A stretch of 64,000 nt of DNA from Sphaerisporangium album (GTDB taxonomy: Bacteria > Actinomycetota > Actinomycetes > Streptosporangiales > Streptosporangiaceae), in contig NZ_QOIL01000014.1 in NCBI RefSeq assembly GCF_003323745.1, positions 186,001 to 250,000 on the forward strand, written 5' to 3'. Position 1 is the first letter of the stretch; every line of letters begins with the position of its first letter. Below the pieces are notes generated by a model that worked only from the letters and a program-made list of their open reading frames with translations, had not been told where the DNA came from and did no database searches. Shown piece after piece: positions 1 to 64,000 of this stretch. A program made the translations under genes and the position numbers.

Positions 1-1
1 G

Positions 2-982
2 TACGACACCGAGCTGGAGGCCGCGCTCGCGGTCGTCTTGCAGCAGTTCGCCTCGGCCCATGGCACGGAGCCCGGGGCGAAGGCCTCCACGACGCTCGCC
101 GAAGACCTCATCCAGACGAGGCGGTCCGGCATGGCGAGCCCGCCCATCGACCCGATCCTCCAGCAGTACGGGCTCGCCCATACGGAGCACGTGGTGCCCG
201 GCCCCGAGGGCGACCCCGACATCACACTGTCGGTGTTCAAGCGGCATGATCTACCGCCCGGAGCGCCGTGCGTCTACAACATCCACGGCGGCGGCATGGT
301 GATCGGCGACCGTTTCACGGGCATGGACCGGATGCTGGCCGAGTGGGCGGTCGACCTCGGCGCCGTCGTCGTCTCGGTCGAGTACCGGCTGGCCCCCGAG
401 AACCCCGACCCCGCGCCGGTGGAGGACTGCTACGCGGGCCTGCTCTGGACCGCCGCCCACGCCCGGGAGCTCGGCGCCGACCCGGAGCGCATCCTGGTCG
501 CCGGAGCCAGCGCCGGGGGAGGGCTGGCCGCCGGGGTGGCCCTGCTCGCCCGCGACCGCGGCGGCCCGCGCCTGATCGGCCAGCTCCTGATCTGCCCCAT
601 GCTCGACGACCGCAACGAGACCCTCTCCAGCCACCAGTACGACGGCATCGGCGTCTGGGACCGGGGCAGCAACGAGACCGGCTGGACCGCGCTGCTCGGC
701 GACCGGCGCGGCACCGGCAAGGTGTCGATCTACGCCGCGCCCGCCCGCGCCACGGACCTGTCGAACCTGCCGCCCGCGTTCATCGACGTCGGCTCCGCCG
801 AGGTCTTCCGCGACGAGGACGTCGCGTACGCGATGGGCATCTGGGCGGCCGGCGGCGTGGCCGACCTGCACGTCTGGGCCGGCGGCTTCCACGGCTTCTC
901 CGGCATGGCCCCCCACGCGGCGGTATCGGCCGCCGCCAACGAGACCCGCACCAACTGGACCCGCCGCATCCTCGGCACCTGA
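2..982 (+). CDS. alpha/beta hydrolase, HSL-type esterase (5' end outside window)
   Basis: The reading frame is open to the left edge, so the true start lies upstream; an internal TTG at 38 is unlikely to be the start. The protein has the hormone-sensitive-lipase-type oxyanion motif HGGG (in NIHGGGMVIGD), the nucleophile elbow GASAGGG and a C-terminal HGFSG carrying the catalytic His. This is the family of cytoplasmic carboxylester hydrolases acting on short- to medium-chain esters; the substrate cannot be read from sequence. No signal peptide is visible in the part present. It converges on the histidine kinase gene, with about 120 bp between the two stop codons. Confidence 0.85.
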   Translation, partial: YDTELEAALAVVLQQFASAHGTEPGAKASTTLAEDLIQTRRSGMASPPIDPILQQYGLAHTEHVVPGPEGDPDITLSVFKRHDLPPGAPCVYNIHGGGMVIGDRFTGMDRMLAEWAVDLGAVVVSVEYRLAPENPDPAPVEDCYAGLLWTAAHARELGADPERILVAGASAGGGLAAGVALLARDRGGPRLIGQLLICPMLDDRNETLSSHQYDGIGVWDRGSNETGWTALLGDRRGTGKVSIYAAPARATDLSNLPPAFIDVGSAEVFRDEDVAYAMGIWAAGGVADLHVWAGGFHGFSGMAPHAAVSAAANETRTNWTRRILGT

Positions 983-1103
983 CCCGCAGCGTCTGGTCGT
1001 CCTGCGGCACGTGTGAGATACACGAATGGCCAGGGGCGACGCCGCTCGATGCCAGGTGGAGGTCTTCTCCTGATCACCTCCGTCGTCCTGCCGGTCTGGG
1101 CGG

Positions 1104-5363
<4,260 letters not shown>

Positions 5364-5403
5364 GTCCACCCTTTGCGATCTGGCCGACACCTCGCCAAAC
5401 CAT

Positions 5404-5432
5404 CGTATAGACGCCCTCGTGAGGAGGGAAAA
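5404..5432 (-). promoter_or_regulatory. candidate promoter of the multi-HAMP kinase
   Basis: On the minus strand TTTTCC and TATACG are separated by 17 bp, about 40 bp upstream of the kinase ATG. The -10 element is good and the -35 weak. It lies in the 116-bp gap behind the BKACE gene, which is consistent with separate transcription of the kinase. Confidence 0.4.
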
Positions 5433-5479
5433 CAGGCATCCCCTCGGCCTCGCGAAGGTAAGACGCGGGCTACGGACAT

Positions 5480-6220
5480 CTAACCGCGCGAGGAGAGCCC
5501 CAGCGCGAGACGCACCAGCTCGGCGTTCCCCGTCACCGGCTCGCCCGACGGGCCGCACAGGACGTCCTCCAGCCCGACCCGCCCCGGCAAGCCCCGGCGC
5601 GTGGCCTCCTCCAGCAGCGGCCAGGTGGCCGGGCCCTCGCCGTGCAGCAGCCGCCCCGCCACGACGCCGAGCGCGTCCAGCCGGTCCAGGACGCGGCCCG
5701 CCTCGGTGACGGCCTCGGCGGCCGGCACGTCGATGATCTCGACGAGGACGCGCACGACCCGCCCGGCCAGGCCCGAGGCGGCGAGCGCGTCCGCGTCGGC
5801 GGGCGACCACACCCCGGCCTCGACGCCGATCCCGGCGTCCAGCAGCGTCAGGGCGAGCTCCTGGAAGCCGGGCTCGGACAGGTTGCACGACGCGAAGTCC
5901 GGGCGCTCGGCGTCGGGCAGGGACGCCCACCGCCGCACGGCGCGCAGGCGCGCGTGCACGTCCCCGCCGGTGATCCACAGCCCCGTGGACACGCCGGTGG
6001 GCAGCATCGGGACGGCGGCGCGGATCGCGGCGACCGCGGCCCCGATGTCGGCGGCGTCGAGCGACTCCCGTCCCGCGGCGTCGCGGGGATGGGCGTGGAC
6101 GGCCGACGCCCCCTGCCCGGCCACGGCCCGGGCGTCGGCGGCCAGCTCGTCAGGGGTGAGCGGCAGCGCCGGGTGCTCGCCGGGCGCGCGGCCGCCGTTC
6201 AGACATGCCTTCAACCACAT
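5480..6220 (-). CDS. BKACE-family (DUF849) beta-keto acid cleavage enzyme
   Basis: A 246-residue protein starting MWLKACLNGG, a typical beginning for the beta-keto acid cleavage enzyme family. These Zn-dependent TIM barrels condense a beta-keto acid with acetyl-CoA to give a new CoA ester and acetoacetate. The HxH metal motif (AVHAHPRD) and the late VGLEDVL segment are present. The usual length is 270-310 residues, so this is a short member, but no internal break is visible. The start follows a poor ribosome site, so GTG/ATG choice rests on homology. It lies 35 bp downstream of the acyl-CoA synthetase on the same strand and is probably co-transcribed with it. The natural substrate is unknown. 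Confidence 0.75.
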   Translation of the reverse strand: MWLKACLNGGRAPGEHPALPLTPDELAADARAVAGQGASAVHAHPRDAAGRESLDAADIGAAVAAIRAAVPMLPTGVSTGLWITGGDVHARLRAVRRWASLPDAERPDFASCNLSEPGFQELALTLLDAGIGVEAGVWSPADADALAASGLAGRVVRVLVEIIDVPAAEAVTEAGRVLDRLDALGVVAGRLLHGEGPATWPLLEEATRRGLPGRVGLEDVLCGPSGEPVTGNAELVRLALGLSSRG

Positions 6221-6255
6221 CCGGCCACCGTACTGGGCGGGCGCCGGGACGTTCG

Positions 6256-8070
6256 CTAGGCCCGCGTGTCGACGGAGTACAGGGCGTCGATCTCCTTGCC
6301 GAAGTCGCGCACGACCAGGTTGCGCTTGACCTTCAGCGACGGCGTCAGGTGGCCGCTCTCTTCGGTGAAGTCGGTGTCGATGATCACGAACTTCTTCACC
6401 TGCTCGGCCTTGGAGACCAGCGTGTTGGCGTCGTCCACCGCGCTCTGGACCGCGGCGACGACGGCCGGGTCGGCGCACAGCTCCGCGAGCGAGGCGCCGG
6501 TCCTGCCGTTGGCGGCCTTCCACTGCTCCATCGCCTCGGGGTCCAGGGTGACCAGCGCGGCGACGAACGGACGGTCGTCGCCGACCACCATGGCCTGGCT
6601 GACCAGCGGGTGGGCCCGGATGCGGTCCTCCAGGGGGGCGGGCGCGACGTTCTTGCCCGCGGCGGTGACGATGAGCTCCTTCTTCCTGCCGGTGATGCGC
6701 AGGTAGCCGTCCTGGTCGAGCTCGCCGACGTCGCCGGTGTGGAACCAGCCGGAGGAGTCGATCGCCTCGGCCGTGGCCTCGTCGTTGTTCCAGTACCCCG
6801 CGAAGACGTGACGGCCCTTGACCAGCACCTCGCCGTCGTCGGCCACGCCGATCGTGACGCCGGGGAACGGCTTGCCCACCGTGCCGATCTTGTTGGCGCC
6901 CGGGATGTTCACGGTCGAGGGCGCGGAGGTCTCGGTGAGCCCCCAGCCCTCGAAGACCTCGATGCCCGCGCCCCTGAAGAAGTTGCCGAGCCGCTCGCCG
7001 AGGGCCGACCCGCCCGACACCGCCGCGTTCAGCCGCCCGCCGGTCGCCGCCCGCAGCTTGGAGTACACCAGCCTGTCGTACAGCGCGCGCTTGAGCCGCA
7101 GCCCCGCGCCCGCGCCGCCGGAGCTCTCGGCCTTGCTCCACTCGATCGCGACGGCCGCCGCGCGGTGGAAGATCTTGCTCTTGAGCCCGCCCCCGGCCGA
7201 CGCCTTCTGCTCGGCCGCGTTGTAGACCTTCTCGAAGACGCGCGGCACGCCGAGCAGGAACGTGGGCTTGAACGCCTGAAGGTCCGGCGCGACGTTCTTC
7301 ATGTTGGGCGTGTGCGCCAGCACGGTGCCGGTCTCGATGAGGACGATCTGGATGAGCCGGGCGAAGCTGTGCGCCAGGGGCAGGAACAGCAGCGCGGCGC
7401 GCCCGTCGACCTCGAACAGGGCCTCCAGCGGGCCGCGGGCGACGTTGTGCGCGGTGAACAGCAGGTTGTCGTGGGTGAGGCGGCAGCCCTTGGGGCGGCC
7501 CGTCGTGCCGGAGGTGTAGATGAGGGTGGCGAGCTCGGGGCCGCCGCGCGCGAGGCGCCGTTCCTTCAGCGTCTCCTCGGGGACGTCGGCGCCCCCGGCG
7601 GTCAGCCGGGCGAACCCGCCGTCGTCGATGCGCCAGATGGACGGCGGCTCGGCCATCGCGGCCGTGGCCTGCCGGACGACCTCCTCGTGCGCCTCGGATT
7701 CGACGATCACGCACGTGGCGCCGCTGTCGGCGAGGATCCAGTCCACCTGGTCGGCGGAGGACGTCTCGTAGATCGGCACGCCGACCGCGCCCGCCGCCCA
7801 GATGGCGTAGTCGGCGACCGTCCACTCGTAGCGGGTGCGCGACATCAGGGCCACGCGGTCGCCGGGCCCGACGCCCGCGTCGATCAGGCCCTTGGCGACC
7901 CCGGCGACCTGGTCGCGGAACTCGGCGGCCGTGACGGGGACCCAGGCGTCGCCGCTCTTGCGGCTGATCACCACGGCGGCGGGCTCCTGCTCGCCGCGCG
8001 TGAAGACGGTGTCGGCGCAGTTGGCGGACGCAGGGACGTCCACCAGCACGGGAACGGTGTACTCGCGCAC
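6256..8070 (-). CDS. long-chain fatty acyl-CoA synthetase (FadD15-like)
   Basis: An AMP-forming ligase of about 604 residues that activates fatty acids to acyl-CoA in the cytoplasm. Motifs include the P-loop YTSGTTGRPKG, the adenylate motif GWGLTE, the TGD hinge (WFHTGDVG) and the C-terminal catalytic-lysine region. GTG 8070 is chosen because GAGGAG lies 6 nt upstream of it and the protein then begins MREYTVP. A GTG at 8091 would add seven residues, but its own upstream region has no ribosome site. A tandem 12-bp repeat sits about 40 bp upstream. The fadD / metallophosphoesterase / SRPBCC / ArsA / glucokinase arrangement resembles the Streptomyces glkA neighbourhood. Confidence 0.9.
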   Translation of the reverse strand: MREYTVPVLVDVPASANCADTVFTRGEQEPAAVVISRKSGDAWVPVTAAEFRDQVAGVAKGLIDAGVGPGDRVALMSRTRYEWTVADYAIWAAGAVGVPIYETSSADQVDWILADSGATCVIVESEAHEEVVRQATAAMAEPPSIWRIDDGGFARLTAGGADVPEETLKERRLARGGPELATLIYTSGTTGRPKGCRLTHDNLLFTAHNVARGPLEALFEVDGRAALLFLPLAHSFARLIQIVLIETGTVLAHTPNMKNVAPDLQAFKPTFLLGVPRVFEKVYNAAEQKASAGGGLKSKIFHRAAAVAIEWSKAESSGGAGAGLRLKRALYDRLVYSKLRAATGGRLNAAVSGGSALGERLGNFFRGAGIEVFEGWGLTETSAPSTVNIPGANKIGTVGKPFPGVTIGVADDGEVLVKGRHVFAGYWNNDEATAEAIDSSGWFHTGDVGELDQDGYLRITGRKKELIVTAAGKNVAPAPLEDRIRAHPLVSQAMVVGDDRPFVAALVTLDPEAMEQWKAANGRTGASLAELCADPAVVAAVQSAVDDANTLVSKAEQVKKFVIIDTDFTEESGHLTPSLKVKRNLVVRDFGKEIDALYSVDTRA

Positions 8071-8109
8071 GTTCAACTCCTCGGGGCGCACGCGCCACTG
8101 GTGCCGTCA

Positions 8110-8133
8110 CAGACCCTGTATCAGGCCCTGTAT
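8110..8133. repeat. tandem 12-bp direct repeat upstream of acyl-CoA synthetase
   Basis: CAGACCCTGTAT is followed immediately by CAGGCCCTGTAT, eleven of twelve bases identical. It lies in the divergent region between fadD and the metallophosphoesterase, where a regulator could bind side by side. No palindrome is evident within the unit. Confidence 0.45.
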
Positions 8134-8266
8134 GAAGGGGCATTCCACGCTATCAGTGTCGTCCGCCGGCGCCGTCCGCCACGAGGTGCGTGTCGCCTCA
8201 CCGGCCAAGCGATAGGTTAGTCGCACCGGCCGTCCGCGGGGCCGTTCACGATTTACGATGTCGGTC

Positions 8267-9034
8267 ATGCGGGTCCATGTCGTCAGTGACGTCCACGGGC
8301 GCGCCGACGCCCTCGCCCGCGCCGCCGACGGCGCCGACGCGCTGGTCTGCCTCGGCGACCTGCTGCTGTTCATCGACTACGCCGACCACTCGCAGGGCAT
8401 CTTCGCCGACCTGTTCGGCGCCGAGCGCGCCACGGAGTACGTCCGGATGCGCGCCGCCGGCCTCATGGAGGAGTCGCGGCAGATGAGCGCCGCGCTGTGG
8501 GCCACCCTCGGCGGCGACCCGCGCGAGCACATCGAGCGCGCCGCCCGCGAGCAGTACGCCCGCCTGTTCGCCGCGATGCCCACCCCCGCCTACCTCACCT
8601 ACGGCAATGTGGACGTGCCCGCCCTGTGGGGCGACTACCTCAGGGACGGCCACCACGTGCTCGACGGCCAGACCGCCGAGATCGGCGGGCTCACCTTCGG
8701 CTTCGTGGGCGGTGGCCTGCGCACCCGCTACCGCACGCCCTACGAGATCGACGACGAGGAGTACGCCGCCAAGGTGGAGGCCGTCGGCGCCGTCGACGTG
8801 CTGTGCTGCCACATCCCGCCCGCCGTTCCCGGGCTGCTGTACGACGTGGTGGCGCGGCGGTTCGAGCGGGGCAGCGAGGCCACGCTCGCGGCGATCGAGC
8901 GCACCCAGCCGAGGTACGCGCTGTTCGGCCACGTCCACCAGCCTCTGGCCGCCCGCACCCGGATCGGCCGCACCGAGTGCGTCAACGTGGGTCACTTCCG
9001 CGGGCGCGGCCGGCCCTTCGCCCTCGATCTGTGA
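8267..9034 (+). CDS. metallophosphoesterase
   Basis: A 255-residue calcineurin-like phosphoesterase. The metal-binding blocks are in order: SDVHG near the N-terminus, GDLLLF, GNVD, CCHIPP and GHVHQ, and the protein ends NVGHFRGRGRPFALDL. The substrate is unknown; the family includes phosphodiesterases and protein phosphatases. ATG 8267 is preferred over ATG 8258 because 8258 falls inside TACGAT (8254-8259), a good -10 element 7 nt before 8267. That would make a leaderless transcript. It diverges from fadD and lies just before the SRPBCC-ArsA operon. Confidence 0.85.
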   Translation: MRVHVVSDVHGRADALARAADGADALVCLGDLLLFIDYADHSQGIFADLFGAERATEYVRMRAAGLMEESRQMSAALWATLGGDPREHIERAAREQYARLFAAMPTPAYLTYGNVDVPALWGDYLRDGHHVLDGQTAEIGGLTFGFVGGGLRTRYRTPYEIDDEEYAAKVEAVGAVDVLCCHIPPAVPGLLYDVVARRFERGSEATLAAIERTQPRYALFGHVHQPLAARTRIGRTECVNVGHFRGRGRPFALDL

Positions 9035-9133
9035 CACGCGGCCGGCCTCGCCGCCGCGCGCGCGAGCACGCGACCGCGAACACCCGCCCCGGCGCGCGTA
9101 CGCCCGCGGACGGTGAGCGAGTACGGTATGGCC

Positions 9134-9571
9134 ATGGCTGATCGCACCATCTCCAGCATCACGATCGGGGCCGAGCCCCCGGCCGTCGTGGCGGTCATCG
9201 CCGACTTCCCGTCCTACCCGCGGTGGGCGGGCCAGGTGAAGTCGGCGGAGGTCCTGTCGATGGGCGAGGACGGCCGTCCGGCGACCGTCCGGTTCGTCAT
9301 GGACGCCGGGGTGATCAGCGACGAGTACACCCTCGGCTACACCTGGCACGGCGACGAGGCCGTCGACTGGCGGATCGTCGAGTCCGGCAAGATGCTCTCG
9401 GGGCTGACCGGCAGCTACCGCCTCGCCGGGGCGGACGGCCGCACCGAGGTCACCTACGAGCTCGTCGTGGACCTGAAGGTCCCCATGATCGGCATGATCA
9501 AGCGCAAGGCCGAGAAGGTCATCGTCGACACCGCGCTCAAGGGGCTCAAGAAGCGCGTCGAGGGCCGATGA
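9134..9571 (+). CDS. SRPBCC (START-like) domain protein
   Basis: A 145-residue protein that is one SRPBCC/polyketide-cyclase-like fold, a hydrophobic-ligand-binding helix-grip. It begins MADRTISSITIGAEPPAVVA and has the usual FPSYPRW segment. No catalytic residue can be assigned. ATG 9134 is chosen because TACGGT (9122-9127) lies 6 nt upstream, which fits a leaderless start; GTG 9113 and ATG 9128 are also in frame. Its TGA overlaps the ArsA start (ATGA), so the two are translationally coupled. The constant pairing with an ArsA-type ATPase suggests lipid or hydrophobic-cargo handling, which is an inference. Confidence 0.85.
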   Translation: MADRTISSITIGAEPPAVVAVIADFPSYPRWAGQVKSAEVLSMGEDGRPATVRFVMDAGVISDEYTLGYTWHGDEAVDWRIVESGKMLSGLTGSYRLAGADGRTEVTYELVVDLKVPMIGMIKRKAEKVIVDTALKGLKKRVEGR

Positions 9572-10752
9572 GCGAGTCCGGCCCGAGGGTCCTGCTGTTC
9601 ACCGGCAAGGGGGGAGTCGGCAAGACCACCGTCGCCGCGGCCACGGCCACGCTCGCCGCCCGCCGGGGACGCAAGACGCTCGTGGTCTCGACCGACACCG
9701 CGCACTCCCTGGCCGACGCCCTCGGCGTGCCCGGGTCCGGGGAGCCCTCCGAGATCGCGCCCGCCCTCTACCTGCAGCAGGTCGACACCCAGAAGGCGCT
9801 CGAACGCCACTGGGGCGACCTTCGCGACTACGCCCAGGGCGTGCTCGCAGAGCTGGGCCTGGACGAGATCACCTCCGAGGAGCTCACGGTGCTGCCCGGC
9901 GCCGAGGAGGTCATGGCCCTGCTGGAGCTGAGCGAGCAGGTCCGCACCGGCCGCTGGGACGTCGTCGTGGTCGACTGCGCCCCCACGGCCGAGACGCTGC
10001 GCCTGCTCGCCCTCCCCGAGGCGCTCGACTGGCACGTCAACCGCCTGCTGCCCGCGGGCCGCAGGCTGCTGCGCGCCATCGCCCCCGTGATGCGCCACGT
10101 CACCCGGCTCAACCTCCCCGAGGACGCCGTGGTCAGCTCGGGCGAGCGGCTGCACACCGGGCTCATGGGCGTGCGCGACCTGCTGACCGGCCCCGCCGCC
10201 TCCGTGCGCCTCGTGCTCACCCCCGAGGCGGTCGTGGTGGCCGAGGCCCGCCGCACGTTCACCTCGCTCAGCCTCTACGGCTACCGCGTCGACGGCGTGG
10301 TCGCCAACCGCGTGTTCCCGGCCGAGGGGTCGGACGACTGGCGGCGCGGGTGGGTGGAGGCCCAGGCCCGCCACCTCGCCGCCGTCCACGAGTCCTTCGC
10401 GCCGCTGCCCGTCCACACGGTGCCCTACCTGCCCGCCGAGCCGGTCGGCGCCGAGTCGCTCGCCGCGCTGGCCGGCGAGCTGTACGGCGCGTCCGACCCG
10501 TTCGCGCCGCCCGTGGGCGAGCCGCCGCTGGCCGTCCGCGCCGAGGGCGGCGTGCACGAGCTGACCCTCGCCCTCCCGCTCGCGGACAGGTCCGACGTCG
10601 ACCTGGCGAGGAAGGGCGACGAGCTGATCGTCACCGCCGGGTCCTACCGCCGCGTGATCACCCTCCCCGCCGCCCTGGCCAGAAGATCGGTTCACGAGGC
10701 GGCGCTCCGCGACGGCCGCCTCCGGGTACGGTTCGAGGCAGGAGGGGCCTGA
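9568..10752 (+). CDS. ArsA/Get3-family ATPase
   Basis: A 394-residue P-loop ATPase of the ArsA/Get3 type. The deviant Walker A is GKGGVGKTT at residues about 11-19; the switch DTAHS and the later DCAPTAET segment are present. The C-terminal 70 residues (ADRSDVDLARKGDELIV onwards) form the small HSP20-like beta domain often fused to actinobacterial ArsA proteins. There is no arsenic gene nearby, and the Cys cluster used by arsenite pumps is not evident, so arsenite export is unlikely. It overlaps its neighbours by ATGA on both sides, forming an operon with the SRPBCC and sco2127-like genes. Confidence 0.9.
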   Translation: MSESGPRVLLFTGKGGVGKTTVAAATATLAARRGRKTLVVSTDTAHSLADALGVPGSGEPSEIAPALYLQQVDTQKALERHWGDLRDYAQGVLAELGLDEITSEELTVLPGAEEVMALLELSEQVRTGRWDVVVVDCAPTAETLRLLALPEALDWHVNRLLPAGRRLLRAIAPVMRHVTRLNLPEDAVVSSGERLHTGLMGVRDLLTGPAASVRLVLTPEAVVVAEARRTFTSLSLYGYRVDGVVANRVFPAEGSDDWRRGWVEAQARHLAAVHESFAPLPVHTVPYLPAEPVGAESLAALAGELYGASDPFAPPVGEPPLAVRAEGGVHELTLALPLADRSDVDLARKGDELIVTAGSYRRVITLPAALARRSVHEAALRDGRLRVRFEAGGA

Positions 10753-11300
10753 TGACCGAGATGAACGAGAAGACCAATGGCGCCCAGCCCGCCGACCGGC
10801 GGCAGGACGACCGTGACGAATGGTTCAGAAGCCGGGACGAGAGCCGGCAGGGCGAGACCCGGCGGGACGACACCGCCCGCGACATCCCCGACCCGCTCGG
10901 GTCGGTCGCGGGCGAGGCGCGCAAGCTCTTCGACTCGCTGCAGGAGCGGGTCGGCCGCGAGATCGGCAAGGGCTTCGTGAAGGGCGGCGTCAGCGGCCTC
11001 GGCCAGGGGCTGGGGCAGGCGTTCGGCGGCGGTGGCGGCGGCCGTACGAGCGGCGACGTGTGGAGTGAGGCGGTGACCGGGCATGACGACGATGACGAGT
11101 ACATCTGCCGTGCCTGTCCCGTGTGCCGCCTCAAGGCCGCGCGGCGCGAGAGCGGCGGAGACGTCGGCGAGCACCTGGTCGCGGCGGCCGGCGAGCTGTT
11201 CGCCGCGTTCCGCCAGGCGGTGGACGCGGTCTCACGGCCCGCCCGGCCGGGACGCCCCGGCGGCACGGACACCCGAGTACAGCACATCGACCTGGGCTGA
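10752..11300 (+). CDS. sco2127-like hypothetical protein (DUF5304 type)
   Basis: A 182-residue protein whose ATG overlaps the ArsA stop. The first 70 residues are highly charged (Arg/Asp/Glu) and look disordered. The middle has a DPLGSVAGEARKLFDSLQER helix and a Gly-rich stretch, and the C-terminal third carries a CxxCxxC-like cluster (YICRACPVCRLKA) that could bind zinc. Position just before glucokinase and composition resemble Streptomyces SCO2127, which has been linked to glucose uptake and glucokinase-related catabolite control. Function here is inferred from that context only. Confidence 0.65.
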   Translation: MTEMNEKTNGAQPADRRQDDRDEWFRSRDESRQGETRRDDTARDIPDPLGSVAGEARKLFDSLQERVGREIGKGFVKGGVSGLGQGLGQAFGGGGGGRTSGDVWSEAVTGHDDDDEYICRACPVCRLKAARRESGGDVGEHLVAAAGELFAAFRQAVDAVSRPARPGRPGGTDTRVQHIDLG

Positions 11301-11337
11301 GGGCCCGGTGGCGTTTCTCGGGGGGAAGGGATGAGAC

Positions 11338-12282
11338 ATGGCGCTGACGATCGGCGTTGACGTCGGTGGTACGAAGATCGCCGCCGGGGTCGTGGACGAG
11401 GACGGCCACATCGTGGAGGACCTGCTGCGGCATACCCCCGCGGACAGCCCCGACCAGGTCGCGGACACGATCTCCGAGGTGGTCCTCGAACTCGCCGGCC
11501 GCCACGACGTCGAGGCGGTGGGGGTCGGCGCCGCCGGCTTCGTCGACGAGACCAGGTCCATCGTCCGGTTCGCCCCGAACCTCGCCTGGCGCGAGGAGCC
11601 GCTGCAGAAGAAGATCTCCGAGCGGGTCAACCTGCCGGTGGTCGTCGAGAACGACGCCAACGCCATGGCCTGGGGCGAGTACCGCTTCGGCGCCGGGCGC
11701 GGCGAGAGCCACGTCGTGTGCGTCACGGTCGGCACCGGCATCGGCGGCGGCCTCGTCTTCGGCGGCACCCTCTACCGGGGCCGCTGGGGCATGGGCGCCG
11801 AGATGGGCCACATGCAGGTCGTCCCCGGCGGACGCCTGTGCGGGTGCGGCAACCTCGGCTGCTGGGAGCAGTACGCCAGCGGCAACGCGCTGGTGCACGA
11901 CGCCCGGGTGATCGCCGCCGCCGACCCCGAGCGGGCCGGGCGCATGCTGGAGCTGGCCGGAGGCTCGGTGTCCGACATCGAGGGCGAGCACATCACCCAG
12001 GCCGCCCGCGAGGGGGACGAGGCCGCCCTGGCGGCGTTCACCGCCCTCGCCGAGTGGCTCGGCCAGGGCCTGGCAGACCTCGCCGCCGTGCTCGACCCGG
12101 GGTGCTTCATCCTCGGCGGCGGCGTGTCCCGGGCCGCCGACCTGTGGCTGGACCAGTCCCGCGCGGCGTTCCTGCGCGCGCTGACCGCCCGCGAGCACCG
12201 GCCGCACGCCGAGCTGCGCAAGGCCGAGCTCGGGCCGTCGGCGGGGCTGGTCGGCGCGGCGGACCTCGCCCGCCACCCCTGA
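11338..12282 (+). CDS. glkA: ROK-family glucokinase
   Basis: A 314-residue cytosolic kinase that phosphorylates glucose to glucose-6-phosphate with ATP; in actinomycetes it also mediates carbon catabolite repression. It begins with the phosphate loop GVDVGGTKIAAG, has the glucose-binding ENDANAMAWGEY and the ROK zinc motif CGCGNLGCWEQYASG, and the length is normal for the family. AAGGGA precedes the ATG. It lies 37 bp after the sco2127-like gene, probably in the same transcript. The phosphofructokinase at 41.5 kb is the next glycolytic gene in the window. Confidence 0.93.
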   Translation: MALTIGVDVGGTKIAAGVVDEDGHIVEDLLRHTPADSPDQVADTISEVVLELAGRHDVEAVGVGAAGFVDETRSIVRFAPNLAWREEPLQKKISERVNLPVVVENDANAMAWGEYRFGAGRGESHVVCVTVGTGIGGGLVFGGTLYRGRWGMGAEMGHMQVVPGGRLCGCGNLGCWEQYASGNALVHDARVIAAADPERAGRMLELAGGSVSDIEGEHITQAAREGDEAALAAFTALAEWLGQGLADLAAVLDPGCFILGGGVSRAADLWLDQSRAAFLRALTAREHRPHAELRKAELGPSAGLVGAADLARHP

Positions 12283-12316
12283 CGGGCCGCGGGGAACGGG
12301 CGGGCACCGAGCCACG

Positions 12317-13006
12317 ATGATCCGCGTCGGCACGTACAACGTCCGGTCGATGTACGACGACACCGCCGCGCTGGCGCGGGTCGTCCGGGCCATGGCACCC
12401 GACGTGCTGTGCGTCCAGGAGGCCCCGCGCCTGGCGCGGTGGCGGCGCAGGCGCGCCGAGCTCGCCCGTTCCTCGGGCCTGCACGTGGTCACCGGCAGGC
12501 GTTTCGGGGGCGTCGCCGTGCTCGCCGCCCCCCGCGTCCGGGTGATCCACGCCGAGAGCCACCTGCTGCGCCGGTTCACCGGCCTGGAACGGCGCGGCGT
12601 CGCCGTGGCGGTGGTCGAGCACGCGGGCACGCGGATCACCGCCGCCTCCGTCCACCTGGACCTGAACGCCGCCGCGCGGCTGTGCCACGCGGTGGAGATC
12701 ATGCGCCTGGTGCGGCGCGTCTCCCGGCGGTACCACGCGCCCGTGGTGATCGCGGGGGATCTGAACGAGCAGCCCGGCGAGCCCGTGTGGGAGTACCTCA
12801 CCCGGAGCCTGGCCGACTGCTACGCGTGCGCGCCGAGGGGCGACGGGCTCACCTTCACGGCCCGCAGCCCGAGCAAGCGCCTGGACGCCGTGCTGGCCGG
12901 CGAGGGGCTGTGGGTGCGGTCCTGCGGGGGCGTGGACGTGTCGGTGGCGGACCTGCGCGCCGCCACCGACCACCTGCCGGTCGCCGCCGACCTCGTCGCC
13001 CTCTGA
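12317..13006 (+). CDS. endonuclease/exonuclease/phosphatase family protein
   Basis: A 229-residue protein of the EEP superfamily (DNase I-like fold). Hallmarks in order: GTYNVRSM, VQEAP with the metal-binding Glu, SVHLDLN, GDLNEQPGEP, and a C-terminal TDHLPV with the catalytic Asp-His. No signal peptide is visible, so it is probably cytoplasmic. The substrate (DNA, phosphoinositide-like or other phosphodiester) cannot be read. It begins 34 bp after glucokinase and could be read through from it. Confidence 0.85.
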   Translation: MIRVGTYNVRSMYDDTAALARVVRAMAPDVLCVQEAPRLARWRRRRAELARSSGLHVVTGRRFGGVAVLAAPRVRVIHAESHLLRRFTGLERRGVAVAVVEHAGTRITAASVHLDLNAAARLCHAVEIMRLVRRVSRRYHAPVVIAGDLNEQPGEPVWEYLTRSLADCYACAPRGDGLTFTARSPSKRLDAVLAGEGLWVRSCGGVDVSVADLRAATDHLPVAADLVAL

Positions 13007-13157
13007 GCCGGGCGTCGGAACCCACCCTCGAACCCGCGCTCCGCCGGGTGGGCGCCGGTCGGCGGACGCCGGAATGGGAGGCTGAGTTCAGGTGACCTTT
13101 CGGTCAACACTGGCGTACCTCACGCGCACCGGATGACGGGACACGTACGATTTGCTC

Positions 13158-14354
13158 ATGTCCCGCCGCCTGTCGCGGCGTGCTCTGCCCTTGTGCGTGT
13201 TGTTGACCGGCGTGCTGACCGGTGGCCTCATCCGCGCCACATCCGCAGCGCACGCCCACGCCGACCCGTCCCGGCCCCGCGCCGACCGGCCGCCGGCCGC
13301 GCTGCTCCAGCAGTCGGCGAGCGCGCGGCTCAAGGCCGACGGCTCACTGTCGGACGTCGTGGGCCTGTCCGCCACCGACATCTGGGCCGTGGGCCAGGAG
13401 GACGTCTGGGAGGCCTGGCAGAACCGCAGCGTGATCACCCACTGGGACGGCTCCGCCTGGACCGAGTTCGGCATCCGGAACGACGCCTCCGGCGCGGGGC
13501 ACCTGCGGTCGGTCGCCGCCCCCTCGCCCCGCGAGATCTGGGCCGTCGGCGACGGTCACGACGGCCTTCCGTACGTCGTGCGCGGCGACGGCTCGGCGTT
13601 CGACCGCGTCAGCGTGCCGCAGTTCGGCTCGCGCGACTGGCTGGGCGGCGTCGCGGCCGTGCCCGGCCGAACCGTGGCCGTCGGCAGCCGGGGTGGGACG
13701 CCGCTCATCGCCACGGCCACCTCGGCGGGCTGGACCGTCACCGAGGGCGAGAACGACGGCACACTGTACGGCGTCGCGCTCACCCGCAAGGGCGACGCGG
13801 GCTGGGCGGTCGGCGACGACGGCGGCCGGCCGATGATCATGCGCTTCGACGGCGACACCTGGGACCCGGTCCCGGCGCCGTCCGTCGAGGGAGGCTTCCT
13901 GCGGGACGTCGCCGTCGACGGCCCCAGGAAGGCGGTCGCCGTGGGCGGCGTCTACCACGACGGCGGGAAGATCACCCCGCTGGTGCTCACCTGGAACGGC
14001 AAGCGGTGGAGCCGGGCCTCGATCCCCACCCGGTACGCCGAGCTGTACGGCGTGACCGGTGACGGCAAGGGCCACTTCTGGGCCTCCGGGTACGACCCCG
14101 AGCACGCGGGGCAGGCGTACCTGCTGCGCGGTGGCCCGTCCGGCGGCTGGCGGGTCGTGCGCGGCAAGTCCTCACCCGCGCCGCGCACCATGCGCCTGCA
14201 GGCCGTCACGCACGTCGGCGACCTCACGCTCGCCGTCGGGCACGTCGTGGACGCCGACGAGCGGTACACCGACGTGGTCGAGCGCTTCCAGCCGGGCACA
14301 CCGAAGACCGTCACCGCGACGCCGAAGACCCAGAGCCCGCCCGCCCAGCGGTGA
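13158..14354 (+). CDS. secreted beta-propeller-like protein
   Basis: A 398-residue exported protein. The N-terminus has a twin-Arg-rich start, a hydrophobic core (LPLCVLLTGVLTGGL) and an AHAHAD cleavage region; there is no lipobox Cys. The mature part repeats the motif xIWAVGxxxx (ATDIWAVG, REIWAVGDG, GWAVGDDGG, KAVAVGGVY, HFWASGYD, TLAVGHVV), which is typical of a six- or seven-bladed propeller. The tail is Pro/Thr rich. No enzymatic residues are recognised. TACGAT (13146-13151) lies 6 nt before the ATG, suggesting a leaderless mRNA. Confidence 0.75.
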   Translation: MSRRLSRRALPLCVLLTGVLTGGLIRATSAAHAHADPSRPRADRPPAALLQQSASARLKADGSLSDVVGLSATDIWAVGQEDVWEAWQNRSVITHWDGSAWTEFGIRNDASGAGHLRSVAAPSPREIWAVGDGHDGLPYVVRGDGSAFDRVSVPQFGSRDWLGGVAAVPGRTVAVGSRGGTPLIATATSAGWTVTEGENDGTLYGVALTRKGDAGWAVGDDGGRPMIMRFDGDTWDPVPAPSVEGGFLRDVAVDGPRKAVAVGGVYHDGGKITPLVLTWNGKRWSRASIPTRYAELYGVTGDGKGHFWASGYDPEHAGQAYLLRGGPSGGWRVVRGKSSPAPRTMRLQAVTHVGDLTLAVGHVVDADERYTDVVERFQPGTPKTVTATPKTQSPPAQR

Positions 14355-14355
14355 C

Positions 14356-14374
14356 CTCGCCGGTCTCCGGCGAG
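14356..14374. terminator. bidirectional terminator hairpin
   Basis: An 8-bp perfect stem, CTCGCCGG / CCGGCGAG, with a 3-nt loop lies between the converging beta-propeller and small membrane protein genes. There is no U-run, as is common in high-GC actinomycetes. Confidence 0.6.
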
Positions 14375-14399
14375 ACCCCGGGCGGGGGCGCGGGCCGGG

Positions 14400-14864
14400 T
14401 CAGACGATGGCGCCGTCGTCCCACCCCGAGTCCGGGGGCGGGCCGTCGCCCATGCGCACGATCAGCGCGACGAAGCCGCCGATGAACGCGGCGATGGCGG
14501 CGAAGATGATCCAGCCGTCCATCGGCCAAGACAACAGCGCGGCCAGCAGCAGATAGGCCGGGCCGCCGAACAGCGCCAGCCAGGCGACCTTCGTGCCGGA
14601 GTCCATCTTGGGGAGCGGTGGCGGGGGAGGAGGGACGTAGTGGTCGCCGTCGTCCTCCTGGGGCGCGGCGGGGCGGACGTCCTCCTCGGCGACCTCCTCG
14701 GCGGTCTCGGCGGGGATCTCCGCCTTCACGGCCTGGGGGGCGTCTTCGGTGGGGACGTTCTCGCGGTCCGGCCATGGCTGGCCGGCCGAAGGGGCTTCGG
14801 CGGTCTCGTTGAAGGAGGCGACGATCTGACGCCAGACCTCGTCCTCATCACTCTGCGGCGTCAC
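14400..14864 (-). CDS. small two-TM membrane protein
   Basis: A 154-residue protein with a long acidic, Pro-rich cytoplasmic N-terminus (about 90 residues, including a run of seven prolines) and two adjacent membrane helices (AWLALFGGPAYLLLAALL and WIIFAAIAAFIGGFVALIV). It ends in a short acidic tail. No enzymatic domain is recognised; proteins of this layout are common and uncharacterised in actinomycetes. The GTG start has only a weak upstream ribosome site. It shares a terminator with the converging beta-propeller gene. Confidence 0.7.
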   Translation of the reverse strand: MTPQSDEDEVWRQIVASFNETAEAPSAGQPWPDRENVPTEDAPQAVKAEIPAETAEEVAEEDVRPAAPQEDDGDHYVPPPPPPLPKMDSGTKVAWLALFGGPAYLLLAALLSWPMDGWIIFAAIAAFIGGFVALIVRMGDGPPPDSGWDDGAIV

Positions 14865-14999
14865 CGGTCACTTCGATTCGTCCAATGCTCGTGATCACGA
14901 CTGCTGTACGGCTGGGTGCTGATCGTGTTCCCCGGGGCTCCGGTCGGGCGGCCCGGACGTACGGATCTCGCCGCCGTGCCGCCTCGCCGCGGAGGCCGG

Positions 15000-15761
15000 T
15001 CAGTCTCTTTGCAAGGGTACCGAGGCGTGGGTCCTGATGAATTCGAGGCTGCCCTCGAAAATCTCGGGGGCATCGTTGTCGAGCGTCGCGACGTGGTAAC
15101 TGTTGACGCATTCCCGCACCGTCAGGTTGTCACCGAGCGCCTGGCGCAGGAAGCGGACGCTGGCCGGCTTCACGACGTGGTCCTCCGGGCTGTGGTAGAC
15201 GAGCACGGGCTGGGTGACCCGGCCGAGCTCGGACTGCACCAGCGACCACAGCCGCGGCAGCGTCGCCGCGGCGCTCAGCGGCGTGCGCGTGTAGCCCAGC
15301 TCGGTCACCCCCTCGCGCTTGATGTCCCCCGCGACGCCGGCCACCGAGGAGACCACGAACCTCAGCACCGGCGCGAGCTTCAGCAACGGGACGTCGTTCA
15401 CGATCGACGGGTTCACGACCACCACCCCCCGCACCTGCGGGCCCTGGACCTCCGCCAGACGCAGCGCCATGCACGCCCCGAGGGACAGGCCCATGACGAA
15501 CACCTCGGCGCAGCGGGCCCTGAGCGCCTCGAACGCCCGCTCCAGCTCGGCGAACCAGTCCTCCCAGCGGGTGCGGTTCATCTCCTGCCAGGTCGTGCCG
15601 TGGCCCGGAAGGCGGGGCAGCGAGACGGTCAGGCCGGCCGCCGCGAGATACTCCGCCCATGGGCGCAGCGACTGCGGCGTCCCGGTGAAACCATGACAGA
15701 GCAGGACGCCGATCTGTCCACCTTCGTGCTGATACGGCTCGGAGCCGGGCATGAGCGGCAT
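15000..15761 (-). CDS. carboxylesterase / monoacylglycerol lipase-like hydrolase
   Basis: A 253-residue alpha/beta hydrolase of the Est30/monoglyceride lipase type. The oxyanion segment is LLCHGFTGTPQ, the nucleophile elbow GLSLGA, followed by an Asp in the SPEDHVV segment and a C-terminal SYHVATLD carrying the catalytic His. ATG 15761 is fixed by a strong AGGAGG site at close spacing, so the longer in-frame extension upstream is not coding. It diverges from the acyltransferase gene, with about 200 bp between them. A role in acylglycerol or ester turnover is likely; the substrate is not shown. Confidence 0.88.
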   Translation of the reverse strand: MPLMPGSEPYQHEGGQIGVLLCHGFTGTPQSLRPWAEYLAAAGLTVSLPRLPGHGTTWQEMNRTRWEDWFAELERAFEALRARCAEVFVMGLSLGACMALRLAEVQGPQVRGVVVVNPSIVNDVPLLKLAPVLRFVVSSVAGVAGDIKREGVTELGYTRTPLSAAATLPRLWSLVQSELGRVTQPVLVYHSPEDHVVKPASVRFLRQALGDNLTVRECVNSYHVATLDNDAPEIFEGSLEFIRTHASVPLQRD

Positions 15762-15966
15762 GGTTCCCCTCCTGATGCGGCTCGCCTGATCGTCGCACGT
15801 TCCAGGCCTCCCCGCGAGATCCGTTGGCCCGGTGTCGTGGGTTGTGAGACTCGGAAGTGTAGGTCCGGTGCGCCGGGCATGCGAAGATGACGCCACGCCG
15901 CGGCGCAGAGCCGTGAACGCCGACAAAGCCGCCGAAGCCGGATAAGCCAGAGAAGAGGTGCCCCGA

Positions 15967-16680
15967 GTGTTCTACTGGGTGGTGAAGGCCATTCTCGGCC
16001 CATTCCTCCATCTGGTGTTCCGTCCCTGGGCCGAAGGGAAGGAGAACGTCCCGAGGCACGGCCCGGCCATCATGGCCGGCAACCACCTGTCGTTCGCCGA
16101 CCACTTCTTCGGGCCGCTGCCGCTGCCGCGCAAGGTCATCTCGCTCGGCAAGGCCGAATACTTCACCGGCCGTGGCATCAAGGGATTCTTCACCCGGCTG
16201 TTCTTCACCGGGGTCGGCACCGTGCCGATCGACCGGTCCGGCGGCAAGGCCAGCGAGGCGGCGCTGCGTACGGGCCTGCGCGTCCTGCGCGAGGGCGAGC
16301 TGCTCGGCATCTACCCCGAGGGCACCCGCTCGCCCGACGGGCGGCTCTACAAGGGCAAGACCGGCGTGGCCCGGCTCGCGCTGGAGTCACGGGTGCCGGT
16401 CATCCCCTGGGCGATGGTCAACACCTTCGAGATGATGCCCCCCGGCCGGTTGTTCCCCAAGCTCGGCATCCGCCCCGGCGTCCGGTACGGCAAGCCGCTC
16501 GACTTCTCCCGCTACTACGGCATGGAGGAGGACCGCCTGGTGCTGCGCGCCGTCACCGACGAGATCATGTACGCGCTGATGGAGCTGTCGGGCCAGGAGT
16601 ACGTCGACAAGTACGCGGCGAGCGCCAAGGTCGAGATGGCCAGGGCCGCCCGGAAGGCCGCCAAGCCCTCCGCGTCGTGA
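15967..16680 (+). CDS. 1-acyl-sn-glycerol-3-phosphate acyltransferase (PlsC-like)
   Basis: A 237-residue membrane-associated acyltransferase. It shows the family NHxxxxD motif (NHLSFADHF), the FTGVGTVPIDR block and the EGTRS phosphate-binding block. It would acylate lysophosphatidate or a related lysolipid in phospholipid synthesis. GTG 15967 (MFYWVVKAILG) is preferred because AGAAGAGG lies 8 nt before it; GTG 15958 overlaps that ribosome site. The C-terminal 30 residues are Lys/Arg/Ala rich. Its neighbours are an esterase and a YceI protein. Confidence 0.88.
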   Translation: MFYWVVKAILGPFLHLVFRPWAEGKENVPRHGPAIMAGNHLSFADHFFGPLPLPRKVISLGKAEYFTGRGIKGFFTRLFFTGVGTVPIDRSGGKASEAALRTGLRVLREGELLGIYPEGTRSPDGRLYKGKTGVARLALESRVPVIPWAMVNTFEMMPPGRLFPKLGIRPGVRYGKPLDFSRYYGMEEDRLVLRAVTDEIMYALMELSGQEYVDKYAASAKVEMARAARKAAKPSAS

Positions 16681-16734
16681 GCCGTCCGGGTGTGGCTAAC
16701 TTGTAGGGGAGGGGGCCTACGAGGTGAGCGAGCC

Positions 16735-17250
16735 ATGAACGAGCGGTACGTGATCTCGCCGGCGCGGTCGAAGATCGGGTTCGAGGCGAGCAGCAGCGTC
16801 CATCCGATCCACGGCGAGGCCGACGGCGTGAGCGGCTTCGTCGACGCGGCCGTCGTGGGCGGGCGCGTGGACCTCTCCGCCGAGCCCCGCATGCGTGTGG
16901 AACTGCCCGCCGAACGCCTGCGCTCGGGCAACCCGCTGTACGACGGCGAGCTGCGGCGGCGGATCGACGTCCGCGCGTACCCCCGGGTCACCGGCGAGGC
17001 CACCGAGGTCGAGGAGCTCACCGGGACCGGCCGCTACCGCGTCCAGGGCGACCTGACCTTCCACGGCGTCACCCGCCCCGTCGAGGGCGAGATCACCGTC
17101 TCCGCGCCGGACGACCGCACCCTGCTCATCGAGGGCGAGCAGATCTTCGATGTCCGCGACTTCGGGCTCCAGCCGCCGAAGATGCTGATGCTCCGCGTTC
17201 ATCCCCAGGTGAGGGTCCGCGTCCGGATCGTCGCCGAACGCGAGCCCTGA
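16735..17250 (+). CDS. YceI family protein
   Basis: A 171-residue YceI-like lipocalin fold (polyisoprenoid-binding type). The N-terminal SKIGFEASSSVHPIHGEADG and the middle GDLTFHGVTRPVEGEI motifs are diagnostic. There is no signal peptide, so it would act in the cytoplasm, unlike periplasmic E. coli YceI. The C-terminal region ends in a strand rich in Val and Arg. The ATG is preceded by GAGG. It converges on hypF with only about 20 bp between the stops. Confidence 0.85.
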   Translation: MNERYVISPARSKIGFEASSSVHPIHGEADGVSGFVDAAVVGGRVDLSAEPRMRVELPAERLRSGNPLYDGELRRRIDVRAYPRVTGEATEVEELTGTGRYRVQGDLTFHGVTRPVEGEITVSAPDDRTLLIEGEQIFDVRDFGLQPPKMLMLRVHPQVRVRVRIVAEREP

Positions 17251-17271
17251 CGGGCGGTCACGACAAGATCC

Positions 17272-19917
17272 TTACCGGTCCCTGGCAGCGGCGACCGCCA
17301 CCTGCCCGAGGCTGATGCCGCCGTCGTTCGGCGGGACGCGGGTGTGCGTCAGCACCGTGAACCCCCGCCCCTCCAGCCGGGCGGCCGTCCGCTCGACCAG
17401 GTGGGCGTTCTGGAACACCCCGCCGGACAGGGCCACGGCCGACAGGCCGGTGTGCTCGCGGACGCGCGCGCACCCCTCCACGATGAGCCGGGCGACCCCG
17501 TTGTGGAAGCGCGCGGAGACCAGCGGCGCCTCGACTCCCGCACTCAGATCGTCCAGGACGGCTCGGACGAGATCGTGACCGCGGACGACGAACGTCCCCA
17601 TCCGGGACGCCGTAGCCGTGTGCGGGGGCCCGGTGACGGGGCTTTCCGTTGTGCCCGACATTTCATGACCCGCCGGCTTCGCCGCGTTCGCCGTGTCGGT
17701 GGCGGTGCCCTCGGCGCACGGCGGGTCCGGTCCGTCGAGGATCCGGCACGAATAGGCCCGGTGCTCGTACCGGTCGGCGACGCGCTCCAGCTCGATGGCC
17801 GCTTGGCCCTCGTACGTCACCGTGTCGCGGCCCGTGGTCAGGGCCGCGACGGCGTCGAACAGCCGTCCCGCGCTGGAAGTGAGCGGCGCGTTCACGCCCT
17901 TCGCCGCCATGGCGACGACGGCGTCCCACCGGTCGGCGTTGCGGTCGCGGACCGCCAGCCCCCGCGCGGCATCCGTACCGGCCAGGTAGGCGGCGGCCAT
18001 GCGCCACGGCTGCCGGATCGCCGTCGCGCCGCCCGGCATGGGCACCGTCGCCAGATGTCCGGCGCGCCGGAAACCGGTCAGGTCGGCGACCAGGAACTCG
18101 CCTCCCCACAGCGTGCCGTCCAGGCCGTATCCGAGGCCGTCGAACGCCACGCCGATCACCGGGCCCTCGACGCCGTTGTCCGCCAGGCAGGAGGCGATGT
18201 GCGCGTGGTGGTGCTGCACGCCCACCGGCTCGGCGTCCTCCCGCTCCAGCGCGTACTTCGTCGAGAGGTACTCGGGGTGCAGGTCGTGCGCCACGAGCTC
18301 GGGACGGATGCCGAAGAGCCGCTCGAAGTGCCGCACGCCGCCGGTGAACGACCGCAGGGTCTCGTAGTTCTCCAGGTCGCCGATGTGGTGGGACACGAAC
18401 GCGTGACGGCCCTCGGCCAGGCAGAACGTGTGCTTCAGCTCGGCTCCGCAGCCGAGCACCGGCCGGCGCGCCTCCCGGGTGAGCCGCGCGGGCCGGGGGA
18501 CGTGCCCCCGCGAGCGGCGGACCGGCAGCTCGCGCCCGCGTACGACCCTCACCACCGAGTCGTCGGCGCGGATGTGGATGGCCCGGTCGTGCAGCAGGAA
18601 GGCGTCCGCGATGCCGCCCAGGCGCTCCAGCGCGGTCGCGTCGGCGTACGCGATCGGCTCGTCGGAGGCGTTTCCGCTGGTCAGCACTATGGGCTGGGGG
18701 AACCGGCGCAGCAGGAGGTGGTGTACGGGCGAGTAGGGCAGCATCACCCCGAGAAACCGGTCCCCCGCCGCCACCCCCTCCGCGACCCGCGCCGCGCCGT
18801 CATCCCCACGGGTGCCGATGGAGGAGCGGGTTCCGGTGAACGAGTGGACGCCGTCGTCCTGGCGTCTGCCGGTCTCCTCAGGGGAATCGCCGTCCGTGCG
18901 ACGGCGCAGCAGGACGATGGGGCGGCCGGCGTCCGTGAGCAGGCGCTCCTCCCGCGCGTCGAGGTGGCAGAGCGCCCGCGCGGTCTCCAGGTCCGGCACC
19001 ATCACCGCCAGCGGCCGCTCCTCGCGGCGCTTCCTCGCCCGCAGCGCCGTCACCGCGACCTCGCTGTCGGCCCGCACGGCCAGGTGGTAGCCGCCGATCC
19101 CCTTGACCGCGAGCACGGCCCCCCGCCGCAGGAGGCGGGCCGCCTGCTCGACGGGATCGCCGGGAATCTCGACCGGCCCGGACACGGCCGAGGCGTCGGC
19201 AGAGGGTGCGGGTGGGTCATCGGGACGGGGTGGGGGGAGGTCATCGGGAGGAGGTGCGGGCAGGTCACCGAGAGGAGATGGGGGGAGGTCACCGGCAGGC
19301 ACGGATGCCGGCTCGCGGCCCACGACGCCATGGCCGGCGTGCAGGAGGCGCAGGCGGGGGCCGCAGGCCGCGCAGCACACGGGCTGGGCATGGAAGCGGC
19401 GGCTCGCCGGGTCGTGGTACTCGGACGCGCACGCCTCGCACATCGCGAACGACGCCATCGTCGTGGTCGCCCGGTCGTACGGAGACTCACGCACGATCGT
19501 GAAGCGCGGCCCGCACGCCGTGCAGTTGATGAACGGGTAGCCGTACCTGCGGTCGGCCGGGTCGAAGAGTTCGCGGAGACAGTCGTCGCAGGTGGCCACG
19601 TCGGGGGAGATGAGCGCGCGGCCGTGGCCCGTTCCCGTGCTGGGCGCGATGCGGAACCCGTGCTCGCCGGTGACCGGGATCCGCCGCGAGGTGACCCGGT
19701 CCACGGTCGCCAGTGGGGGCGGCCGGTGGCGTACGGTCTCGACGAACTCCGCCACGGCCGTGGACGCGCCCTCGACCTCGATCACCACGCCGCGCTCGTC
19801 GTTCCCCACCACCCCCCGCAACCCGAGCCGCGTCGCCACCCGATGCACGAAGGGCCGGAAGCCCACCCCCTGAACGATCCCGTCGACCCTGACCTCGGCC
19901 CGGATGAATCCACTCAC
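17272..19917 (-). CDS. hypF: carbamoyltransferase HypF
   Basis: HypF makes the thiocarbamate on HypE that becomes the CN ligand of [NiFe]-hydrogenases. The 881 residues show all domains in order: acylphosphatase (GIVQGVGFRPFVHR, about 5-92), two C4 zinc units (CDDC, CTAC, CEAC, CAAC; about 110-185), YrdC-like (KGIGGYHLAV, TSGNASDEP) and the Kae1-like C-terminus (HHHAH, AFDGLGYG). It is about 110 residues longer than usual because of low-complexity linkers: a Pro/Asp repeat at about 196-250, a Gly/Thr/Asp-rich stretch, and a Thr/Ala/Pro-rich stretch in the Kae1-like part. The GTG start at 19917 is uncertain (19920 is equally possible). No other hyp or hydrogenase gene is in the window. Confidence 0.88.
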   Translation of the reverse strand: MSGFIRAEVRVDGIVQGVGFRPFVHRVATRLGLRGVVGNDERGVVIEVEGASTAVAEFVETVRHRPPPLATVDRVTSRRIPVTGEHGFRIAPSTGTGHGRALISPDVATCDDCLRELFDPADRRYGYPFINCTACGPRFTIVRESPYDRATTTMASFAMCEACASEYHDPASRRFHAQPVCCAACGPRLRLLHAGHGVVGREPASVPAGDLPPSPLGDLPAPPPDDLPPPRPDDPPAPSADASAVSGPVEIPGDPVEQAARLLRRGAVLAVKGIGGYHLAVRADSEVAVTALRARKRREERPLAVMVPDLETARALCHLDAREERLLTDAGRPIVLLRRRTDGDSPEETGRRQDDGVHSFTGTRSSIGTRGDDGAARVAEGVAAGDRFLGVMLPYSPVHHLLLRRFPQPIVLTSGNASDEPIAYADATALERLGGIADAFLLHDRAIHIRADDSVVRVVRGRELPVRRSRGHVPRPARLTREARRPVLGCGAELKHTFCLAEGRHAFVSHHIGDLENYETLRSFTGGVRHFERLFGIRPELVAHDLHPEYLSTKYALEREDAEPVGVQHHHAHIASCLADNGVEGPVIGVAFDGLGYGLDGTLWGGEFLVADLTGFRRAGHLATVPMPGGATAIRQPWRMAAAYLAGTDAARGLAVRDRNADRWDAVVAMAAKGVNAPLTSSAGRLFDAVAALTTGRDTVTYEGQAAIELERVADRYEHRAYSCRILDGPDPPCAEGTATDTANAAKPAGHEMSGTTESPVTGPPHTATASRMGTFVVRGHDLVRAVLDDLSAGVEAPLVSARFHNGVARLIVEGCARVREHTGLSAVALSGGVFQNAHLVERTAARLEGRGFTVLTHTRVPPNDGGISLGQVAVAAARDR

Positions 19918-20075
19918 CACCCCAGTCTCAACCGCCCCCTGACCAGGAACAACGACCTCACCACGAGGCGTGTCCCCGCCCCCTCCGGCCCTGTCGGCCC
20001 GCCTCCCGCCTCCGGCCCGCATCCCGTCCTCCCCGCCTGCGCGGGTGGTGTTGCGGGCTGGGGGTGTCTTGGGGG

Positions 20076-21107
20076 TCAGGGGCGGGCGGTGGATTCTCGG
20101 GCTATGAGTTCGGGTTGGAAGAGGATCTGGCGGTGGGCGTGGGTTTGGGGGTTCTCGCATTCGTCGATCAGGAGTTCGGTGGCGATGCGCCCCAGTTTGT
20201 GGGTGGGCTGGCGGATCGAGCTGAGGGCGACGGCGGAGGCGGCGGAGAAGTCGATGTCGTCGTAGCCGATGAGAGCGACGTCGCCGGGGACGCGGACGCC
20301 CGACTGGAGCAGGCCGCGCAGCACGCCGAGCGCGAGCAGGTCGTTGGCGCAGAAGATCGCGTCGGGGAGACGGCGTCCGGAGACCAGGTTCTCGGCCGCG
20401 TGCTGGCCCGCCCTGGCGTTCATCGTGGGCACCTCGACGACCTCGATGGCCGAGCCCGGGTCCAGTCCCGCCTCGCCCACCGCCCGTGCGGCGCCGCCGC
20501 CCCGGTCGCGGCACTGCCGGATGCCGGACGGTCCGGTGACGTACACCAGGCGGGTGGCCCCGGTGGAGAGGAGGTGCTCGGCGGCCATCTGCCCGCCGGC
20601 GAAGTCGTTGACGGCGACCGAGCACTGGTCGGGACGGTGGGCCCGGTGGTCGACCAGCACGACCCGGATGCCGCGCTCGCGCACGACGTCCAGCGGCCGG
20701 GGGTCGTCGGCGGAGGGGGTGATGAGCAGGCCGCGCACGCGCTGCTCGGCGAAGACCCGCAGGTTGCGGTCCTCCTTGGCGGGGTCTCCCGCCGAGTTGC
20801 CGAGGAGCACGGCGTACCCGCGCTCGCTCGCCAGGTCCTCGACGCCGGCGGCGACGTCGGTGAAGAAGGGGTTGGCGATGTCGATCAGCGACAGCCCGAT
20901 CGTGCGGCTGTGGCCCGCGCGGAGCGTGGAGGCCGAGCCGTGCCGGACGAAGCCGAGCTCGTTGATCACCTGCTCGACGCGGGAGCGGGTGTCGTCCGCG
21001 ACCTTGTGCGGCCGGTTCAGGACGTTCGACACCGTGCCGGGGGAGACACCGGCCCGCGCGGCGACCTCCTTGATGCTCACCGGGACGGCGGCACTCCCCG
21101 TGGTCAT
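20076..21107 (-). CDS. LacI-family transcriptional regulator
   Basis: A 343-residue repressor with a LacI helix-turn-helix at the N-terminus (SIKEVAARAGVSPGTVSNVLN) and a periplasmic-binding-protein-like effector domain. The effector is probably a sugar or nucleoside, but this cannot be read. The ATG is fixed by AAGGAG 6-9 nt upstream. Two related operator-like sites lie in the 330-bp gap between this gene and the MFS exporter, so it probably controls itself and the transporter. Downstream is hypF on the same strand, after a 158-bp gap with no clear promoter. Confidence 0.9.
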   Translation of the reverse strand: MTTGSAAVPVSIKEVAARAGVSPGTVSNVLNRPHKVADDTRSRVEQVINELGFVRHGSASTLRAGHSRTIGLSLIDIANPFFTDVAAGVEDLASERGYAVLLGNSAGDPAKEDRNLRVFAEQRVRGLLITPSADDPRPLDVVRERGIRVVLVDHRAHRPDQCSVAVNDFAGGQMAAEHLLSTGATRLVYVTGPSGIRQCRDRGGGAARAVGEAGLDPGSAIEVVEVPTMNARAGQHAAENLVSGRRLPDAIFCANDLLALGVLRGLLQSGVRVPGDVALIGYDDIDFSAASAVALSSIRQPTHKLGRIATELLIDECENPQTHAHRQILFQPELIARESTARP

Positions 21108-21135
21108 CCGGACTCCTTCCGTGGCGGGCGTCAAT

Positions 21136-21147
21136 TGAAACGTGGCA
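21136..21147. promoter_or_regulatory. candidate LacI operator (half-conserved), proximal to lacI-type gene
   Basis: TGAAACGTGGCA lies 29 bp upstream of the LacI-family start. Its left half is identical to the better site at 21302-21313 and the right half is degenerate. Confidence 0.4.
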
Positions 21148-21301
21148 GCGCCCGCCCGCGCCAGACCCCACGAGAAAATGCCCGCCCGCCGCCTCGGCGG
21201 CCACCGTGCGGCCTCCCGGACGGAACGAAGCTCTGGAAAACAGCCTTCCAATCGCGTGCGCCCGCTCCGGAGATTGACCGGCGTTCGTTCGGCGGAGTCG
21301 T

Positions 21302-21313
21302 TGAAACGTTACA
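21302..21313. promoter_or_regulatory. candidate LacI operator, proximal to MFS gene
   Basis: TGAAACGTTACA is nearly a perfect dyad around a central CG, as expected for LacI-family operators (AACGTT core). It lies about 130 bp upstream of the MFS start and shares TGAAACGT with 21136-21143. Confidence 0.5.
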
Positions 21314-21439
21314 AAAGCGCGGGCAAGGTCGCCGTGCCGCGCCCGTGTCCGTCCGTTGGACCCGGGCTTCTTGCGTTATGAAAGCGTCTGTATCGTCATG
21401 CGTGCCTGTGATCGTTATGGAGCATCGGAGGGCCCATAC

Positions 21440-22912
21440 GTGAGCGCATCACCCACGGCCGCAGGGCCCGCCGCCCCCGCGGGGAAGTCGGGGCTCGTCG
21501 TGGCCGTGCTGGCGCTGTGCGGCATCGTCGTCTCGCTGATGCAGACGCTCGTGGTGCCGCTCATCCCGGACCTGCCGCGCCTGCTCGACACCTCGGCCTC
21601 GGACGCCTCCTGGGTGATCACCTCCACGCTGCTGGCCGCCGCCGTCTGCAACCCGGTCAGCGGCAGGCTGGGCGACCTGTACGGCAAGCGGCGCGTGATG
21701 CTCGTCAGCCTGGGCCTGATGGCCGTAGGGTCGGTCGTCTGCGCCCTGTCGGACGGGCTCGTCCCCGTCGTCGCCGGGCGCGTGCTCCAGGGCTGCGCGA
21801 TCGGCGTGATCCCGCTCGGCATCAGCATCATGCGCGACGAGCTGCCGCCGGAGCGCCTCGGCTCGGCGATGGCGCTGATGAGCGCGACGCTCGGCGTCGG
21901 CGGCGCGATCGGCCTGCCGCTCGCCGCGTTCATCGCCGAGCACGCGAGCTGGCACGCCCTGTTCTGGATGTCGGCCGCGATCAGCGTGCTGGACCTGCTG
22001 CTGGTCGCGTTCGTGGTCCCCGAGTCGCCGCTGCGCGCCCCCGGCCGCTTCGACGTGCCCGGCGCGATCGGGCTCACGGCGGGCCTGCTGTGCCTGCTGC
22101 TGGCGATCAGCAAGGGTGGCGACTGGGGCTGGGGGAGCGGCCTGACGCTCGGGCTGTTCGCCGCCGCCGTGGTGATCCTGCTCGCCTGGGGCTTCATGGA
22201 GCTGCGCGTCCGCGACCCGCTGGTGGACCTGCGGACGACCGCCCGCCGCCAGGTGTTGCTCACCAACCTCGCGTCGATCGTCGTCGGCTTCGCGATGTTC
22301 GGCATGTCCCTGGTGCTGCCGACGCTGCTGCAGAGCCCGCGCGCGTCCGGCTACGGGCTGGAGCTGTCGCTGTTCCAGGCGGGGCTGTGCCTGGCGCCGG
22401 GCGGCCTGGTGATGATGCTGCTGTCCCCGCTGTCGGCGCGCGTTTCGCGCCTGTGGGGACCGAAGATCGCGCTGATGCTCGGCGCCCTGGTCATCGCCGC
22501 CGGGTACGCGGCCACGCTCGGCCTGATGAGCTCGGCCTGGGAGGTCGTCCTGGCCTCGTCGATCATCGCGGCAGGGGTCGGCCTGGCGTACTCGGCCATG
22601 CCCGCCCTGATCATGACGGCCGTGCCGCCGTCGGAGACCGCCGCCGCCAACGGGCTCAACGCGCTGATGCGGTCCATCGGCACCTCGACCGCCAGCGCGG
22701 TGATCAGCGTCGTGCTCGCCCACATGACCGTCTCGCTGGGCGTGTTCACGCTGCCGTCGCTGCGCGGCCTTCAGGTGGCGATCATCATCGCCGCGTGCGT
22801 GGCCGCGCTCGGCGTGCTGATCGTCAACTTCATCCCCGGACGGGCGGTGGGCACGGCGGGCGGGGCGCTCCCGGGCGACGTCGCCGCGCGGACCGGCACG
22901 CGCGGGGCGTGA
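21440..22912 (+). CDS. MFS transporter, DHA2 (EmrB/QacA) type
   Basis: A 490-residue integral membrane protein with about 14 hydrophobic segments, typical of 14-TM drug:H+ antiporters. The conserved loop motif GRLGDLYGKRRVM follows TM2, and the antiporter motif region (GVGGAIGLPLAAFI) is in TM5. Export of a small toxic compound is the usual role; the substrate is unknown. GTG 21440 is preceded by GGAGGG at good spacing, and upstream in-frame codons are not conserved in character. It diverges from the LacI-family gene with operator-like sites between. Confidence 0.87.
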   Translation: MSASPTAAGPAAPAGKSGLVVAVLALCGIVVSLMQTLVVPLIPDLPRLLDTSASDASWVITSTLLAAAVCNPVSGRLGDLYGKRRVMLVSLGLMAVGSVVCALSDGLVPVVAGRVLQGCAIGVIPLGISIMRDELPPERLGSAMALMSATLGVGGAIGLPLAAFIAEHASWHALFWMSAAISVLDLLLVAFVVPESPLRAPGRFDVPGAIGLTAGLLCLLLAISKGGDWGWGSGLTLGLFAAAVVILLAWGFMELRVRDPLVDLRTTARRQVLLTNLASIVVGFAMFGMSLVLPTLLQSPRASGYGLELSLFQAGLCLAPGGLVMMLLSPLSARVSRLWGPKIALMLGALVIAAGYAATLGLMSSAWEVVLASSIIAAGVGLAYSAMPALIMTAVPPSETAAANGLNALMRSIGTSTASAVISVVLAHMTVSLGVFTLPSLRGLQVAIIIAACVAALGVLIVNFIPGRAVGTAGGALPGDVAARTGTRGA

Positions 22913-22937
22913 GGCCCGGTACGTGACGGCCGCTGCG

Positions 22938-22975
22938 GGGCGTGACGGCGGGCGCCGGGCGTGAGGGCGGGCGCC
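22938..22975. repeat. 19-bp tandem repeat in convergent gap
   Basis: Two adjacent 19-bp units, GGGCGTGACGGCGGGCGCC and the same with one C-to-G change, fill most of the 67-bp gap between the MFS and glutamate-synthase-like stops. They may arise from slippage or help termination. Confidence 0.5.
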
Positions 22976-22979
22976 TCGC

Positions 22980-24284
22980 TCAGGGGGCGCCGGGGATCCA
23001 GGACGTCCCGGCCAGGGGGACACGCGCCATCGCCGCCGCCTCGACGGTGAGGGCGACCAGGTCCCCGGTGTCCAGGTCGTGCACCGACGCCTTGCCGCAG
23101 GCGCGGGCCAGCATCGCCGTCTCGGTGGCGAGGGCGCGCAGGTAGTTGGCGACGCGCTCGGCGCCGAAGTCGGGGTCCAGGCGGTCGGCGAGCATGTCGT
23201 CCTGGGTGGCGATGCCGACCGGGCACCCGCCGGTATGGCAGGCGGTGCACGCGCCGGGGACGGTGCCGAGCGCCCGGTAGCCGAGGCTCACGTCCGCGCC
23301 GGTGTCGTCGGAGGTGGCGTTGCACCCGAGCGCGACGAGCGCCGCGACGCCGACGGACACCGCGTCCGCGCCCAGGGCCAGCGCCTTGGCGACGTCGGCG
23401 CCGCTGCGGATGCCCCCGGAGACCACGAGCTGGACCTCGCGCTCCACCGACAGCCGCCGCAGCGTGTCGGCGGCGAGCCGGGTGGCCGCGAGGGTCGGGA
23501 TGCCGGTGTGCTCGATGAACACCTCGTGCGCCGCGCCCGTGCCGCCCTGCATGCCGTCCACCACGATCACGTCCGCGCCGGCCTCGACCGCGTGCCGGAC
23601 ATCCGAGGCCACCCGGGTCGCGCCGATCTTGACGTACACGGGGATGCGCCAGGAGGTGGCCTCGCGCAGCTCCTCGATCTTGACGCGGAGGCCGTCGGGG
23701 CCGTGCCAGTCGGGGTGGCGGCTGGCCGAGCGCTGGTCGACGCCCTCCGGCAGGTCGCGCATGTGCGCCACGGGGGTCGTGATCTTCTGGCCGAGGAGCA
23801 CCCCGCCGCCGGGGGAGGCGCCCTGGCCGAGGACGATCTCGACGGCGTCGGCCGCGCGCAGGTGGTCGGGGTCGAAGCCGTAGCGCGAGGGCAGGCACTG
23901 GTAGACGAGCGTCTTGGCCGCGTCGCGCTCCCGGGGGGCGAGCCCGCCGTCGCCGGCCGTCGCCGAGGTGCCGGTCATCGTCGCCGCCCGGCCGAGCGCC
24001 TCCTTGGCGGAGGCCGACAGCGCGCCGAACGACATGCCCGCGATCGTGATCGGGATGTCCAGGACGACCGGCTCCGCGGCGTACCGCGTCCCGAGCACGG
24101 TGCGCGTCTCGCCCGGCTCCCGGTACGCCTCCACCGAGGTGAGGGGCAGGCTCGCGGTGAGGATCAGCAGGTCGTCGAAGCAGGGCACCGCGCGCCGGGC
24201 TCCCCAGCCGCGCACCTCGCCTCCGCCGAGCCGGGCCCGCGCCTGGATCTCGGCGATGACCTCCGGCGTGAAGGTGTGGCTCAC
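22980..24284 (-). CDS. FMN-binding glutamate synthase family protein (GltB2/MgsC/GlxD type)
   Basis: A 434-residue TIM-barrel equal to the FMN domain of glutamate synthase. The FMN/2-oxoglutarate region GMSFGALSASAKEALG, VDGMQGGTGA, SGGIRSGADVAKALALGADAV and the Fe-S cysteines in CTACHTGGCPVGIATQD are all present. As a separate subunit it belongs to N-methylglutamate synthase (MgsC) or the GlxD group. Its GTG overlaps the stop of the GXGXG subunit (GTGA), so the two are co-translated. No glutamine amidotransferase subunit is next to it, so the ammonia or methylamine source is unclear. Confidence 0.85.
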   Translation of the reverse strand: MSHTFTPEVIAEIQARARLGGGEVRGWGARRAVPCFDDLLILTASLPLTSVEAYREPGETRTVLGTRYAAEPVVLDIPITIAGMSFGALSASAKEALGRAATMTGTSATAGDGGLAPRERDAAKTLVYQCLPSRYGFDPDHLRAADAVEIVLGQGASPGGGVLLGQKITTPVAHMRDLPEGVDQRSASRHPDWHGPDGLRVKIEELREATSWRIPVYVKIGATRVASDVRHAVEAGADVIVVDGMQGGTGAAHEVFIEHTGIPTLAATRLAADTLRRLSVEREVQLVVSGGIRSGADVAKALALGADAVSVGVAALVALGCNATSDDTGADVSLGYRALGTVPGACTACHTGGCPVGIATQDDMLADRLDPDFGAERVANYLRALATETAMLARACGKASVHDLDTGDLVALTVEAAAMARVPLAGTSWIPGAP

Positions 24285-25021
24285 GAATAGGCTCCGTGGT
24301 GGGGGCTGTGCAGCTGGTAAAGCCGCCGCGTCGACACGACCTTGGTCACGTTCCCCGGCGAGACGTGGCCGAACCCGCACTCCTCGGCGATGACCTTCAC
24401 GAACCTCACGTCACGCTCGGTCATCTCCTGGATGACGGCGTCGCCGCCCAGGCCCGCGATCCTGCCGCCGACATAGATCACGGCCTGGTACAGCGCGTCG
24501 CCGAGGCCTGGTCCGGCGTCACCCCCGACCAGGATGACGCCGGACTGCGCAAGGACCCCGCAGAACGGGCCCGCGTTCCCGCCGATCGCGAGCGTCGCTC
24601 CCTTGAGCGAGATCCCCGCGCGCGCGGAGCAGTCTTCGTCCACCACGATCACGCCTCCCCGCGCGGAGGACGCGGCGCTCGGGCCCGCGGGGCCGCGCAC
24701 GTGCACGCGGCCCGACATCAGGTTCTCGCCGGCCCCGCAGCCGGCGGCGCCGTGCACCGTGACGCCGGCCGATTTGCCGAGGCCGCCCGCGTAGAACCCG
24801 GCGGATCCCTCGATCTCGACGCGCAGCGGCGCGTCGAGGCCCACGGCCAGGTTGTGCCGCCCTCCGGGGTTCACCACGACCGCGGTGCCGTACGCCAGCG
24901 CCCGAAGCGACCGGTTTATCTCCCGGGTCGTCATGACGGCGGCGTCGATCGTCACCTCCTGGTCGGGTAGATCCCCTTGCCTTCCGGCCCGCTGATCGGG
25001 CGGAAGCGGCAGGGCCGTCAT
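24281..25021 (-). CDS. GXGXG-domain glutamate synthase-like subunit (GltB3/MgsB/GlxC type)
   Basis: A 246-residue protein matching the C-terminal beta-helix (GXGXG) domain of glutamate synthase. It shows repeated GGxxG turns such as GSAGFYAGG, GAAGCGAGENLMSG, GNAGPFCGVLAQSG and GGDAGPGLGDALY. In this family the domain is structural and partners the FMN subunit, which follows with a GTGA overlap. GGGAGG precedes its ATG. A 16-bp palindrome and a TTGACT-like -35 lie 40-64 bp upstream, so a dedicated repressor probably controls the pair. Confidence 0.83.
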   Translation of the reverse strand: MTALPLPPDQRAGRQGDLPDQEVTIDAAVMTTREINRSLRALAYGTAVVVNPGGRHNLAVGLDAPLRVEIEGSAGFYAGGLGKSAGVTVHGAAGCGAGENLMSGRVHVRGPAGPSAASSARGGVIVVDEDCSARAGISLKGATLAIGGNAGPFCGVLAQSGVILVGGDAGPGLGDALYQAVIYVGGRIAGLGGDAVIQEMTERDVRFVKVIAEECGFGHVSPGNVTKVVSTRRLYQLHSPHHGAYS

Positions 25022-25069
25022 CGCGCCTCCCGTTGACAGCCGTGGATCGGTGTCAGTCAGGAGTCAATC

Positions 25070-25085
25070 GCGGCAATGTTGCCGC
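25070..25085. promoter_or_regulatory. 16-bp palindrome, candidate operator of glutamate-synthase-like pair
   Basis: GCGGCAA-TG-TTGCCGC has 7-bp perfect arms. It lies just upstream of TTGACT (minus strand, 25066-25061), a candidate -35 for the GXGXG/FMN subunit genes. The binding protein is unknown. Confidence 0.5.
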
Positions 25086-25148
25086 TATGGTGCTCGCGGA
25101 TGACCAGGGTGTTACTGCCGGGATACCAGCCCGCGCCGCCGCCCGGGG

Positions 25149-26033
25149 TCAGCCCAGATGGGCGCGGATCTGACGGATGTGCTCGGGGGTCGTGCGGCAG
25201 CAGCCGCCGATGAACACGGCTCCCGCGTCCCGCCACTCACGCGCGGCGGCGCCGAACTCCATCGGGTCGGCCAGCCCCTCCCAGCGGCGCTGCCGGGCGT
25301 CCCAGGTCTCCCCGGAGTTGGGGTAGACGATGATGGGCGATTCGGTGAGGCAGCCGATGAGGCTCTTGACGTGGCTCGGCGCGGTGCAGTTGACGCCGAC
25401 CGCGACGACCTGCGGGTTCCCGGCGAAGAGGGCGGCGCACCGCTCCAGGGGCGTGCCGTCGCTGATGTGCTCGCCGTCGCGGCCGCAGAAGCTCACCCAC
25501 GCGTTGACGTTCGGGGTGTCCTCCAGCAGCCGGGCGATCGCCCGCGCCTCGGCGTAGGACGGGATCGTCTCGCAGGCGAGCAGGTCCGCCGGGCTGCCGG
25601 CCAGCACCTCCCAGCGCGGCCGGTGCCAGGCGTACAGGCCGTCCTCGTCGAGGTCGTAGTCCCCGGTGTACTCCGCGCCGTTGGCCAGATACGCGCCGTA
25701 CGGTCCCACGCTGGCCGCCACCATGCCGCCGCCCGACTCGTCCCTCGCCTGCACCGCCAGCTCCACCGAGAGCTGGATCAGCGCCTCGGCCTCGTGCACG
25801 ACGTGACCGCGCCGCATGAAGGCCTGGATGCTCGCCTGGTAGCTGGCCGTGGTCGCCACGTCGGCGCCCGCCGCGAAGTAGTCGCGGTGGGCGCGCAGGA
25901 TCATCTCCGGGTTCTCCATGAGGAGCTTCGCCGACCACAGGTCGTCCCGGAGGTCGCACCCCAGCGCCTCCAGATGCGTGGCCAGGCCACCGTCGAGGAT
26001 CAGGACGCCGGTCTCATCGGGCTCGGAACTCAC
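25149..26033 (-). CDS. mmuM: homocysteine S-methyltransferase
   Basis: A 294-residue Zn-dependent enzyme that transfers a methyl group from S-methylmethionine (or SAM) to homocysteine to make methionine. It starts ILDGGLATHLEALG, has the conserved GPYGAYLANGAEYTGDY, GVNCTAPSH and YPNSGETWD blocks, and ends with the zinc ligands in GGCCRT plus the earlier Cys. The length is normal. GTG 26033 lies 6 nt after TAGGGT (26040-26045), suggesting a leaderless message. An imperfect dyad covers that promoter. It runs in the same direction as the glutamate-synthase-like pair but is separated by a 127-bp gap with its own promoter signals. Confidence 0.9.
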   Translation of the reverse strand: MSSEPDETGVLILDGGLATHLEALGCDLRDDLWSAKLLMENPEMILRAHRDYFAAGADVATTASYQASIQAFMRRGHVVHEAEALIQLSVELAVQARDESGGGMVAASVGPYGAYLANGAEYTGDYDLDEDGLYAWHRPRWEVLAGSPADLLACETIPSYAEARAIARLLEDTPNVNAWVSFCGRDGEHISDGTPLERCAALFAGNPQVVAVGVNCTAPSHVKSLIGCLTESPIIVYPNSGETWDARQRRWEGLADPMEFGAAAREWRDAGAVFIGGCCRTTPEHIRQIRAHLG

Positions 26034-26342
26034 GCATATACCCTATGTGGGTGATATGTGGGGGTTAGCCGGAGGGCACCCACAGGACGCCCGTACCGCT
26101 GGTATAGATGGGGGCCATTTCGCCTGCTACCAGGGGAAACATCATTTTACTCTTGGTTGTTCGCCCCGGGCCGGAATACCGGCGGGGCCTCCAGGCGCCG
26201 GCCAAGCGCGCCGCTCCGGTGGCCGTCCCCGGTGGCGTCCGGGCGGCGGTACGGTGCGGTGGCCGGAATGGACGCGTAACGCGGGGGCGCCGGCGGCCGA
26301 TCCTGGAACGGCCGAGCGGGCCCGGGGGGTGGGGGTGGTCGA
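26034..26342. other. intergenic region, divergent promoters
   Basis: This 309-bp stretch between mmuM and the SNF2 gene holds no gene. Near mmuM an imperfect 24-bp dyad (26035-26058, arms CATAT/ATATG) covers its -10. Further right, CTGGTA and TACCAG form a 6-bp stem around a 24-nt loop near 26098-26133, in a patch of lower GC. No known riboswitch consensus was recognised. Confidence 0.4.
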
Positions 26343-29300
26343 GTGCTGGTCGTGCACGGTACGTGGATCGGCGGCGTGCCCGCGCTGTGGGCGGAGGACA
26401 CCGCCGCGCACGGAACCACGCCGCCCCGCGGCGGGGACGGCACCGGTCGTCGCGATGAGGTTTCCGGCGCGGCCCTCGGCGGGGCCAGGGAGAACGGCGG
26501 CGGGGAACGCGGCAGAGTTCGTGGCGGGGCGCGTCCGCACCCCTTCGCCGCGACGGCGGAGGCCCTGACGGCGGCGCTCGGCGAGGCCGCCGCCCGTGCC
26601 ACGCCGGTCCAGGCCACGCTCCTGCTCCCCGGGTCCGCCAAGGCCCCGCTGCCCTCGCCGGAGTCCGGGCTGGACGGCGCCGCCCGCGTCCCCCGCGTCT
26701 CCCCGTGGCGCGTCCCCGCCCTGGCCGTGCCCCCCGCCGACGCGCTCGCCCTGCTGGAGAATCTCTCCTCCCCGGCCCCCGGCCGGCCGGGCGCGCCCGA
26801 GTGGGGACCCGGCGCCTCGCTGCGCTACCTCGCCGTCGTCGCCGAGCACGCCACCGCGCTCGTCCGGCGCGGACGCGTGCTGCCCCAGCTCGTTGCCGAG
26901 GACGGCGTCCACGCCGCCCGCTGGACCCCGGTGATCACCGGCGCCGACGCCACCGCCTTCCGCGACCTGGCCACCGCGATGCCCCCGGTCTGCCGCGCCG
27001 CCGCCGGGGACCGCCCCGCGGCGGCTGGGAAGCGCCCCGCCGCCGAGGGGCGCCCCGCCTCCCAGGTGCTCCGCGAGGTCATGACCGCCCTGGCCGACGC
27101 CGCCACCCGCCGCTCGCTGCCCGACCGCCTGCTGCGCGGCAACCGTCCCGGCCCGAGGAGCCCCCTGCCCGAACGCTGGCTGTTCGCCCTCACCGGCGAC
27201 GACACCACGCTGCCCGGCGTCGCGGCGGGGGAGGCCGAGACCCTCGGCGGCGCGCTGCGCGACTGGCTGCACGCCGCCCACCAGCTCGAAGGCCCCATCC
27301 GCGTCTGCTTCCGCCTCGGCGAGCCCGAGGGTGACGCCGACACCTGGGAGCTGGAGTTCGCCCTCCAGTCCGTGGACGACCCGAGCCTGTACGTCCCCGC
27401 GTCGCTGCTGTGGGACGGCGAGCGCGTCCCCGGCCTGCCCCGCCGCCCCGACGAGACGCTGCTGGCGGGCCTCGGCCGCGCCGTGCGGCTCTGCCCCGAG
27501 CTGCACACGGCCCTGCGCGATCCGCGCCCGTCCGGCATGGTGGTGGACACCGCCTGGGCCTTCGGCTTCCTGCGCCGCTCCGCGCCCCTGCTCCAGGCCG
27601 CCGGGTACGGCGTCCGCCTGCCCGCCTGGGCCGGGCGCAAGGCCCTCGGCCTCAAGCTCACCACCCGCTCCCGCACGTCCACGCGTACGCGCGCGGCGGC
27701 GGGCCAGGGGTTCGGCCTGGACGAGCTGGTGGACTTCCGGGTCGACCTGGCCGTCGGCGACCACACGATCGGCGAGGAGGAGCTCGAAGAGCTCGCCCGG
27801 CTGAAGGTGCCGCTCGTGCGCGTGCGCGGCCAGTGGGTCGAGCTGGACGACCGCCAGCTCAAGGCCGCGCTGTCGGTGATGGAGCGGCGCCGCGCGGGCG
27901 AGATGACCGTCGCCGAGGTGATCCAGGAGGTCGTCACCGGCGGCGACGAGGAACTGCCGCTGGTCGGCGTGGACGCCGACGGCCCGCTCGGCGACCTCCT
28001 CAGCGGCGAGGCCGACCGGCGCCTCACCACGGTCCAGACCCCCGCGACGTTCAACGGAGCCCTCCGCCCCTACCAGCAACGCGGCCTGTCCTGGCTGACC
28101 TTCCTCTCCCAAATCGGACTCGGCGGGATACTCGCGGACGATATGGGATTGGGGAAGTGCGTCGCGCCGGATACGCCGGTGTTCGTCGAGGGAATCCTGC
28201 GGGAGGCGGCGGAGGTCTGGTCACTGTACGCCCAGGACTCGACCTTCGACGGTGAGGGCGAATGGGCCCGCCTGGCCAAGCCCCTCACGACCGCCTCCAT
28301 CGACGCGTCCGGATGCATGGTCACGGCCGAGATCACGCGTCTCTATCGTCAGCGGGTGCGGGAGAAGCTACGGCGTGTGCGACTCGACGACGGCAGTGAG
28401 ATCCTCATCACCGCACGTCATCGCGTGCTCGGGGTCCATGGCTGGGTCAACGATGTCGTCCCCGGTGACCGCGTCTGCGTGCCCGGACGTCTGCCCTGGC
28501 GAGGTGATCGCGTTGACCCCGACCTCGCGGTGCTGCTCGCCTGGCAGATCAGCGAGGGGCACGAAGAGCGGAAGGCGGACCTCCGCATCACCCAGAAGAA
28601 CCGCGCCGTTCTGGAGTCGCTACGCGAACGGGTTCTGGCCCTGGGCCGCCGCCTGGGCCTGAACTTCAATCAACCGACCATCCGCGCGAGCAGGACGGTG
28701 CACGAACTGCGGATGTGCAGCATCGACTATGCGACGTTCCTGGCCCGGCACGATTACCAGTGGGGATGCCGCTCGGCGGCCAAACGGATTCCCGATCTGA
28801 TCATGTCGGCGGACGACGAGACGGTGAAACTCTTTCTGCGCGAGTACTTCACGGCCGAGGGAAGCGTCGTGCCGGGCACTCGCCTGATCGAGATCTCCTC
28901 CGCGTCCCCGCACATCATGCGTCAGCTCTCGGTCCTCCTGCGCCGTTTCGGTATCTGGCTGCGGGTCTCGGACGTGATGAAGTGCGCGACCAACGGATCC
29001 GGGATCAAGCGGCCTTACCAGATAGGCATTCTGGGCGGCCCCGCCCTGTGCGCATTCCGCTCCCTCATCGGGTTTTCCGATGAGACCAAGCAGGCCAAGC
29101 TCGCGCTGATCTGCGAGAAGGTCGCCAACTCGAATGTGGAAGGCGTACCAGGGCACGACCTCCTGTCCGCCGCGTACAGGCTGACCGGGCTGCCGCAGCG
29201 CCACTTCGGTGTCGGCACGGTCTATTTCGCGGGTACCCAAGAACTTTCCCGCCCGACGGCTCAGGCGGCGGTGGCGGCGATGGACCGGATGCTGTCCGGC

Positions 29301-30872
29301 GAGGCGGAAAGGGAGTACCAGGCACGGCCGCCAACGAGGTGGACGCCGGCGATATTGAAGGCCTATTCCGACCTGGACAGGCGGGCGTTGGGCCATATCC
29401 GCGACGAACTCGCCGGTCGCGCGGCGCGGGAGGTCTTCTACGCGCGCGTGAAGTCCGTGGAGGAGGTCGATTACGAGGGATACGTATACGACTTCGAGGT
29501 CGCCGGCCACCACAATTTCGTCGCGGGGGGCATGCTGTGTCACAACACCGCACAGACGCTGTCGCTTCTGCTGGAGGAACGGGTCGCCGGGTCGCCGGGG
29601 CCGACGTTGCTCGTCTGTCCGATGTCGTTGTTGAGCAACTGGCAGAAGGAGGCCGAGCGGTTCGCGCCCTCTTTGCGGGTTTATGTGCACCACGGGGGGA
29701 CGCGGAAGCGGGAGGAGGAGCTCGTGGCGGCCGTGGGGGAGGCCGACCTGGTGGTCACCACGTACGGGACGGCGTTGCGGGACGCCGAGGTGCTCCGGCG
29801 GTTCGCGTGGGGGCGGGTGGTCTGTGACGAGGCGCAGGCGATCAAGAACAGCGGGGCGCGGCAGGCGCAGGCCGTCCGGTCGATCCCCGCGCGCACGCGG
29901 CTGGCGCTGACCGGCACCCCGGTCGAGAACCACCTGGCCGAGCTGTGGTCGATCATGGAGTTCTGCAACCCGGGCCTGCTCGGGCCGGCCAAGCGGTTCC
30001 GCGACCGCTACCAGGAGCCGATCGAGGCGCGCGGCGACGAGCAGGCCGCGCGGGCGCTGAAGCGGGCCACGCAGCCGTTCGTCCTGCGCCGCCTGAAGAC
30101 CGACAAGACGATCATCTCCGACCTTCCCGACAAGCTTGAGATGAAGGTGTGGTGCACGCTCACGCCGGAGCAGGCCAGCCTCTACCAGGCCGTCGTCAAC
30201 GACATGATGACCAGGATCGACCAGACCGAGGGCATCGAGCGGCGCGGCAACGTGCTCGCCACGATGACCCGGCTGAAGCAGGTCTGCAACCACCCCGCCC
30301 ACCTGCTCAAGGACGGCTCGCGGCTGGCCGGTCGTTCGGGCAAGCTCGCCCGGCTGGAGGAGCTGGCCGAGGAGGTCGTCGAGGAGGGGGACAAGGCGCT
30401 GGTCTTCACCCAGTACGCCGAGTTCGGCTCCCTGCTCCAGCCCTACCTCGCCGCCCACCTCGACCGTCCCGTGCTGTGGCTGCACGGCGGTCTGACCAAG
30501 AAGAAGCGGGACGAGCTCGTCGAGCGCTTCCAGAGCGACGACGAGCCGATGATCTTCCTGCTGTCGCTCAAGGCGGCGGGCACCGGCCTCAACCTCACCG
30601 CCGCCAACCACGTGATCCACGTCGACCGCTGGTGGAACCCGGCCGTCGAGGACCAGGCCACCGACCGGGCGTTCCGCATCGGGCAGACCAGGAACGTCCA
30701 GGTCAGGAAGTTCGTCTGCGCCGGGACGCTGGAGGAGCGCATCGACGAGATGATCGAACGCAAGAAGGCGCTGGCCGAGAGCGTCGTCGGGGCCGGCGAG
30801 GACTGGATCGCCGACCTGACGACCGAGCAGCTGCGCGAGCTGTTCCGCCTCGGCCCCGAGGCGGTGAGCTGA
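26343..30872 (+). CDS. SNF2-family DEAD/H helicase, intein-containing precursor
   Basis: A 1509-residue precursor; removing the 463-residue intein leaves a 1046-residue bacterial SNF2/HepA-type ATPase. The N-terminus (LVVHGTWIGGVPALWAED) and the SNF2-associated region (about 455-520) are typical of actinobacterial members. The Walker A is DDMGLGK at 599-605 and continues T1069 after the intein. Motif II is CDEAQ (about 1160), then GTPVENHLAELWSI, FTQYAEF, LSLKAAGTGLNL and the ATDRAFRIGQTRNVQV motif VI. It probably remodels nucleoprotein or restarts RNA polymerase; the target is unknown. GTG start with a G-rich ribosome site. The next gene encodes its usual SWIM partner. Confidence 0.93.
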   Translation: MLVVHGTWIGGVPALWAEDTAAHGTTPPRGGDGTGRRDEVSGAALGGARENGGGERGRVRGGARPHPFAATAEALTAALGEAAARATPVQATLLLPGSAKAPLPSPESGLDGAARVPRVSPWRVPALAVPPADALALLENLSSPAPGRPGAPEWGPGASLRYLAVVAEHATALVRRGRVLPQLVAEDGVHAARWTPVITGADATAFRDLATAMPPVCRAAAGDRPAAAGKRPAAEGRPASQVLREVMTALADAATRRSLPDRLLRGNRPGPRSPLPERWLFALTGDDTTLPGVAAGEAETLGGALRDWLHAAHQLEGPIRVCFRLGEPEGDADTWELEFALQSVDDPSLYVPASLLWDGERVPGLPRRPDETLLAGLGRAVRLCPELHTALRDPRPSGMVVDTAWAFGFLRRSAPLLQAAGYGVRLPAWAGRKALGLKLTTRSRTSTRTRAAAGQGFGLDELVDFRVDLAVGDHTIGEEELEELARLKVPLVRVRGQWVELDDRQLKAALSVMERRRAGEMTVAEVIQEVVTGGDEELPLVGVDADGPLGDLLSGEADRRLTTVQTPATFNGALRPYQQRGLSWLTFLSQIGLGGILADDMGLGKCVAPDTPVFVEGILREAAEVWSLYAQDSTFDGEGEWARLAKPLTTASIDASGCMVTAEITRLYRQRVREKLRRVRLDDGSEILITARHRVLGVHGWVNDVVPGDRVCVPGRLPWRGDRVDPDLAVLLAWQISEGHEERKADLRITQKNRAVLESLRERVLALGRRLGLNFNQPTIRASRTVHELRMCSIDYATFLARHDYQWGCRSAAKRIPDLIMSADDETVKLFLREYFTAEGSVVPGTRLIEISSASPHIMRQLSVLLRRFGIWLRVSDVMKCATNGSGIKRPYQIGILGGPALCAFRSLIGFSDETKQAKLALICEKVANSNVEGVPGHDLLSAAYRLTGLPQRHFGVGTVYFAGTQELSRPTAQAAVAAMDRMLSGEAEREYQARPPTRWTPAILKAYSDLDRRALGHIRDELAGRAAREVFYARVKSVEEVDYEGYVYDFEVAGHHNFVAGGMLCHNTAQTLSLLLEERVAGSPGPTLLVCPMSLLSNWQKEAERFAPSLRVYVHHGGTRKREEELVAAVGEADLVVTTYGTALRDAEVLRRFAWGRVVCDEAQAIKNSGARQAQAVRSIPARTRLALTGTPVENHLAELWSIMEFCNPGLLGPAKRFRDRYQEPIEARGDEQAARALKRATQPFVLRRLKTDKTIISDLPDKLEMKVWCTLTPEQASLYQAVVNDMMTRIDQTEGIERRGNVLATMTRLKQVCNHPAHLLKDGSRLAGRSGKLARLEELAEEVVEEGDKALVFTQYAEFGSLLQPYLAAHLDRPVLWLHGGLTKKKRDELVERFQSDDEPMIFLLSLKAAGTGLNLTAANHVIHVDRWWNPAVEDQATDRAFRIGQTRNVQVRKFVCAGTLEERIDEMIERKKALAESVVGAGEDWIADLTTEQLRELFRLGPEAVS
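28158..29546 (+). mobile_element. intein with LAGLIDADG-type endonuclease domain
   Basis: This in-frame insertion of 463 codons splits the SNF2 Walker A between Lys605 and Thr. It has every splicing block: Cys1 (CVAPDTPVF), block B T85-A-R-H88, block F (YVYDFEVAGHHNF), and the C-terminal GGMLCHN ending His-Asn before Thr+1. Two LAGLIDADG-like helices are at residues 123-134 (LAVLLAWQISEG) and 227-236 (LREYFTAEGS), about 104 apart, each with an acidic residue, so the homing endonuclease may be active. Its codon use and GC are visibly lower than in the flanking exteins, which supports transfer. The host ATPase cannot work unless splicing occurs. Confidence 0.93.
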
Positions 30873-30910
30873 GGTGCCCGCCGGGGCGCCTCGCGGAGGG
30901 GGGATGTGAC

Positions 30911-31747
30911 ATGCCGGTCGGCAGGGACGGGTGGTTCGAGGCGTCGGCGCCGATCCGCGTCGAGGGCGGCATCCAGGCGCGCGCCAAGCGGGGGTCCATC
31001 GGCGAGCAGTGGTGGTCGCGCAGGTTCGTGGACATCCTGGAGCGCGTCTGCGACTCCGGCCGCCTGAGCCGGGGCCGCTCGTACGCCAGGAAGGGCCAGG
31101 TCCTGGAGATCGACCTGGCGCCCGGCGTGGTGACGGCCAGGGTGCAGGGGTCGCGGCCCGACCCCTACCGCCTGACCATCGAGATCGCCGCGTACGGCGA
31201 GGCCGAGTGGGCGGGCGTGCAGGAGGCGCTGGCCGGCGAGGCGCTCTACCGCGCCAAGCTGCTCGCGGGGGAGATGCCGCCCGAGATCGTCGAGGTGTTC
31301 GACGGCCTCGGCCTGCCGCTCTTCCCGTCCGAGCTGGACATGCGGTGCTCGTGCCCCGACTGGGGCCTGCCGTGCAAGCACATCTCGGCCGTGCTGTACC
31401 TGCTGGCCGAGTCCTTCGACGAGGACCCGTTCCTCGTGCTCGCCTGGCGCGGCCAGGCCAAGGAGGACCTTCTGGACGCCCTGCGCGGCACCCCCGGCGA
31501 CGACGCCGAGCCGGCCGACCCCCTGCACGTGGACGACGTGCCCTTCGCCGCCCGCCTGACCGACTTCTACGACCCCTCCACCCCGCCCACCCGCCTGCGC
31601 CCCCGCCCCGCGCCGGCGTCCGCGCCCCCCGAACTGCTGCTCCGGGCACTGGAGCCGCCCCCGATCCGCGTACGCCACATCCCCCTGCTGGACATCCTGC
31701 GCCCGGCGTACCGCGACCTCGGCGCCTCCTCCGAGGACCGCCCGTAG
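30911..31747 (+). CDS. SWIM zinc finger protein
   Basis: A 278-residue protein with one SWIM zinc finger, CxCx(n)CxH, in CSCPDWGLPCKHISAVLY (about residues 147-164). The N-terminus (IGEQWWSRRF.DILE) is conserved in the family and the C-terminal third is Pro-rich and variable. It almost always follows an SNF2 helicase and probably binds DNA or the helicase. The ATG has GGAGGGGGG upstream. The gap after the SNF2 stop is 38 bp, so one operon is likely. Confidence 0.88.
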   Translation: MPVGRDGWFEASAPIRVEGGIQARAKRGSIGEQWWSRRFVDILERVCDSGRLSRGRSYARKGQVLEIDLAPGVVTARVQGSRPDPYRLTIEIAAYGEAEWAGVQEALAGEALYRAKLLAGEMPPEIVEVFDGLGLPLFPSELDMRCSCPDWGLPCKHISAVLYLLAESFDEDPFLVLAWRGQAKEDLLDALRGTPGDDAEPADPLHVDDVPFAARLTDFYDPSTPPTRLRPRPAPASAPPELLLRALEPPPIRVRHIPLLDILRPAYRDLGASSEDRP

Positions 31748-31855
31748 ACGGCGGCAGGTCCAGAGGCGGCCATGGCGAGTCTCCCTCCCGGGGGCGCGCG
31801 CCGGGACCCGGTCATTCCACGGTCGGATCCGGGCCCACGCCCCTGTCGCCACCGC

Positions 31856-34297
31856 CTAGGAGCGCTTCCAGAACGGGCTCCGGGGTGCGTGGCCCCGCCC
31901 GGGCTCGTCCGGCTCGCCGGCGCCGGTCAGCTCGGTGAGGACGGTGATGGCCCGTTGCCACAGGGCGTCCACGTCGGTGCCCGGGGTGGTCTCGCAGGCC
32001 GTGAGGTCGGTGGCCAGGGAGGCCAGGCGGTCCTGGCCGCCCAGGTAGGTCACCAGTGCCGACAGGCGGCTGCCGAGGTCGGCGAGGTAGCGCAGGCGCT
32101 CGGCCCGGGGCAGCGACGACGCGGCGCGCAGACGCGCGAGCTCGTCGGCGAGCTGCGGCCGTACGGCGTCCGGCGAGCGGTGGATCGGCGGAGGCGGGGC
32201 CATCTTCGGGCTCGGCGCCCGGAAGAACGACCGGCCGCGCCCGGGGGCCGACCGCGGGGCCGGCATCGGCGCGGGGGGACCTCCGGCCACCACGCTCGGC
32301 GCAGCGCCGCCGAAGGTGGGAGCGGCGCCGGGCGGCGTCAGGCCCTCGGATTCGGCGTTGAAGACCGCCGGAGCCGCCGCGGTGAACGCCGCCGGCATCG
32401 AGGCCGCCATCGGCATGGCCGGGGCCGGCATGTCCCAGCCGCTCGGCATCTCCACCGGCTGGACGACGCGGTGGCGCGGCTCGCCGTCGGCGACCACGCG
32501 CGTGTCGACCGCGACGAAGGCCGTGAACCTGCACAGCACGCCGTGCCGCAGCGAGGTCGCGACGATCTCGCGCTCCAGGTCGTGCTCGCCGGTCGCGTAG
32601 CGGTCCTCCAGGCGGCGCAGGTGCGCCCTGGCCCAGATCGCCCGCGGGGCCTCCCCCTCGGCGGGCGTCCCGGTCAGCCGCCGCTCCCAGGGGGTACCGC
32701 CGGTGGCCGTCCCGTGGACGGTGATCGCGCCGCTCGCGGGGCCGCGGAAGCGTCCGGAGACGGTGAGCGGCACCCCGGAGTAGAGCGAGCCGAGGTGGGT
32801 CACGGTGCCGGGGAGCACGTCCAGGCCTTCCGGCTTGAGGGACAGGCCGGTGACCAGCGGGGAGCCGATCCTGCGGTGGATGTGCTCCATCGCCTCGTCC
32901 AGCCGGTCCTCCGACTCCACCAGCTCGCAGCGGCCCGCGCCGAGCCCGGCCAGCCTGCCGAGGAACCCGGCGTTGACGGCCCGGTCGACACCGACGGTGT
33001 GGACCCGCACGGCCGCGAGCCGCGCGCCGAGGCGTTCGAGGATCTGGTCCTCGTTGCCGACCTGCCCGTCCGTGACCAGCACGAGCACGCGCTCGCGCGA
33101 GGAGTCGTCCAGCAGGCCGAGCCCCTGCTCCATCGGCTGGAGGATCTCGGTGCCGCCGCGGGCCTCCAGCCGCGCGAGGTGCTCGACCGCGCGGTAGCGG
33201 TTGCGGTCGGACGCCGGGACGAGCCCCGCGTCGAGGCGGTCCGGGCGCTCCACCACCGAGTCGAACGACAGGACGGCGAACCGGTCGGCGGAGGTCAGCG
33301 TGTCGACGATGCGCGCGGCGGCGCGGCGTGCGGCGACCATCTTCCACCCGGCCATGCTGCCCGAGCGGTCCAGCAGCAGGACCACGTCCCTCGGCCTGCG
33401 CTCGCCCTGGCCATCGCCGGACGGGGGGAGCACGGTGAGGGTGAAGGTGCCGTCGCCGTCGGTCGTGTCCGGCTCGTCGTCGTCCTTCGCCCGGTCCGGG
33501 ACGAGGGCCAGCGCGCTGGAGGCGGCGAACTCCAGCCGCAGCACGAAGTCGCGGTCCAGGCGCTCACCCGGCCGCAGGCTCACAGTGTCGTCCTCGCGGG
33601 TCACGACGTGCAGGCTGGAGCGCATCTCGCGCAGGTCCAGCCCGGCGGGGTCGACGCGGGCCGTCAGCGACAGGCGTACGGGGTTCGGGAATCCGGGCAG
33701 CAGCACCGGGGGGCTGATCCGCGAGGCGTCCGGGACGGCGTCGGTGTCGGGCGCCACGCCGTCGCCCGCCGAGCGCTCGTCCAGCGGCGTCCCCGGGATG
33801 TACCGGGGGGCGACCACGAGGGGGAAGCGGAACGTCGCGGCGCCGTCCTCGTACGGCAGCGGCTGGCTGAGCGCCAGGCGGACGGTCACCCGCTCGCCCG
33901 GCAGGATGTTGCCCACCCGGATGGTGAAGACGTCGGGACGCTCCTCCTCGGCGATGGCGGCCCTGCGCCCCTCGGCCAGGGCACGGTCGTAGTCCTGCCG
34001 GGCCTCGCCGCGCTCCTTCAGCACGCCCTCGACCACGCGGCCGTCGGCCTCCATGCGGAAGGACGTCACCGCGGCGCGGTCGGGCAGCGGGAAGACGTAG
34101 GTCGCCTCCAGCGGCACGTCGAACGGATTGCGAAAGCCCTGGGCCACCCCGACGCCCGAGGTCAGGCCGGTGATCAGCGCCTCCACCTCGACGCTCTCCA
34201 GCGGCAGGTTGCCCCGCGCGGTCCGCAGCGCGCCCAGTCCCGCGTCCGGCGTCGGCGCGTACTCACCGGGCTTCAACGAGGTGATCTGAACAGTCAT
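31856..34297 (-). CDS. VIT and von Willebrand factor A domain protein
   Basis: An 813-residue protein. Residues about 35-170 form a VIT domain (VFPLPDRAAVTSFRMEADGR, RPDVFTIRVGNILPGE). Residues about 310-490 form a vWA domain with an intact MIDAS (LLLDRSGSM, then Thr and Asp in VTDGQVGNEDQI). A Pro/Ala-rich linker and a helical C-terminus follow. There is no signal peptide or TM, so it is cytoplasmic, unlike most animal VIT-vWA proteins. Its ATG overlaps the MerR stop (ATGA), so the two are translated together. Function is unknown; metal-dependent protein binding is expected from the MIDAS. Confidence 0.87.
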   Translation of the reverse strand: MTVQITSLKPGEYAPTPDAGLGALRTARGNLPLESVEVEALITGLTSGVGVAQGFRNPFDVPLEATYVFPLPDRAAVTSFRMEADGRVVEGVLKERGEARQDYDRALAEGRRAAIAEEERPDVFTIRVGNILPGERVTVRLALSQPLPYEDGAATFRFPLVVAPRYIPGTPLDERSAGDGVAPDTDAVPDASRISPPVLLPGFPNPVRLSLTARVDPAGLDLREMRSSLHVVTREDDTVSLRPGERLDRDFVLRLEFAASSALALVPDRAKDDDEPDTTDGDGTFTLTVLPPSGDGQGERRPRDVVLLLDRSGSMAGWKMVAARRAAARIVDTLTSADRFAVLSFDSVVERPDRLDAGLVPASDRNRYRAVEHLARLEARGGTEILQPMEQGLGLLDDSSRERVLVLVTDGQVGNEDQILERLGARLAAVRVHTVGVDRAVNAGFLGRLAGLGAGRCELVESEDRLDEAMEHIHRRIGSPLVTGLSLKPEGLDVLPGTVTHLGSLYSGVPLTVSGRFRGPASGAITVHGTATGGTPWERRLTGTPAEGEAPRAIWARAHLRRLEDRYATGEHDLEREIVATSLRHGVLCRFTAFVAVDTRVVADGEPRHRVVQPVEMPSGWDMPAPAMPMAASMPAAFTAAAPAVFNAESEGLTPPGAAPTFGGAAPSVVAGGPPAPMPAPRSAPGRGRSFFRAPSPKMAPPPPIHRSPDAVRPQLADELARLRAASSLPRAERLRYLADLGSRLSALVTYLGGQDRLASLATDLTACETTPGTDVDALWQRAITVLTELTGAGEPDEPGRGHAPRSPFWKRS

Positions 34298-35070
34298 GGG
34301 TGCATCCCTTCGGACGGGTCGGGTCCGGAACGGACGGGACCGGGGTGGCCGGCGCCGTTGCCGGTGGCGGGGTCGTCGAAGCGGCCGGACGCGGGGGGCG
34401 TGGCCGGCGGGGCGGACAGGTGGCGCTCGCGCAGGACGGACAGCAGGGGCAGGGCGGCCTCGCGCAGCGCGGCGACGTCGCCGGGGGAGGGCGCACGCCC
34501 GTCGATCAGCAGCGTGACCCCGGGGGACAGCCGCACGCCGTGCAGGAAGCCGTCGGCGTGCGCGTGACCCTCGGCATGGACGAACGCGTCGGTGTGGGCC
34601 GCCGCCTCGGACGGCGAGGCCGGCGGCGCCATAGGGGACGGTGTGACGACGGGCGGCGCCGCCGCGACAGGGGCCGGGGCCGGGCGCTGGGCCCAGAAGC
34701 GTGGGCGGGCCGGTGTGGGATCGCTCACGTCCGCGGCGTGATCGGGGGCCGCCGCCGGGGCGGGCAGCCGGGCGATGCCCTCCAGGGTGCCGTCGGTCGC
34801 GCCGGTGAGCTCGGCCTGGATCTCCGCGATGGACAGCCCCTCGGCCTGGCGGCGCTTGACGGCCACGAGCTGGAGCAGGTGACGCCTGCCGTACAGGGCG
34901 ACCCTGCCCCGGCGGGTCAGCGGCGGGTCGAGCAGGCCGATGGTCGTGTACCAGCGGATGAGCCGCTCGTTGGGCACGTCGCGGACCCGGCCGTTGGGTC
35001 GCGGCGCCGAGGGGCCCAGCGTGTCCGCCGCCCGCTCCACCAGCTCGCCGATCGTCCAGGTGTCACTCAT
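34294..35070 (-). CDS. MerR-family transcriptional regulator
   Basis: A 258-residue regulator. The N-terminal 75 residues are a MerR winged helix (WTIGELVERA, then VPNERLIRWYTTIGLLDPP and GRRHLLQLVAVKRRQAEGLS). A long Ala/Pro-rich linker leads to a small C-terminal domain (LSPGVTLLIDGRAPSPGDVAALREAA). The usual metal-binding Cys residues are absent, so the effector is not a simple thiol-bound metal. ATG 35070 is chosen over the earlier in-frame codon because the earlier one falls inside the promoter dyad. Its operator-like dyad lies directly upstream, and the divergent gene is dps. Confidence 0.87.
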   Translation of the reverse strand: MSDTWTIGELVERAADTLGPSAPRPNGRVRDVPNERLIRWYTTIGLLDPPLTRRGRVALYGRRHLLQLVAVKRRQAEGLSIAEIQAELTGATDGTLEGIARLPAPAAAPDHAADVSDPTPARPRFWAQRPAPAPVAAAPPVVTPSPMAPPASPSEAAAHTDAFVHAEGHAHADGFLHGVRLSPGVTLLIDGRAPSPGDVAALREAALPLLSVLRERHLSAPPATPPASGRFDDPATGNGAGHPGPVRSGPDPSEGMHP

Positions 35071-35080
35071 GAACCCATAG

Positions 35081-35105
35081 TGACACTGCAATCATTACAG
35101 TGTCA
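35081..35105 (-). promoter_or_regulatory. MerR-type promoter dyad between merR-like gene and dps
   Basis: TGACACTG-N9-CAGTGTCA is a perfect 8-bp inverted repeat. On the minus strand it sits between TTGACA (-35) and CACTAT (-10), spaced 18-19 bp, the layout used by MerR regulators that untwist long-spacer promoters. It lies 11 bp before the MerR start and about 80 bp before dps. Confidence 0.65.
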
Positions 35106-35187
35106 ACGTTTAGGGCAGCGCAGACCGGTTATGGGCGAAAAGAGACACAAGGCCATAAACCGGATTTCTACGAGGAGGAGAACCTCC

Positions 35188-35655
35188 ATGGCCCAGATCA
35201 CCAGCCCGCTTCCGGCCGACAAGCAGAAGATCGTGGGCGAGGCGCTCCACGGCGCGCTCATCGATCTGCTCGACCTCTCGCTCGTGGGCAAGCAGGCCCA
35301 CTGGAACCTGGTCGGCCGCAACTTCCGGTCGCTGCACCTCCAGCTCGACGAGATCGTCGCCCTGGCGCGCAACGGCGCCGACAACGCGGCGGAACGCGCG
35401 GTGGCCGTCGGCGTGAACCCGGACGGGCGCGCCGCGACGATCGCCCGCGACACGCACCTCCAGCAGCTCGACTTCGGCTACATAGAGGACGGCAAGGTCG
35501 TCGCGGTGTTCACCGAGATACTCGGGGGGATCGTCGCCCGCATGCGCGAGCGCATCGAGGCGACCGACGACGCCGACCTCGTCACCCAGGACCTGCTCAT
35601 CGAGGTCACCGAGGAACTGGAGAAGCAGCACTGGATGATCCAGGCGCAGCGCTGA
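35188..35655 (+). CDS. dps: Dps-family ferritin-like DNA-protection protein
   Basis: A 155-residue Dps. Dps proteins assemble as dodecamers, oxidise and store iron and shield DNA during stress. The ferroxidase motif is intact (KQAHWNLVGRNFRSLHLQLDEI, with the paired His and the Asp/Glu ligands), and the C-terminus EVTEELEKQHWMIQAQR is typical. GAGGAGG gives a strong ribosome site. The gene diverges from the MerR/VIT-vWA operon across the dyad at 35081-35105, which may regulate it too. Confidence 0.93.
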   Translation: MAQITSPLPADKQKIVGEALHGALIDLLDLSLVGKQAHWNLVGRNFRSLHLQLDEIVALARNGADNAAERAVAVGVNPDGRAATIARDTHLQQLDFGYIEDGKVVAVFTEILGGIVARMRERIEATDDADLVTQDLLIEVTEELEKQHWMIQAQR

Positions 35656-35709
35656 CCGCCTTCCGGGGCGGGCCCGCGGACGGCACGGCCCCGCGCGGCG
35701 GCCTCGGAC

Positions 35710-38700
35710 TCAGAGGAGGTCGCGCGCGAGGCAGGCGACCGAGGGCGGGGCGGACAGCAGGACGCGCAGCGCGTCCCAGCGGGCCGTCCCGGCCTTGCCG
35801 TTCCTGAGCAGCCCCGCCTCGGTGAGAGCCTCGGCCCATTCTTGCCGTCCAGGGACGGCCGCGGCCCGTTCCAGCCGTTCCAGGACGGTGCGCCCCTCGC
35901 CGGGGCGCTCGGAGTCCTGGCATTCCGTCGGCTCCGCGTCCCGGCCTGCCGGGGGCTCGGCGTCGCGGGCGAACAGCGACAGCAGGTGCGGCCACCGCAC
36001 CGTGAGCACCGCCAGCTTGGCGACCTCGTCGTCGCTCGCGCGCGCCGCCCCGGCCAGCGCCCGCCGATAGGTGACGAACGAGTAGAAGCGGAACACGTTC
36101 ACGTACCTCTTCAGCTCCCGCGGATTGCTCAGCGTCAGCGCGGGGAGCACCCGCTCGATCGCCGCGTACGCGTTCTCGTCGCTGTAGATGTCGTCGTAGA
36201 CGCGGTCGGCGGCGAGCCGCGCCGCCGCCGTGAGCCCGCCGATCGAGTCGTGCGGCGGCCTCGGGGACGTGCGGGCCGCCCGTCCCGGGGCGGCGGCCTC
36301 CGTCCTGAGGGCTCCCGTCCTGGTCAGGAAGGTGATCGGCGTCCGCCGCGAGAACAGGCCCGGCTTGGGCGCGCCCGCCCACGTGCCCGGGGCGGCCGGC
36401 GGCCCGACGGCGTCCTGCACGCGGCGGGCGACCGTGTCGAGGTCCTCGGCGGTCGGGCGCAGGGCCCGGATGGCGGACTCCATGCGGTCGACCAGCTCCG
36501 GGTCCGGCTGCGCGCCCTGCCCGCCCGCGCCGGCCGTGTCCCGCGCGTCCGACGCGACCCCCTCGCGCGCGGGCGGGACGTCGAGCAGGGTGCGCAGGTA
36601 CGCGGGGATCCGCTCGCCGTCGTCCAGCAGCGGCACGCTCAGCGGAAGCTGGATGATCTTTTCCAGGAACCGCCACCCGAGCCCCGAGCGCTCCTCGGCG
36701 CCGGAGGGAAGCGTGCGCGCGAGGTCCCGGTAGGCGACCTCGACGTGCGCCGCCACGACCTCCGGCTCCATCGCCAGCACGAACACGCAGTTGGGGAACT
36801 CCCCGGCCAGGAACAGGTTCACGGCCTCGATGACCTGCGCGACCGTGCCCGGCGAGCACCGGTCGAGGTCGTCCACGAACACCACCAGCGGCCGCTCCTC
36901 GGTCGCCACCATGCCGAGCACGCGGCGCATGTCGGTCTGCACCAGGTGCAGGAACCCCGTCCGTGACCGGTATCCCGGGTCGGGCACCAGCTGCTGGGCC
37001 TGCGCCGGCGACCCGAGCAGGTCGGGCTGGCGCACCAGCTTGCGGAAGGCCGTGTCCGCCGACTCGCCCAGGAACCGCGTCAGGCGCACGGCCGCGGCGG
37101 CCATGAGGAGCACCGACCCGCCGGACCCCACCGCGGCGGCCGTCCCGCGCAGCAGCGAGCCCACCGCCGGGAACAGCGCGCACGCGGCCAGCGACGCGCC
37201 CGTGAACAGCAGCGTCGCGCAGAGCGCCAGGGCGACGGGCAGCAGGCGCGTCGCCGCCAGCCCGTACCCACGCCGGCGCACGGCCTCGCGGTCGACCCGG
37301 GACAGGTTCAGCGTCAGCCAGAAGCGCTCGCGCTCACCGCGCGGCAGCCGGCCGGTGACCTGGCTGATGATCTCGTGGGCCAGGCCCGCCCAGACCTGCT
37401 CGCCGTTCTGGTACATCCACGGGTTGAACCAGACCGTCGGCCGCCAGTCGGCGGGCCGCATCGGCAGCTCGCCGGGCGTCGCGCGGTCGGGGTCGTCCTC
37501 CTCCGGCCGTTTGGCGCGGGCCAGCACCTCGGCGTTGGTCACCCGTCCCCGCCGCCTCCGGGCGCGGCGGGGGACGTCCGTCCGGCCGAGGTGGATCTCG
37601 GTGGCCCGGTCCTCGGCGGCGCCGGGGTCCAGCAGGTCCTGGATCATGCGCATCAGCGACGTCTTGCCCGCCCCCCAGGGGCCTTTCACGCCGATCGTGA
37701 GCGGCGGGCGGGTGTCGGGGTGGCGGATGAACGCGGCGACGGCCTCGGCGTGCACGCGGTGGCCGAGCCGGTCCTGGAGCGTCCACCGGTCGCCGGTGAG
37801 CCGGGTGCGGGGCCGTACGGGACGGGTGGCCGCGCGGCGGCGGCGCAGCAGGGCCGACACGTGCGCGGGCTCGCCCGCCTCCAGCCTGCCCGCGACGGCC
37901 TGCCGGATCGCCGGGCCCGCGAGGGGGGTGTCGTGCCCGAGCAGCCCCCAGGCGCGCAGCTCGCGCAGGGCCTCCTCCGGCGAGGCGCCCTCGGCGAGCA
38001 GTCGGGCGGCCTCCGGGGTGAGCGGCTCGTCCTCCTCCAGCAGCGCGGCCCGGCGCAGGAGCTGCCGCGCGTCCGGCCCGAGGTGCACCTCGTAGATCCT
38101 GTTCACCAGCTCGGCGGCCGACATCGGCGGCACGGCGTCGCCGAGGACGGCCAGGCGGGCGAGCGCGGTCCCGAACTCCTCGCCGAGGTCGTGGACGGCG
38201 CGGCGCGGGGACGCGACGCCGATCAGCTCGCCCTCGCCGTAGGTCAGCAGGAAGGGCGTGCGGTCCGCGCCGGCGCTGCGCTCCTGGGCGTACCGGAACA
38301 GGTCGCCGACCGAGATGGTGCCGTCGCGGTCGAGGTCCGCCTCGCCGGACAGGATGCCGTCGGCGAGTATCGCGGTGAGCGACACCGGGCGGCCGTGCCG
38401 CGCGGGGACGATCGCGCTGGTGGTGAGGGCGGCGGCGGCCGCCACGGGCTCGCCGCGCACGGGCAGGCGGCCGGTGGCCTCGTGCGGCGGGCCGGGGCTC
38501 GCCGTCACCAGCCAGCCGAAGTCCACGATCAGCAGCAGCGCCGCGCCGTCGGAGCGCTCGACGCGGCGGGCGAACTCGTCCATCAGCGCGCCGAACTCCC
38601 GGCGTCCCCACCCCGACTCGGTCGACCAGCGCACGAGCAGCAGGTCGCCGGGCTCGACCGTGTCGAGGAAGTCGCCGACCCGCCGGTGGTCGGCCGCGTC

Positions 38701-38862
38701 GCACTCGGCGGTCTCGACCGCGTACCCCTCGGCGGTGAGCGCGTGCACCAGCCTGCGGTCGGCCCCGGCGGCCCGGGTGCCGGCCTCGCGGTCGAGGAAG
38801 ACCAGCGCCCTGCGCGTCCTGATCGCCGGAGCGGGCGGGGCTGAAATGATCAACGAGGTCAT
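35710..38862 (-). CDS. KAP P-loop NTPase with degenerate caspase-like N-terminal domain
   Basis: A 1050-residue protein. Residues about 18-220 follow the actinobacterial caspase/metacaspase pattern strand by strand (RALVFLD; VEPGDLLLVRW; LLLIVDFG; LTAILADGILSGEADLDRDG). The catalytic SGHG and DCChSG motifs are replaced (WSTESGW, VDFGWLV), so protease activity is unlikely. A helical segment (225-345) leads to a KAP NTPase with Walker A GPWGAGKTS near 395 and Walker B VVFVDDLDRCS near 662. Two membrane helices (about 540-595) sit between them, as in known KAP proteins. The C-terminus has the family NPRELKRYVNVFRFY. AGGGGAG precedes the ATG. KAP NTPases are often in phage-defence or signalling systems; the role here is inferred. 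Confidence 0.82.
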   Translation of the reverse strand: MTSLIISAPPAPAIRTRRALVFLDREAGTRAAGADRRLVHALTAEGYAVETAECDAADHRRVGDFLDTVEPGDLLLVRWSTESGWGRREFGALMDEFARRVERSDGAALLLIVDFGWLVTASPGPPHEATGRLPVRGEPVAAAAALTTSAIVPARHGRPVSLTAILADGILSGEADLDRDGTISVGDLFRYAQERSAGADRTPFLLTYGEGELIGVASPRRAVHDLGEEFGTALARLAVLGDAVPPMSAAELVNRIYEVHLGPDARQLLRRAALLEEDEPLTPEAARLLAEGASPEEALRELRAWGLLGHDTPLAGPAIRQAVAGRLEAGEPAHVSALLRRRRAATRPVRPRTRLTGDRWTLQDRLGHRVHAEAVAAFIRHPDTRPPLTIGVKGPWGAGKTSLMRMIQDLLDPGAAEDRATEIHLGRTDVPRRARRRRGRVTNAEVLARAKRPEEDDPDRATPGELPMRPADWRPTVWFNPWMYQNGEQVWAGLAHEIISQVTGRLPRGERERFWLTLNLSRVDREAVRRRGYGLAATRLLPVALALCATLLFTGASLAACALFPAVGSLLRGTAAAVGSGGSVLLMAAAAVRLTRFLGESADTAFRKLVRQPDLLGSPAQAQQLVPDPGYRSRTGFLHLVQTDMRRVLGMVATEERPLVVFVDDLDRCSPGTVAQVIEAVNLFLAGEFPNCVFVLAMEPEVVAAHVEVAYRDLARTLPSGAEERSGLGWRFLEKIIQLPLSVPLLDDGERIPAYLRTLLDVPPAREGVASDARDTAGAGGQGAQPDPELVDRMESAIRALRPTAEDLDTVARRVQDAVGPPAAPGTWAGAPKPGLFSRRTPITFLTRTGALRTEAAAPGRAARTSPRPPHDSIGGLTAAARLAADRVYDDIYSDENAYAAIERVLPALTLSNPRELKRYVNVFRFYSFVTYRRALAGAARASDDEVAKLAVLTVRWPHLLSLFARDAEPPAGRDAEPTECQDSERPGEGRTVLERLERAAAVPGRQEWAEALTEAGLLRNGKAGTARWDALRVLLSAPPSVACLARDLL

Positions 38863-39097
38863 CGGACGGCTCCCCTGGCCGGGCGGCGGGCTCGGACGCC
38901 CCCGGATCCGCGGCCGGCGACGCGGCGCCCGCACGATGATCGCAGCCCGCCCGGCCCATCCCCGGCGCGGCGCGGCAGGGGAGGCCGAGATCTTGCCCCG
39001 CGTTTGCCGAAGCTTGTCGATCTTCGCCCGGCGTCCCTCGCAGATCTTCGTACGCCGCGTCCGTCTCCTCAGAGGTACTTGGACGCCGGGCCATCCC

Positions 39098-40012
39098 TCA
39101 GAGGTCTCGTGACCACGTCTGGACGGTGACGTCCGCGCCGTAGGAACGCTCGTCGTGCTGCTCGTCCAGCTGGAAGCCCGCCCGCTGGTAGATGCGCCGG
39201 GCGGAGGCCAGCACCTCGACGGTCATCAGGACGATGCGCGCGTACCCGGCGCGCCGGGCGAAGGCCAGGCACTCCTCGACCAGGCGCCCGCCGATGCCCA
39301 TACCCCGGGTGGACGGCTCGACCAGCAGGAGCCGCAGCCGCGCCGTCCGGTCGTCGTCCCTGACGCACATGATCGAGCCCGCGCGCTCGCCCTCCACTTC
39401 GGCGATCCAGCACGCCTCGCGCTTGGGGTCGTGGTCGCGGACGTAGTCGGCGACGATGCGCGCGGTCATGGCCTCGAACGTCTCGTCCCAGCCGTACTCG
39501 TCGGCGTACAGCACGCCGTGGCGGTGGACTATCCAGCCGAGGTCGCCGGGGCGGGGCGGGCGGATGACGTACGGCTCGCGGCCCGCGCCGTCGTCGCCGA
39601 GGATGCGCTGGATGGCGGCCATGCTGGACTTCAGCCGCCGCCGGTCCTCTGCGGCGAGGGGTGCCAGCAGGTCGCGCACGTCCGACGCCGACGCCGCGTC
39701 CAGGACCCGCCACACCTCAAGACCGTGCGGGCTAAGCCGCACGACCTGCCGCCGGGCGTCGGCGGCCGAGCGCGCCCGCGTGACGAGCCCGCCGGACTCG
39801 AACCGCGCCAGCATGCGGCTGAGGTAGCCGGCGTCGAGGCCGAGCAGCCGCCGCAGCTCGCCCGTCTCCATCTCCTCGTGCGCCCGCAGCTCGAACAGGA
39901 CCCTGGCCTCGGTCAGGGAGTACGGCGTGTCGTGCATGCCGGCGCCGAGGACTCCGATCACGCGCGTGTAGAAGCGGTTGAAGGTGCGGACGTCGGCGAC
40001 GAGCTCTTCCAT
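39098..40012 (-). CDS. MarR regulator fused to GNAT acetyltransferase
   Basis: A 304-residue bifunctional protein. Residues 1-145 are a MarR winged helix (SLTEARVLFEL, LLGLDAGYLSRMLARFESGGLV). Residues about 155-304 are a GNAT acetyltransferase with the acetyl-CoA loop RGMGIGGRLVEECL. This fusion is a known family (MarR-GNAT), usually acting on amino acids or drugs; the substrate is unknown here. ATG 40012 has GGAG upstream; a TTG at 40024 is possible but lies before that site. A pair of overlapping palindromes covers its promoter, indicating autoregulation. It diverges from the lactonase gene. Confidence 0.9.
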   Translation of the reverse strand: MEELVADVRTFNRFYTRVIGVLGAGMHDTPYSLTEARVLFELRAHEEMETGELRRLLGLDAGYLSRMLARFESGGLVTRARSAADARRQVVRLSPHGLEVWRVLDAASASDVRDLLAPLAAEDRRRLKSSMAAIQRILGDDGAGREPYVIRPPRPGDLGWIVHRHGVLYADEYGWDETFEAMTARIVADYVRDHDPKREACWIAEVEGERAGSIMCVRDDDRTARLRLLLVEPSTRGMGIGGRLVEECLAFARRAGYARIVLMTVEVLASARRIYQRAGFQLDEQHDERSYGADVTVQTWSRDL

Positions 40013-40024
40013 CCCTTGCTCCAA

Positions 40025-40049
40025 TCAACGGATTCGTTGACTGAGTCAA
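40025..40049 (-). promoter_or_regulatory. overlapping palindromes, candidate MarR operator
   Basis: TCAACG-GATT-CGTTGA (40025-40040) and TTGACT-G-AGTCAA (40037-40049) are both perfect and share TTGA. The first begins 13 bp upstream of the MarR-GNAT start codon and both overlap TTGACT, a candidate minus-strand -35. Confidence 0.6.
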
Positions 40050-40204
40050 GCATATGGACGCGCCGAAGATCCAGACCCGCGGCGCGCGAAAATGCCGGGT
40101 TTCGTGCCGGGAAAGCGAAATCTGTTGCGGGACGGGGACGCACCGTACGTTCCATGTGGCCGCAACGAGGATCAAGGAGAGGCCGGGGCGCTATCGTCGG
40201 TGCC

Positions 40205-41254
40205 ATGACTTCGGGGACTTCGGAGACTTCAGAGAACGGCGCGGGCGCCGCAGGCCACGACCTCGTCTACATCGGCGGATACACCCCGGAGACCGGCGGC
40301 ACCGGCCTCGGGCTCACGGTCGCCCGGCGGCAGGACGGCGCGCTCACCGCGATCGCCGAGACCTCCGCGCCCGGCCCCTCCTTCCTCGCCATGCACCCGC
40401 GCCTGCCCGTGCTGTACGCCGTGCTGGAACGCGAGGAGGGCGGCGTCGCCGCCTACTCGGCCGACCCCGAGGGCCCCAAGCTGCTCGCCGACGGCGCCAG
40501 CGGCGGGTCCTACCCCTGCCACCTGGCCGTCGACCCGACCGGGACGTGGCTCGCGATCGCCAACTACGGCGACGGCACCGTCGCGGTGTACCGGCTCGGC
40601 AGCTCCGGCCTGTTCGACGGCCGCCCGAGGCTGTTCCCCAACGAGGGCCACGGCCCCGACCCCGCGCGCCAGGCCGAGCCGCACGCCCACCAGGCCGTGT
40701 TCGGCCCCGGCCGCATTCTGCACGTCACCGACCTCGGCACCGACGAGGTCCGCCGCTTCCTGCTCGGCGCCGGGCCCGAGCCCCACCCGGAGGGGCCGGC
40801 CCGCCTGCCGTCCGGCTCCGGCCCGCGGCACATGGCCCGCCACGACGACCGCTGGTACGTCACGGGCGAGCTGGACGGCATGATCACCATTCTCGACTCC
40901 GAGTGGCGCGAGATCGGGCGGACGCCCGCCAGCCGCTCCTCGGTCCGCAACCACGTCTCGCACATCGAGATCGCGCAGGACGGCCGCCACCTCTACGTCG
41001 CCAACCGCGGCCCCGACACCATCTCGGTCTTCTCCCTCGACGGCGGGGAAGGCCCGGGGCTCACCCCGGTCGCCGAGGTCGGGTCCGGCGGGCTGTGGCC
41101 CCGCCACTTCGCCCTGGCCGGCGACAGGATGTACGTCGCCAACCAGCGCTCCGACGAGGTCGCCACGCTCGCGCTCAGCGACGGCGTCCCCCGGATCACG
41201 GGGGAGAGCTTCAAGGTCGGCAGCCCCTCGTGCGTGCTCGTGGTGCCCGCCTGA
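40205..41254 (+). CDS. lactonase family protein (6-phosphogluconolactonase-like propeller)
   Basis: A 349-residue seven-bladed propeller of the Pgl/YbhE lactonase family. Blades show YIGGYTPETGG, SFLAMHPRLPVLYAV, CHLAVDPTGTWLAIANY, HAHQAVFGPG, VTDLGTDEVRRF, GPRHMARH and LYVANRGPDTISVF. It may hydrolyse 6-phosphogluconolactone, but the family also holds unrelated lactonases. TATCGT (40192-40197) lies 7 nt before the ATG, fitting a leaderless mRNA. Downstream is phosphofructokinase on the same strand, after a 204-bp gap containing a DasR-like site. Confidence 0.87.
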   Translation: MTSGTSETSENGAGAAGHDLVYIGGYTPETGGTGLGLTVARRQDGALTAIAETSAPGPSFLAMHPRLPVLYAVLEREEGGVAAYSADPEGPKLLADGASGGSYPCHLAVDPTGTWLAIANYGDGTVAVYRLGSSGLFDGRPRLFPNEGHGPDPARQAEPHAHQAVFGPGRILHVTDLGTDEVRRFLLGAGPEPHPEGPARLPSGSGPRHMARHDDRWYVTGELDGMITILDSEWREIGRTPASRSSVRNHVSHIEIAQDGRHLYVANRGPDTISVFSLDGGEGPGLTPVAEVGSGGLWPRHFALAGDRMYVANQRSDEVATLALSDGVPRITGESFKVGSPSCVLVVPA

Positions 41255-41301
41255 GCGGTCCGTTTCACGACGCCGCGCCGCGTACGGTACGGTCTAACCA
41301 C

Positions 41302-41315
41302 TTGGTCTAGACCAA
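41302..41315. promoter_or_regulatory. DasR-like (dre) palindrome upstream of phosphofructokinase
   Basis: TTGGTCTAGACCAA is a perfect 14-bp palindrome and contains GGTCTAGACC, the core of the DasR/NagR (GntR-HutC) operator. A related partial site GGTCTAACCA lies immediately to the left (41291-41300). It is about 145 bp upstream of the pfk start. Confidence 0.65.
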
Positions 41316-41458
41316 TGTTGGCGCCTGCGGCACAATGCCATGCGGCGGCGGCCACATCGGTGACCTCGAAGACCTCGGGTGCTCCGGCGGTGCAAGGCGA
41401 ATCGGTGGCCGCGGAGCTCAACATAGTCTGGCTGTGAACCCATCGGGAGGAACCCGCC

Positions 41459-42484
41459 ATGCGCATCGGAGTACTGACCGGGGGCGGCGACTGCCCCGGG
41501 CTCAACGCGGTCATCCGCGCCGTCGTCCGCAAGGGCATCGGCGTCTACGGTCACGAGTTCGTCGGCTTCCGCGACGGCTGGCGCGGCCCGCTCGAGGGCG
41601 ACACCATGCCGCTGGAGGTCCAGTCCGTGCGCGGCATCCTCCCGCGCGGCGGAACGATCCTCGGTTCCTCGCGGACCAACCCCATCAAGATCGAGGGCGG
41701 CGTCGACCGCATCAAGGCCAACCTGGCCGAGGGCGGCGTGGACGCGCTCATCGCGATCGGCGGCGAGGACACGCTGGGCGTCGCCAAGCAGCTCTTCGAC
41801 CGCGGCGTCAACGTCATCGGCGTGCCGAAGACCATCGACAACGACCTCAACGCCACCGACTACACCTTCGGCTTCGACACGGCCGTCAACATCGCGACCG
41901 AGGCGATCGACCGCCTGCACACCACGGCCGAGTCCCACCACCGCGCGCTGATCTGCGAGGTCATGGGCCGCCACGCGGGCTGGATCGCCCTGCACGCGGG
42001 CATGGCGGGCGGCGCCAACGTCATCCTCATCCCCGAGAAGCCGTTCGACATCGACAAGGTTTGCGAGTACGTCGAGAGCCGCTTCAAGATCCGCTACTCG
42101 CCGATCATCGTCGTCGCCGAGGGCGCCCACCCGATCGAGGGCCAGATGGCCCTGCAGGCCGGCGAGCTCGACGCGTTCGGCCACGTCCGCCTCGGCGGCA
42201 TCGGCGAGCTGCTCGCCCACGAGATCGAGAAGCGCACCGGCAAGGAGGCCCGCACCACCGTGCTCGGCCACGTCCAGCGCGGCGGCACCCCGAGCGCCTA
42301 CGACCGCGTCCTCGCCACCCGCTTCGGTCTCCAGGCGATCGACGCCGCCCACGAGGGCGACTTCGGCAAGATGGTCGCGCTGCGCGGTACCGACATCGTC
42401 CGCGTCGGCCTGGACGCGGCGACCTCCGAGCTGAAGACCGTCCCGGTGTCCCGGTACGAGGAGGCCGAGGTCTTCTTCGGCTGA
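41459..42484 (+). CDS. pfkA: 6-phosphofructokinase, probably PPi-dependent
   Basis: A 341-residue phosphofructokinase that converts fructose-6-phosphate to fructose-1,6-bisphosphate. The phosphoryl-donor loop reads GGGDCPG, then IGGEDTLG and PKTIDND. In the family the Asp (GGEDT) and Lys (PKTIDND) combination marks pyrophosphate-using enzymes such as the Amycolatopsis methanolica one, while ATP enzymes have Gly at the first site. The reaction may therefore be reversible. Substrate motifs MGRHAGWIA and GHVQRGG are intact. GGGAGG gives a strong ribosome site. A hairpin terminator follows the stop. Confidence 0.9.
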   Translation: MRIGVLTGGGDCPGLNAVIRAVVRKGIGVYGHEFVGFRDGWRGPLEGDTMPLEVQSVRGILPRGGTILGSSRTNPIKIEGGVDRIKANLAEGGVDALIAIGGEDTLGVAKQLFDRGVNVIGVPKTIDNDLNATDYTFGFDTAVNIATEAIDRLHTTAESHHRALICEVMGRHAGWIALHAGMAGGANVILIPEKPFDIDKVCEYVESRFKIRYSPIIVVAEGAHPIEGQMALQAGELDAFGHVRLGGIGELLAHEIEKRTGKEARTTVLGHVQRGGTPSAYDRVLATRFGLQAIDAAHEGDFGKMVALRGTDIVRVGLDAATSELKTVPVSRYEEAEVFFG

Positions 42485-42492
42485 TCGCCGGC

Positions 42493-42508
42493 GCCCGCCC
42501 CGGCGGGC
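42493..42508 (+). terminator. hairpin after phosphofructokinase
   Basis: GCCCGC-CCCG-GCGGGC, a 6-bp GC-only stem, lies 9 bp after the pfk stop. There is no U-run. Confidence 0.45.
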
Positions 42509-42550
42509 ACGCCGTCAGTCCGCGCCTCCGGCCGCCCGTCAGGGCCCGGA

Positions 42551-42580
42551 GGCGTTCGCGTTGCGGGCGTTCGCGTTCCG
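42551..42580. repeat. 15-bp tandem repeat
   Basis: GGCGTTCGCGTTGCG is followed by the same unit with one G-to-C change, in the 260-bp gap before thiI. No function can be assigned. Confidence 0.4.
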
Positions 42581-42744
42581 GGCGGAGCCGAGGCCGGGTC
42601 TGTAACCTCCGGGTGAGGTGGTCGCGGGCAGGTGCGGGGGACCGGCAGGTCGTCATCCGGGATAAATTGAGTGGTGCCGCACGCCGGAACGGTCGTCACC
42701 CGGCGCGTGCCCGATCCCGACCCTCATGCCCGGAGGCCCACCGT

Positions 42745-43965
42745 ATGTCCGTCGTGCCCCCCTCAGCTCTGGGCGAGCCCTGTGTCCTGCTGAAGCTGGG
42801 CGAGGTCGTCCTCAAGGGCAAGAATCGCGAGCTGTTCGAGCGGCGGCTCCAGGCGAACATCAAGTCCGCGCTGAAGGGCTTCGACGTGCGTGCGGACGTC
42901 CGCCAGCGGCACGGCGTCATCGCCATCCTGCTGCCCGACGGCACGAGCGTGGACGTCGCCGATGCGGTCGCCGAGCGTCTCACCGACGTCATGGGCCTGG
43001 TGTGGATCCACCGCGCCTGGCGCGTCGCCAAGGACCCCGACGCCGTCACGGCCGCCGCGCTGGAGCTGGTCGCCGGGCGCACCGAGCTGATCGAGCGGCG
43101 CGCGACCTTCGCCGTCCGCTCGCGCCGCCGCGACAAGCGGTTCCCGCTGCGGTCCAACGAGCTCGACCGCGTGGTCGGCGGCGAGATCAACGACAAGTAC
43201 GGCCTGCCGGTGCGGCTGAAGAACCCCGAGCTGACCGTGCACATCGAGGTCGACAGGGACGAGGTGTTCGTCTTCACCGACGGCCTGCCGGGCCACGGCG
43301 GCCTGCCCGTCGGCATCAGCGGGCGCGGCCTGGTGCTCATGTCCGGCGGCATCGACTCGCCGGTGGCGGCCTACCGCATGCTCCGCCGCGGCCTCAGCGT
43401 CGATTTCCTGCACTTCTCCGGCATCCCGTTCACGACCTCCGAGTCGATCTACAAGGCGTACGCGCTGGTGCGCAAGCTGTCCAAGTTCCAGGACCGCGCG
43501 CGGCTGTTCGTGGTGCCGTTCGGCAAGGCGCAGCAGTCCCTGCGCTCCTCCGGCGCCGACCGGCTCCAGGTCGTCGCGCAGCGCCGCCTGATGCTCAAGA
43601 CCGCCGAGGAGGTCGCCCACCGCCTGCGGCGCGACGTGCTCGTCACCGGAGATTCCCTCGGCCAGGTGTCGTCCCAGACCCTGCAGAACCTCACCGCGCT
43701 GGACGACGCGGTCGCGATGCCGATCCTGCGGCCGCTCATCGGCATGGACAAGACCGAGATCATGGCCGAGGCCCGCCGCATCGGCACCCTGGCGATCTCC
43801 GAACTCCCCGACGAGGACTGCTGCACCCTGCTCGCCCCCCGCCGCGCCGAGACCCGCGCCAGGATCGCCGACCTCCGCCAGATCGAGAAGCGCCTGGACG
43901 CCGAAGAACTCGCCGTCCAACTCGCCGCCTCGATCCAGGAGTACAAGCTGGACGACCCCGCCTGA
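42745..43965 (+). CDS. thiI: tRNA 4-thiouridine synthase / thiamine sulfur-transfer protein ThiI
   Basis: A 406-residue ThiI with an N-terminal ferredoxin-like region, a THUMP domain (about 65-165), and a PP-loop ATPase with LMSGGIDSPVAAYRML. It adenylates U8 of tRNA for thiolation and, in some bacteria, moves sulfur to ThiS. The conserved Cys pair in PDEDCCTLL is present, but the C-terminal rhodanese domain of E. coli ThiI is absent, as in most Gram-positive forms. CGGAGG precedes the ATG. ThiS and ThiG are encoded 19 kb away at the end of the window. No TPP riboswitch is seen upstream. Confidence 0.92.
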   Translation: MSVVPPSALGEPCVLLKLGEVVLKGKNRELFERRLQANIKSALKGFDVRADVRQRHGVIAILLPDGTSVDVADAVAERLTDVMGLVWIHRAWRVAKDPDAVTAAALELVAGRTELIERRATFAVRSRRRDKRFPLRSNELDRVVGGEINDKYGLPVRLKNPELTVHIEVDRDEVFVFTDGLPGHGGLPVGISGRGLVLMSGGIDSPVAAYRMLRRGLSVDFLHFSGIPFTTSESIYKAYALVRKLSKFQDRARLFVVPFGKAQQSLRSSGADRLQVVAQRRLMLKTAEEVAHRLRRDVLVTGDSLGQVSSQTLQNLTALDDAVAMPILRPLIGMDKTEIMAEARRIGTLAISELPDEDCCTLLAPRRAETRARIADLRQIEKRLDAEELAVQLAASIQEYKLDDPA

Positions 43966-43992
43966 CCCCTCCACCTGGCAGGCCAGCCGCCG

Positions 43993-44020
43993 CCGAGCCG
44001 TGCCTTTCCGCCTGGCTCGG
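43993..44020 (+). terminator. hairpin after thiI
   Basis: CCGAGCC and GGCTCGG form a 7-bp perfect stem around a 14-nt loop, 27 bp after the thiI stop. Confidence 0.45.
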
Positions 44021-44029
44021 CTCGCCGTC

Positions 44030-44164
44030 GCCGGTCGTGTCGAACGGCGGCCCCGTCCATTCACGCCACTCCCGCAGCGTGCCCGCGATGGTCATCGAGC
44101 GGGCCGCGACCTCGCCGATGACGCCGCCCGCCCGCGCGTGGACGCGCAGCCAGGCTCCTGGCAA
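44030..44164 (-). pseudogene. C-terminal gene fragment (acetyltransferase-like tail?)
   Basis: A 45-codon segment reads PGAWLRVHARAGGVIGEVAARS, then IAGTLREWREWTG and PPFDTTG. This looks like the conserved C-terminal tail found on some actinobacterial GNAT-type proteins. It has no start, no upstream domain and no conserved continuation after the final Gly, so it is treated as a remnant. The family assignment is from memory of similar tails and is weak. It sits between thiI and a kinase gene, next to another remnant at 45 kb. Confidence 0.35.
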
Positions 44165-44249
44165 AAGTGGTGGACCTGACCTGGTCAGCGGTCGGTGTCG
44201 CGCACGAAGCGGGACGCGGTCAGCCGCGCAATCGCACGAGATAAACCTG

Positions 44250-44278
44250 GTGACGTCGACGATCACCCCCGGGATACT
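44250..44278 (+). promoter_or_regulatory. promoter of phosphotransferase gene
   Basis: GTGACG, a 17-bp spacer and GATACT, ending 8 nt before the ATG at 44287. This supports a leaderless transcript. Confidence 0.5.
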
Positions 44279-44286
44279 GGTCGCCT

Positions 44287-45033
44287 ATGGATGAGGTCCA
44301 AGTGGTCGTCGCCCATTCCGAGCGCGCGACCCTGCGCGTCGGCGATGTGTTCCTGAAGGTGGACGCCGATCAGGCACGCATCGAAGTCGAGGTCGAGGCG
44401 ATGGCCCTGGCGCCGGTCCCGACCCCGAAGGTCCTGTGGCACAAGCCGCCGGTGCTCGCGATCGCCGCGGTCCCGGGGACGGCGCTCGGCCGCCTCGGCG
44501 AGCCGTCGACCGCGTCCCCGGCGGCGTGGGCCGCGGCGGGCGCCGCCATCCGGAAGTTGCACGATGCGCCGCTGCCGCCCCGGCTCGGCCAGGCCGGCCG
44601 GGGCATCGACGAGTGGGCGGCGGAACTCGACGGCGAGTGCGAGTGGCTCGTGACGAACGGTGTCCTGCCCGCCGGCCTGGTCACCCGCAACCGCCAGGTC
44701 GCCGAGGCCGCGCTCCGGCCGTGGGCTCCGGTGTTCACGCACGGCGACCTGCAGATCGCTCACGTGTTCGTCGAAGGCGACGAGATCACCGGCATCATCG
44801 ACTGGTCCGAGGCGGGTCAAGGTGATGCCCTGTTCGACCTCGCCATCCTGACGCTCGGACACGAGGAGCACCTGGGCGACGTCGTCGCCGGCTATGGCAC
44901 CGATGTCGACCTCGACGTGATCCGCGCGTGGTGGTCGTTGCGAAGCCTGCTGGCGGTTCGCTGGCTGGCCGAGCACGGCTTCGACCCGTTCGCGCCGGGA
45001 TGTGAGATCGACGTGCTGCGATCCCGGCTGTGA
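44287..45033 (+). CDS. aminoglycoside phosphotransferase (APH)-fold kinase
   Basis: A 248-residue small-molecule kinase. The catalytic loop is FTHGDLQIAHVFV, with HGD and a downstream polar residue, and the metal motif is GIIDWSEAGQGD. An N-terminal lobe supplies the Lys in FLKVDAD. APH-fold kinases phosphorylate antibiotics, choline, sugars or homoserine; nothing here selects among these, so antibiotic resistance should not be assumed. A clear leaderless promoter precedes it. Its stop is close to an IS5-type transposase remnant, suggesting a rearranged neighbourhood. Confidence 0.82.
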   Translation: MDEVQVVVAHSERATLRVGDVFLKVDADQARIEVEVEAMALAPVPTPKVLWHKPPVLAIAAVPGTALGRLGEPSTASPAAWAAAGAAIRKLHDAPLPPRLGQAGRGIDEWAAELDGECEWLVTNGVLPAGLVTRNRQVAEAALRPWAPVFTHGDLQIAHVFVEGDEITGIIDWSEAGQGDALFDLAILTLGHEEHLGDVVAGYGTDVDLDVIRAWWSLRSLLAVRWLAEHGFDPFAPGCEIDVLRSRL

Positions 45034-45075
45034 GGCTGCGCGGCCCGACTGCTACGAGAAGTCCTATCGGGACGA

Positions 45076-45177
45076 TCAGTGGATGAGGCGTCGCCGGCAG
45101 ATGATGGCGGCGGCGAGGGTCATGAAGGCTTCGTGGACGTCGTCGCGAATCTCCCAGCGGATGCGCAGGCGGCCGCC
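45076..45177 (-). pseudogene. IS5-type transposase C-terminal remnant
   Basis: The last 33 codons of a DDE transposase remain. They contain RLRIRWEIRDDVHEAF, then MTLAAAIICRRRLIH and a stop, which matches the conserved end of IS5-family transposases. Upstream in frame the sequence loses similarity and meets a TGA at 45253-45255. No inverted terminal repeats or direct repeats were found around it. The element is dead. Confidence 0.6.
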
Positions 45178-45438
45178 CACACCGGCATCCGTGACGTCTT
45201 GGGCGCCGACACCCTGGCTGAGTTCGCGGTGCGGCTGGATGAGCAAGCAGTCTCACGTCGAGGCGCGGCGTAATGGCGTCTTTGTGATGGGTCCTTCCGT
45301 GATCCCGAACGGGGGCGGGGTGGGACCGACGTGGGCCATAGGTCCCTGAGGGGGTAGCCGGAGGCCCTGGAAGTACAGCCCGAGCCGGAGGCGAGGACCG
45401 TTTCCGGGACGGGTGGCCTCTTTGGGGGAAACGGGTGG

Positions 45439-45478
45439 GCCTGTGAGCCCCCGCGCTGTAAGGCGAGGGCTCACAGGC
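45439..45478 (-). terminator. strong terminator hairpin after aroF
   Basis: GCCTGTGAGCCC and GGGCTCACAGGC form a perfect 12-bp stem with a GC-rich internal loop, 17 bp beyond the aroF stop. The adjoining 45255-45438 stretch holds a short open frame of unknown value and no recognisable gene. Confidence 0.75.
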
Positions 45479-45494
45479 TCGTGATGCCGGGGGT

Positions 45495-46535
45495 CTAGGT
45501 GAGCAGGGACGGTTCGGGGGTGGCCAGGGTGCGGTTCATCAGGGGGGCGAAGGCGCGGATCGCGCGGGACAGTTCGTCCAGGTCGTCGCGGATCAGGGCC
45601 TGGGGGCCGTCGCACAGGGCCTGCTCGGGGTGGGGGTGGACGTCGATGATGACGCCGTCGGCGCCTACGGCGATCGCCGCGCGGGTGAGCGGGAGCACCA
45701 GGTCGCGGCGGCCGCCCGAGTGGGACGGGTCGACGATGACCGGCAGATGGGACAGGCGCTGCGCCATGGGGACCGCCGAGACGTCCAGGGTGTTGCGGGT
45801 GGCGGTCTCGAACGTGCGGATGCCCCGCTCGCACAGCACGATGTCGAGGTTGCCGCGCTGCGCGATGTACTCGGCCGCCATGAGCCACTCCTCGATGGTG
45901 GCGTTCATGCCCCGCTTGAGCATGACCGGCATCCCGGCCGCGCCCACGGCCTGCAGCAACGTGAAGTTCTGCGCGTTGCGGGTGCCGACCTGCAGCATGT
46001 CGGCGTAGGAGGCGACCAGTTCGACGTCGTGGGCGTCGACGACCTCGGTGACGATCGGCAGCCCGGTCTCGGCGCGGACGTCGGCGAGGATGCGCAGGCC
46101 CGCCTCGCCCAGCCCCTGGAAGGCGTACGGCGAGGTGCGCGGCTTGTACGCGCCGCCGCGTAGCAGGGTCGCGCCCGCCGCTCGCGCCATCAGCGCGGCC
46201 TCCAGGGTCTGCTCCGGCGTCTCCACGGCGCAGGGACCGGCGATCAGGGTCACGGTGTCGGGCCCGATCGGCACCCCGGCCACCCGCACGGTAGATCGTT
46301 CCGGGTGGTTCTCTCTGCTCACCAGCTTGTACGGCGTCGAGATGCGCACGACGTCCGCCACGCCCCGCATGCTCTTGAGGTTCAGCGTCTCGAAGTGGGT
46401 GACGTCCCCGACGAGCCCGATGATCGTGCGGCTGACGCCGCGGCTGACGAACGCCTCGCCGCCCGCCGCGGCGATCAGCGCGACGATGGCGTCCGCGTCC
46501 TCGCGGGTGGCGTCGGGATTCATGACGATGACCAT
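45495..46535 (-). CDS. aroF: 3-deoxy-7-phosphoheptulonate (DAHP) synthase
   Basis: A 346-residue class Ibeta DAHP synthase. It condenses phosphoenolpyruvate and erythrose-4-phosphate, the first step of the shikimate pathway. An N-terminal ferredoxin-like/ACT-like domain (residues 1-70, MVIVMNPDATREDADAIVAL) precedes the TIM barrel. Barrel motifs are IAGPCAVE, LRGGAYKPRTSPYAFQG, VGTRNAQNF, KRGMNATIEEW, LCERGIRTFE, DPSHSGGRRD and DVHPHPEQA. GAGAGGG lies upstream of the ATG. The 5' leader encodes a Phe-Trp-Tyr peptide followed by a strong hairpin, indicating attenuation by aromatic amino acid supply. Confidence 0.93.
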   Translation of the reverse strand: MVIVMNPDATREDADAIVALIAAAGGEAFVSRGVSRTIIGLVGDVTHFETLNLKSMRGVADVVRISTPYKLVSRENHPERSTVRVAGVPIGPDTVTLIAGPCAVETPEQTLEAALMARAAGATLLRGGAYKPRTSPYAFQGLGEAGLRILADVRAETGLPIVTEVVDAHDVELVASYADMLQVGTRNAQNFTLLQAVGAAGMPVMLKRGMNATIEEWLMAAEYIAQRGNLDIVLCERGIRTFETATRNTLDVSAVPMAQRLSHLPVIVDPSHSGGRRDLVLPLTRAAIAVGADGVIIDVHPHPEQALCDGPQALIRDDLDELSRAIRAFAPLMNRTLATPEPSLLT

Positions 46536-46623
46536 GGTGAGTGCCCTCTCTGGCGATGTACCCGCTTGTCGTCCTGGTCAGTCCTTGATCTCGGCGGCCG
46601 GTGTCCGCGTGGCCCGGGAACGA

Positions 46624-46659
46624 CGAAGGCCCCGGATGCCTGCGGACCCGGGGCCTTCG
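46624..46659 (-). terminator. attenuator hairpin in aroF leader
   Basis: CGAAGGCCCCGG and CCGGGGCCTTCG form a perfect 12-bp stem with a 12-nt loop. It begins 15 nt after the leader-peptide stop and ends about 90 nt before aroF, the expected place for an attenuator terminator. Confidence 0.72.
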
Positions 46660-46674
46660 ATCGACGTCTACCTG

Positions 46675-46749
46675 TCAGCGCAGCGTCTGACGGCGAACGG
46701 CCACCTCCACGGGTCCGTCGCCATACCAAAACTCCTGCGCTGCACGCAT
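46675..46749 (-). CDS. aroF leader peptide with Phe-Trp-Tyr
   Basis: A 24-residue open frame upstream of aroF, MRAAQEFWYGDG followed by PVEVAVRRQTLR. Residues 7-9 are Phe-Trp-Tyr, one codon for each end-product amino acid of the shikimate pathway. The ATG has no ribosome site, but TAGACT (46757-46762 on the plus map) lies 7 nt before it, so the leader is probably translated from a leaderless mRNA. Ribosome stalling at the aromatic codons would then decide whether the following hairpin forms. The peptide itself probably has no other function. Confidence 0.7.
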   Translation of the reverse strand: MRAAQEFWYGDGPVEVAVRRQTLR

Positions 46750-46854
46750 GCCGAGGAGTCTAGCGCATGCCCGCGACCGCCTTCCGGCCCCCTCTGGCCG
46801 ATCGCCGCCGAAGGCCTTCCCCGGCGTGGACACCTGGTTTCGGGTTCACCTCTA

Positions 46855-46870
46855 TCAGAATGTGTTCTGA
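46855..46870. promoter_or_regulatory. palindrome at toxin-antitoxin promoter
   Basis: TCAGAA-TGTG-TTCTGA, a perfect 6-bp dyad with a 4-bp centre, ends 6 bp before the antitoxin start. Antitoxins of this kind normally bind such dyads to repress their own operon. Confidence 0.6.
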
Positions 46871-46876
46871 CTTAGG

Positions 46877-47356
46877 ATGGCCAGAGTGAGCACCAGCAAC
46901 GCCGACGCCGTCACCTTCTCGGACCTGTCAAGAAACCCCCGGGCCGTCGCCGAACGCGCCGCACGCCTCGGTCGAGTACGTGTCACCCACCGAGACGCTC
47001 CGGACTTCTACCTGACCGCCGCCGACCGTGAGGAACAGCGCGAGCGGACGCTGGCCACGGCATCCCGCCTGTTCCTCGCCCTCGTCAAGCATGATCCGAC
47101 CGCCCGCGCGCTGGTGATCGCCATGCCCGAGGTCTTCCCCTGGGTCCGCCACCTCACGTCCGCCGAATTGCGTGACTTCACTCTCGAACTGGTGGAGGCC
47201 ATTTCCGATGCCGCGGAGCTTGACGTCGATGCCACCATCCAGGAAGTGATCACAGGCTGGCGGGCGAGCGCCCGAATCAAGGCCGACCCCGCGCGCTACG
47301 CCCAGGCGCGTACGGCTACGAGCGGCGACTTCGGGCCGGTCGAGGTATCGGCGTGA
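46877..47356 (+). CDS. Phd/YefM-like antitoxin
   Basis: A 159-residue protein with a prevent-host-death-like N-terminus (AVTFSDLSRNPRAVAERAARLGRV, then VTHRDAPDFYLT) that should bind DNA. A long helical C-terminal region (about 60-150) probably wraps the toxin. It is longer than classical Phd (about 73 residues), a size seen in actinobacterial members. A perfect palindrome lies just upstream. Its TGA overlaps the toxin GTG (GTGA), so the pair is coupled. Confidence 0.75.
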   Translation: MARVSTSNADAVTFSDLSRNPRAVAERAARLGRVRVTHRDAPDFYLTAADREEQRERTLATASRLFLALVKHDPTARALVIAMPEVFPWVRHLTSAELRDFTLELVEAISDAAELDVDATIQEVITGWRASARIKADPARYAQARTATSGDFGPVEVSA

Positions 47357-47709
47357 GTCCCAAGCGTGGAGACCGGGTGACGGTCCCCCCTCCTGGGCAT
47401 GAGTGGGATGTCCGGTTCGGTACCAGTGACGCGGTCAAGGGCTGGGAGGAGTTGTGCCGTTACGCCCTGGCCAACACGCGCCGGTGTTTCGAAGCGCTGC
47501 GCGCCGATCCGCGCTCACGGGCGGGTCACGAGCGTCAGCACCGCCTGCGCGGCGACCTCGCCACTCATCGTCATAACGGCCAAGACCTCGAGCAGTGGGA
47601 ATTCGAGGTCACCAGCGGTGGACGCGTCCGCTACGCCATCGATGACGTCGCCCGGATCGTCTGGGTGATCTACGCGTCGCCTCGTGACCCGAAGGACACC
47701 GACGCCTGA
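47353..47709 (+). CDS. RelE/ParE-like toxin
   Basis: A 118-residue basic protein. The N-terminal helices contain VKGWEELCRYA; the core has HRLRGDLATHRHNGQDLEQWEFEV, and a C-terminal beta sheet contains GGRVRYAIDDVARIVWVIYA. This helix-then-sheet layout with Arg/His residues fits the RelE/ParE superfamily of mRNA interferases or gyrase poisons; which activity applies cannot be told. GTG start, coupled to the antitoxin. Confidence 0.7.
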   Translation: MSPKRGDRVTVPPPGHEWDVRFGTSDAVKGWEELCRYALANTRRCFEALRADPRSRAGHERQHRLRGDLATHRHNGQDLEQWEFEVTSGGRVRYAIDDVARIVWVIYASPRDPKDTDA

Positions 47710-47886
47710 AGCCGAGGATGGGAGCGGGGTAAGCTACGGCTCCCCGGGCGGCCGTTCGTCGGCGGCTGAAGTGGACGGCTGCCAGGAGACGGTACCCACC
47801 TGCTCGAAGGCCCACGCGACGTCCCCGTTCACGCCTGATGGGGTGCCGATGACGCGCCGTCACCGGCGCGATGGCAGGATGACTGC

Positions 47887-48519
47887 GTGCCGGATCCAAG
47901 CGAGGAATCCCGACTGCCCCCGGGGCAGTACATCCCACGTGGCCGCCCGGTGATCCACTACGGCCGGGTCCCGCAGTTCCGGCCCGATCGGTGGAGCCTC
48001 ATGGTCTTCGGGGCCACCGCCACCGGGGGCGAGGCGCGCCTCAGCTGGCCGGAGTTCTCCGCCCTCCCGCGGGTGACCGTGCTGGCCGACTTCCACTGCG
48101 TCACGAAGTTCTCGATCATGGGAAACGAGTGGCGGGGCGTCTCGGCCGACACGCTGATGCGGGCGGTCCCGCCCGCCGCGGGCGTGGGGCACGTCATGGT
48201 CTGGGGCGAGTACGGCTACAGCGCGAACCTTCGTATGTCGGACTTCGCACGCGAGACCACGCTTTTCGCCACGGAGCTGGACGAGAAGCCGCTCACCCCC
48301 GAGCGCGGCCATCCGGTCCGGATCGTCGTGCCGCATCTGTACGCGTGGAAGAGTGTGAAATGGGTGCGCGCGGTGGAGTACCTCGTCGATGACAGGCGCG
48401 GGTTCTGGGAGGAGCGCGGCTACCACAATGTGGGCGATCCCTGGCGCGAGCAGCGTTACTCCTACCAGGAGGACGCCGGGGACGGTCCTTCATGGTTCGG
48501 GCACGATCACATTACGTGA
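47887..48519 (+). CDS. molybdopterin-dependent oxidoreductase, sulfite-oxidase/MsrP fold
   Basis: A 210-residue protein that is only the molybdopterin-binding domain of the sulfite oxidase fold. The Cys that ligates molybdenum is in VLADFHCVTKFSIMGNEWRGV. VVPHLYAWKSVKWVRAVEYL and the ending GFWEERGYHNVGDPW are typical. No twin-Arg signal or dimerisation domain is present, so it is probably cytoplasmic and short compared with MsrP or sulfite oxidase. GTG 47887 follows AGGATG. It lies 18 bp before the LytS-type kinase and may share its transcript. Confidence 0.83.
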   Translation: MPDPSEESRLPPGQYIPRGRPVIHYGRVPQFRPDRWSLMVFGATATGGEARLSWPEFSALPRVTVLADFHCVTKFSIMGNEWRGVSADTLMRAVPPAAGVGHVMVWGEYGYSANLRMSDFARETTLFATELDEKPLTPERGHPVRIVVPHLYAWKSVKWVRAVEYLVDDRRGFWEERGYHNVGDPWREQRYSYQEDAGDGPSWFGHDHIT

Positions 48520-48537
48520 CCGATTACGGTTGCCCGC

Positions 48538-49728
48538 ATGCTCGACACCGGCTGGGCACTGTTATGCGTCCTGAGCGGGCTCGTGGCCTATGGCCTGGGC
48601 CGCCGCGGCGCCACCGCCCGCGGAGGCGCCCCCCGGGAGGACGCGACCTTCGCCACCCTGCACCTCGCCGCCATGGCCGCCCCCTACCTGCGCGCCGGGC
48701 TGGCCCGTGACTCCGCCCGCAGGGCCGTGCGCCACCTGCGCTCCCTGGTCGGGTGCTCCGCGCTCGCGGTGACGTCCCTGGACCAGGTGCTGGCCTGGGA
48801 CGGCGCCCGCGAGCCTCCCAGTGAGGCGCACACCCGCGACCTGCTCGGCCACGTCCACGGCGTCCTGGCGGCCGGCCGGCCCTACCTGGTGGCGGGCGAC
48901 GAGCTGTTCTGCGAGGCCGAGGACTGCGCGGTCCGCAGCGCCGTCGTCGTCCCGCTGACCGTGGACGGACGGGTCATCGGCGCGCTCGCCGTCTACGACC
49001 CCGATGTGGACGCCGCGCTCGTCCGCGCCGCGACCGAGGTCGGGCAGTGGGCGTCGGGCCAGCTCGAACTGGCCGAGCTGGACGCCACCCGCCGGCGGGC
49101 CCTGTCCGCCGAGACGCGTGCCCTGCGGGCGCAGATCTCCCCCCATTTCGTGTGCAACTCCCTGGCCACGATCGCCTCCTTCACCCGCACCGAGCCCGAC
49201 CACGCCCGCGAGCTCCTGCTCGACTTCGCCGACTTCGCCCGGCACGCCCTGCGCCGCGCGGGCGACTTCACCACGCTGTCGGACGAGCTGACCTGCGTCG
49301 ACCGCTACCTGCTGCTGGAGCGGGCACGGTTCGGCGAGAAGCTGCGGTACGCCGTGGACGTCGTCCCCGAGGTGCTGCCGGTGCCCGTGCCGTTCCTGTG
49401 CCTGCAACCGCTGGTCGAGAACGCCATCACCCACGGCATCCGGCGCAGGGGAGGGACGGGCGAGGTCAACGTCGTCGTGCGCGACGCGGGCGGGGAGGTG
49501 CACATCACCGTCGAGGACGACGGCGCGGGCATGGAGCCGGGCCGGGTGCGCGAGATGCTCGACGGCGAGCCGCCGAGCGGGGACAGCGGCGGCATCGGCC
49601 TGGCCAACGTGGACGTACGGCTGCGCCAGATCTACGGCCAGGAATACGGGCTGACGATCGACACCGCGCCCGGCGAGGGCACGACGGTACGCATGCGCGT
49701 GCCGAAATTGCGCCCAAGGTGTGACTAA
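48538..49728 (+). CDS. LytS/YpdA-type sensor histidine kinase
   Basis: A 396-residue kinase with one N-terminal membrane helix (TGWALLCVLSGLVAYGLG), a GAF-like sensory domain (about 60-175), the His_kinase domain with QISPHFVCNSL (catalytic His) and an ATPase domain with QPLVENAITHGI and GIGLANVDVRL. It partners the LytTR regulator that follows. Members sense carboxylates or cell-wall state; the signal here is unknown. The GAF region has three Cys residues (around FCEAEDCAV), possibly redox- or metal-sensing. Confidence 0.88.
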   Translation: MLDTGWALLCVLSGLVAYGLGRRGATARGGAPREDATFATLHLAAMAAPYLRAGLARDSARRAVRHLRSLVGCSALAVTSLDQVLAWDGAREPPSEAHTRDLLGHVHGVLAAGRPYLVAGDELFCEAEDCAVRSAVVVPLTVDGRVIGALAVYDPDVDAALVRAATEVGQWASGQLELAELDATRRRALSAETRALRAQISPHFVCNSLATIASFTRTEPDHARELLLDFADFARHALRRAGDFTTLSDELTCVDRYLLLERARFGEKLRYAVDVVPEVLPVPVPFLCLQPLVENAITHGIRRRGGTGEVNVVVRDAGGEVHITVEDDGAGMEPGRVREMLDGEPPSGDSGGIGLANVDVRLRQIYGQEYGLTIDTAPGEGTTVRMRVPKLRPRCD

Positions 49729-49801
49729 TCGCAGTCGATCAAGCACACGAAGTCAAGATGGGTCTTGCCCGCGGGCACGTCCGGGCGGCAGCGTAAGTGC
49801 C

Positions 49802-50641
49802 ATGCTCCGTGTCTTGGCGGTCGACGACGAGGTGCACGCGCTGTCGGAGCTGGCCTACCTTCTCCGGCAGGACAGTCGTGTCGAGGAGGTGCTGACGGCC
49901 TCCGACGGGGTCGCGGCGCTCCAGGACATGGTCGCGATGATCGGCGCGGGTGAGCGGCTCGACTGCGTCTTCCTCGACATCCGCATGCCCGGCCTCGACG
50001 GGCTCGACCTCGCGCGGCTCGTGGGCGCGTTCCCGAGCCCGCCCCGGCTGGTGTTCGTGACCGCGCACGACGACCGCGCGGTCCAGGCCTTCGAGCTGGA
50101 GGCCGTGGACTATCTGCTCAAGCCGCTGCGCCCCGACCGCGTCGCCGAGGCCGTGCGGCGGGTCGAGTCGGCGGTGTACGGCCCGCAGGCCGTCGAGGCG
50201 CCCATGGACGACGTGATCCCCGTCGAGCTCAGCGGGCGCACCAGCTTCGTCCCGCAGCACGCCGTCGCCTACGCCGAGGCCAGCGGCGACTACGTGCGCC
50301 TGCACACCGCCGAGGGCACCCATCTGGTGCGCATGTCCCTGGCCGCCCTGGAGCGGCGCTGGGCCGCCTCCGGGTTCATCCGGGTGCACCGCAGCACGCT
50401 GGTGTCGGCGCGGCACGTCACCGAGATGCGTTTCGATGAGGGACGCATCGTGCTGCGCGTGGGCGCCACGACGCTGCCGGTGAGCCGGCGGCACACGCGG
50501 CGCGTCCGCGAGCAGCTCGTCCGGCAGTTCCGCACCCCGCCGCCCGGCTCCCAGGACCCGCGCCCGGCGCCGCTACCGCCCGACGGCGTTCCCCGGCAGA
50601 TTCCGCCGCTCGGGCCAGAAACCGGGGCGCGCCGGCCGTGA
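49802..50641 (+). CDS. LytTR-family response regulator
   Basis: A 279-residue regulator with a receiver (VDDEVHALSEL, phospho-Asp in CVFLDIRMPGLDG, VTAHDDRAVQAFELEAVDYLLKP) and a LytTR DNA-binding domain (YAEASGDYVRLHT, FIRVHRSTLVSARHV). A Pro-rich tail of about 40 residues follows. ATG 49802 starts MLRVLAVDDE; the longer in-frame extension (to 49721) would overlap the kinase and is not receiver-like. It forms a two-component pair with the LytS-type kinase 74 bp upstream. Confidence 0.9.
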   Translation: MLRVLAVDDEVHALSELAYLLRQDSRVEEVLTASDGVAALQDMVAMIGAGERLDCVFLDIRMPGLDGLDLARLVGAFPSPPRLVFVTAHDDRAVQAFELEAVDYLLKPLRPDRVAEAVRRVESAVYGPQAVEAPMDDVIPVELSGRTSFVPQHAVAYAEASGDYVRLHTAEGTHLVRMSLAALERRWAASGFIRVHRSTLVSARHVTEMRFDEGRIVLRVGATTLPVSRRHTRRVREQLVRQFRTPPPGSQDPRPAPLPPDGVPRQIPPLGPETGARRP

Positions 50642-50929
50642 GCGCGCGCGGCGCGAGCCCCCGGAGCGCCGCTCGGCGACACCGGGACACCGCTCGTCGC
50701 GGCCGGGCGGTCCGCACATCGCGGGCCAGTGACCGCTCGGCGAGACGGCCGCCAAGTCGGCCACGCAGCGCAGATGACCCAGCGTAATGTCACTTGCAGC
50801 GAAAGGCCACACTGCGTAACCGTGGGGGAGGTCCGCCCCAAAGGCCGGACTCACCCCGGATACGCGATCCCCACGGCGCCCGCCTGGATTCCGCACCCGC
50901 GCGTGAAACAGGCGGCCGCCCTAGGTCGC

Positions 50930-50956
50930 CGGGCCCTCACCGGGGGGTAGGGCCCG
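50930..50956 (+). terminator. hairpin after LytTR gene
   Basis: CGGGCCCT and AGGGCCCG form an 8-bp stem with an 11-nt loop, in the gene-free 515-bp stretch (50642-51156). No reading frame in that stretch has support. Confidence 0.4.
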
Positions 50957-50969
50957 TCGGCCTCGGCGG

Positions 50970-51056
50970 GGCGGGGTGTTCGCCATCCGGCGTCCAGGAC
51001 GACGCGGTGATCCGGCCCAAGGGGGGCGGCCGGATCACGCCGGCGAACACCCCGCC
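50970..51056. repeat. 87-nt composite inverted repeat
   Basis: Outer arms GGCGGGGTGTTCGCC and GGCGAACACCCCGCC (15 bp, perfect) enclose an inner hairpin, GTGATCCGGCC and GGCCGGATCAC (11 bp, perfect, 10-nt loop, 51007-51038). It lies between the converging LytTR and endonuclease IV genes and could be a bidirectional terminator or a miniature mobile element remnant. Confidence 0.65.
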
Positions 51057-51156
51057 ACACCCTGCGGCACCCCGCCGCACTCTCCACCCGGGCCCTGGGG
51101 ACGCCGGTCCGAAGGCGGGGCGCCGCGTGGCGTCCCCGGCCGTTCGGGCGTACGGC

Positions 51157-52029
51157 TCAGGCGAGCTCGTCGCGCAGGCGCTTCAGCAGCAGGATGTCGT
51201 TCCTGTGCCCCTCGACCTTGCCGGGGGTCTCGATGCACAGCGGGATCCCGGCCGCGGCCGGGTGGCCCAGCAGCTCGCCGAACGCCGCCGCGCCGATCAG
51301 TCCCGCGCCGATGTTCTCGTGCCGGTCCCGCCCCGAGCCGCAGGGGTCCTTGGAGTCGTTGGCGTGCAGCAGCTTCAGCCGCCCCGGCGCGATCGCGTGG
51401 AGCGCGTCCATCATCGCCTTCACCCCGCCGGGGGCCGCGAGGTCGTGGCCGGCGGCGAAGGCGTGGCAGGTGTCCAGGCAGACGTTCGCGCGCGGGTGGA
51501 ACTCCAGCGTCTCCAGATAGGGCCCGAGGTCCTGCACGGTGGCGCACAGCATGTTGGCCTGGCCGGCCATCGGCTCCAGCAGCAGGTCCGGGCCGTCGTC
51601 GGGGATCTCGTCCAGCACGGGCAGCAGGTGGTCGTGGATCTGCCGCAGCGCGTCCTCGCGGGACTGCGTGACGGACGAGCCGGTGTGCACGACCACGCCG
51701 AGCGCGCCGACCTCCACGCCGCGCCGCAGCGCGTGCCGGATCGACCCGAGCGACTTCTCCAGCACCTCGGCGTTCGGTGACCCCACGTTCACGAGGTAGG
51801 GCGTGTGGATGAACACCGGCAGCGGCGACTCCCGCAGCGCGGTGTCCTCCGAGGGTTTGCCGTCGGTGAGCGCCCAGCCGCGCGGGTTGGTCACGAACAC
51901 CTGGACGACCTCGGCCTCGATGTCGGCCGCGTACTTCAGCCCGCCCGTGGCCAGGCCGCCCGCGACCAGGACGTGGCCGCCGATCAGAGTGGTGGGGGAG
52001 GGACGCGAGGGTGGGAACGGTGCGGTCAT
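51157..52029 (-). CDS. nfo: endonuclease IV (deoxyribonuclease IV)
   Basis: A 290-residue apurinic/apyrimidinic endonuclease of base-excision repair with a three-metal TIM barrel. Zinc ligands are visible in IHTPYLVN, VVHTGS, LLEPMAGQ, CLDTCHAFAAGHD, LLHANDSKDPCGSG, RHENIGAG and CIETPGK. ATG 52029 (MTAPFPPS) is used; a GTG at 52038 is in frame and equally possible, since no ribosome site is seen for either. It diverges from the purine-degradation operon. Confidence 0.9.
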   Translation of the reverse strand: MTAPFPPSRPSPTTLIGGHVLVAGGLATGGLKYAADIEAEVVQVFVTNPRGWALTDGKPSEDTALRESPLPVFIHTPYLVNVGSPNAEVLEKSLGSIRHALRRGVEVGALGVVVHTGSSVTQSREDALRQIHDHLLPVLDEIPDDGPDLLLEPMAGQANMLCATVQDLGPYLETLEFHPRANVCLDTCHAFAAGHDLAAPGGVKAMMDALHAIAPGRLKLLHANDSKDPCGSGRDRHENIGAGLIGAAAFGELLGHPAAAGIPLCIETPGKVEGHRNDILLLKRLRDELA

Positions 52030-52104
52030 GATGGCCACAGCCTAGGGGAGACGGCGCGGTGACCTGCCCGTCCATGGCCCGCTCGCGGGCGACTTGGAGC
52101 ATGA

Positions 52105-52118
52105 CACGAAAAGTCGTG
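52105..52118. promoter_or_regulatory. small palindrome upstream of purine operon
   Basis: CACGA-AAAG-TCGTG (5-bp arms) lies 35 bp upstream of the -35 of the uraD promoter and could be an operator for a purine-responsive repressor. Short, so uncertain. Confidence 0.3.
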
Positions 52119-52152
52119 GCGAGGCGTTGGCCCGCTTGGGAGCTCCTGCCGC

Positions 52153-52181
52153 TGGACCGCGCCCGCCGGCGCGGATGTACT
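52153..52181 (+). promoter_or_regulatory. promoter of purine-degradation operon
   Basis: TGGACC, a 17-bp spacer and TGTACT, ending 7 nt before the uraD ATG. This implies a leaderless polycistronic mRNA. Confidence 0.55.
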
Positions 52182-52188
52182 TGCACCC

Positions 52189-52764
52189 ATGCCGAACGTG
52201 ACACCCGCTCAGGGCCTCGCGGGCTTCAACGCACTGAGCCCGCCCGAGGCCGAGCGCGAGCTGCTCGCCTGCTGCGCCTCGCGCGCCTTCGCCCGCGGGG
52301 TCGCCGCGGGAAGGCCCTACGACGACGAGACGGCGCTCACCGCCGCGGCCGTCGAGGCGGTCCGCGCGCTGGCCTGGCAGGATGTACAAGAGGCCCTGGA
52401 CGCCCACCCCCGCATTGGTGAGCGGGCGAGCGGGCCGGCGCGCGAGTCGTCCTGGTCGCGGCAGGAGCAGTCGGGCACGGCCGGGGCCGACCGGAAGGTG
52501 CTCGCGGCGCTGGCCGCGGGCAACGCGCGGTACGAGGAGCGGTTCGGCCACGTCTATCTCGTCTGCGCCACCGGGCTGACGGCGGAGGAGATGCTCGACC
52601 GCCTGGAGGGACGGCTGGGCAACGACGAGACGGCCGAGCGGGCCGTCGTGCGGGAGGAGCTGGCGGCGATCACTCGGCTGAGGGTGGCCAGGCTGCTCGC
52701 CGCGCCGGACGCCGGAGAGGCCGGGCGGGCGGGAGACGCCCGGGACGCGGGGGAGGGCCGGTGA
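52189..52764 (+). CDS. uraD: OHCU decarboxylase
   Basis: A 191-residue enzyme that decarboxylates 2-oxo-4-hydroxy-4-carboxy-5-ureidoimidazoline to S-allantoin. The catalytic HPRIGERASG and the SWSRQEQSG segment are present. The last 25 residues are a Gly/Ala/Asp-rich low-complexity tail. It is first in the operon and overlaps uraH by GTGA. The ATG is leaderless (promoter at 52153-52181). Confidence 0.92.
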   Translation: MPNVTPAQGLAGFNALSPPEAERELLACCASRAFARGVAAGRPYDDETALTAAAVEAVRALAWQDVQEALDAHPRIGERASGPARESSWSRQEQSGTAGADRKVLAALAAGNARYEERFGHVYLVCATGLTAEEMLDRLEGRLGNDETAERAVVREELAAITRLRVARLLAAPDAGEAGRAGDARDAGEGR

Positions 52765-53084
52765 GCCTGTCCACGCACGTGCTCGACGCGAGCGCCGGCC
52801 GCCCCGCCGCCGGCGTGACCGTCGCCCTGTACCAGGGGGACCGCCTGATCGCCGGGGGCGTCACCGACCAGGACGGGCGGCTGCGCGACTGGCTGCCCGC
52901 CGGCGAGCCGGGCGAGGGCGTCCACCGGCTGGTGTTCGGCACGGGCGCCTACTTCGCCGGGCGGGGCGTGAAGGCGTTCTACCCCGAGGTCGTCGTCACC
53001 TTCGTGATCGACGACCCCGGCGAGCACCACCACGTGCCGTTGCTGCTCAGCCCGTACGCCTACTCGACCTACCGTGGGAGCTAG
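52761..53084 (+). CDS. uraH: 5-hydroxyisourate hydrolase
   Basis: A 107-residue transthyretin-related protein that hydrolyses 5-hydroxyisourate to OHCU. The signature N-terminal STHVLDASAGRPAAGV (active His), internal Arg/His positions and the invariant C-terminal YRGS are all intact. It is cytoplasmic and a tetramer in the family. GTG start overlapping the uraD stop. The uox ATG follows 3 bp after its stop. Confidence 0.95.
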   Translation: MSLSTHVLDASAGRPAAGVTVALYQGDRLIAGGVTDQDGRLRDWLPAGEPGEGVHRLVFGTGAYFAGRGVKAFYPEVVVTFVIDDPGEHHHVPLLLSPYAYSTYRGS

Positions 53085-53087
53085 CGA

Positions 53088-53981
53088 ATGACCGCCGTGC
53101 TCGGACCGAACCGCTACGGCAAGGCGGAGACCCGCGTCGTCCGCGTCACCCGTGACGGCGAGGTTCATCGCCTGAAGGACTGCAACGTCGGCGTCTCGCT
53201 GTCCGGTGACATGCGCGACGTGCACCTGACCGGCGACAACTCCGCCGTGCTGCCGACCGACTCCCAGAAGAACACCGTCTACGCCTTCGCCAAGAAGCAC
53301 GGGATCACGCAGATCGAGGAGTTCGCCCGCCTGCTGGCCCGCCACTTCGTCGACTCCCAGCCGGCGATCCGCCACGCGCGGGTGTCGATCGAGGAGTACG
53401 CCTGGGAGCGGCGCGGCCCGCACTCGTTCGCGCGGTCCTCCGGCGAGGTCCGCACGTGCGTGGTGCACCACGACCAGGACGGCACCACCACGGTCGTCTC
53501 CGGCCTGGAGGGGCTGGTGCTGCTGAACACGACGGGGTCGGAGTTCCACGGCTTCGCCCGCGACGAGTACACCACCCTGCCCCCGGCCACCGACCGCGTC
53601 CTCGCCACCGCCGTGACCGCCCGCTGGCGCCACACCACGCCGCCGGACGGCCGGACTTCTCCGGATACGCTCGAAATCTACGACTTCGGGGAGTCCTACG
53701 AGGAGGTGCGGCGATGTCTGATCGACGCCTTCGCCGGCACCCACAGCCTCTCGCTCCAGCAGACGCTGTACGCCATGGGCGCCCGGGTGGTGGAGACCCG
53801 GCCGGAGGTCTGCGAGGTCCGGCTCGCCCTCCCCAACAAGCACCACTTCCTCGTCGACCTCTCGCCTTTCGGGATGGACAACGACAACGAGGTCTACTAC
53901 GCCGCCGACCGCCCGTACGGGCTGATCGAGGGCGCCGTGCTGGACGACGCCGCGCCGGACGCCGGCCCGGCCTGGGACTAG
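53088..53981 (+). CDS. uox: urate oxidase (uricase)
   Basis: A 297-residue cofactor-free uricase that oxidises urate to 5-hydroxyisourate. The N-terminal GPNRYGKAETRV carries the active-site Lys; the LTGDNSAVLPTDSQKNTVYAFAKK block carries the Thr; LPNKHHFLVDL supplies the His near the C-terminus. The length is normal. It lies between uraH and the xanthine dehydrogenase FAD subunit, all same strand with gaps under 15 bp. Confidence 0.95.
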   Translation: MTAVLGPNRYGKAETRVVRVTRDGEVHRLKDCNVGVSLSGDMRDVHLTGDNSAVLPTDSQKNTVYAFAKKHGITQIEEFARLLARHFVDSQPAIRHARVSIEEYAWERRGPHSFARSSGEVRTCVVHHDQDGTTTVVSGLEGLVLLNTTGSEFHGFARDEYTTLPPATDRVLATAVTARWRHTTPPDGRTSPDTLEIYDFGESYEEVRRCLIDAFAGTHSLSLQQTLYAMGARVVETRPEVCEVRLALPNKHHFLVDLSPFGMDNDNEVYYAADRPYGLIEGAVLDDAAPDAGPAWD

Positions 53982-53994
53982 CGGGAGAGCGCTG

Positions 53995-54870
53995 ATGGAC
54001 TTCCTGCGACCCACCACCTGGGCGGAGGCCCTCGCCGCCAGGGCGGACCGGCCGGACGCGGTGCCCCTCCAGGGCGGCACCGACGTCATGGTGGAGATCA
54101 ACTTCGACGTGCGGCGCCCCGGGGCGCTGCTGGACCTCACCTCGATCCCCGAGCTCGCCACCTGGGAGCGCGCGGCGGACGGACGGCTGCGCGTCGGCGC
54201 CGGCCTGCCGTACGCGCGGGTCGTCGCCGAGCTCGGGGACGCCCTGCCGGGCCTGGCCCAGGCGTCCCGCACGGTCGGCTCGCCGCAGATCCGCAACCGC
54301 GGGACGGTCGGCGGCAACCTCGGCGCCGCCTCCCCGGCCGGGGACGCCCACCCGCCGCTGCTGGCCGGGGACGCCGTGGTCGAGGCCGAGTCGGCGGCGC
54401 GCGGCACCCGGCTGATCCCCGCCGCCGAGTTCTACCTCGGCGTCAAGCGCAACGCGCTCGCCCCCGACGAGCTGATCCGCGCGTTCCGGATGGCCCCCGC
54501 CACCGGCCCGCAGTACTTCTCCAAGGTCGGCACCCGCAACGCCATGGTCATCGCCGTGTGCTCCTTCGCCCTCGCCCTGCACCCGGCGGAGCGCCGCGTG
54601 GGCACCGGCGTCGGCTCCGCCGCCCCGACCCCGCGCCGGGCCCGCGCCGCCGAGGAGTTCCTCGCCGCCGAGCTCGACTGGACGGGCGGCGCCGCCCTGG
54701 ACGCCCGGGTGCGGTCGCGGTTCGGCGAGCTGGCGGCCGAGGCGGCCTCGCCGATCGACGACGTGCGCGGCACGGCCGCCTACCGCCGTCACGCCGTCGC
54801 CGTGATGGCCCGCCGCACGCTCGGCTGGGCGTGGAACGACTACCGGAAGCAGGTGGAGGCATGCGCGTGA
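53995..54870 (+). CDS. xanthine dehydrogenase FAD-binding subunit
   Basis: A 291-residue CoxM/XdhB-type flavoprotein with the FAD-binding PLQGGTDVMVEI near the N-terminus and the TVGSPQIRNRGTVGGNLGAASPAGD block. A C-terminal CO-dehydrogenase-flavoprotein domain follows. It passes electrons between the Fe-S subunit and NAD or another acceptor. It overlaps the Fe-S subunit gene by 10 bp. The molybdenum-binding large subunit is not encoded in the window. Confidence 0.9.
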   Translation: MDFLRPTTWAEALAARADRPDAVPLQGGTDVMVEINFDVRRPGALLDLTSIPELATWERAADGRLRVGAGLPYARVVAELGDALPGLAQASRTVGSPQIRNRGTVGGNLGAASPAGDAHPPLLAGDAVVEAESAARGTRLIPAAEFYLGVKRNALAPDELIRAFRMAPATGPQYFSKVGTRNAMVIAVCSFALALHPAERRVGTGVGSAAPTPRRARAAEEFLAAELDWTGGAALDARVRSRFGELAAEAASPIDDVRGTAAYRRHAVAVMARRTLGWAWNDYRKQVEACA

Positions 54871-55334
54871 ACCTCACCGTCAACGGCCGCGCCGAGGCCG
54901 TGGACGACGTCTGGGAGGGCGAGAGCCTGCTGTACGTGCTGCGCGAGCGCGTCGGCCTGCCGGGCTCCAAGAACGCCTGCGAGCAGGGCGAGTGCGGCTC
55001 CTGCACGGTGTACCTCGACGGCGTGCCCGTCTGCGCGTGCCTGGTCGCCGCCGGGCAGGCCGAGGGCCGCGAGGTGCGCACGGTCGAGGGCCTGGCCGAG
55101 GGCGACCGGCTCGACCCGCTGCAGGAGGCGTTCCTGGAGTGCGGGGCGGTGCAGTGCGGCTTCTGCACCCCGGGCCTGCTCGTCCAGGCCCACGACCTGC
55201 TGGCCCGCGTCCCCGAGCCCGGCGACGCCGAGATCCGCGAGGCCCTGGCCGGGAACCTGTGCCGCTGCACCGGGTACGAGAAGATCCTGGACGCCGTCCG
55301 CCTGGCCGCCGCGCGGAAGGCGGGCCGCAGGTGA
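54861..55334 (+). CDS. xanthine dehydrogenase [2Fe-2S] subunit
   Basis: A 157-residue protein with two [2Fe-2S] clusters: plant-ferredoxin type CEQGECGSCTVYLDG...C and the helical type CGFCTPG...CRCTGY. It belongs with the molybdenum hydroxylase (CoxS/XdhA) family. ATG 54861 lies after GGTGGAGG. Its stop overlaps the next gene (GTGA). The catalytic molybdopterin subunit that normally sits beside this pair is missing here. Confidence 0.92.
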   Translation: MRVNLTVNGRAEAVDDVWEGESLLYVLRERVGLPGSKNACEQGECGSCTVYLDGVPVCACLVAAGQAEGREVRTVEGLAEGDRLDPLQEAFLECGAVQCGFCTPGLLVQAHDLLARVPEPGDAEIREALAGNLCRCTGYEKILDAVRLAAARKAGRR

Positions 55335-56722
55335 CCCCTCCGGCGGACGTCCTGATCGAGAACGTCGCCATCGCCCCCGTCACAGGCCCCGACATCCCCC
55401 ACGGCCACATCCACGTCCGCGACGGCCGCATCGCCTCGCTCGGCCCCGGCCCGGCGCCGGACGTCCCCGGCGCGACCCGGATCGACGGCGCCGGCTGCCT
55501 GGCCACCCCCGGCCTGGTCAACACCCACCACCACCTGTACCAGTGGGCCTCCCAGGGCGTGGCCCAGGACGCCACGCTGTTCGAGTGGCTGACCGCGCTC
55601 TACCAGGTGTGGGCGGCGATGGACGCCGAGATCGTCGCGGGCGCGGCCACCGCCGGGCTCGGCTGGCTCGCCCTGTCCGGCTGCACTACGACCACCGACC
55701 ACCACTACATCTTCCCCAAGGGCCGCGGCGACCTGTTCGCCGCCGAGATCGAGGCCGCCCGCGACGTCGGCCTGCGCTTCCACCCGTGCCGCGGCTCCAT
55801 GGACCGGGGCGTCTCCCAGGGCGGCCTGCCACCCGACGAGGTCGTCGAGACCCTGGACGAGATCCTCGCCGCGACCGCCGAGGCCGTGGACGCCTACCAC
55901 GACCCCTCGCCCGGCTCGATGCTGCGCGTCGCCGTCGCGCCCTGCTCGCCGTTCTCGGTGAGCGCCGACCTGATGACGGAAGCGGCCGCGCTCGCCCGCG
56001 CCAAGGGCGTGCGCCTGCACACCCACCTCTGCGAGACCGTGGAGGAGGAAGAGCACTGCCTGGAGCAGATGGGCTGCACGCCCGTCGACTACATGGAGAA
56101 GCTCGGCTGGCTCGGCCCCGACGTCTGGGTGGCGCACGCCGTCCACCTGCACGACCGCGACATCCGCCGCTTCGCCGCCACCGGCACCGGCTCGGCGCAC
56201 TGCCCGAGCTCCAACGGCCGCCTCGGGGCCGGAATCGCCCGCGTGTCCGAGATGCTGCGCGCCGGGGCCGCCGTCGGGCTCGGCGTGGACGGCAGCGCCT
56301 CCAGCGAGCTCACGCCGCTCGCGGGCGAGATGCGCCAGGCCCTGCTGTTCCAGCGCGCCCGGTACGGCCCCACGGCGCTCACCGCCCGGCAGGCCCTGGA
56401 GATCGGCACGCTCGGCGGCGCCCGCTGCCTCGGCCGCGAGGACGAGATCGGCTCTCTGGAGCCGGGCAAGCTGGCCGACATCGTCCTGTGGCGGGTGGAC
56501 GGCTTCGCCGCGGCGGTCGACGACCCGGTGTGCGCGCTCGTCTTCGGAGGCTCCCCCCGGGTCGCCCGGGTCCTGGTCGGCGGTGAGACCATCGTCCAGG
56601 ACGGCGAGCTGCGCACCGTACCCCACGACGTGGCCGGTCGCGCGGGCGCCGAAGCCCACCGCCGCCTCACCCGGCTGGCCGCCGAAAGGGGATTCACCGT
56701 GAGCAAGCAGGTCCACTCGTGA
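55331..56722 (+). CDS. 8-oxoguanine / guanine deaminase-type amidohydrolase
   Basis: A 463-residue Zn amidohydrolase of the ATZ/TRZ (8-oxoguanine deaminase) group. The metal-binding GLVNTHHHLYQ at about 57-67, HTHLCETVEEEEHC, the VAHAVHL His and the GLGVDGSASSE Asp are all in place. It would deaminate a purine (8-oxoguanine or guanine), feeding the urate branch. The GTG overlaps the Fe-S subunit stop, and its own TGA overlaps the glycerate kinase GTG. Confidence 0.87.
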   Translation: MTPPADVLIENVAIAPVTGPDIPHGHIHVRDGRIASLGPGPAPDVPGATRIDGAGCLATPGLVNTHHHLYQWASQGVAQDATLFEWLTALYQVWAAMDAEIVAGAATAGLGWLALSGCTTTTDHHYIFPKGRGDLFAAEIEAARDVGLRFHPCRGSMDRGVSQGGLPPDEVVETLDEILAATAEAVDAYHDPSPGSMLRVAVAPCSPFSVSADLMTEAAALARAKGVRLHTHLCETVEEEEHCLEQMGCTPVDYMEKLGWLGPDVWVAHAVHLHDRDIRRFAATGTGSAHCPSSNGRLGAGIARVSEMLRAGAAVGLGVDGSASSELTPLAGEMRQALLFQRARYGPTALTARQALEIGTLGGARCLGREDEIGSLEPGKLADIVLWRVDGFAAAVDDPVCALVFGGSPRVARVLVGGETIVQDGELRTVPHDVAGRAGAEAHRRLTRLAAERGFTVSKQVHS

Positions 56723-57876
56723 CCGGACACGTGCTCGTCGCTCCCGACAAGTTCAAGGGATCGCTCAGCGCGGTCGAGGTAGCCTCGCGCGTCGCCGCGG
56801 GGCTGCGCGCCGCGCGCCCCGAGGTAACGGTCGTGAGCGTGCCCGTGGCCGACGGCGGGGACGGCACCGTCGAGGCCGCCGTCGCCTCCGGGTTCGCGCG
56901 CGTCGAGGCCGCGGCGACCGGGCCGACCGGCGAGCCCGTCACCGCCTCCTACGCGTTCAGGGACGGCGTCGCGGTGGTGGAGCTCGCCGAGGCCTCCGGC
57001 CTGCACCGCCTGCCCGGCGGGCGCCTCGAACCGCTCACGGCGACCAGCCACGGCACCGGCGACCTCATCGCGGCGGCCCTGCGGCACGGCGCCCGCCGGG
57101 TGGTGCTCGGCATCGGGGGCAGCGCCTGCACCGACGGAGGCTCCGGCATGATGCGCGCCCTCGGCGTCCGCCTGCTGGACGCGCGCGGCCGCGAACTGCC
57201 GCCCGGCGGCGGCGCCCTCACCGAGCTGCGCACCCTGGACCTCTCGGGCTTCGAGCGGCCCGCGGGCGTGGAGTTCGTCGTCGCCGGGGACGTGGACAAC
57301 CCCCTGCTCGGCCCCGACGGCGCGGCGGCCGTGTACGGGCCGCAGAAGGGCGCGAGCCCCGCCGACGTGGCCCTGCTGGAGGACGGCCTCGCCCGCTGGG
57401 CGGACGTCGCCGAGGCCGAGCTCGGCGTGCGCGTCCGCGACGAGCCCGGCGCGGGGGCGGCGGGAGGGGTGGGCTTCGCGGCCCTCGCCTTCCTCGGCGC
57501 CCGGTTCCGGCCCGGCATCGACCTGCTGCTGGACCTGCTCGGGTTCTCCGCGCGGCTCTCCGGGGCGCGGCTCGTGATCACCGGCGAGGGCTCGCTGGAC
57601 GGCCAGACCCTGCGCGGGAAGGCCCCCATGGGCGTGGCCGCGGCCGCCGCCGAGGCGGGGGTGCCGGTGGTGGCCGTCTGCGGCCGCCGCACGCTCACGG
57701 CCGAGCAACTGCGCGGCGCCGGCATCCAGTCCGCCTTCGCCCTGACCGACATCGAGCAGGACGTCGCGCGCTGCATCGCCCAGGCCGGCCCGCTTCTGCA
57801 GAGCCTCGCCGCCACCCTGGCCGCCGACTGGCTCCCCGAGCCTTCCGCCGGCCCCCTGGGGGGAACCCGTACATGA
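56719..57876 (+). CDS. glxK: glycerate kinase (GlxK/GarK type)
   Basis: A 385-residue class II glycerate kinase that phosphorylates D-glycerate to 2-phosphoglycerate. It begins [15 protein letters not shown], with [26 protein letters not shown] and the C-terminal [13 protein letters not shown]. In allantoin degradation glyoxylate can be turned to tartronate semialdehyde and glycerate, and this kinase returns the carbon to glycolysis. Gcl and the reductase are not in the window. Confidence 0.92.
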
Positions 57877-57901
57877 TCATTGGTGTGAGCGGGAGCGCGC
57901 G

Positions 57902-59245
57902 ATGACCGTGACCGGCCGCCTGCCGGGCGAAGAGGAGGGGCCCGCCGGGGAACCGTTCGACCTCGTCGTGCGGTCGCGGCGGGTGGTGCTCCCCGACGGG
58001 GAGCGGCCCGCGGCGGTGGCCGTCCGCGCGGGCCGGATCGCGGCCGTGACGGCGTACGACGCCCCGGCCGTCGCCGGCGAACAGGCCGACCTCGGGGACG
58101 TGTGCCTGCTGCCCGGCCTCGTGGACACCCACGTGCACGTCAACGAGCCCGGCCGCACCGAGTGGGAGGGGTTCGCGACCGCCACCAGGGCCGCCGCGGC
58201 GGGCGGGGTGACGACGATCGTGGACATGCCGCTCAACTCGCTGCCCCCGACGGTCGACCCCGGCGCACTCGCCGTCAAGCGCGCGGCGGCCCGGGGGCAG
58301 TGCGCCGTGGACGTGGGGTTCTGGGGCGGGGCCGTCCCGGGGAACGTCCGGCGGCTGCGGCCGCTGCACGAGGCCGGCGTCTACGGGTTCAAGTGCTTCC
58401 TGTCGCCGTCCGGGGTGGACGAGTTCCCGCCGCTGGACGACGCGGGCCTGGCCGAGGCGATGCGCGAGGTGGCGTCCTTCGACGGGCTGCTCATCGTGCA
58501 CGCCGAGGACCCGGTGCTGCTCACCGACCCCCTCGGCCCGACCTATCCGGAATTCCTCGCCTCGCGCCCCGGGGAGGCGGAACGCCGGGCCGTCGAACGG
58601 GTCATCGCCGCGGCCCGCGAGACCGGCGCCCGCGCGCACATCCTGCACGTCTCCTCGGCCGCCTGCCTCGAACCTCTGGAGGCCGCCCGGCGCGACGGAG
58701 TCCGCGTCAGCGCCGAGACCTGCCCCCACTACCTCACGCTCACGGCCGAGCAGGTGCGCGGGCCCGAGTTCAAGTGCTGCCCGCCGATCCGGGACGGCGG
58801 CAACCGCGAGCGCCTCTGGGAGGGCCTCGCGGCCGGCGTCCTGAGCTGCGTGGTGTCCGACCACTCGCCGTCCACGCCGGACCTGAAGGTACCCGACTTC
58901 GCCGCGGCCTGGGGCGGCATCTCGTCCCTTCAGGTCGGCCTGCCCGCGGTCTGGACCGAGGCCACCGCGCGGGGGCACACCCTGGCGGACGTCACCGGCT
59001 GGATGTCCTCCGCCCCCGCCCGCCTGGCCGGCCTCGCCGCCAAGGGCGCCATCGCCGTGGGCTACGACGCCGACCTGTGCGCCTTCGACGACACCGCGAC
59101 CTTCACCGTCGAGGCGGAGCGCCTGCGCCACCGCAACCCGGTGACCCCCTACCACGGACGCACCCTGACCGGAGTGGTGCGCGCCACCTGGCTGCGCGGC
59201 CGCCCCGTGACCGACGCCACCCCGCCGTTCGGAGTCCTCCTTTGA
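57902..59245 (+). CDS. allB: allantoinase
   Basis: A 447-residue cyclic amidohydrolase that opens allantoin to allantoate. The metal motif [20 protein letters not shown], the carboxylated-Lys region [25 protein letters not shown] and VSDHSPS are all present. It has normal length. The gene follows glycerate kinase by 25 bp in the same direction, so it is part of the operon. Confidence 0.94.
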
Positions 59246-59306
59246 CCGCACCCACCAGGCCCGGCTCGTTCTCCACGTTGGCGACGACCCTGTTCGGAGC
59301 GCTCGC

Positions 59307-60368
59307 ATGACCGCGTCCACCCCGCCCATCCCCTCCCACCCGGCCGGCGCCTCCCGCGCCCCTCGCCGAAGCGAGCTCGCGCGCCTGCCCGACCTCGCGC
59401 TGCGCACGTACGGCGGGTCGGTGGTGGCGGCCAGCGACGAGTCGTTCGCCGAGCGCCAGGCGCTGGTCCGTCCCGGCCGCCCTGCGTTCCAGCCCGAGAC
59501 CTTCGGCCCCCGCGGCCAGGTCTACGACGGCTGGGAGACGCGGAGGCGGCGGGACGAGGGCCACGACTGGGCGATCGTCCGCCTCGGCATGCCCGGCGTC
59601 GTCCGCCGCGTCGTCGTCGACACGGCGTGGTTCACCGGCAACTACCCGCCCTACGCCTCGGTGGAGGCGTGCACGGCCGCCGGCCACCCGTCCCCGCAGG
59701 AGGTGCGCGACGCCGAGTGGACCGAGATCGTGCCGAAGAGCCCGCTTTCCGGCGACGCGCTGCACGAGTTCCCGGTCGCCTGCGAGCGCGTCTTCACCCA
59801 CGTGCGGCTGAACATCTTCCCCGACGGCGGCGTCTCGCGCCTGCGCGTCCACGGCGAGGTGGTGCCCGACCTGGCCATGTTCGCCGGGATGACGATCGAC
59901 CTGGCCGCGCTGGAGAACGGCGCCCTGATCACCGGCTGCTCGGACGACTTCTACTCCTCGCCCGCCAACGTGATCGCCCCCGGCCTCGCCCGGCACCAGG
60001 CTGAGGGCTGGGAGACCGCGCGCCGCCGCGACGGCGGCAACGACTGGCTCACCGTGCGCCTGGCCGTCCCCGGCGTCATCCAGGTCGCCGAACTCGACAC
60101 CACCAACCTCGTCTACAACGCCCCCGGCGCGGCCTCCCTGATGGGAGCCCTCCTCCCGGATGGCCACCAGCAGAAGGAGGCCGAGTGGTTCGAACTCCTG
60201 CCCCGCACCCGCCTCCAGCCCGACAACCGCCACCGCTTCCGCCTCAGAGGCGACCGCGTGGCCTCGCACGTCCGCCTCGACATCTTCCCCGACGGGGGTA
60301 TGGCCCGCCTGCGCCTCTACGGCGCCCCTGACCCCTACCCGGGCGTCTCGTCCGACTCCGGCACCTGA
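59307..60368 (+). CDS. alc: allantoicase
   Basis: A 353-residue enzyme made of two allantoicase repeats, each with a jelly-roll pattern (YDGWETRRRRDEGHDWAIVRLG and EGWETARRRDGGNDWLTVRL). It cleaves allantoate to ureidoglycolate and urea. ATG 59307 gives a Pro/Ser-rich lead of about 25 residues; a later start is possible. It lies 61 bp after allB and is the last gene of the operon. No ureidoglycolate lyase or urease is in the window. Confidence 0.92.
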   Translation: MTASTPPIPSHPAGASRAPRRSELARLPDLALRTYGGSVVAASDESFAERQALVRPGRPAFQPETFGPRGQVYDGWETRRRRDEGHDWAIVRLGMPGVVRRVVVDTAWFTGNYPPYASVEACTAAGHPSPQEVRDAEWTEIVPKSPLSGDALHEFPVACERVFTHVRLNIFPDGGVSRLRVHGEVVPDLAMFAGMTIDLAALENGALITGCSDDFYSSPANVIAPGLARHQAEGWETARRRDGGNDWLTVRLAVPGVIQVAELDTTNLVYNAPGAASLMGALLPDGHQQKEAEWFELLPRTRLQPDNRHRFRLRGDRVASHVRLDIFPDGGMARLRLYGAPDPYPGVSSDSGT

Positions 60369-60474
60369 CGGGCCTTCTCGCAGCAACAGCAGCCCGACGC
60401 CGGCTGAGGGAGCAGGCCGGGCGCCGTACCCGGATTACGAGCTCCGGACGTCCCGGTGCGGGGCCCGCCCCCGC

Positions 60475-62376
60475 TCAGTGCCAGATGGTGATGCGCGTGC
60501 CCGCCGGGGCCTGGCCGAGGGGGTTCTCGGCGACGACCGCGCCCGTGCCCGCGATCTTGCGGACGCGGACCTTGAACCCGGCCGTGCGCAGCTCCTGCGC
60601 CGCCTCGCCGACCTTCTTGAACCGGACGTCCGGGATCGCCACGAGCGCCTGGCCGGGCTGGACGTTCTCCGGGTTCTCCCAGGGCCAGTGGAAACCGGTG
60701 TCGGGGCCCTTGGAGCAGGTGAGCTGCACGCCCTGACCGGCGGTGACCTCGGCCCGCGCGGCGGGGGACTGGGCGATGACCGTGCCGGGCTGGGCGTCGT
60801 CGGTCTGCTGGACGACCGTGGGGGTGAACCCCTTGCCCCGCAGGAACGCGTCGGCCTGGTCGCACTGCATCTCGCTGACGTCGGGCATCAGCTGACCGGC
60901 GCTGAGGACGATCTGGACGGTGCCGCCCTCCTTCACCCGCGTGCCGACCTGCGGGCTCGTGCGCAGGACCAGGCCGCGCTGCACGGTGTCGCTCGGCACC
61001 CGGCTCACGGCCCCGGCGGTGAGCCCGGCCTCGGAGATCTTGCTGCGGGCGTCGGCCTCGGAGAGGTTCACCACGTTGGGCACCGCGATCTTGCGCGGTC
61101 CGGCGGACGGGATCAGCGTGATGACCGCGCCCTGGACGACCTCCCGGCCGGACTCCGGGTCGGTGCGCAGCACCTTGTTCTCGCCGAGCTTGTTGTCGTT
61201 CTCGGGCTGCCCGATCTTGACGGCGAAGCCTTCCTTCTCGGCCTCGGCCTTGGCGACCGTCACGTTGATGCCGAGCAGGTCCGGAACCTTGGTGTACCGG
61301 CCCTCGGAGAACCACCAGCCGGTGGCGCCGATCGCGCCGGTCATGACCACGGCCAGCGCGACGATGAACCAGACCGGCCGGACGCGCCGCCGCTCCCGGT
61401 GGCCGGGCGGCGGGGGCGCGACCCCCGGCGTGGTGAGCATCTCGGTGCGAGACTGGACGAGCGTGGGGTTGGCGGGCGCCGGGTGCGCCCCCGCGGGGGC
61501 GGCGTGGGCGGGCCGCGGGGCCGGGTCGCGCGGCAGCGTGCGGTGGGCCTCGACGGCCGCGACGAGCAGCGCCGTGGCGTCGGCCGGGCGGTGGTTCGGG
61601 TCGCGGTCGGTGGCCGACAGCACGAGCCTGTCCAGCACGGCGGGGCTCTCGGGCGCGAGTGAGGACGGCGCGGGCACCCGGTCGTGGACGTGCCGGTAGG
61701 CCACCGACATCGGCGTCTCGCCCTGGTAGGGCTGCCGCCCGGTGAGCAGCTCGAACAGCATCACCCCGGCGGCGTACACGTCGCTGCGCGCGTCCGTGAC
61801 CCCGGCCGTGACCTGCTCGGGCGACATGTATGCGATCGTGCCGATCATGACGCCGGTGCGGGTCTGGTTGCCCGCCTCGATGGCGCGGGCGAGCCCGAAG
61901 TCGACGACCTTCACACGGCCGTCGTCGCTCAGCAGGACGTTCTCGGGCTTGACGTCGCGGTGCACCATGCCCGCCTGGTGGGCCGCGCCGAGCGCGGCCA
62001 GCACCGGGATCATGATCTCCAGGGCCTCGCGCGCCGGCAGGCGGCCACGCTGGCGCAGGACGTCGCGCAGGGTGCGCCCCGGCACGTACTCCATCGACAG
62101 GTAGACGTGGTCGCCGTCGGTGCCCTGGTCGAAGACGTGGACGACGTTCGGGTGGGACAGGCTGGCGACCGACTTGGCCTCGCCGATGAACCGCCGCACG
62201 AAGTCGGGGTCCTCGGCGAGGGACCGGTGCATGACCTTCAGGGCGACCGTGCGGTCGAGCCGCACGTCCATGGCCAGGTAGACAGCGGCCATGCCACCGC
62301 GGGCGATGCGCGACTCAACGCGATAGCGCCCGTCCAGCACTCGCCCTACGAGGGGGTCCGCAACCGTCGTGTCCAC
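60475..62376 (-). CDS. PASTA-domain Ser/Thr protein kinase (Stk1/PknB type)
   Basis: A 633-residue membrane kinase. The cytoplasmic kinase domain (about 12-275) has GRYRVESRIARGGMAAVYLA, VALKVM, HRDVKPENVLL, DFGLA and SPEQ. One membrane helix (about 333-355, VWFIVALAVVMTGAIGATGW) leads to four extracellular PASTA repeats that bind peptidoglycan or lipid II in this family. It is one of several PASTA kinases expected in an actinomycete; the targets are unknown. GTG 62376 is chosen because TAAACT (62384-62389 on the plus map) lies 7 nt upstream, fitting a leaderless mRNA. A longer in-frame start at 62421 lies upstream of that promoter. Confidence 0.92.
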   Translation of the reverse strand: MDTTVADPLVGRVLDGRYRVESRIARGGMAAVYLAMDVRLDRTVALKVMHRSLAEDPDFVRRFIGEAKSVASLSHPNVVHVFDQGTDGDHVYLSMEYVPGRTLRDVLRQRGRLPAREALEIMIPVLAALGAAHQAGMVHRDVKPENVLLSDDGRVKVVDFGLARAIEAGNQTRTGVMIGTIAYMSPEQVTAGVTDARSDVYAAGVMLFELLTGRQPYQGETPMSVAYRHVHDRVPAPSSLAPESPAVLDRLVLSATDRDPNHRPADATALLVAAVEAHRTLPRDPAPRPAHAAPAGAHPAPANPTLVQSRTEMLTTPGVAPPPPGHRERRRVRPVWFIVALAVVMTGAIGATGWWFSEGRYTKVPDLLGINVTVAKAEAEKEGFAVKIGQPENDNKLGENKVLRTDPESGREVVQGAVITLIPSAGPRKIAVPNVVNLSEADARSKISEAGLTAGAVSRVPSDTVQRGLVLRTSPQVGTRVKEGGTVQIVLSAGQLMPDVSEMQCDQADAFLRGKGFTPTVVQQTDDAQPGTVIAQSPAARAEVTAGQGVQLTCSKGPDTGFHWPWENPENVQPGQALVAIPDVRFKKVGEAAQELRTAGFKVRVRKIAGTGAVVAENPLGQAPAGTRITIWH

Positions 62377-62464
62377 GGGAGTGAGTTTACGGGCGGTTTG
62401 CCAGGACGAGGGCAAGCACATCCCAAACCGATGCCGACATGTTTTCCCGTCAGGAAGGGGCTAC

Positions 62465-63536
<1,072 letters not shown>

Positions 63537-63592
63537 CGCGGTTCCGGGGCGGGATCCCTGGCGGGGACCGGGGGCGCCCCGATCCTCCTTGG

Positions 63593-64000
63593 TCATCGAT
63601 GGTGGGCGGTGGTGCCGTTCCCCGATCCGTGCGCCGCGGGCGCCTGGTGGAAGCGCAGCGGCGAGCAGACCGCCGCCGCGCGCCCGTACGCGGACGGGTC
63701 GCCGGCGAGCGTCCCGTCCAGCTCGGCGGCGAGAAGGCCGGCGGTCAGGGGGGCGAGCAGGACGCCGCCCCGGTGGTGGCCCGAGGCGAGCAGGAGGCCC
63801 TCCATCGCCGTCGCCCCCAGCACGGGAAGGTTGTCGGGCGTCCCGGGGCGAAGGCCCGCGCTCAGGCCGGACACCTCCAGCTCGGTCACTCCCGGGACCA
63901 GCTCGCGGGCGTCGCGCAGCAGCTCCCACAGCCCGCCGGCGGTCACCCGGGTGTCGAACCCCATCTCCTCCTGTGTCGCCCCCAGCACGATCTCGCCGTC
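63593..64000 (-). CDS. thiO: glycine oxidase ThiO, C-terminal part (5' end outside window)
   Basis: The last 135 codons of a D-amino-acid-oxidase-fold flavoenzyme that oxidises glycine to dehydroglycine for ThiG. The conserved GATQEEMGFDTRVT, the GLRPGTPDNLPVLG segment and HHRGGVLLAPLTAGLLA are typical of the C-terminal half of ThiO. The frame is open to the right edge, so the start and the FAD-binding N-terminus lie beyond 64000. Confidence 0.9.
   Translation of the reverse strand, partial: DGEIVLGATQEEMGFDTRVTAGGLWELLRDARELVPGVTELEVSGLSAGLRPGTPDNLPVLGATAMEGLLLASGHHRGGVLLAPLTAGLLAAELDGTLAGDPSAYGRAAAVCSPLRFHQAPAAHGSGNGTTAHHR

Follow-up and report, generated by a model that had tools for sequence, protein, structure and literature searches.

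Caspases without catalytic activity have already been published from bacterial conflict systems (PMC7159879), and in the text of that study about 70% of the effector-position caspases of VMAP ternary systems are said to be inactive; their fusion partner is the vWA component of MoxR-vWA systems. The same source, by Kaur et al. in 2020, describes the EACC1-caspase conflict system, in which an N-terminal caspase is followed by varied domains; its text, as distinct from its figures and source data, does not list KAP among them. Bacterial p20-like domains without the His-Cys dyad are described, in the text of PMC6426788, as pseudo-orthocaspases, which were gathered with an HMM for p20 and in which Tyr-Ser is the most frequent pair. 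The KAP P-loop domain, in turn, occurs in PifA, QatA and Tmn, the last of which also has two transmembrane domains and an antiphage mechanism that its description calls unexplored (PMC11846954). KAP ATPases also serve as an alternative switch, displacing the usual NTPase, in STAND-like systems that, as far as the text of PMC8195603 goes, are predicted counter-invader systems linked by EADs and equipped with peptidase, TIR or kinase effectors.

The gene analyzed here lies in a 64,000-nucleotide stretch of DNA from the soil actinobacterium Sphaerisporangium album (hereafter, the window), at positions 35710..38862 on the minus strand, which carries all features of the protein given below. The frame of 1,050 aa has no internal stop codon and starts with an ATG directly preceded by a GGGGAG stretch, and a gene call based on codon usage chose it over overlapping high-GC ORFs. 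By its ORF, Pfam and gene call, the product reads as a three-part protein consisting of a putative caspase-like domain (aa 17-229; 38176..38814), delimited by hhalign and a reverse genome search, a winged-helix-like linker (about aa 244-348, of which about aa 244-345 correspond to 37828..38133), placed by linker homology, and a KAP NTPase module (aa 353-1050; 35713..37806), placed by PF07693. The sequence observation of the original prediction holds, and the segments WSTESGW, VDFGWLV and GILSGEADLDRDGTISVGDL are present in the translated frame exactly as it gave them.

The original prediction also knew of no described system of this kind; this stands for the fusion of a caspase-like domain to KAP, of which we found no description in the literature, but not for its ingredients, since inactive caspases, pseudo-orthocaspases and the use of KAP in STAND-like systems are all published. 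The nearest detectable caspases belong to the actinobacterial EACC1-associated group (NCBIfam NF047832). Unlike in the two-gene EACC1-caspase system, the caspase here is dead, and the gene calls place no EACC1 gene next to it on the 5' side, where the 235 bp up to the MarR-GNAT gene at 39098 are empty in the gene call and leave no room for one. An inactive caspase in a conflict setting is what the VMAP ternary systems share with this protein, but the fusion partner here is a KAP NTPase, and no VMAP/MoxR/vWA set is adjacent within the window, a nearby VIT-vWA gene being without MoxR. In contrast to the pseudo-orthocaspases, the domain escapes the Pfam C14 model, has its His loop deleted and carries Gly for Cys. 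Neither a pseudo-caspase nor a winged-helix linker is reported in those parts of the PifA, QatA and Tmn descriptions that were compared, and Pfam detects no EAD in our protein.

The N-terminal region had been predicted to be a degenerate caspase-like domain without both catalytic residues, and profile comparison, a reverse genome test and ortholog alignment all bear this out. For these comparisons, 40 of 49 ortholog frames were aligned, the excluded frames being duplicates, near-identical Herbidospora sequences, the truncated L043, and L038, which the start pattern did not pick up. Pfam Peptidase_C14 (PF00656) matched none of the 40 at E<=1. Comparison by hhalign with 17 active caspases (34 loci minus 16 that failed the motif pattern and 1 duplicate, the rows thus being partly chosen by their D-x-C motif) gave 97.6% over 180 columns, and a repeat gave 98.65%, colinear over 206 columns. 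The C-terminal part, which contains the EF-hand-like loop, supplied most of the score and reached 98.2% alone, whereas the part N-terminal to it reached 3.7% against the same caspase part and 32% against the full caspase profile. Although weak by probability, this N-terminal part had raw scores (16.3 and 25.3, respectively) above those of all controls (9.6 for the best of 25 unrelated families, 8.9 for the best of 50 column shuffles and 2.3 for the reversed profile). When the domain profile was searched against 341 family genomes, 66 weaker places ranked after the orthologs, and the 20 next-best of these that were fetched were all caspases, with the catalytic His in 20/20 and the Cys in 19/20; in several of them the alignment began at profile position 16-20, ended at 183-204 and set DFGW against DCC. 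This reverse test is stronger evidence for caspase homology than hhalign. Searches of the PDB returned nothing below E 0.1 with the domain profile (best E, 0.14), no meaningful match with the single full-length protein, and MALT1 paracaspase at 1.1e-6 with the active caspases. An unrelated alpha/beta domain that had converged on the EF-hand-like segment would fit the missing Pfam matches and the large share of the hhalign score supplied by the C-terminal segment, but we find such convergence barely credible given the colinear 206-column alignment, the N-terminal scores above all controls and the caspase identity of every fetched place, several of them aligned along most of the domain. These data suggest that aa 17-229 are a relative of the EACC1-type caspase fold from which the His loop and the Cys have been lost.

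The active site has been lost in two different ways. At the catalytic-Cys column all 40 aligned orthologs have Gly, within a DFGW motif (aa 114-117; 38512..38523) that takes the place of the D-x-C of active caspases and is invariant in 40/40 aligned orthologs and 49/49 ortholog frames, some species being counted twice in the latter. The catalytic-His loop is gapped in 40/40, and in the merged alignment this deletion sits between S80 and T81, within RWSTES (aa 78-83; 38614..38631), at the strand end where the loop is missing. The claim that both catalytic motifs are replaced is thus correct for the Cys, now Gly, but the His has not been substituted; some 15 columns around it are deleted. The EF-hand-like loop DLDRDGTISVGD (aa 176-187; 38302..38337), common to active caspases and a possible sensing element, was recognized by its motif in 15/17 active caspases and 27/40 orthologs, and is broken, by the motif used, in the other 13/40. 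Median dN/dS values among nine congeners (36 pairs) were 0.270 for the dead caspase domain, 0.393 for the linker and 0.305 for KAP. Purifying selection acts on the dead caspase domain.

A KAP NTPase with two membrane helices between Walker A and Walker B had been predicted for the remainder, and agrees with both the Pfam match and two hydropathy windows. KAP_NTPase (PF07693) matched aa 371-926 at E 9.1e-31 (107.6 bits against a cut-off of 20). Between the Walker A pattern GPWGAGKT (aa 394-401; 37660..37683) and the Walker B pattern VVFVDDLDR (aa 660-668; 36859..36885) lie two hydrophobic segments, defined by hydropathy only, at aa 543-561 (37180..37236; Kyte-Doolittle mean, 2.06) and aa 574-592 (37087..37143; mean, 1.64). 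Both Walker patterns are intact in 52/60 KAP sequences checked, 47 of which are orthologs; the other 8, all non-orthologs, fall outside the Walker A pattern used, and several have APWGAGKT. The linker, for which there was no Pfam match, is homologous to the region that precedes KAP in kinase-KAP and NB-ARC-KAP proteins and belongs to a type that follows NB-ARC NTPases, and the N-terminal domains ahead of this linker-KAP core are interchangeable, including NB-ARC, protein kinase and cold-shock domains.

Matches at E 4e-46 or better were found in 50/341 family genomes, among them 11/11 genomes of the own genus; in the Nonomuraea group (g4), strong matches occurred in 5 genomes only, though many were searched. 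A search for active versions, proposed along with the original prediction, yielded a single case, a Phytohabitans record (L084) in which an active caspase-KAP fusion is split between frames and the caspase scores 162.5 against the NF047832 cut-off of 140. No further active fusion was seen among 394 class genomes, with four candidates scored per genome, or in 35 genomes presumed near the Phytohabitans family. A KAP tree of 33 rows left L084 unplaced, with an AU p of 0.359 for one clade with the dead form.

Across 40 loci, the orthologs occupy one conserved chromosomal neighbourhood in Streptosporangiaceae, with neighbour counts that are lower bounds, since the flanks reached no further than 8 kb and in some cases less. 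A putatively Dps-like cluster, represented in the window by a separate, convergent gene (35188..35655, plus strand), is present in 35/40 loci and adjacent and convergent in 26/40; Pfam gave no match on a slightly longer stretch covering this gene. VIT-vWA (33), MerR (31), lactonase-like (29) and MarR-GNAT (28) genes recur as well, and a PhoX-like gene precedes the KAP gene in 28/40. This conserved neighbourhood names no pathway.

We hypothesized that the protein is a KAP NTPase anchored in the membrane, working as a switch under the control of a caspase domain that has no proteolytic activity, and we give this proposal, with its relay and membrane output, about an even chance of being right. 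The dead caspase is probably a sensor or docking module, which, by analogy, may bind a peptide, a protein or another ligand, or dock a partner, on the face that once held the active site and now bears DFGW. The linker would relay its signal to KAP, whose binding or hydrolysis of ATP would lead to assembly at the membrane, and the output there would be a membrane change or the recruitment of a partner. The Nonomuraea orthologs L069 and L073 have lost most of the linker and kept both other domains, which argues that the linker is dispensable as a relay. The protein may have originated from a modular pool of caspase-, NB-ARC- and kinase-KAP proteins tied to conflict systems; since the gene is a fixed chromosomal one in Streptosporangiaceae, the signal may be stress or invasion.

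The phage-defense role put forward in the original prediction remains plausible, with indirect support from KAP defense proteins, a sister KAP in a VMAP-type operon and the active Phytohabitans fusion, but the genomic setting speaks against it. Under an antiphage reading, the protein would be a KAP membrane NTPase of the Tmn, PifA and QatA sort, its dead caspase acting as a guard or decoy for phage factors and causing the infected hyphal compartment to stop growing or die. The KAP part does match QatA (2.1e-24), PifA (4.6e-19) and PDC-S20 (1.3e-12) in PADLOC, although NCBIfam QatA (NF041923) gives 103.5 bits, far below its cut-off of 600. Tmn, with its KAP NTPase and two transmembrane domains, is described as blocking phages (PMC11846954), and the text of PMC7159879 reports inactive caspases as common in the VMAP effector position. 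The sister KAP of L072 follows a Trypsin-EAD2-VMAP gene, a MoxR-like AAA gene and an NB-ARC gene, and the same gene clusters, by cluster membership rather than Pfam scan, precede the KAP of L075 and L079. Set against this, the enrichment in defense islands that had been proposed as a test did not appear: the gene keeps one chromosomal locus, and a conserved context of this kind, named in advance as refuting, is largely what we found. The protein matched no phage record and, among plasmid records, only four, partially and over the KAP part; PADLOC, applied to 11 window neighbours and, beyond the window, to the neighbours of one ortholog, matched 0/11 of the former at E<=0.001. A search for VMAP-C found nothing in the own genome, a weak point because control genomes were likewise blank. 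We therefore regard the antiphage reading as unlikely, though it keeps appreciable weight.

Conservation of the locus could instead mark an ordinary stress or envelope regulator that works with the Dps-like, MerR, VIT-vWA, MarR-GNAT and PhoX-like neighbours and has no immunity role, as the shared neighbour set and the presence of the gene throughout its own genus would suggest. The Dps-like gene, however, is convergent and so outside any operon with the KAP gene, the neighbours are separate transcription units or lie on other strands without a functional tie, and the few strong matches in g4 indicate that the gene is dispensable there; we consider such a regulator rather improbable. Less probable by far is a cFLIP-like regulator, whose dead caspase would partner and control a second, active caspase of the same cell. 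One Peptidase_C14 protein in the own genome and EACC1-type caspases in 33/50 ortholog genomes would allow it, but EACC1-type caspases are equally frequent in genomes without the gene (181/291; Fisher p 0.64). In 16/50 ortholog genomes, a search confined, within clan CD, to EACC1-type caspases (E<=1e-10) and Peptidase_C14 (E<=0.001) detected no caspase, which argues against control of an active one.

The dead-caspase KAP protein would accordingly be able to work without a caspase partner, as judged from gene content, in at least 16 of the 50 genomes. A narrower form of the KAP switch proposed above is a vertically kept receptor, in which a caspase fold without His loop and Cys, rebuilt around DFGW, forms the ligand-binding head of the switch, an apoptosis-like module free of any protease, in genomes without a detectable caspase; we offer it tentatively, as somewhat more probably wrong than right. 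The protein adds a class of pseudo-caspases invisible to Pfam C14, and surveys built on that model therefore undercount them. It also provides a case, open to testing, in which a caspase fold has been put to another use in the absence of protease activity, and the 16 genomes that have the dead domain and no detectable caspase make a protease-free role directly testable. If the proposal is true, an NTPase switch would carry a bacterial caspase fold whose whole role is sensing or scaffolding, and caspase signalling would be separated from cleavage.

P0001, a 1,050-residue protein encoded on the minus strand at positions 35710 to 38862 of the window, comes from a 9.3-Mb genome that probably belongs to Sphaerisporangium: P0001 shares 66 to 74% identity with proteins from named records of this genus, and these records recur, with the same sequences, in some of the congeneric genomes. 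Its anatomy is firm: a caspase-like N-terminal domain (residues 17 to 229), a linker (about residues 244 to 348) and a KAP NTPase (residues 371 to 926; Pfam, 107.6 bits), with Walker A starting at residue 394, Walker B at residue 660, and hydrophobic segments at residues 543 to 561 and 574 to 592.

None of 40 aligned orthologs, which share this dead-caspase-KAP architecture, matched Peptidase_C14 (Pfam, E≤1). When the ortholog profile (40 sequences) was compared with a profile of 17 active actinobacterial caspases, the result was 97.6% over 180 columns and, in a second run, 98.65% over 206 columns. Most of this score came from the C-terminal segment with an EF-hand-like loop, which alone gave 98.2%. 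In probability the preceding part of the domain was weak, at 3.7% (32% when the full caspase profile was the target), yet its raw scores of 16.3 and 25.3 exceeded every control (25 unrelated neighbour families, at best 9.6; 50 column shuffles, at best 8.9; reversed profile, 2.3). In a reverse test, the dead-caspase domain profile was run across 341 genomes of the family Streptosporangiaceae. Matches with E values of 4e-46 or better occurred in 50 genomes, in open frames of 822 to 1,881 residues, followed after a gap by 66 weaker places (E, 5e-9 to 1e-4; three pieces of ortholog frames excluded). Twenty of the 66, chosen mostly for reaching the Cys region, were retrieved; all scored 273 to 363 bits against the active-caspase profile, with the catalytic His in 20/20 and the Cys in 19/20. 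Several alignments spanned profile positions 16-20 to 183-204, with DCC facing the DFGW of the orthologs. At the level of sequence, the reverse genome test is stronger evidence for the caspase relationship than the profile-profile comparison, and the two agree in upholding the original prediction of a degenerate caspase-like N-terminal domain on a KAP NTPase.

Both catalytic motifs had been read as replaced. In the merged alignment this held for the Cys column, which is Gly in 40/40 orthologs and Cys in 17/17 active caspases, a count that is not independent because those rows were partly picked by their D-x-C motif; the counts from the 20 retrieved places are independent of this picking. It did not hold for the catalytic His column, which is a gap in 40/40 orthologs, inside a deletion of about 15 columns. 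The Asp two positions before the Cys column is retained in all 57 rows, and DFGW (residues 114 to 117 of P0001) occurs in 49/49 ortholog frames, some species being counted twice. The EF-hand-like loop motif was found in 27/40 orthologs and 15/17 active caspases. The dead caspase domain is not decaying; across nine congeners (36 pairs), median dN/dS was 0.270 in this domain, compared with 0.393 in the linker and 0.305 in KAP. Of 60 KAP sequences, 52 have intact Walker A and B patterns, and 47 of these 52 are orthologs; the other eight, all non-orthologs, fall outside the Walker A pattern used, several reading APWGAGKT.

Among clan CD proteases, a group that includes CHAT, the partner search covered EACC1-type caspases and Peptidase_C14. 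EACC1-type caspases, tallied by hand, were present in 33/50 ortholog genomes versus 181/291 others (Fisher P = 0.64). The remaining 17 ortholog genomes had no EACC1-type caspase, and 16 of these lacked a Peptidase_C14 match as well; therefore, the dead caspase does not require a partner of these two kinds. In the genome of P0001 itself, Peptidase_C14 matches a single protein (L002, C45:68938-69618), a caspase that carries HG and LDCCHSG and is fused to a region resembling a protein kinase (read by eye).

An active-looking version among homologues was found in Phytohabitans flavus (L084), where a caspase that matches Peptidase_C14 (50.5 bits) and contains SCHG and LDCCYSG is joined to the same KAP type. 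By its score of 162.5 bits (cut-off, 140), this caspase falls into the EACC1-associated type. Its KAP is split across two open frames (L084:7101-9257 and 9257-10483), and therefore the fusion may be disrupted or the split may be an artefact of sequencing; the KAP tree left it unplaced.

Domain scanning of the N-terminal parts of ten sister KAP proteins found, before KAP, NB-ARC above cut-off (L072, L076, L079), a protein kinase (L077, L080), a cold-shock domain (L082) and AAA_16 with weak TIR and NB-ARC (L078); L074, L075 and L081 had no match. The P0001 linker is homologous to the pre-KAP region of the kinase forms (98.0%, score 76.9) and of six mostly NB-ARC forms (94.6%, 47.0), and weakly similar to the cold-shock form (48%, 28.6); the best of 25 unrelated families scored 17.7. 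Two Nonomuraea orthologs (L069, L073) keep the dead caspase and KAP and lack most of the winged-helix-like linker.

Since flanks were at most 8 kb, neighbour counts in the 40 ortholog loci are lower bounds: a Dps-like cluster in 35 (adjacent and convergent in 26), VIT-vWA in 33, MerR in 31, lactonase-like in 29, MarR-GNAT in 28 and a PhoX-like preceding gene in 28. In the window, the VIT-vWA gene (31856-34276, minus strand) has no MoxR gene alongside and adjoins a MerR-type gene, a pair conserved near the gene in many relatives. The search for defence-gene neighbours came out negative: at E≤0.001, PADLOC matched none of nine window neighbours (SNF2 gene left out) or the PhoX-like gene of locus L042, nor VIT-vWA or MarR-GNAT. 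P0001 had no match in phages, and four plasmid records matched part of KAP only (coverage, ≤39%). The gene is present in 11/11 genomes of its own genus but in only five of the Nonomuraea group. Within the neighbouring open frame at 26343-30872 (plus strand), presumably SNF2, a 463-residue insert (28158-29546) that we take to be an intein sits in the helicase Walker A motif (GLGK / CVAPDT...MLCHN / TAQTL); tblastn found no copy in the collected loci.

Links to conflict systems lie in KAP itself, which matches the PADLOC models QatA, PifA and PDC-S20, and in its relatives. In Actinomadura chibensis (L072:661-10097), a VMAP-type operon carries a Trypsin-EAD2-VMAP-M0-VMAP-C gene, a MoxR-like AAA gene and an NB-ARC gene, with KAP fourth; the third gene has no vWA match, and therefore the ternary set may be incomplete. 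The same three gene clusters precede KAP at L075:1935-9944 and L079:619-10127, putative operons of this type. Kaur et al. describe caspase-EACC1 and VMAP systems as well as many inactive effector caspases (2020, PMC7159879), and KAP possibly displacing STAND NTPases (2021, PMC8195603); pseudo-orthocaspases are surveyed in PMC6426788. Tmn, like P0001 a KAP NTPase, has two transmembrane domains and antiphage activity (PMC11846954). No dead-caspase-KAP fusion was found described in the literature searched, which comprised the main text of mostly open-access papers.

We infer that the dead caspase head would control a membrane KAP NTPase switch, with a role in defence possible. P0001 would stem from a conflict-linked modular pool and is now fixed at one chromosomal locus.
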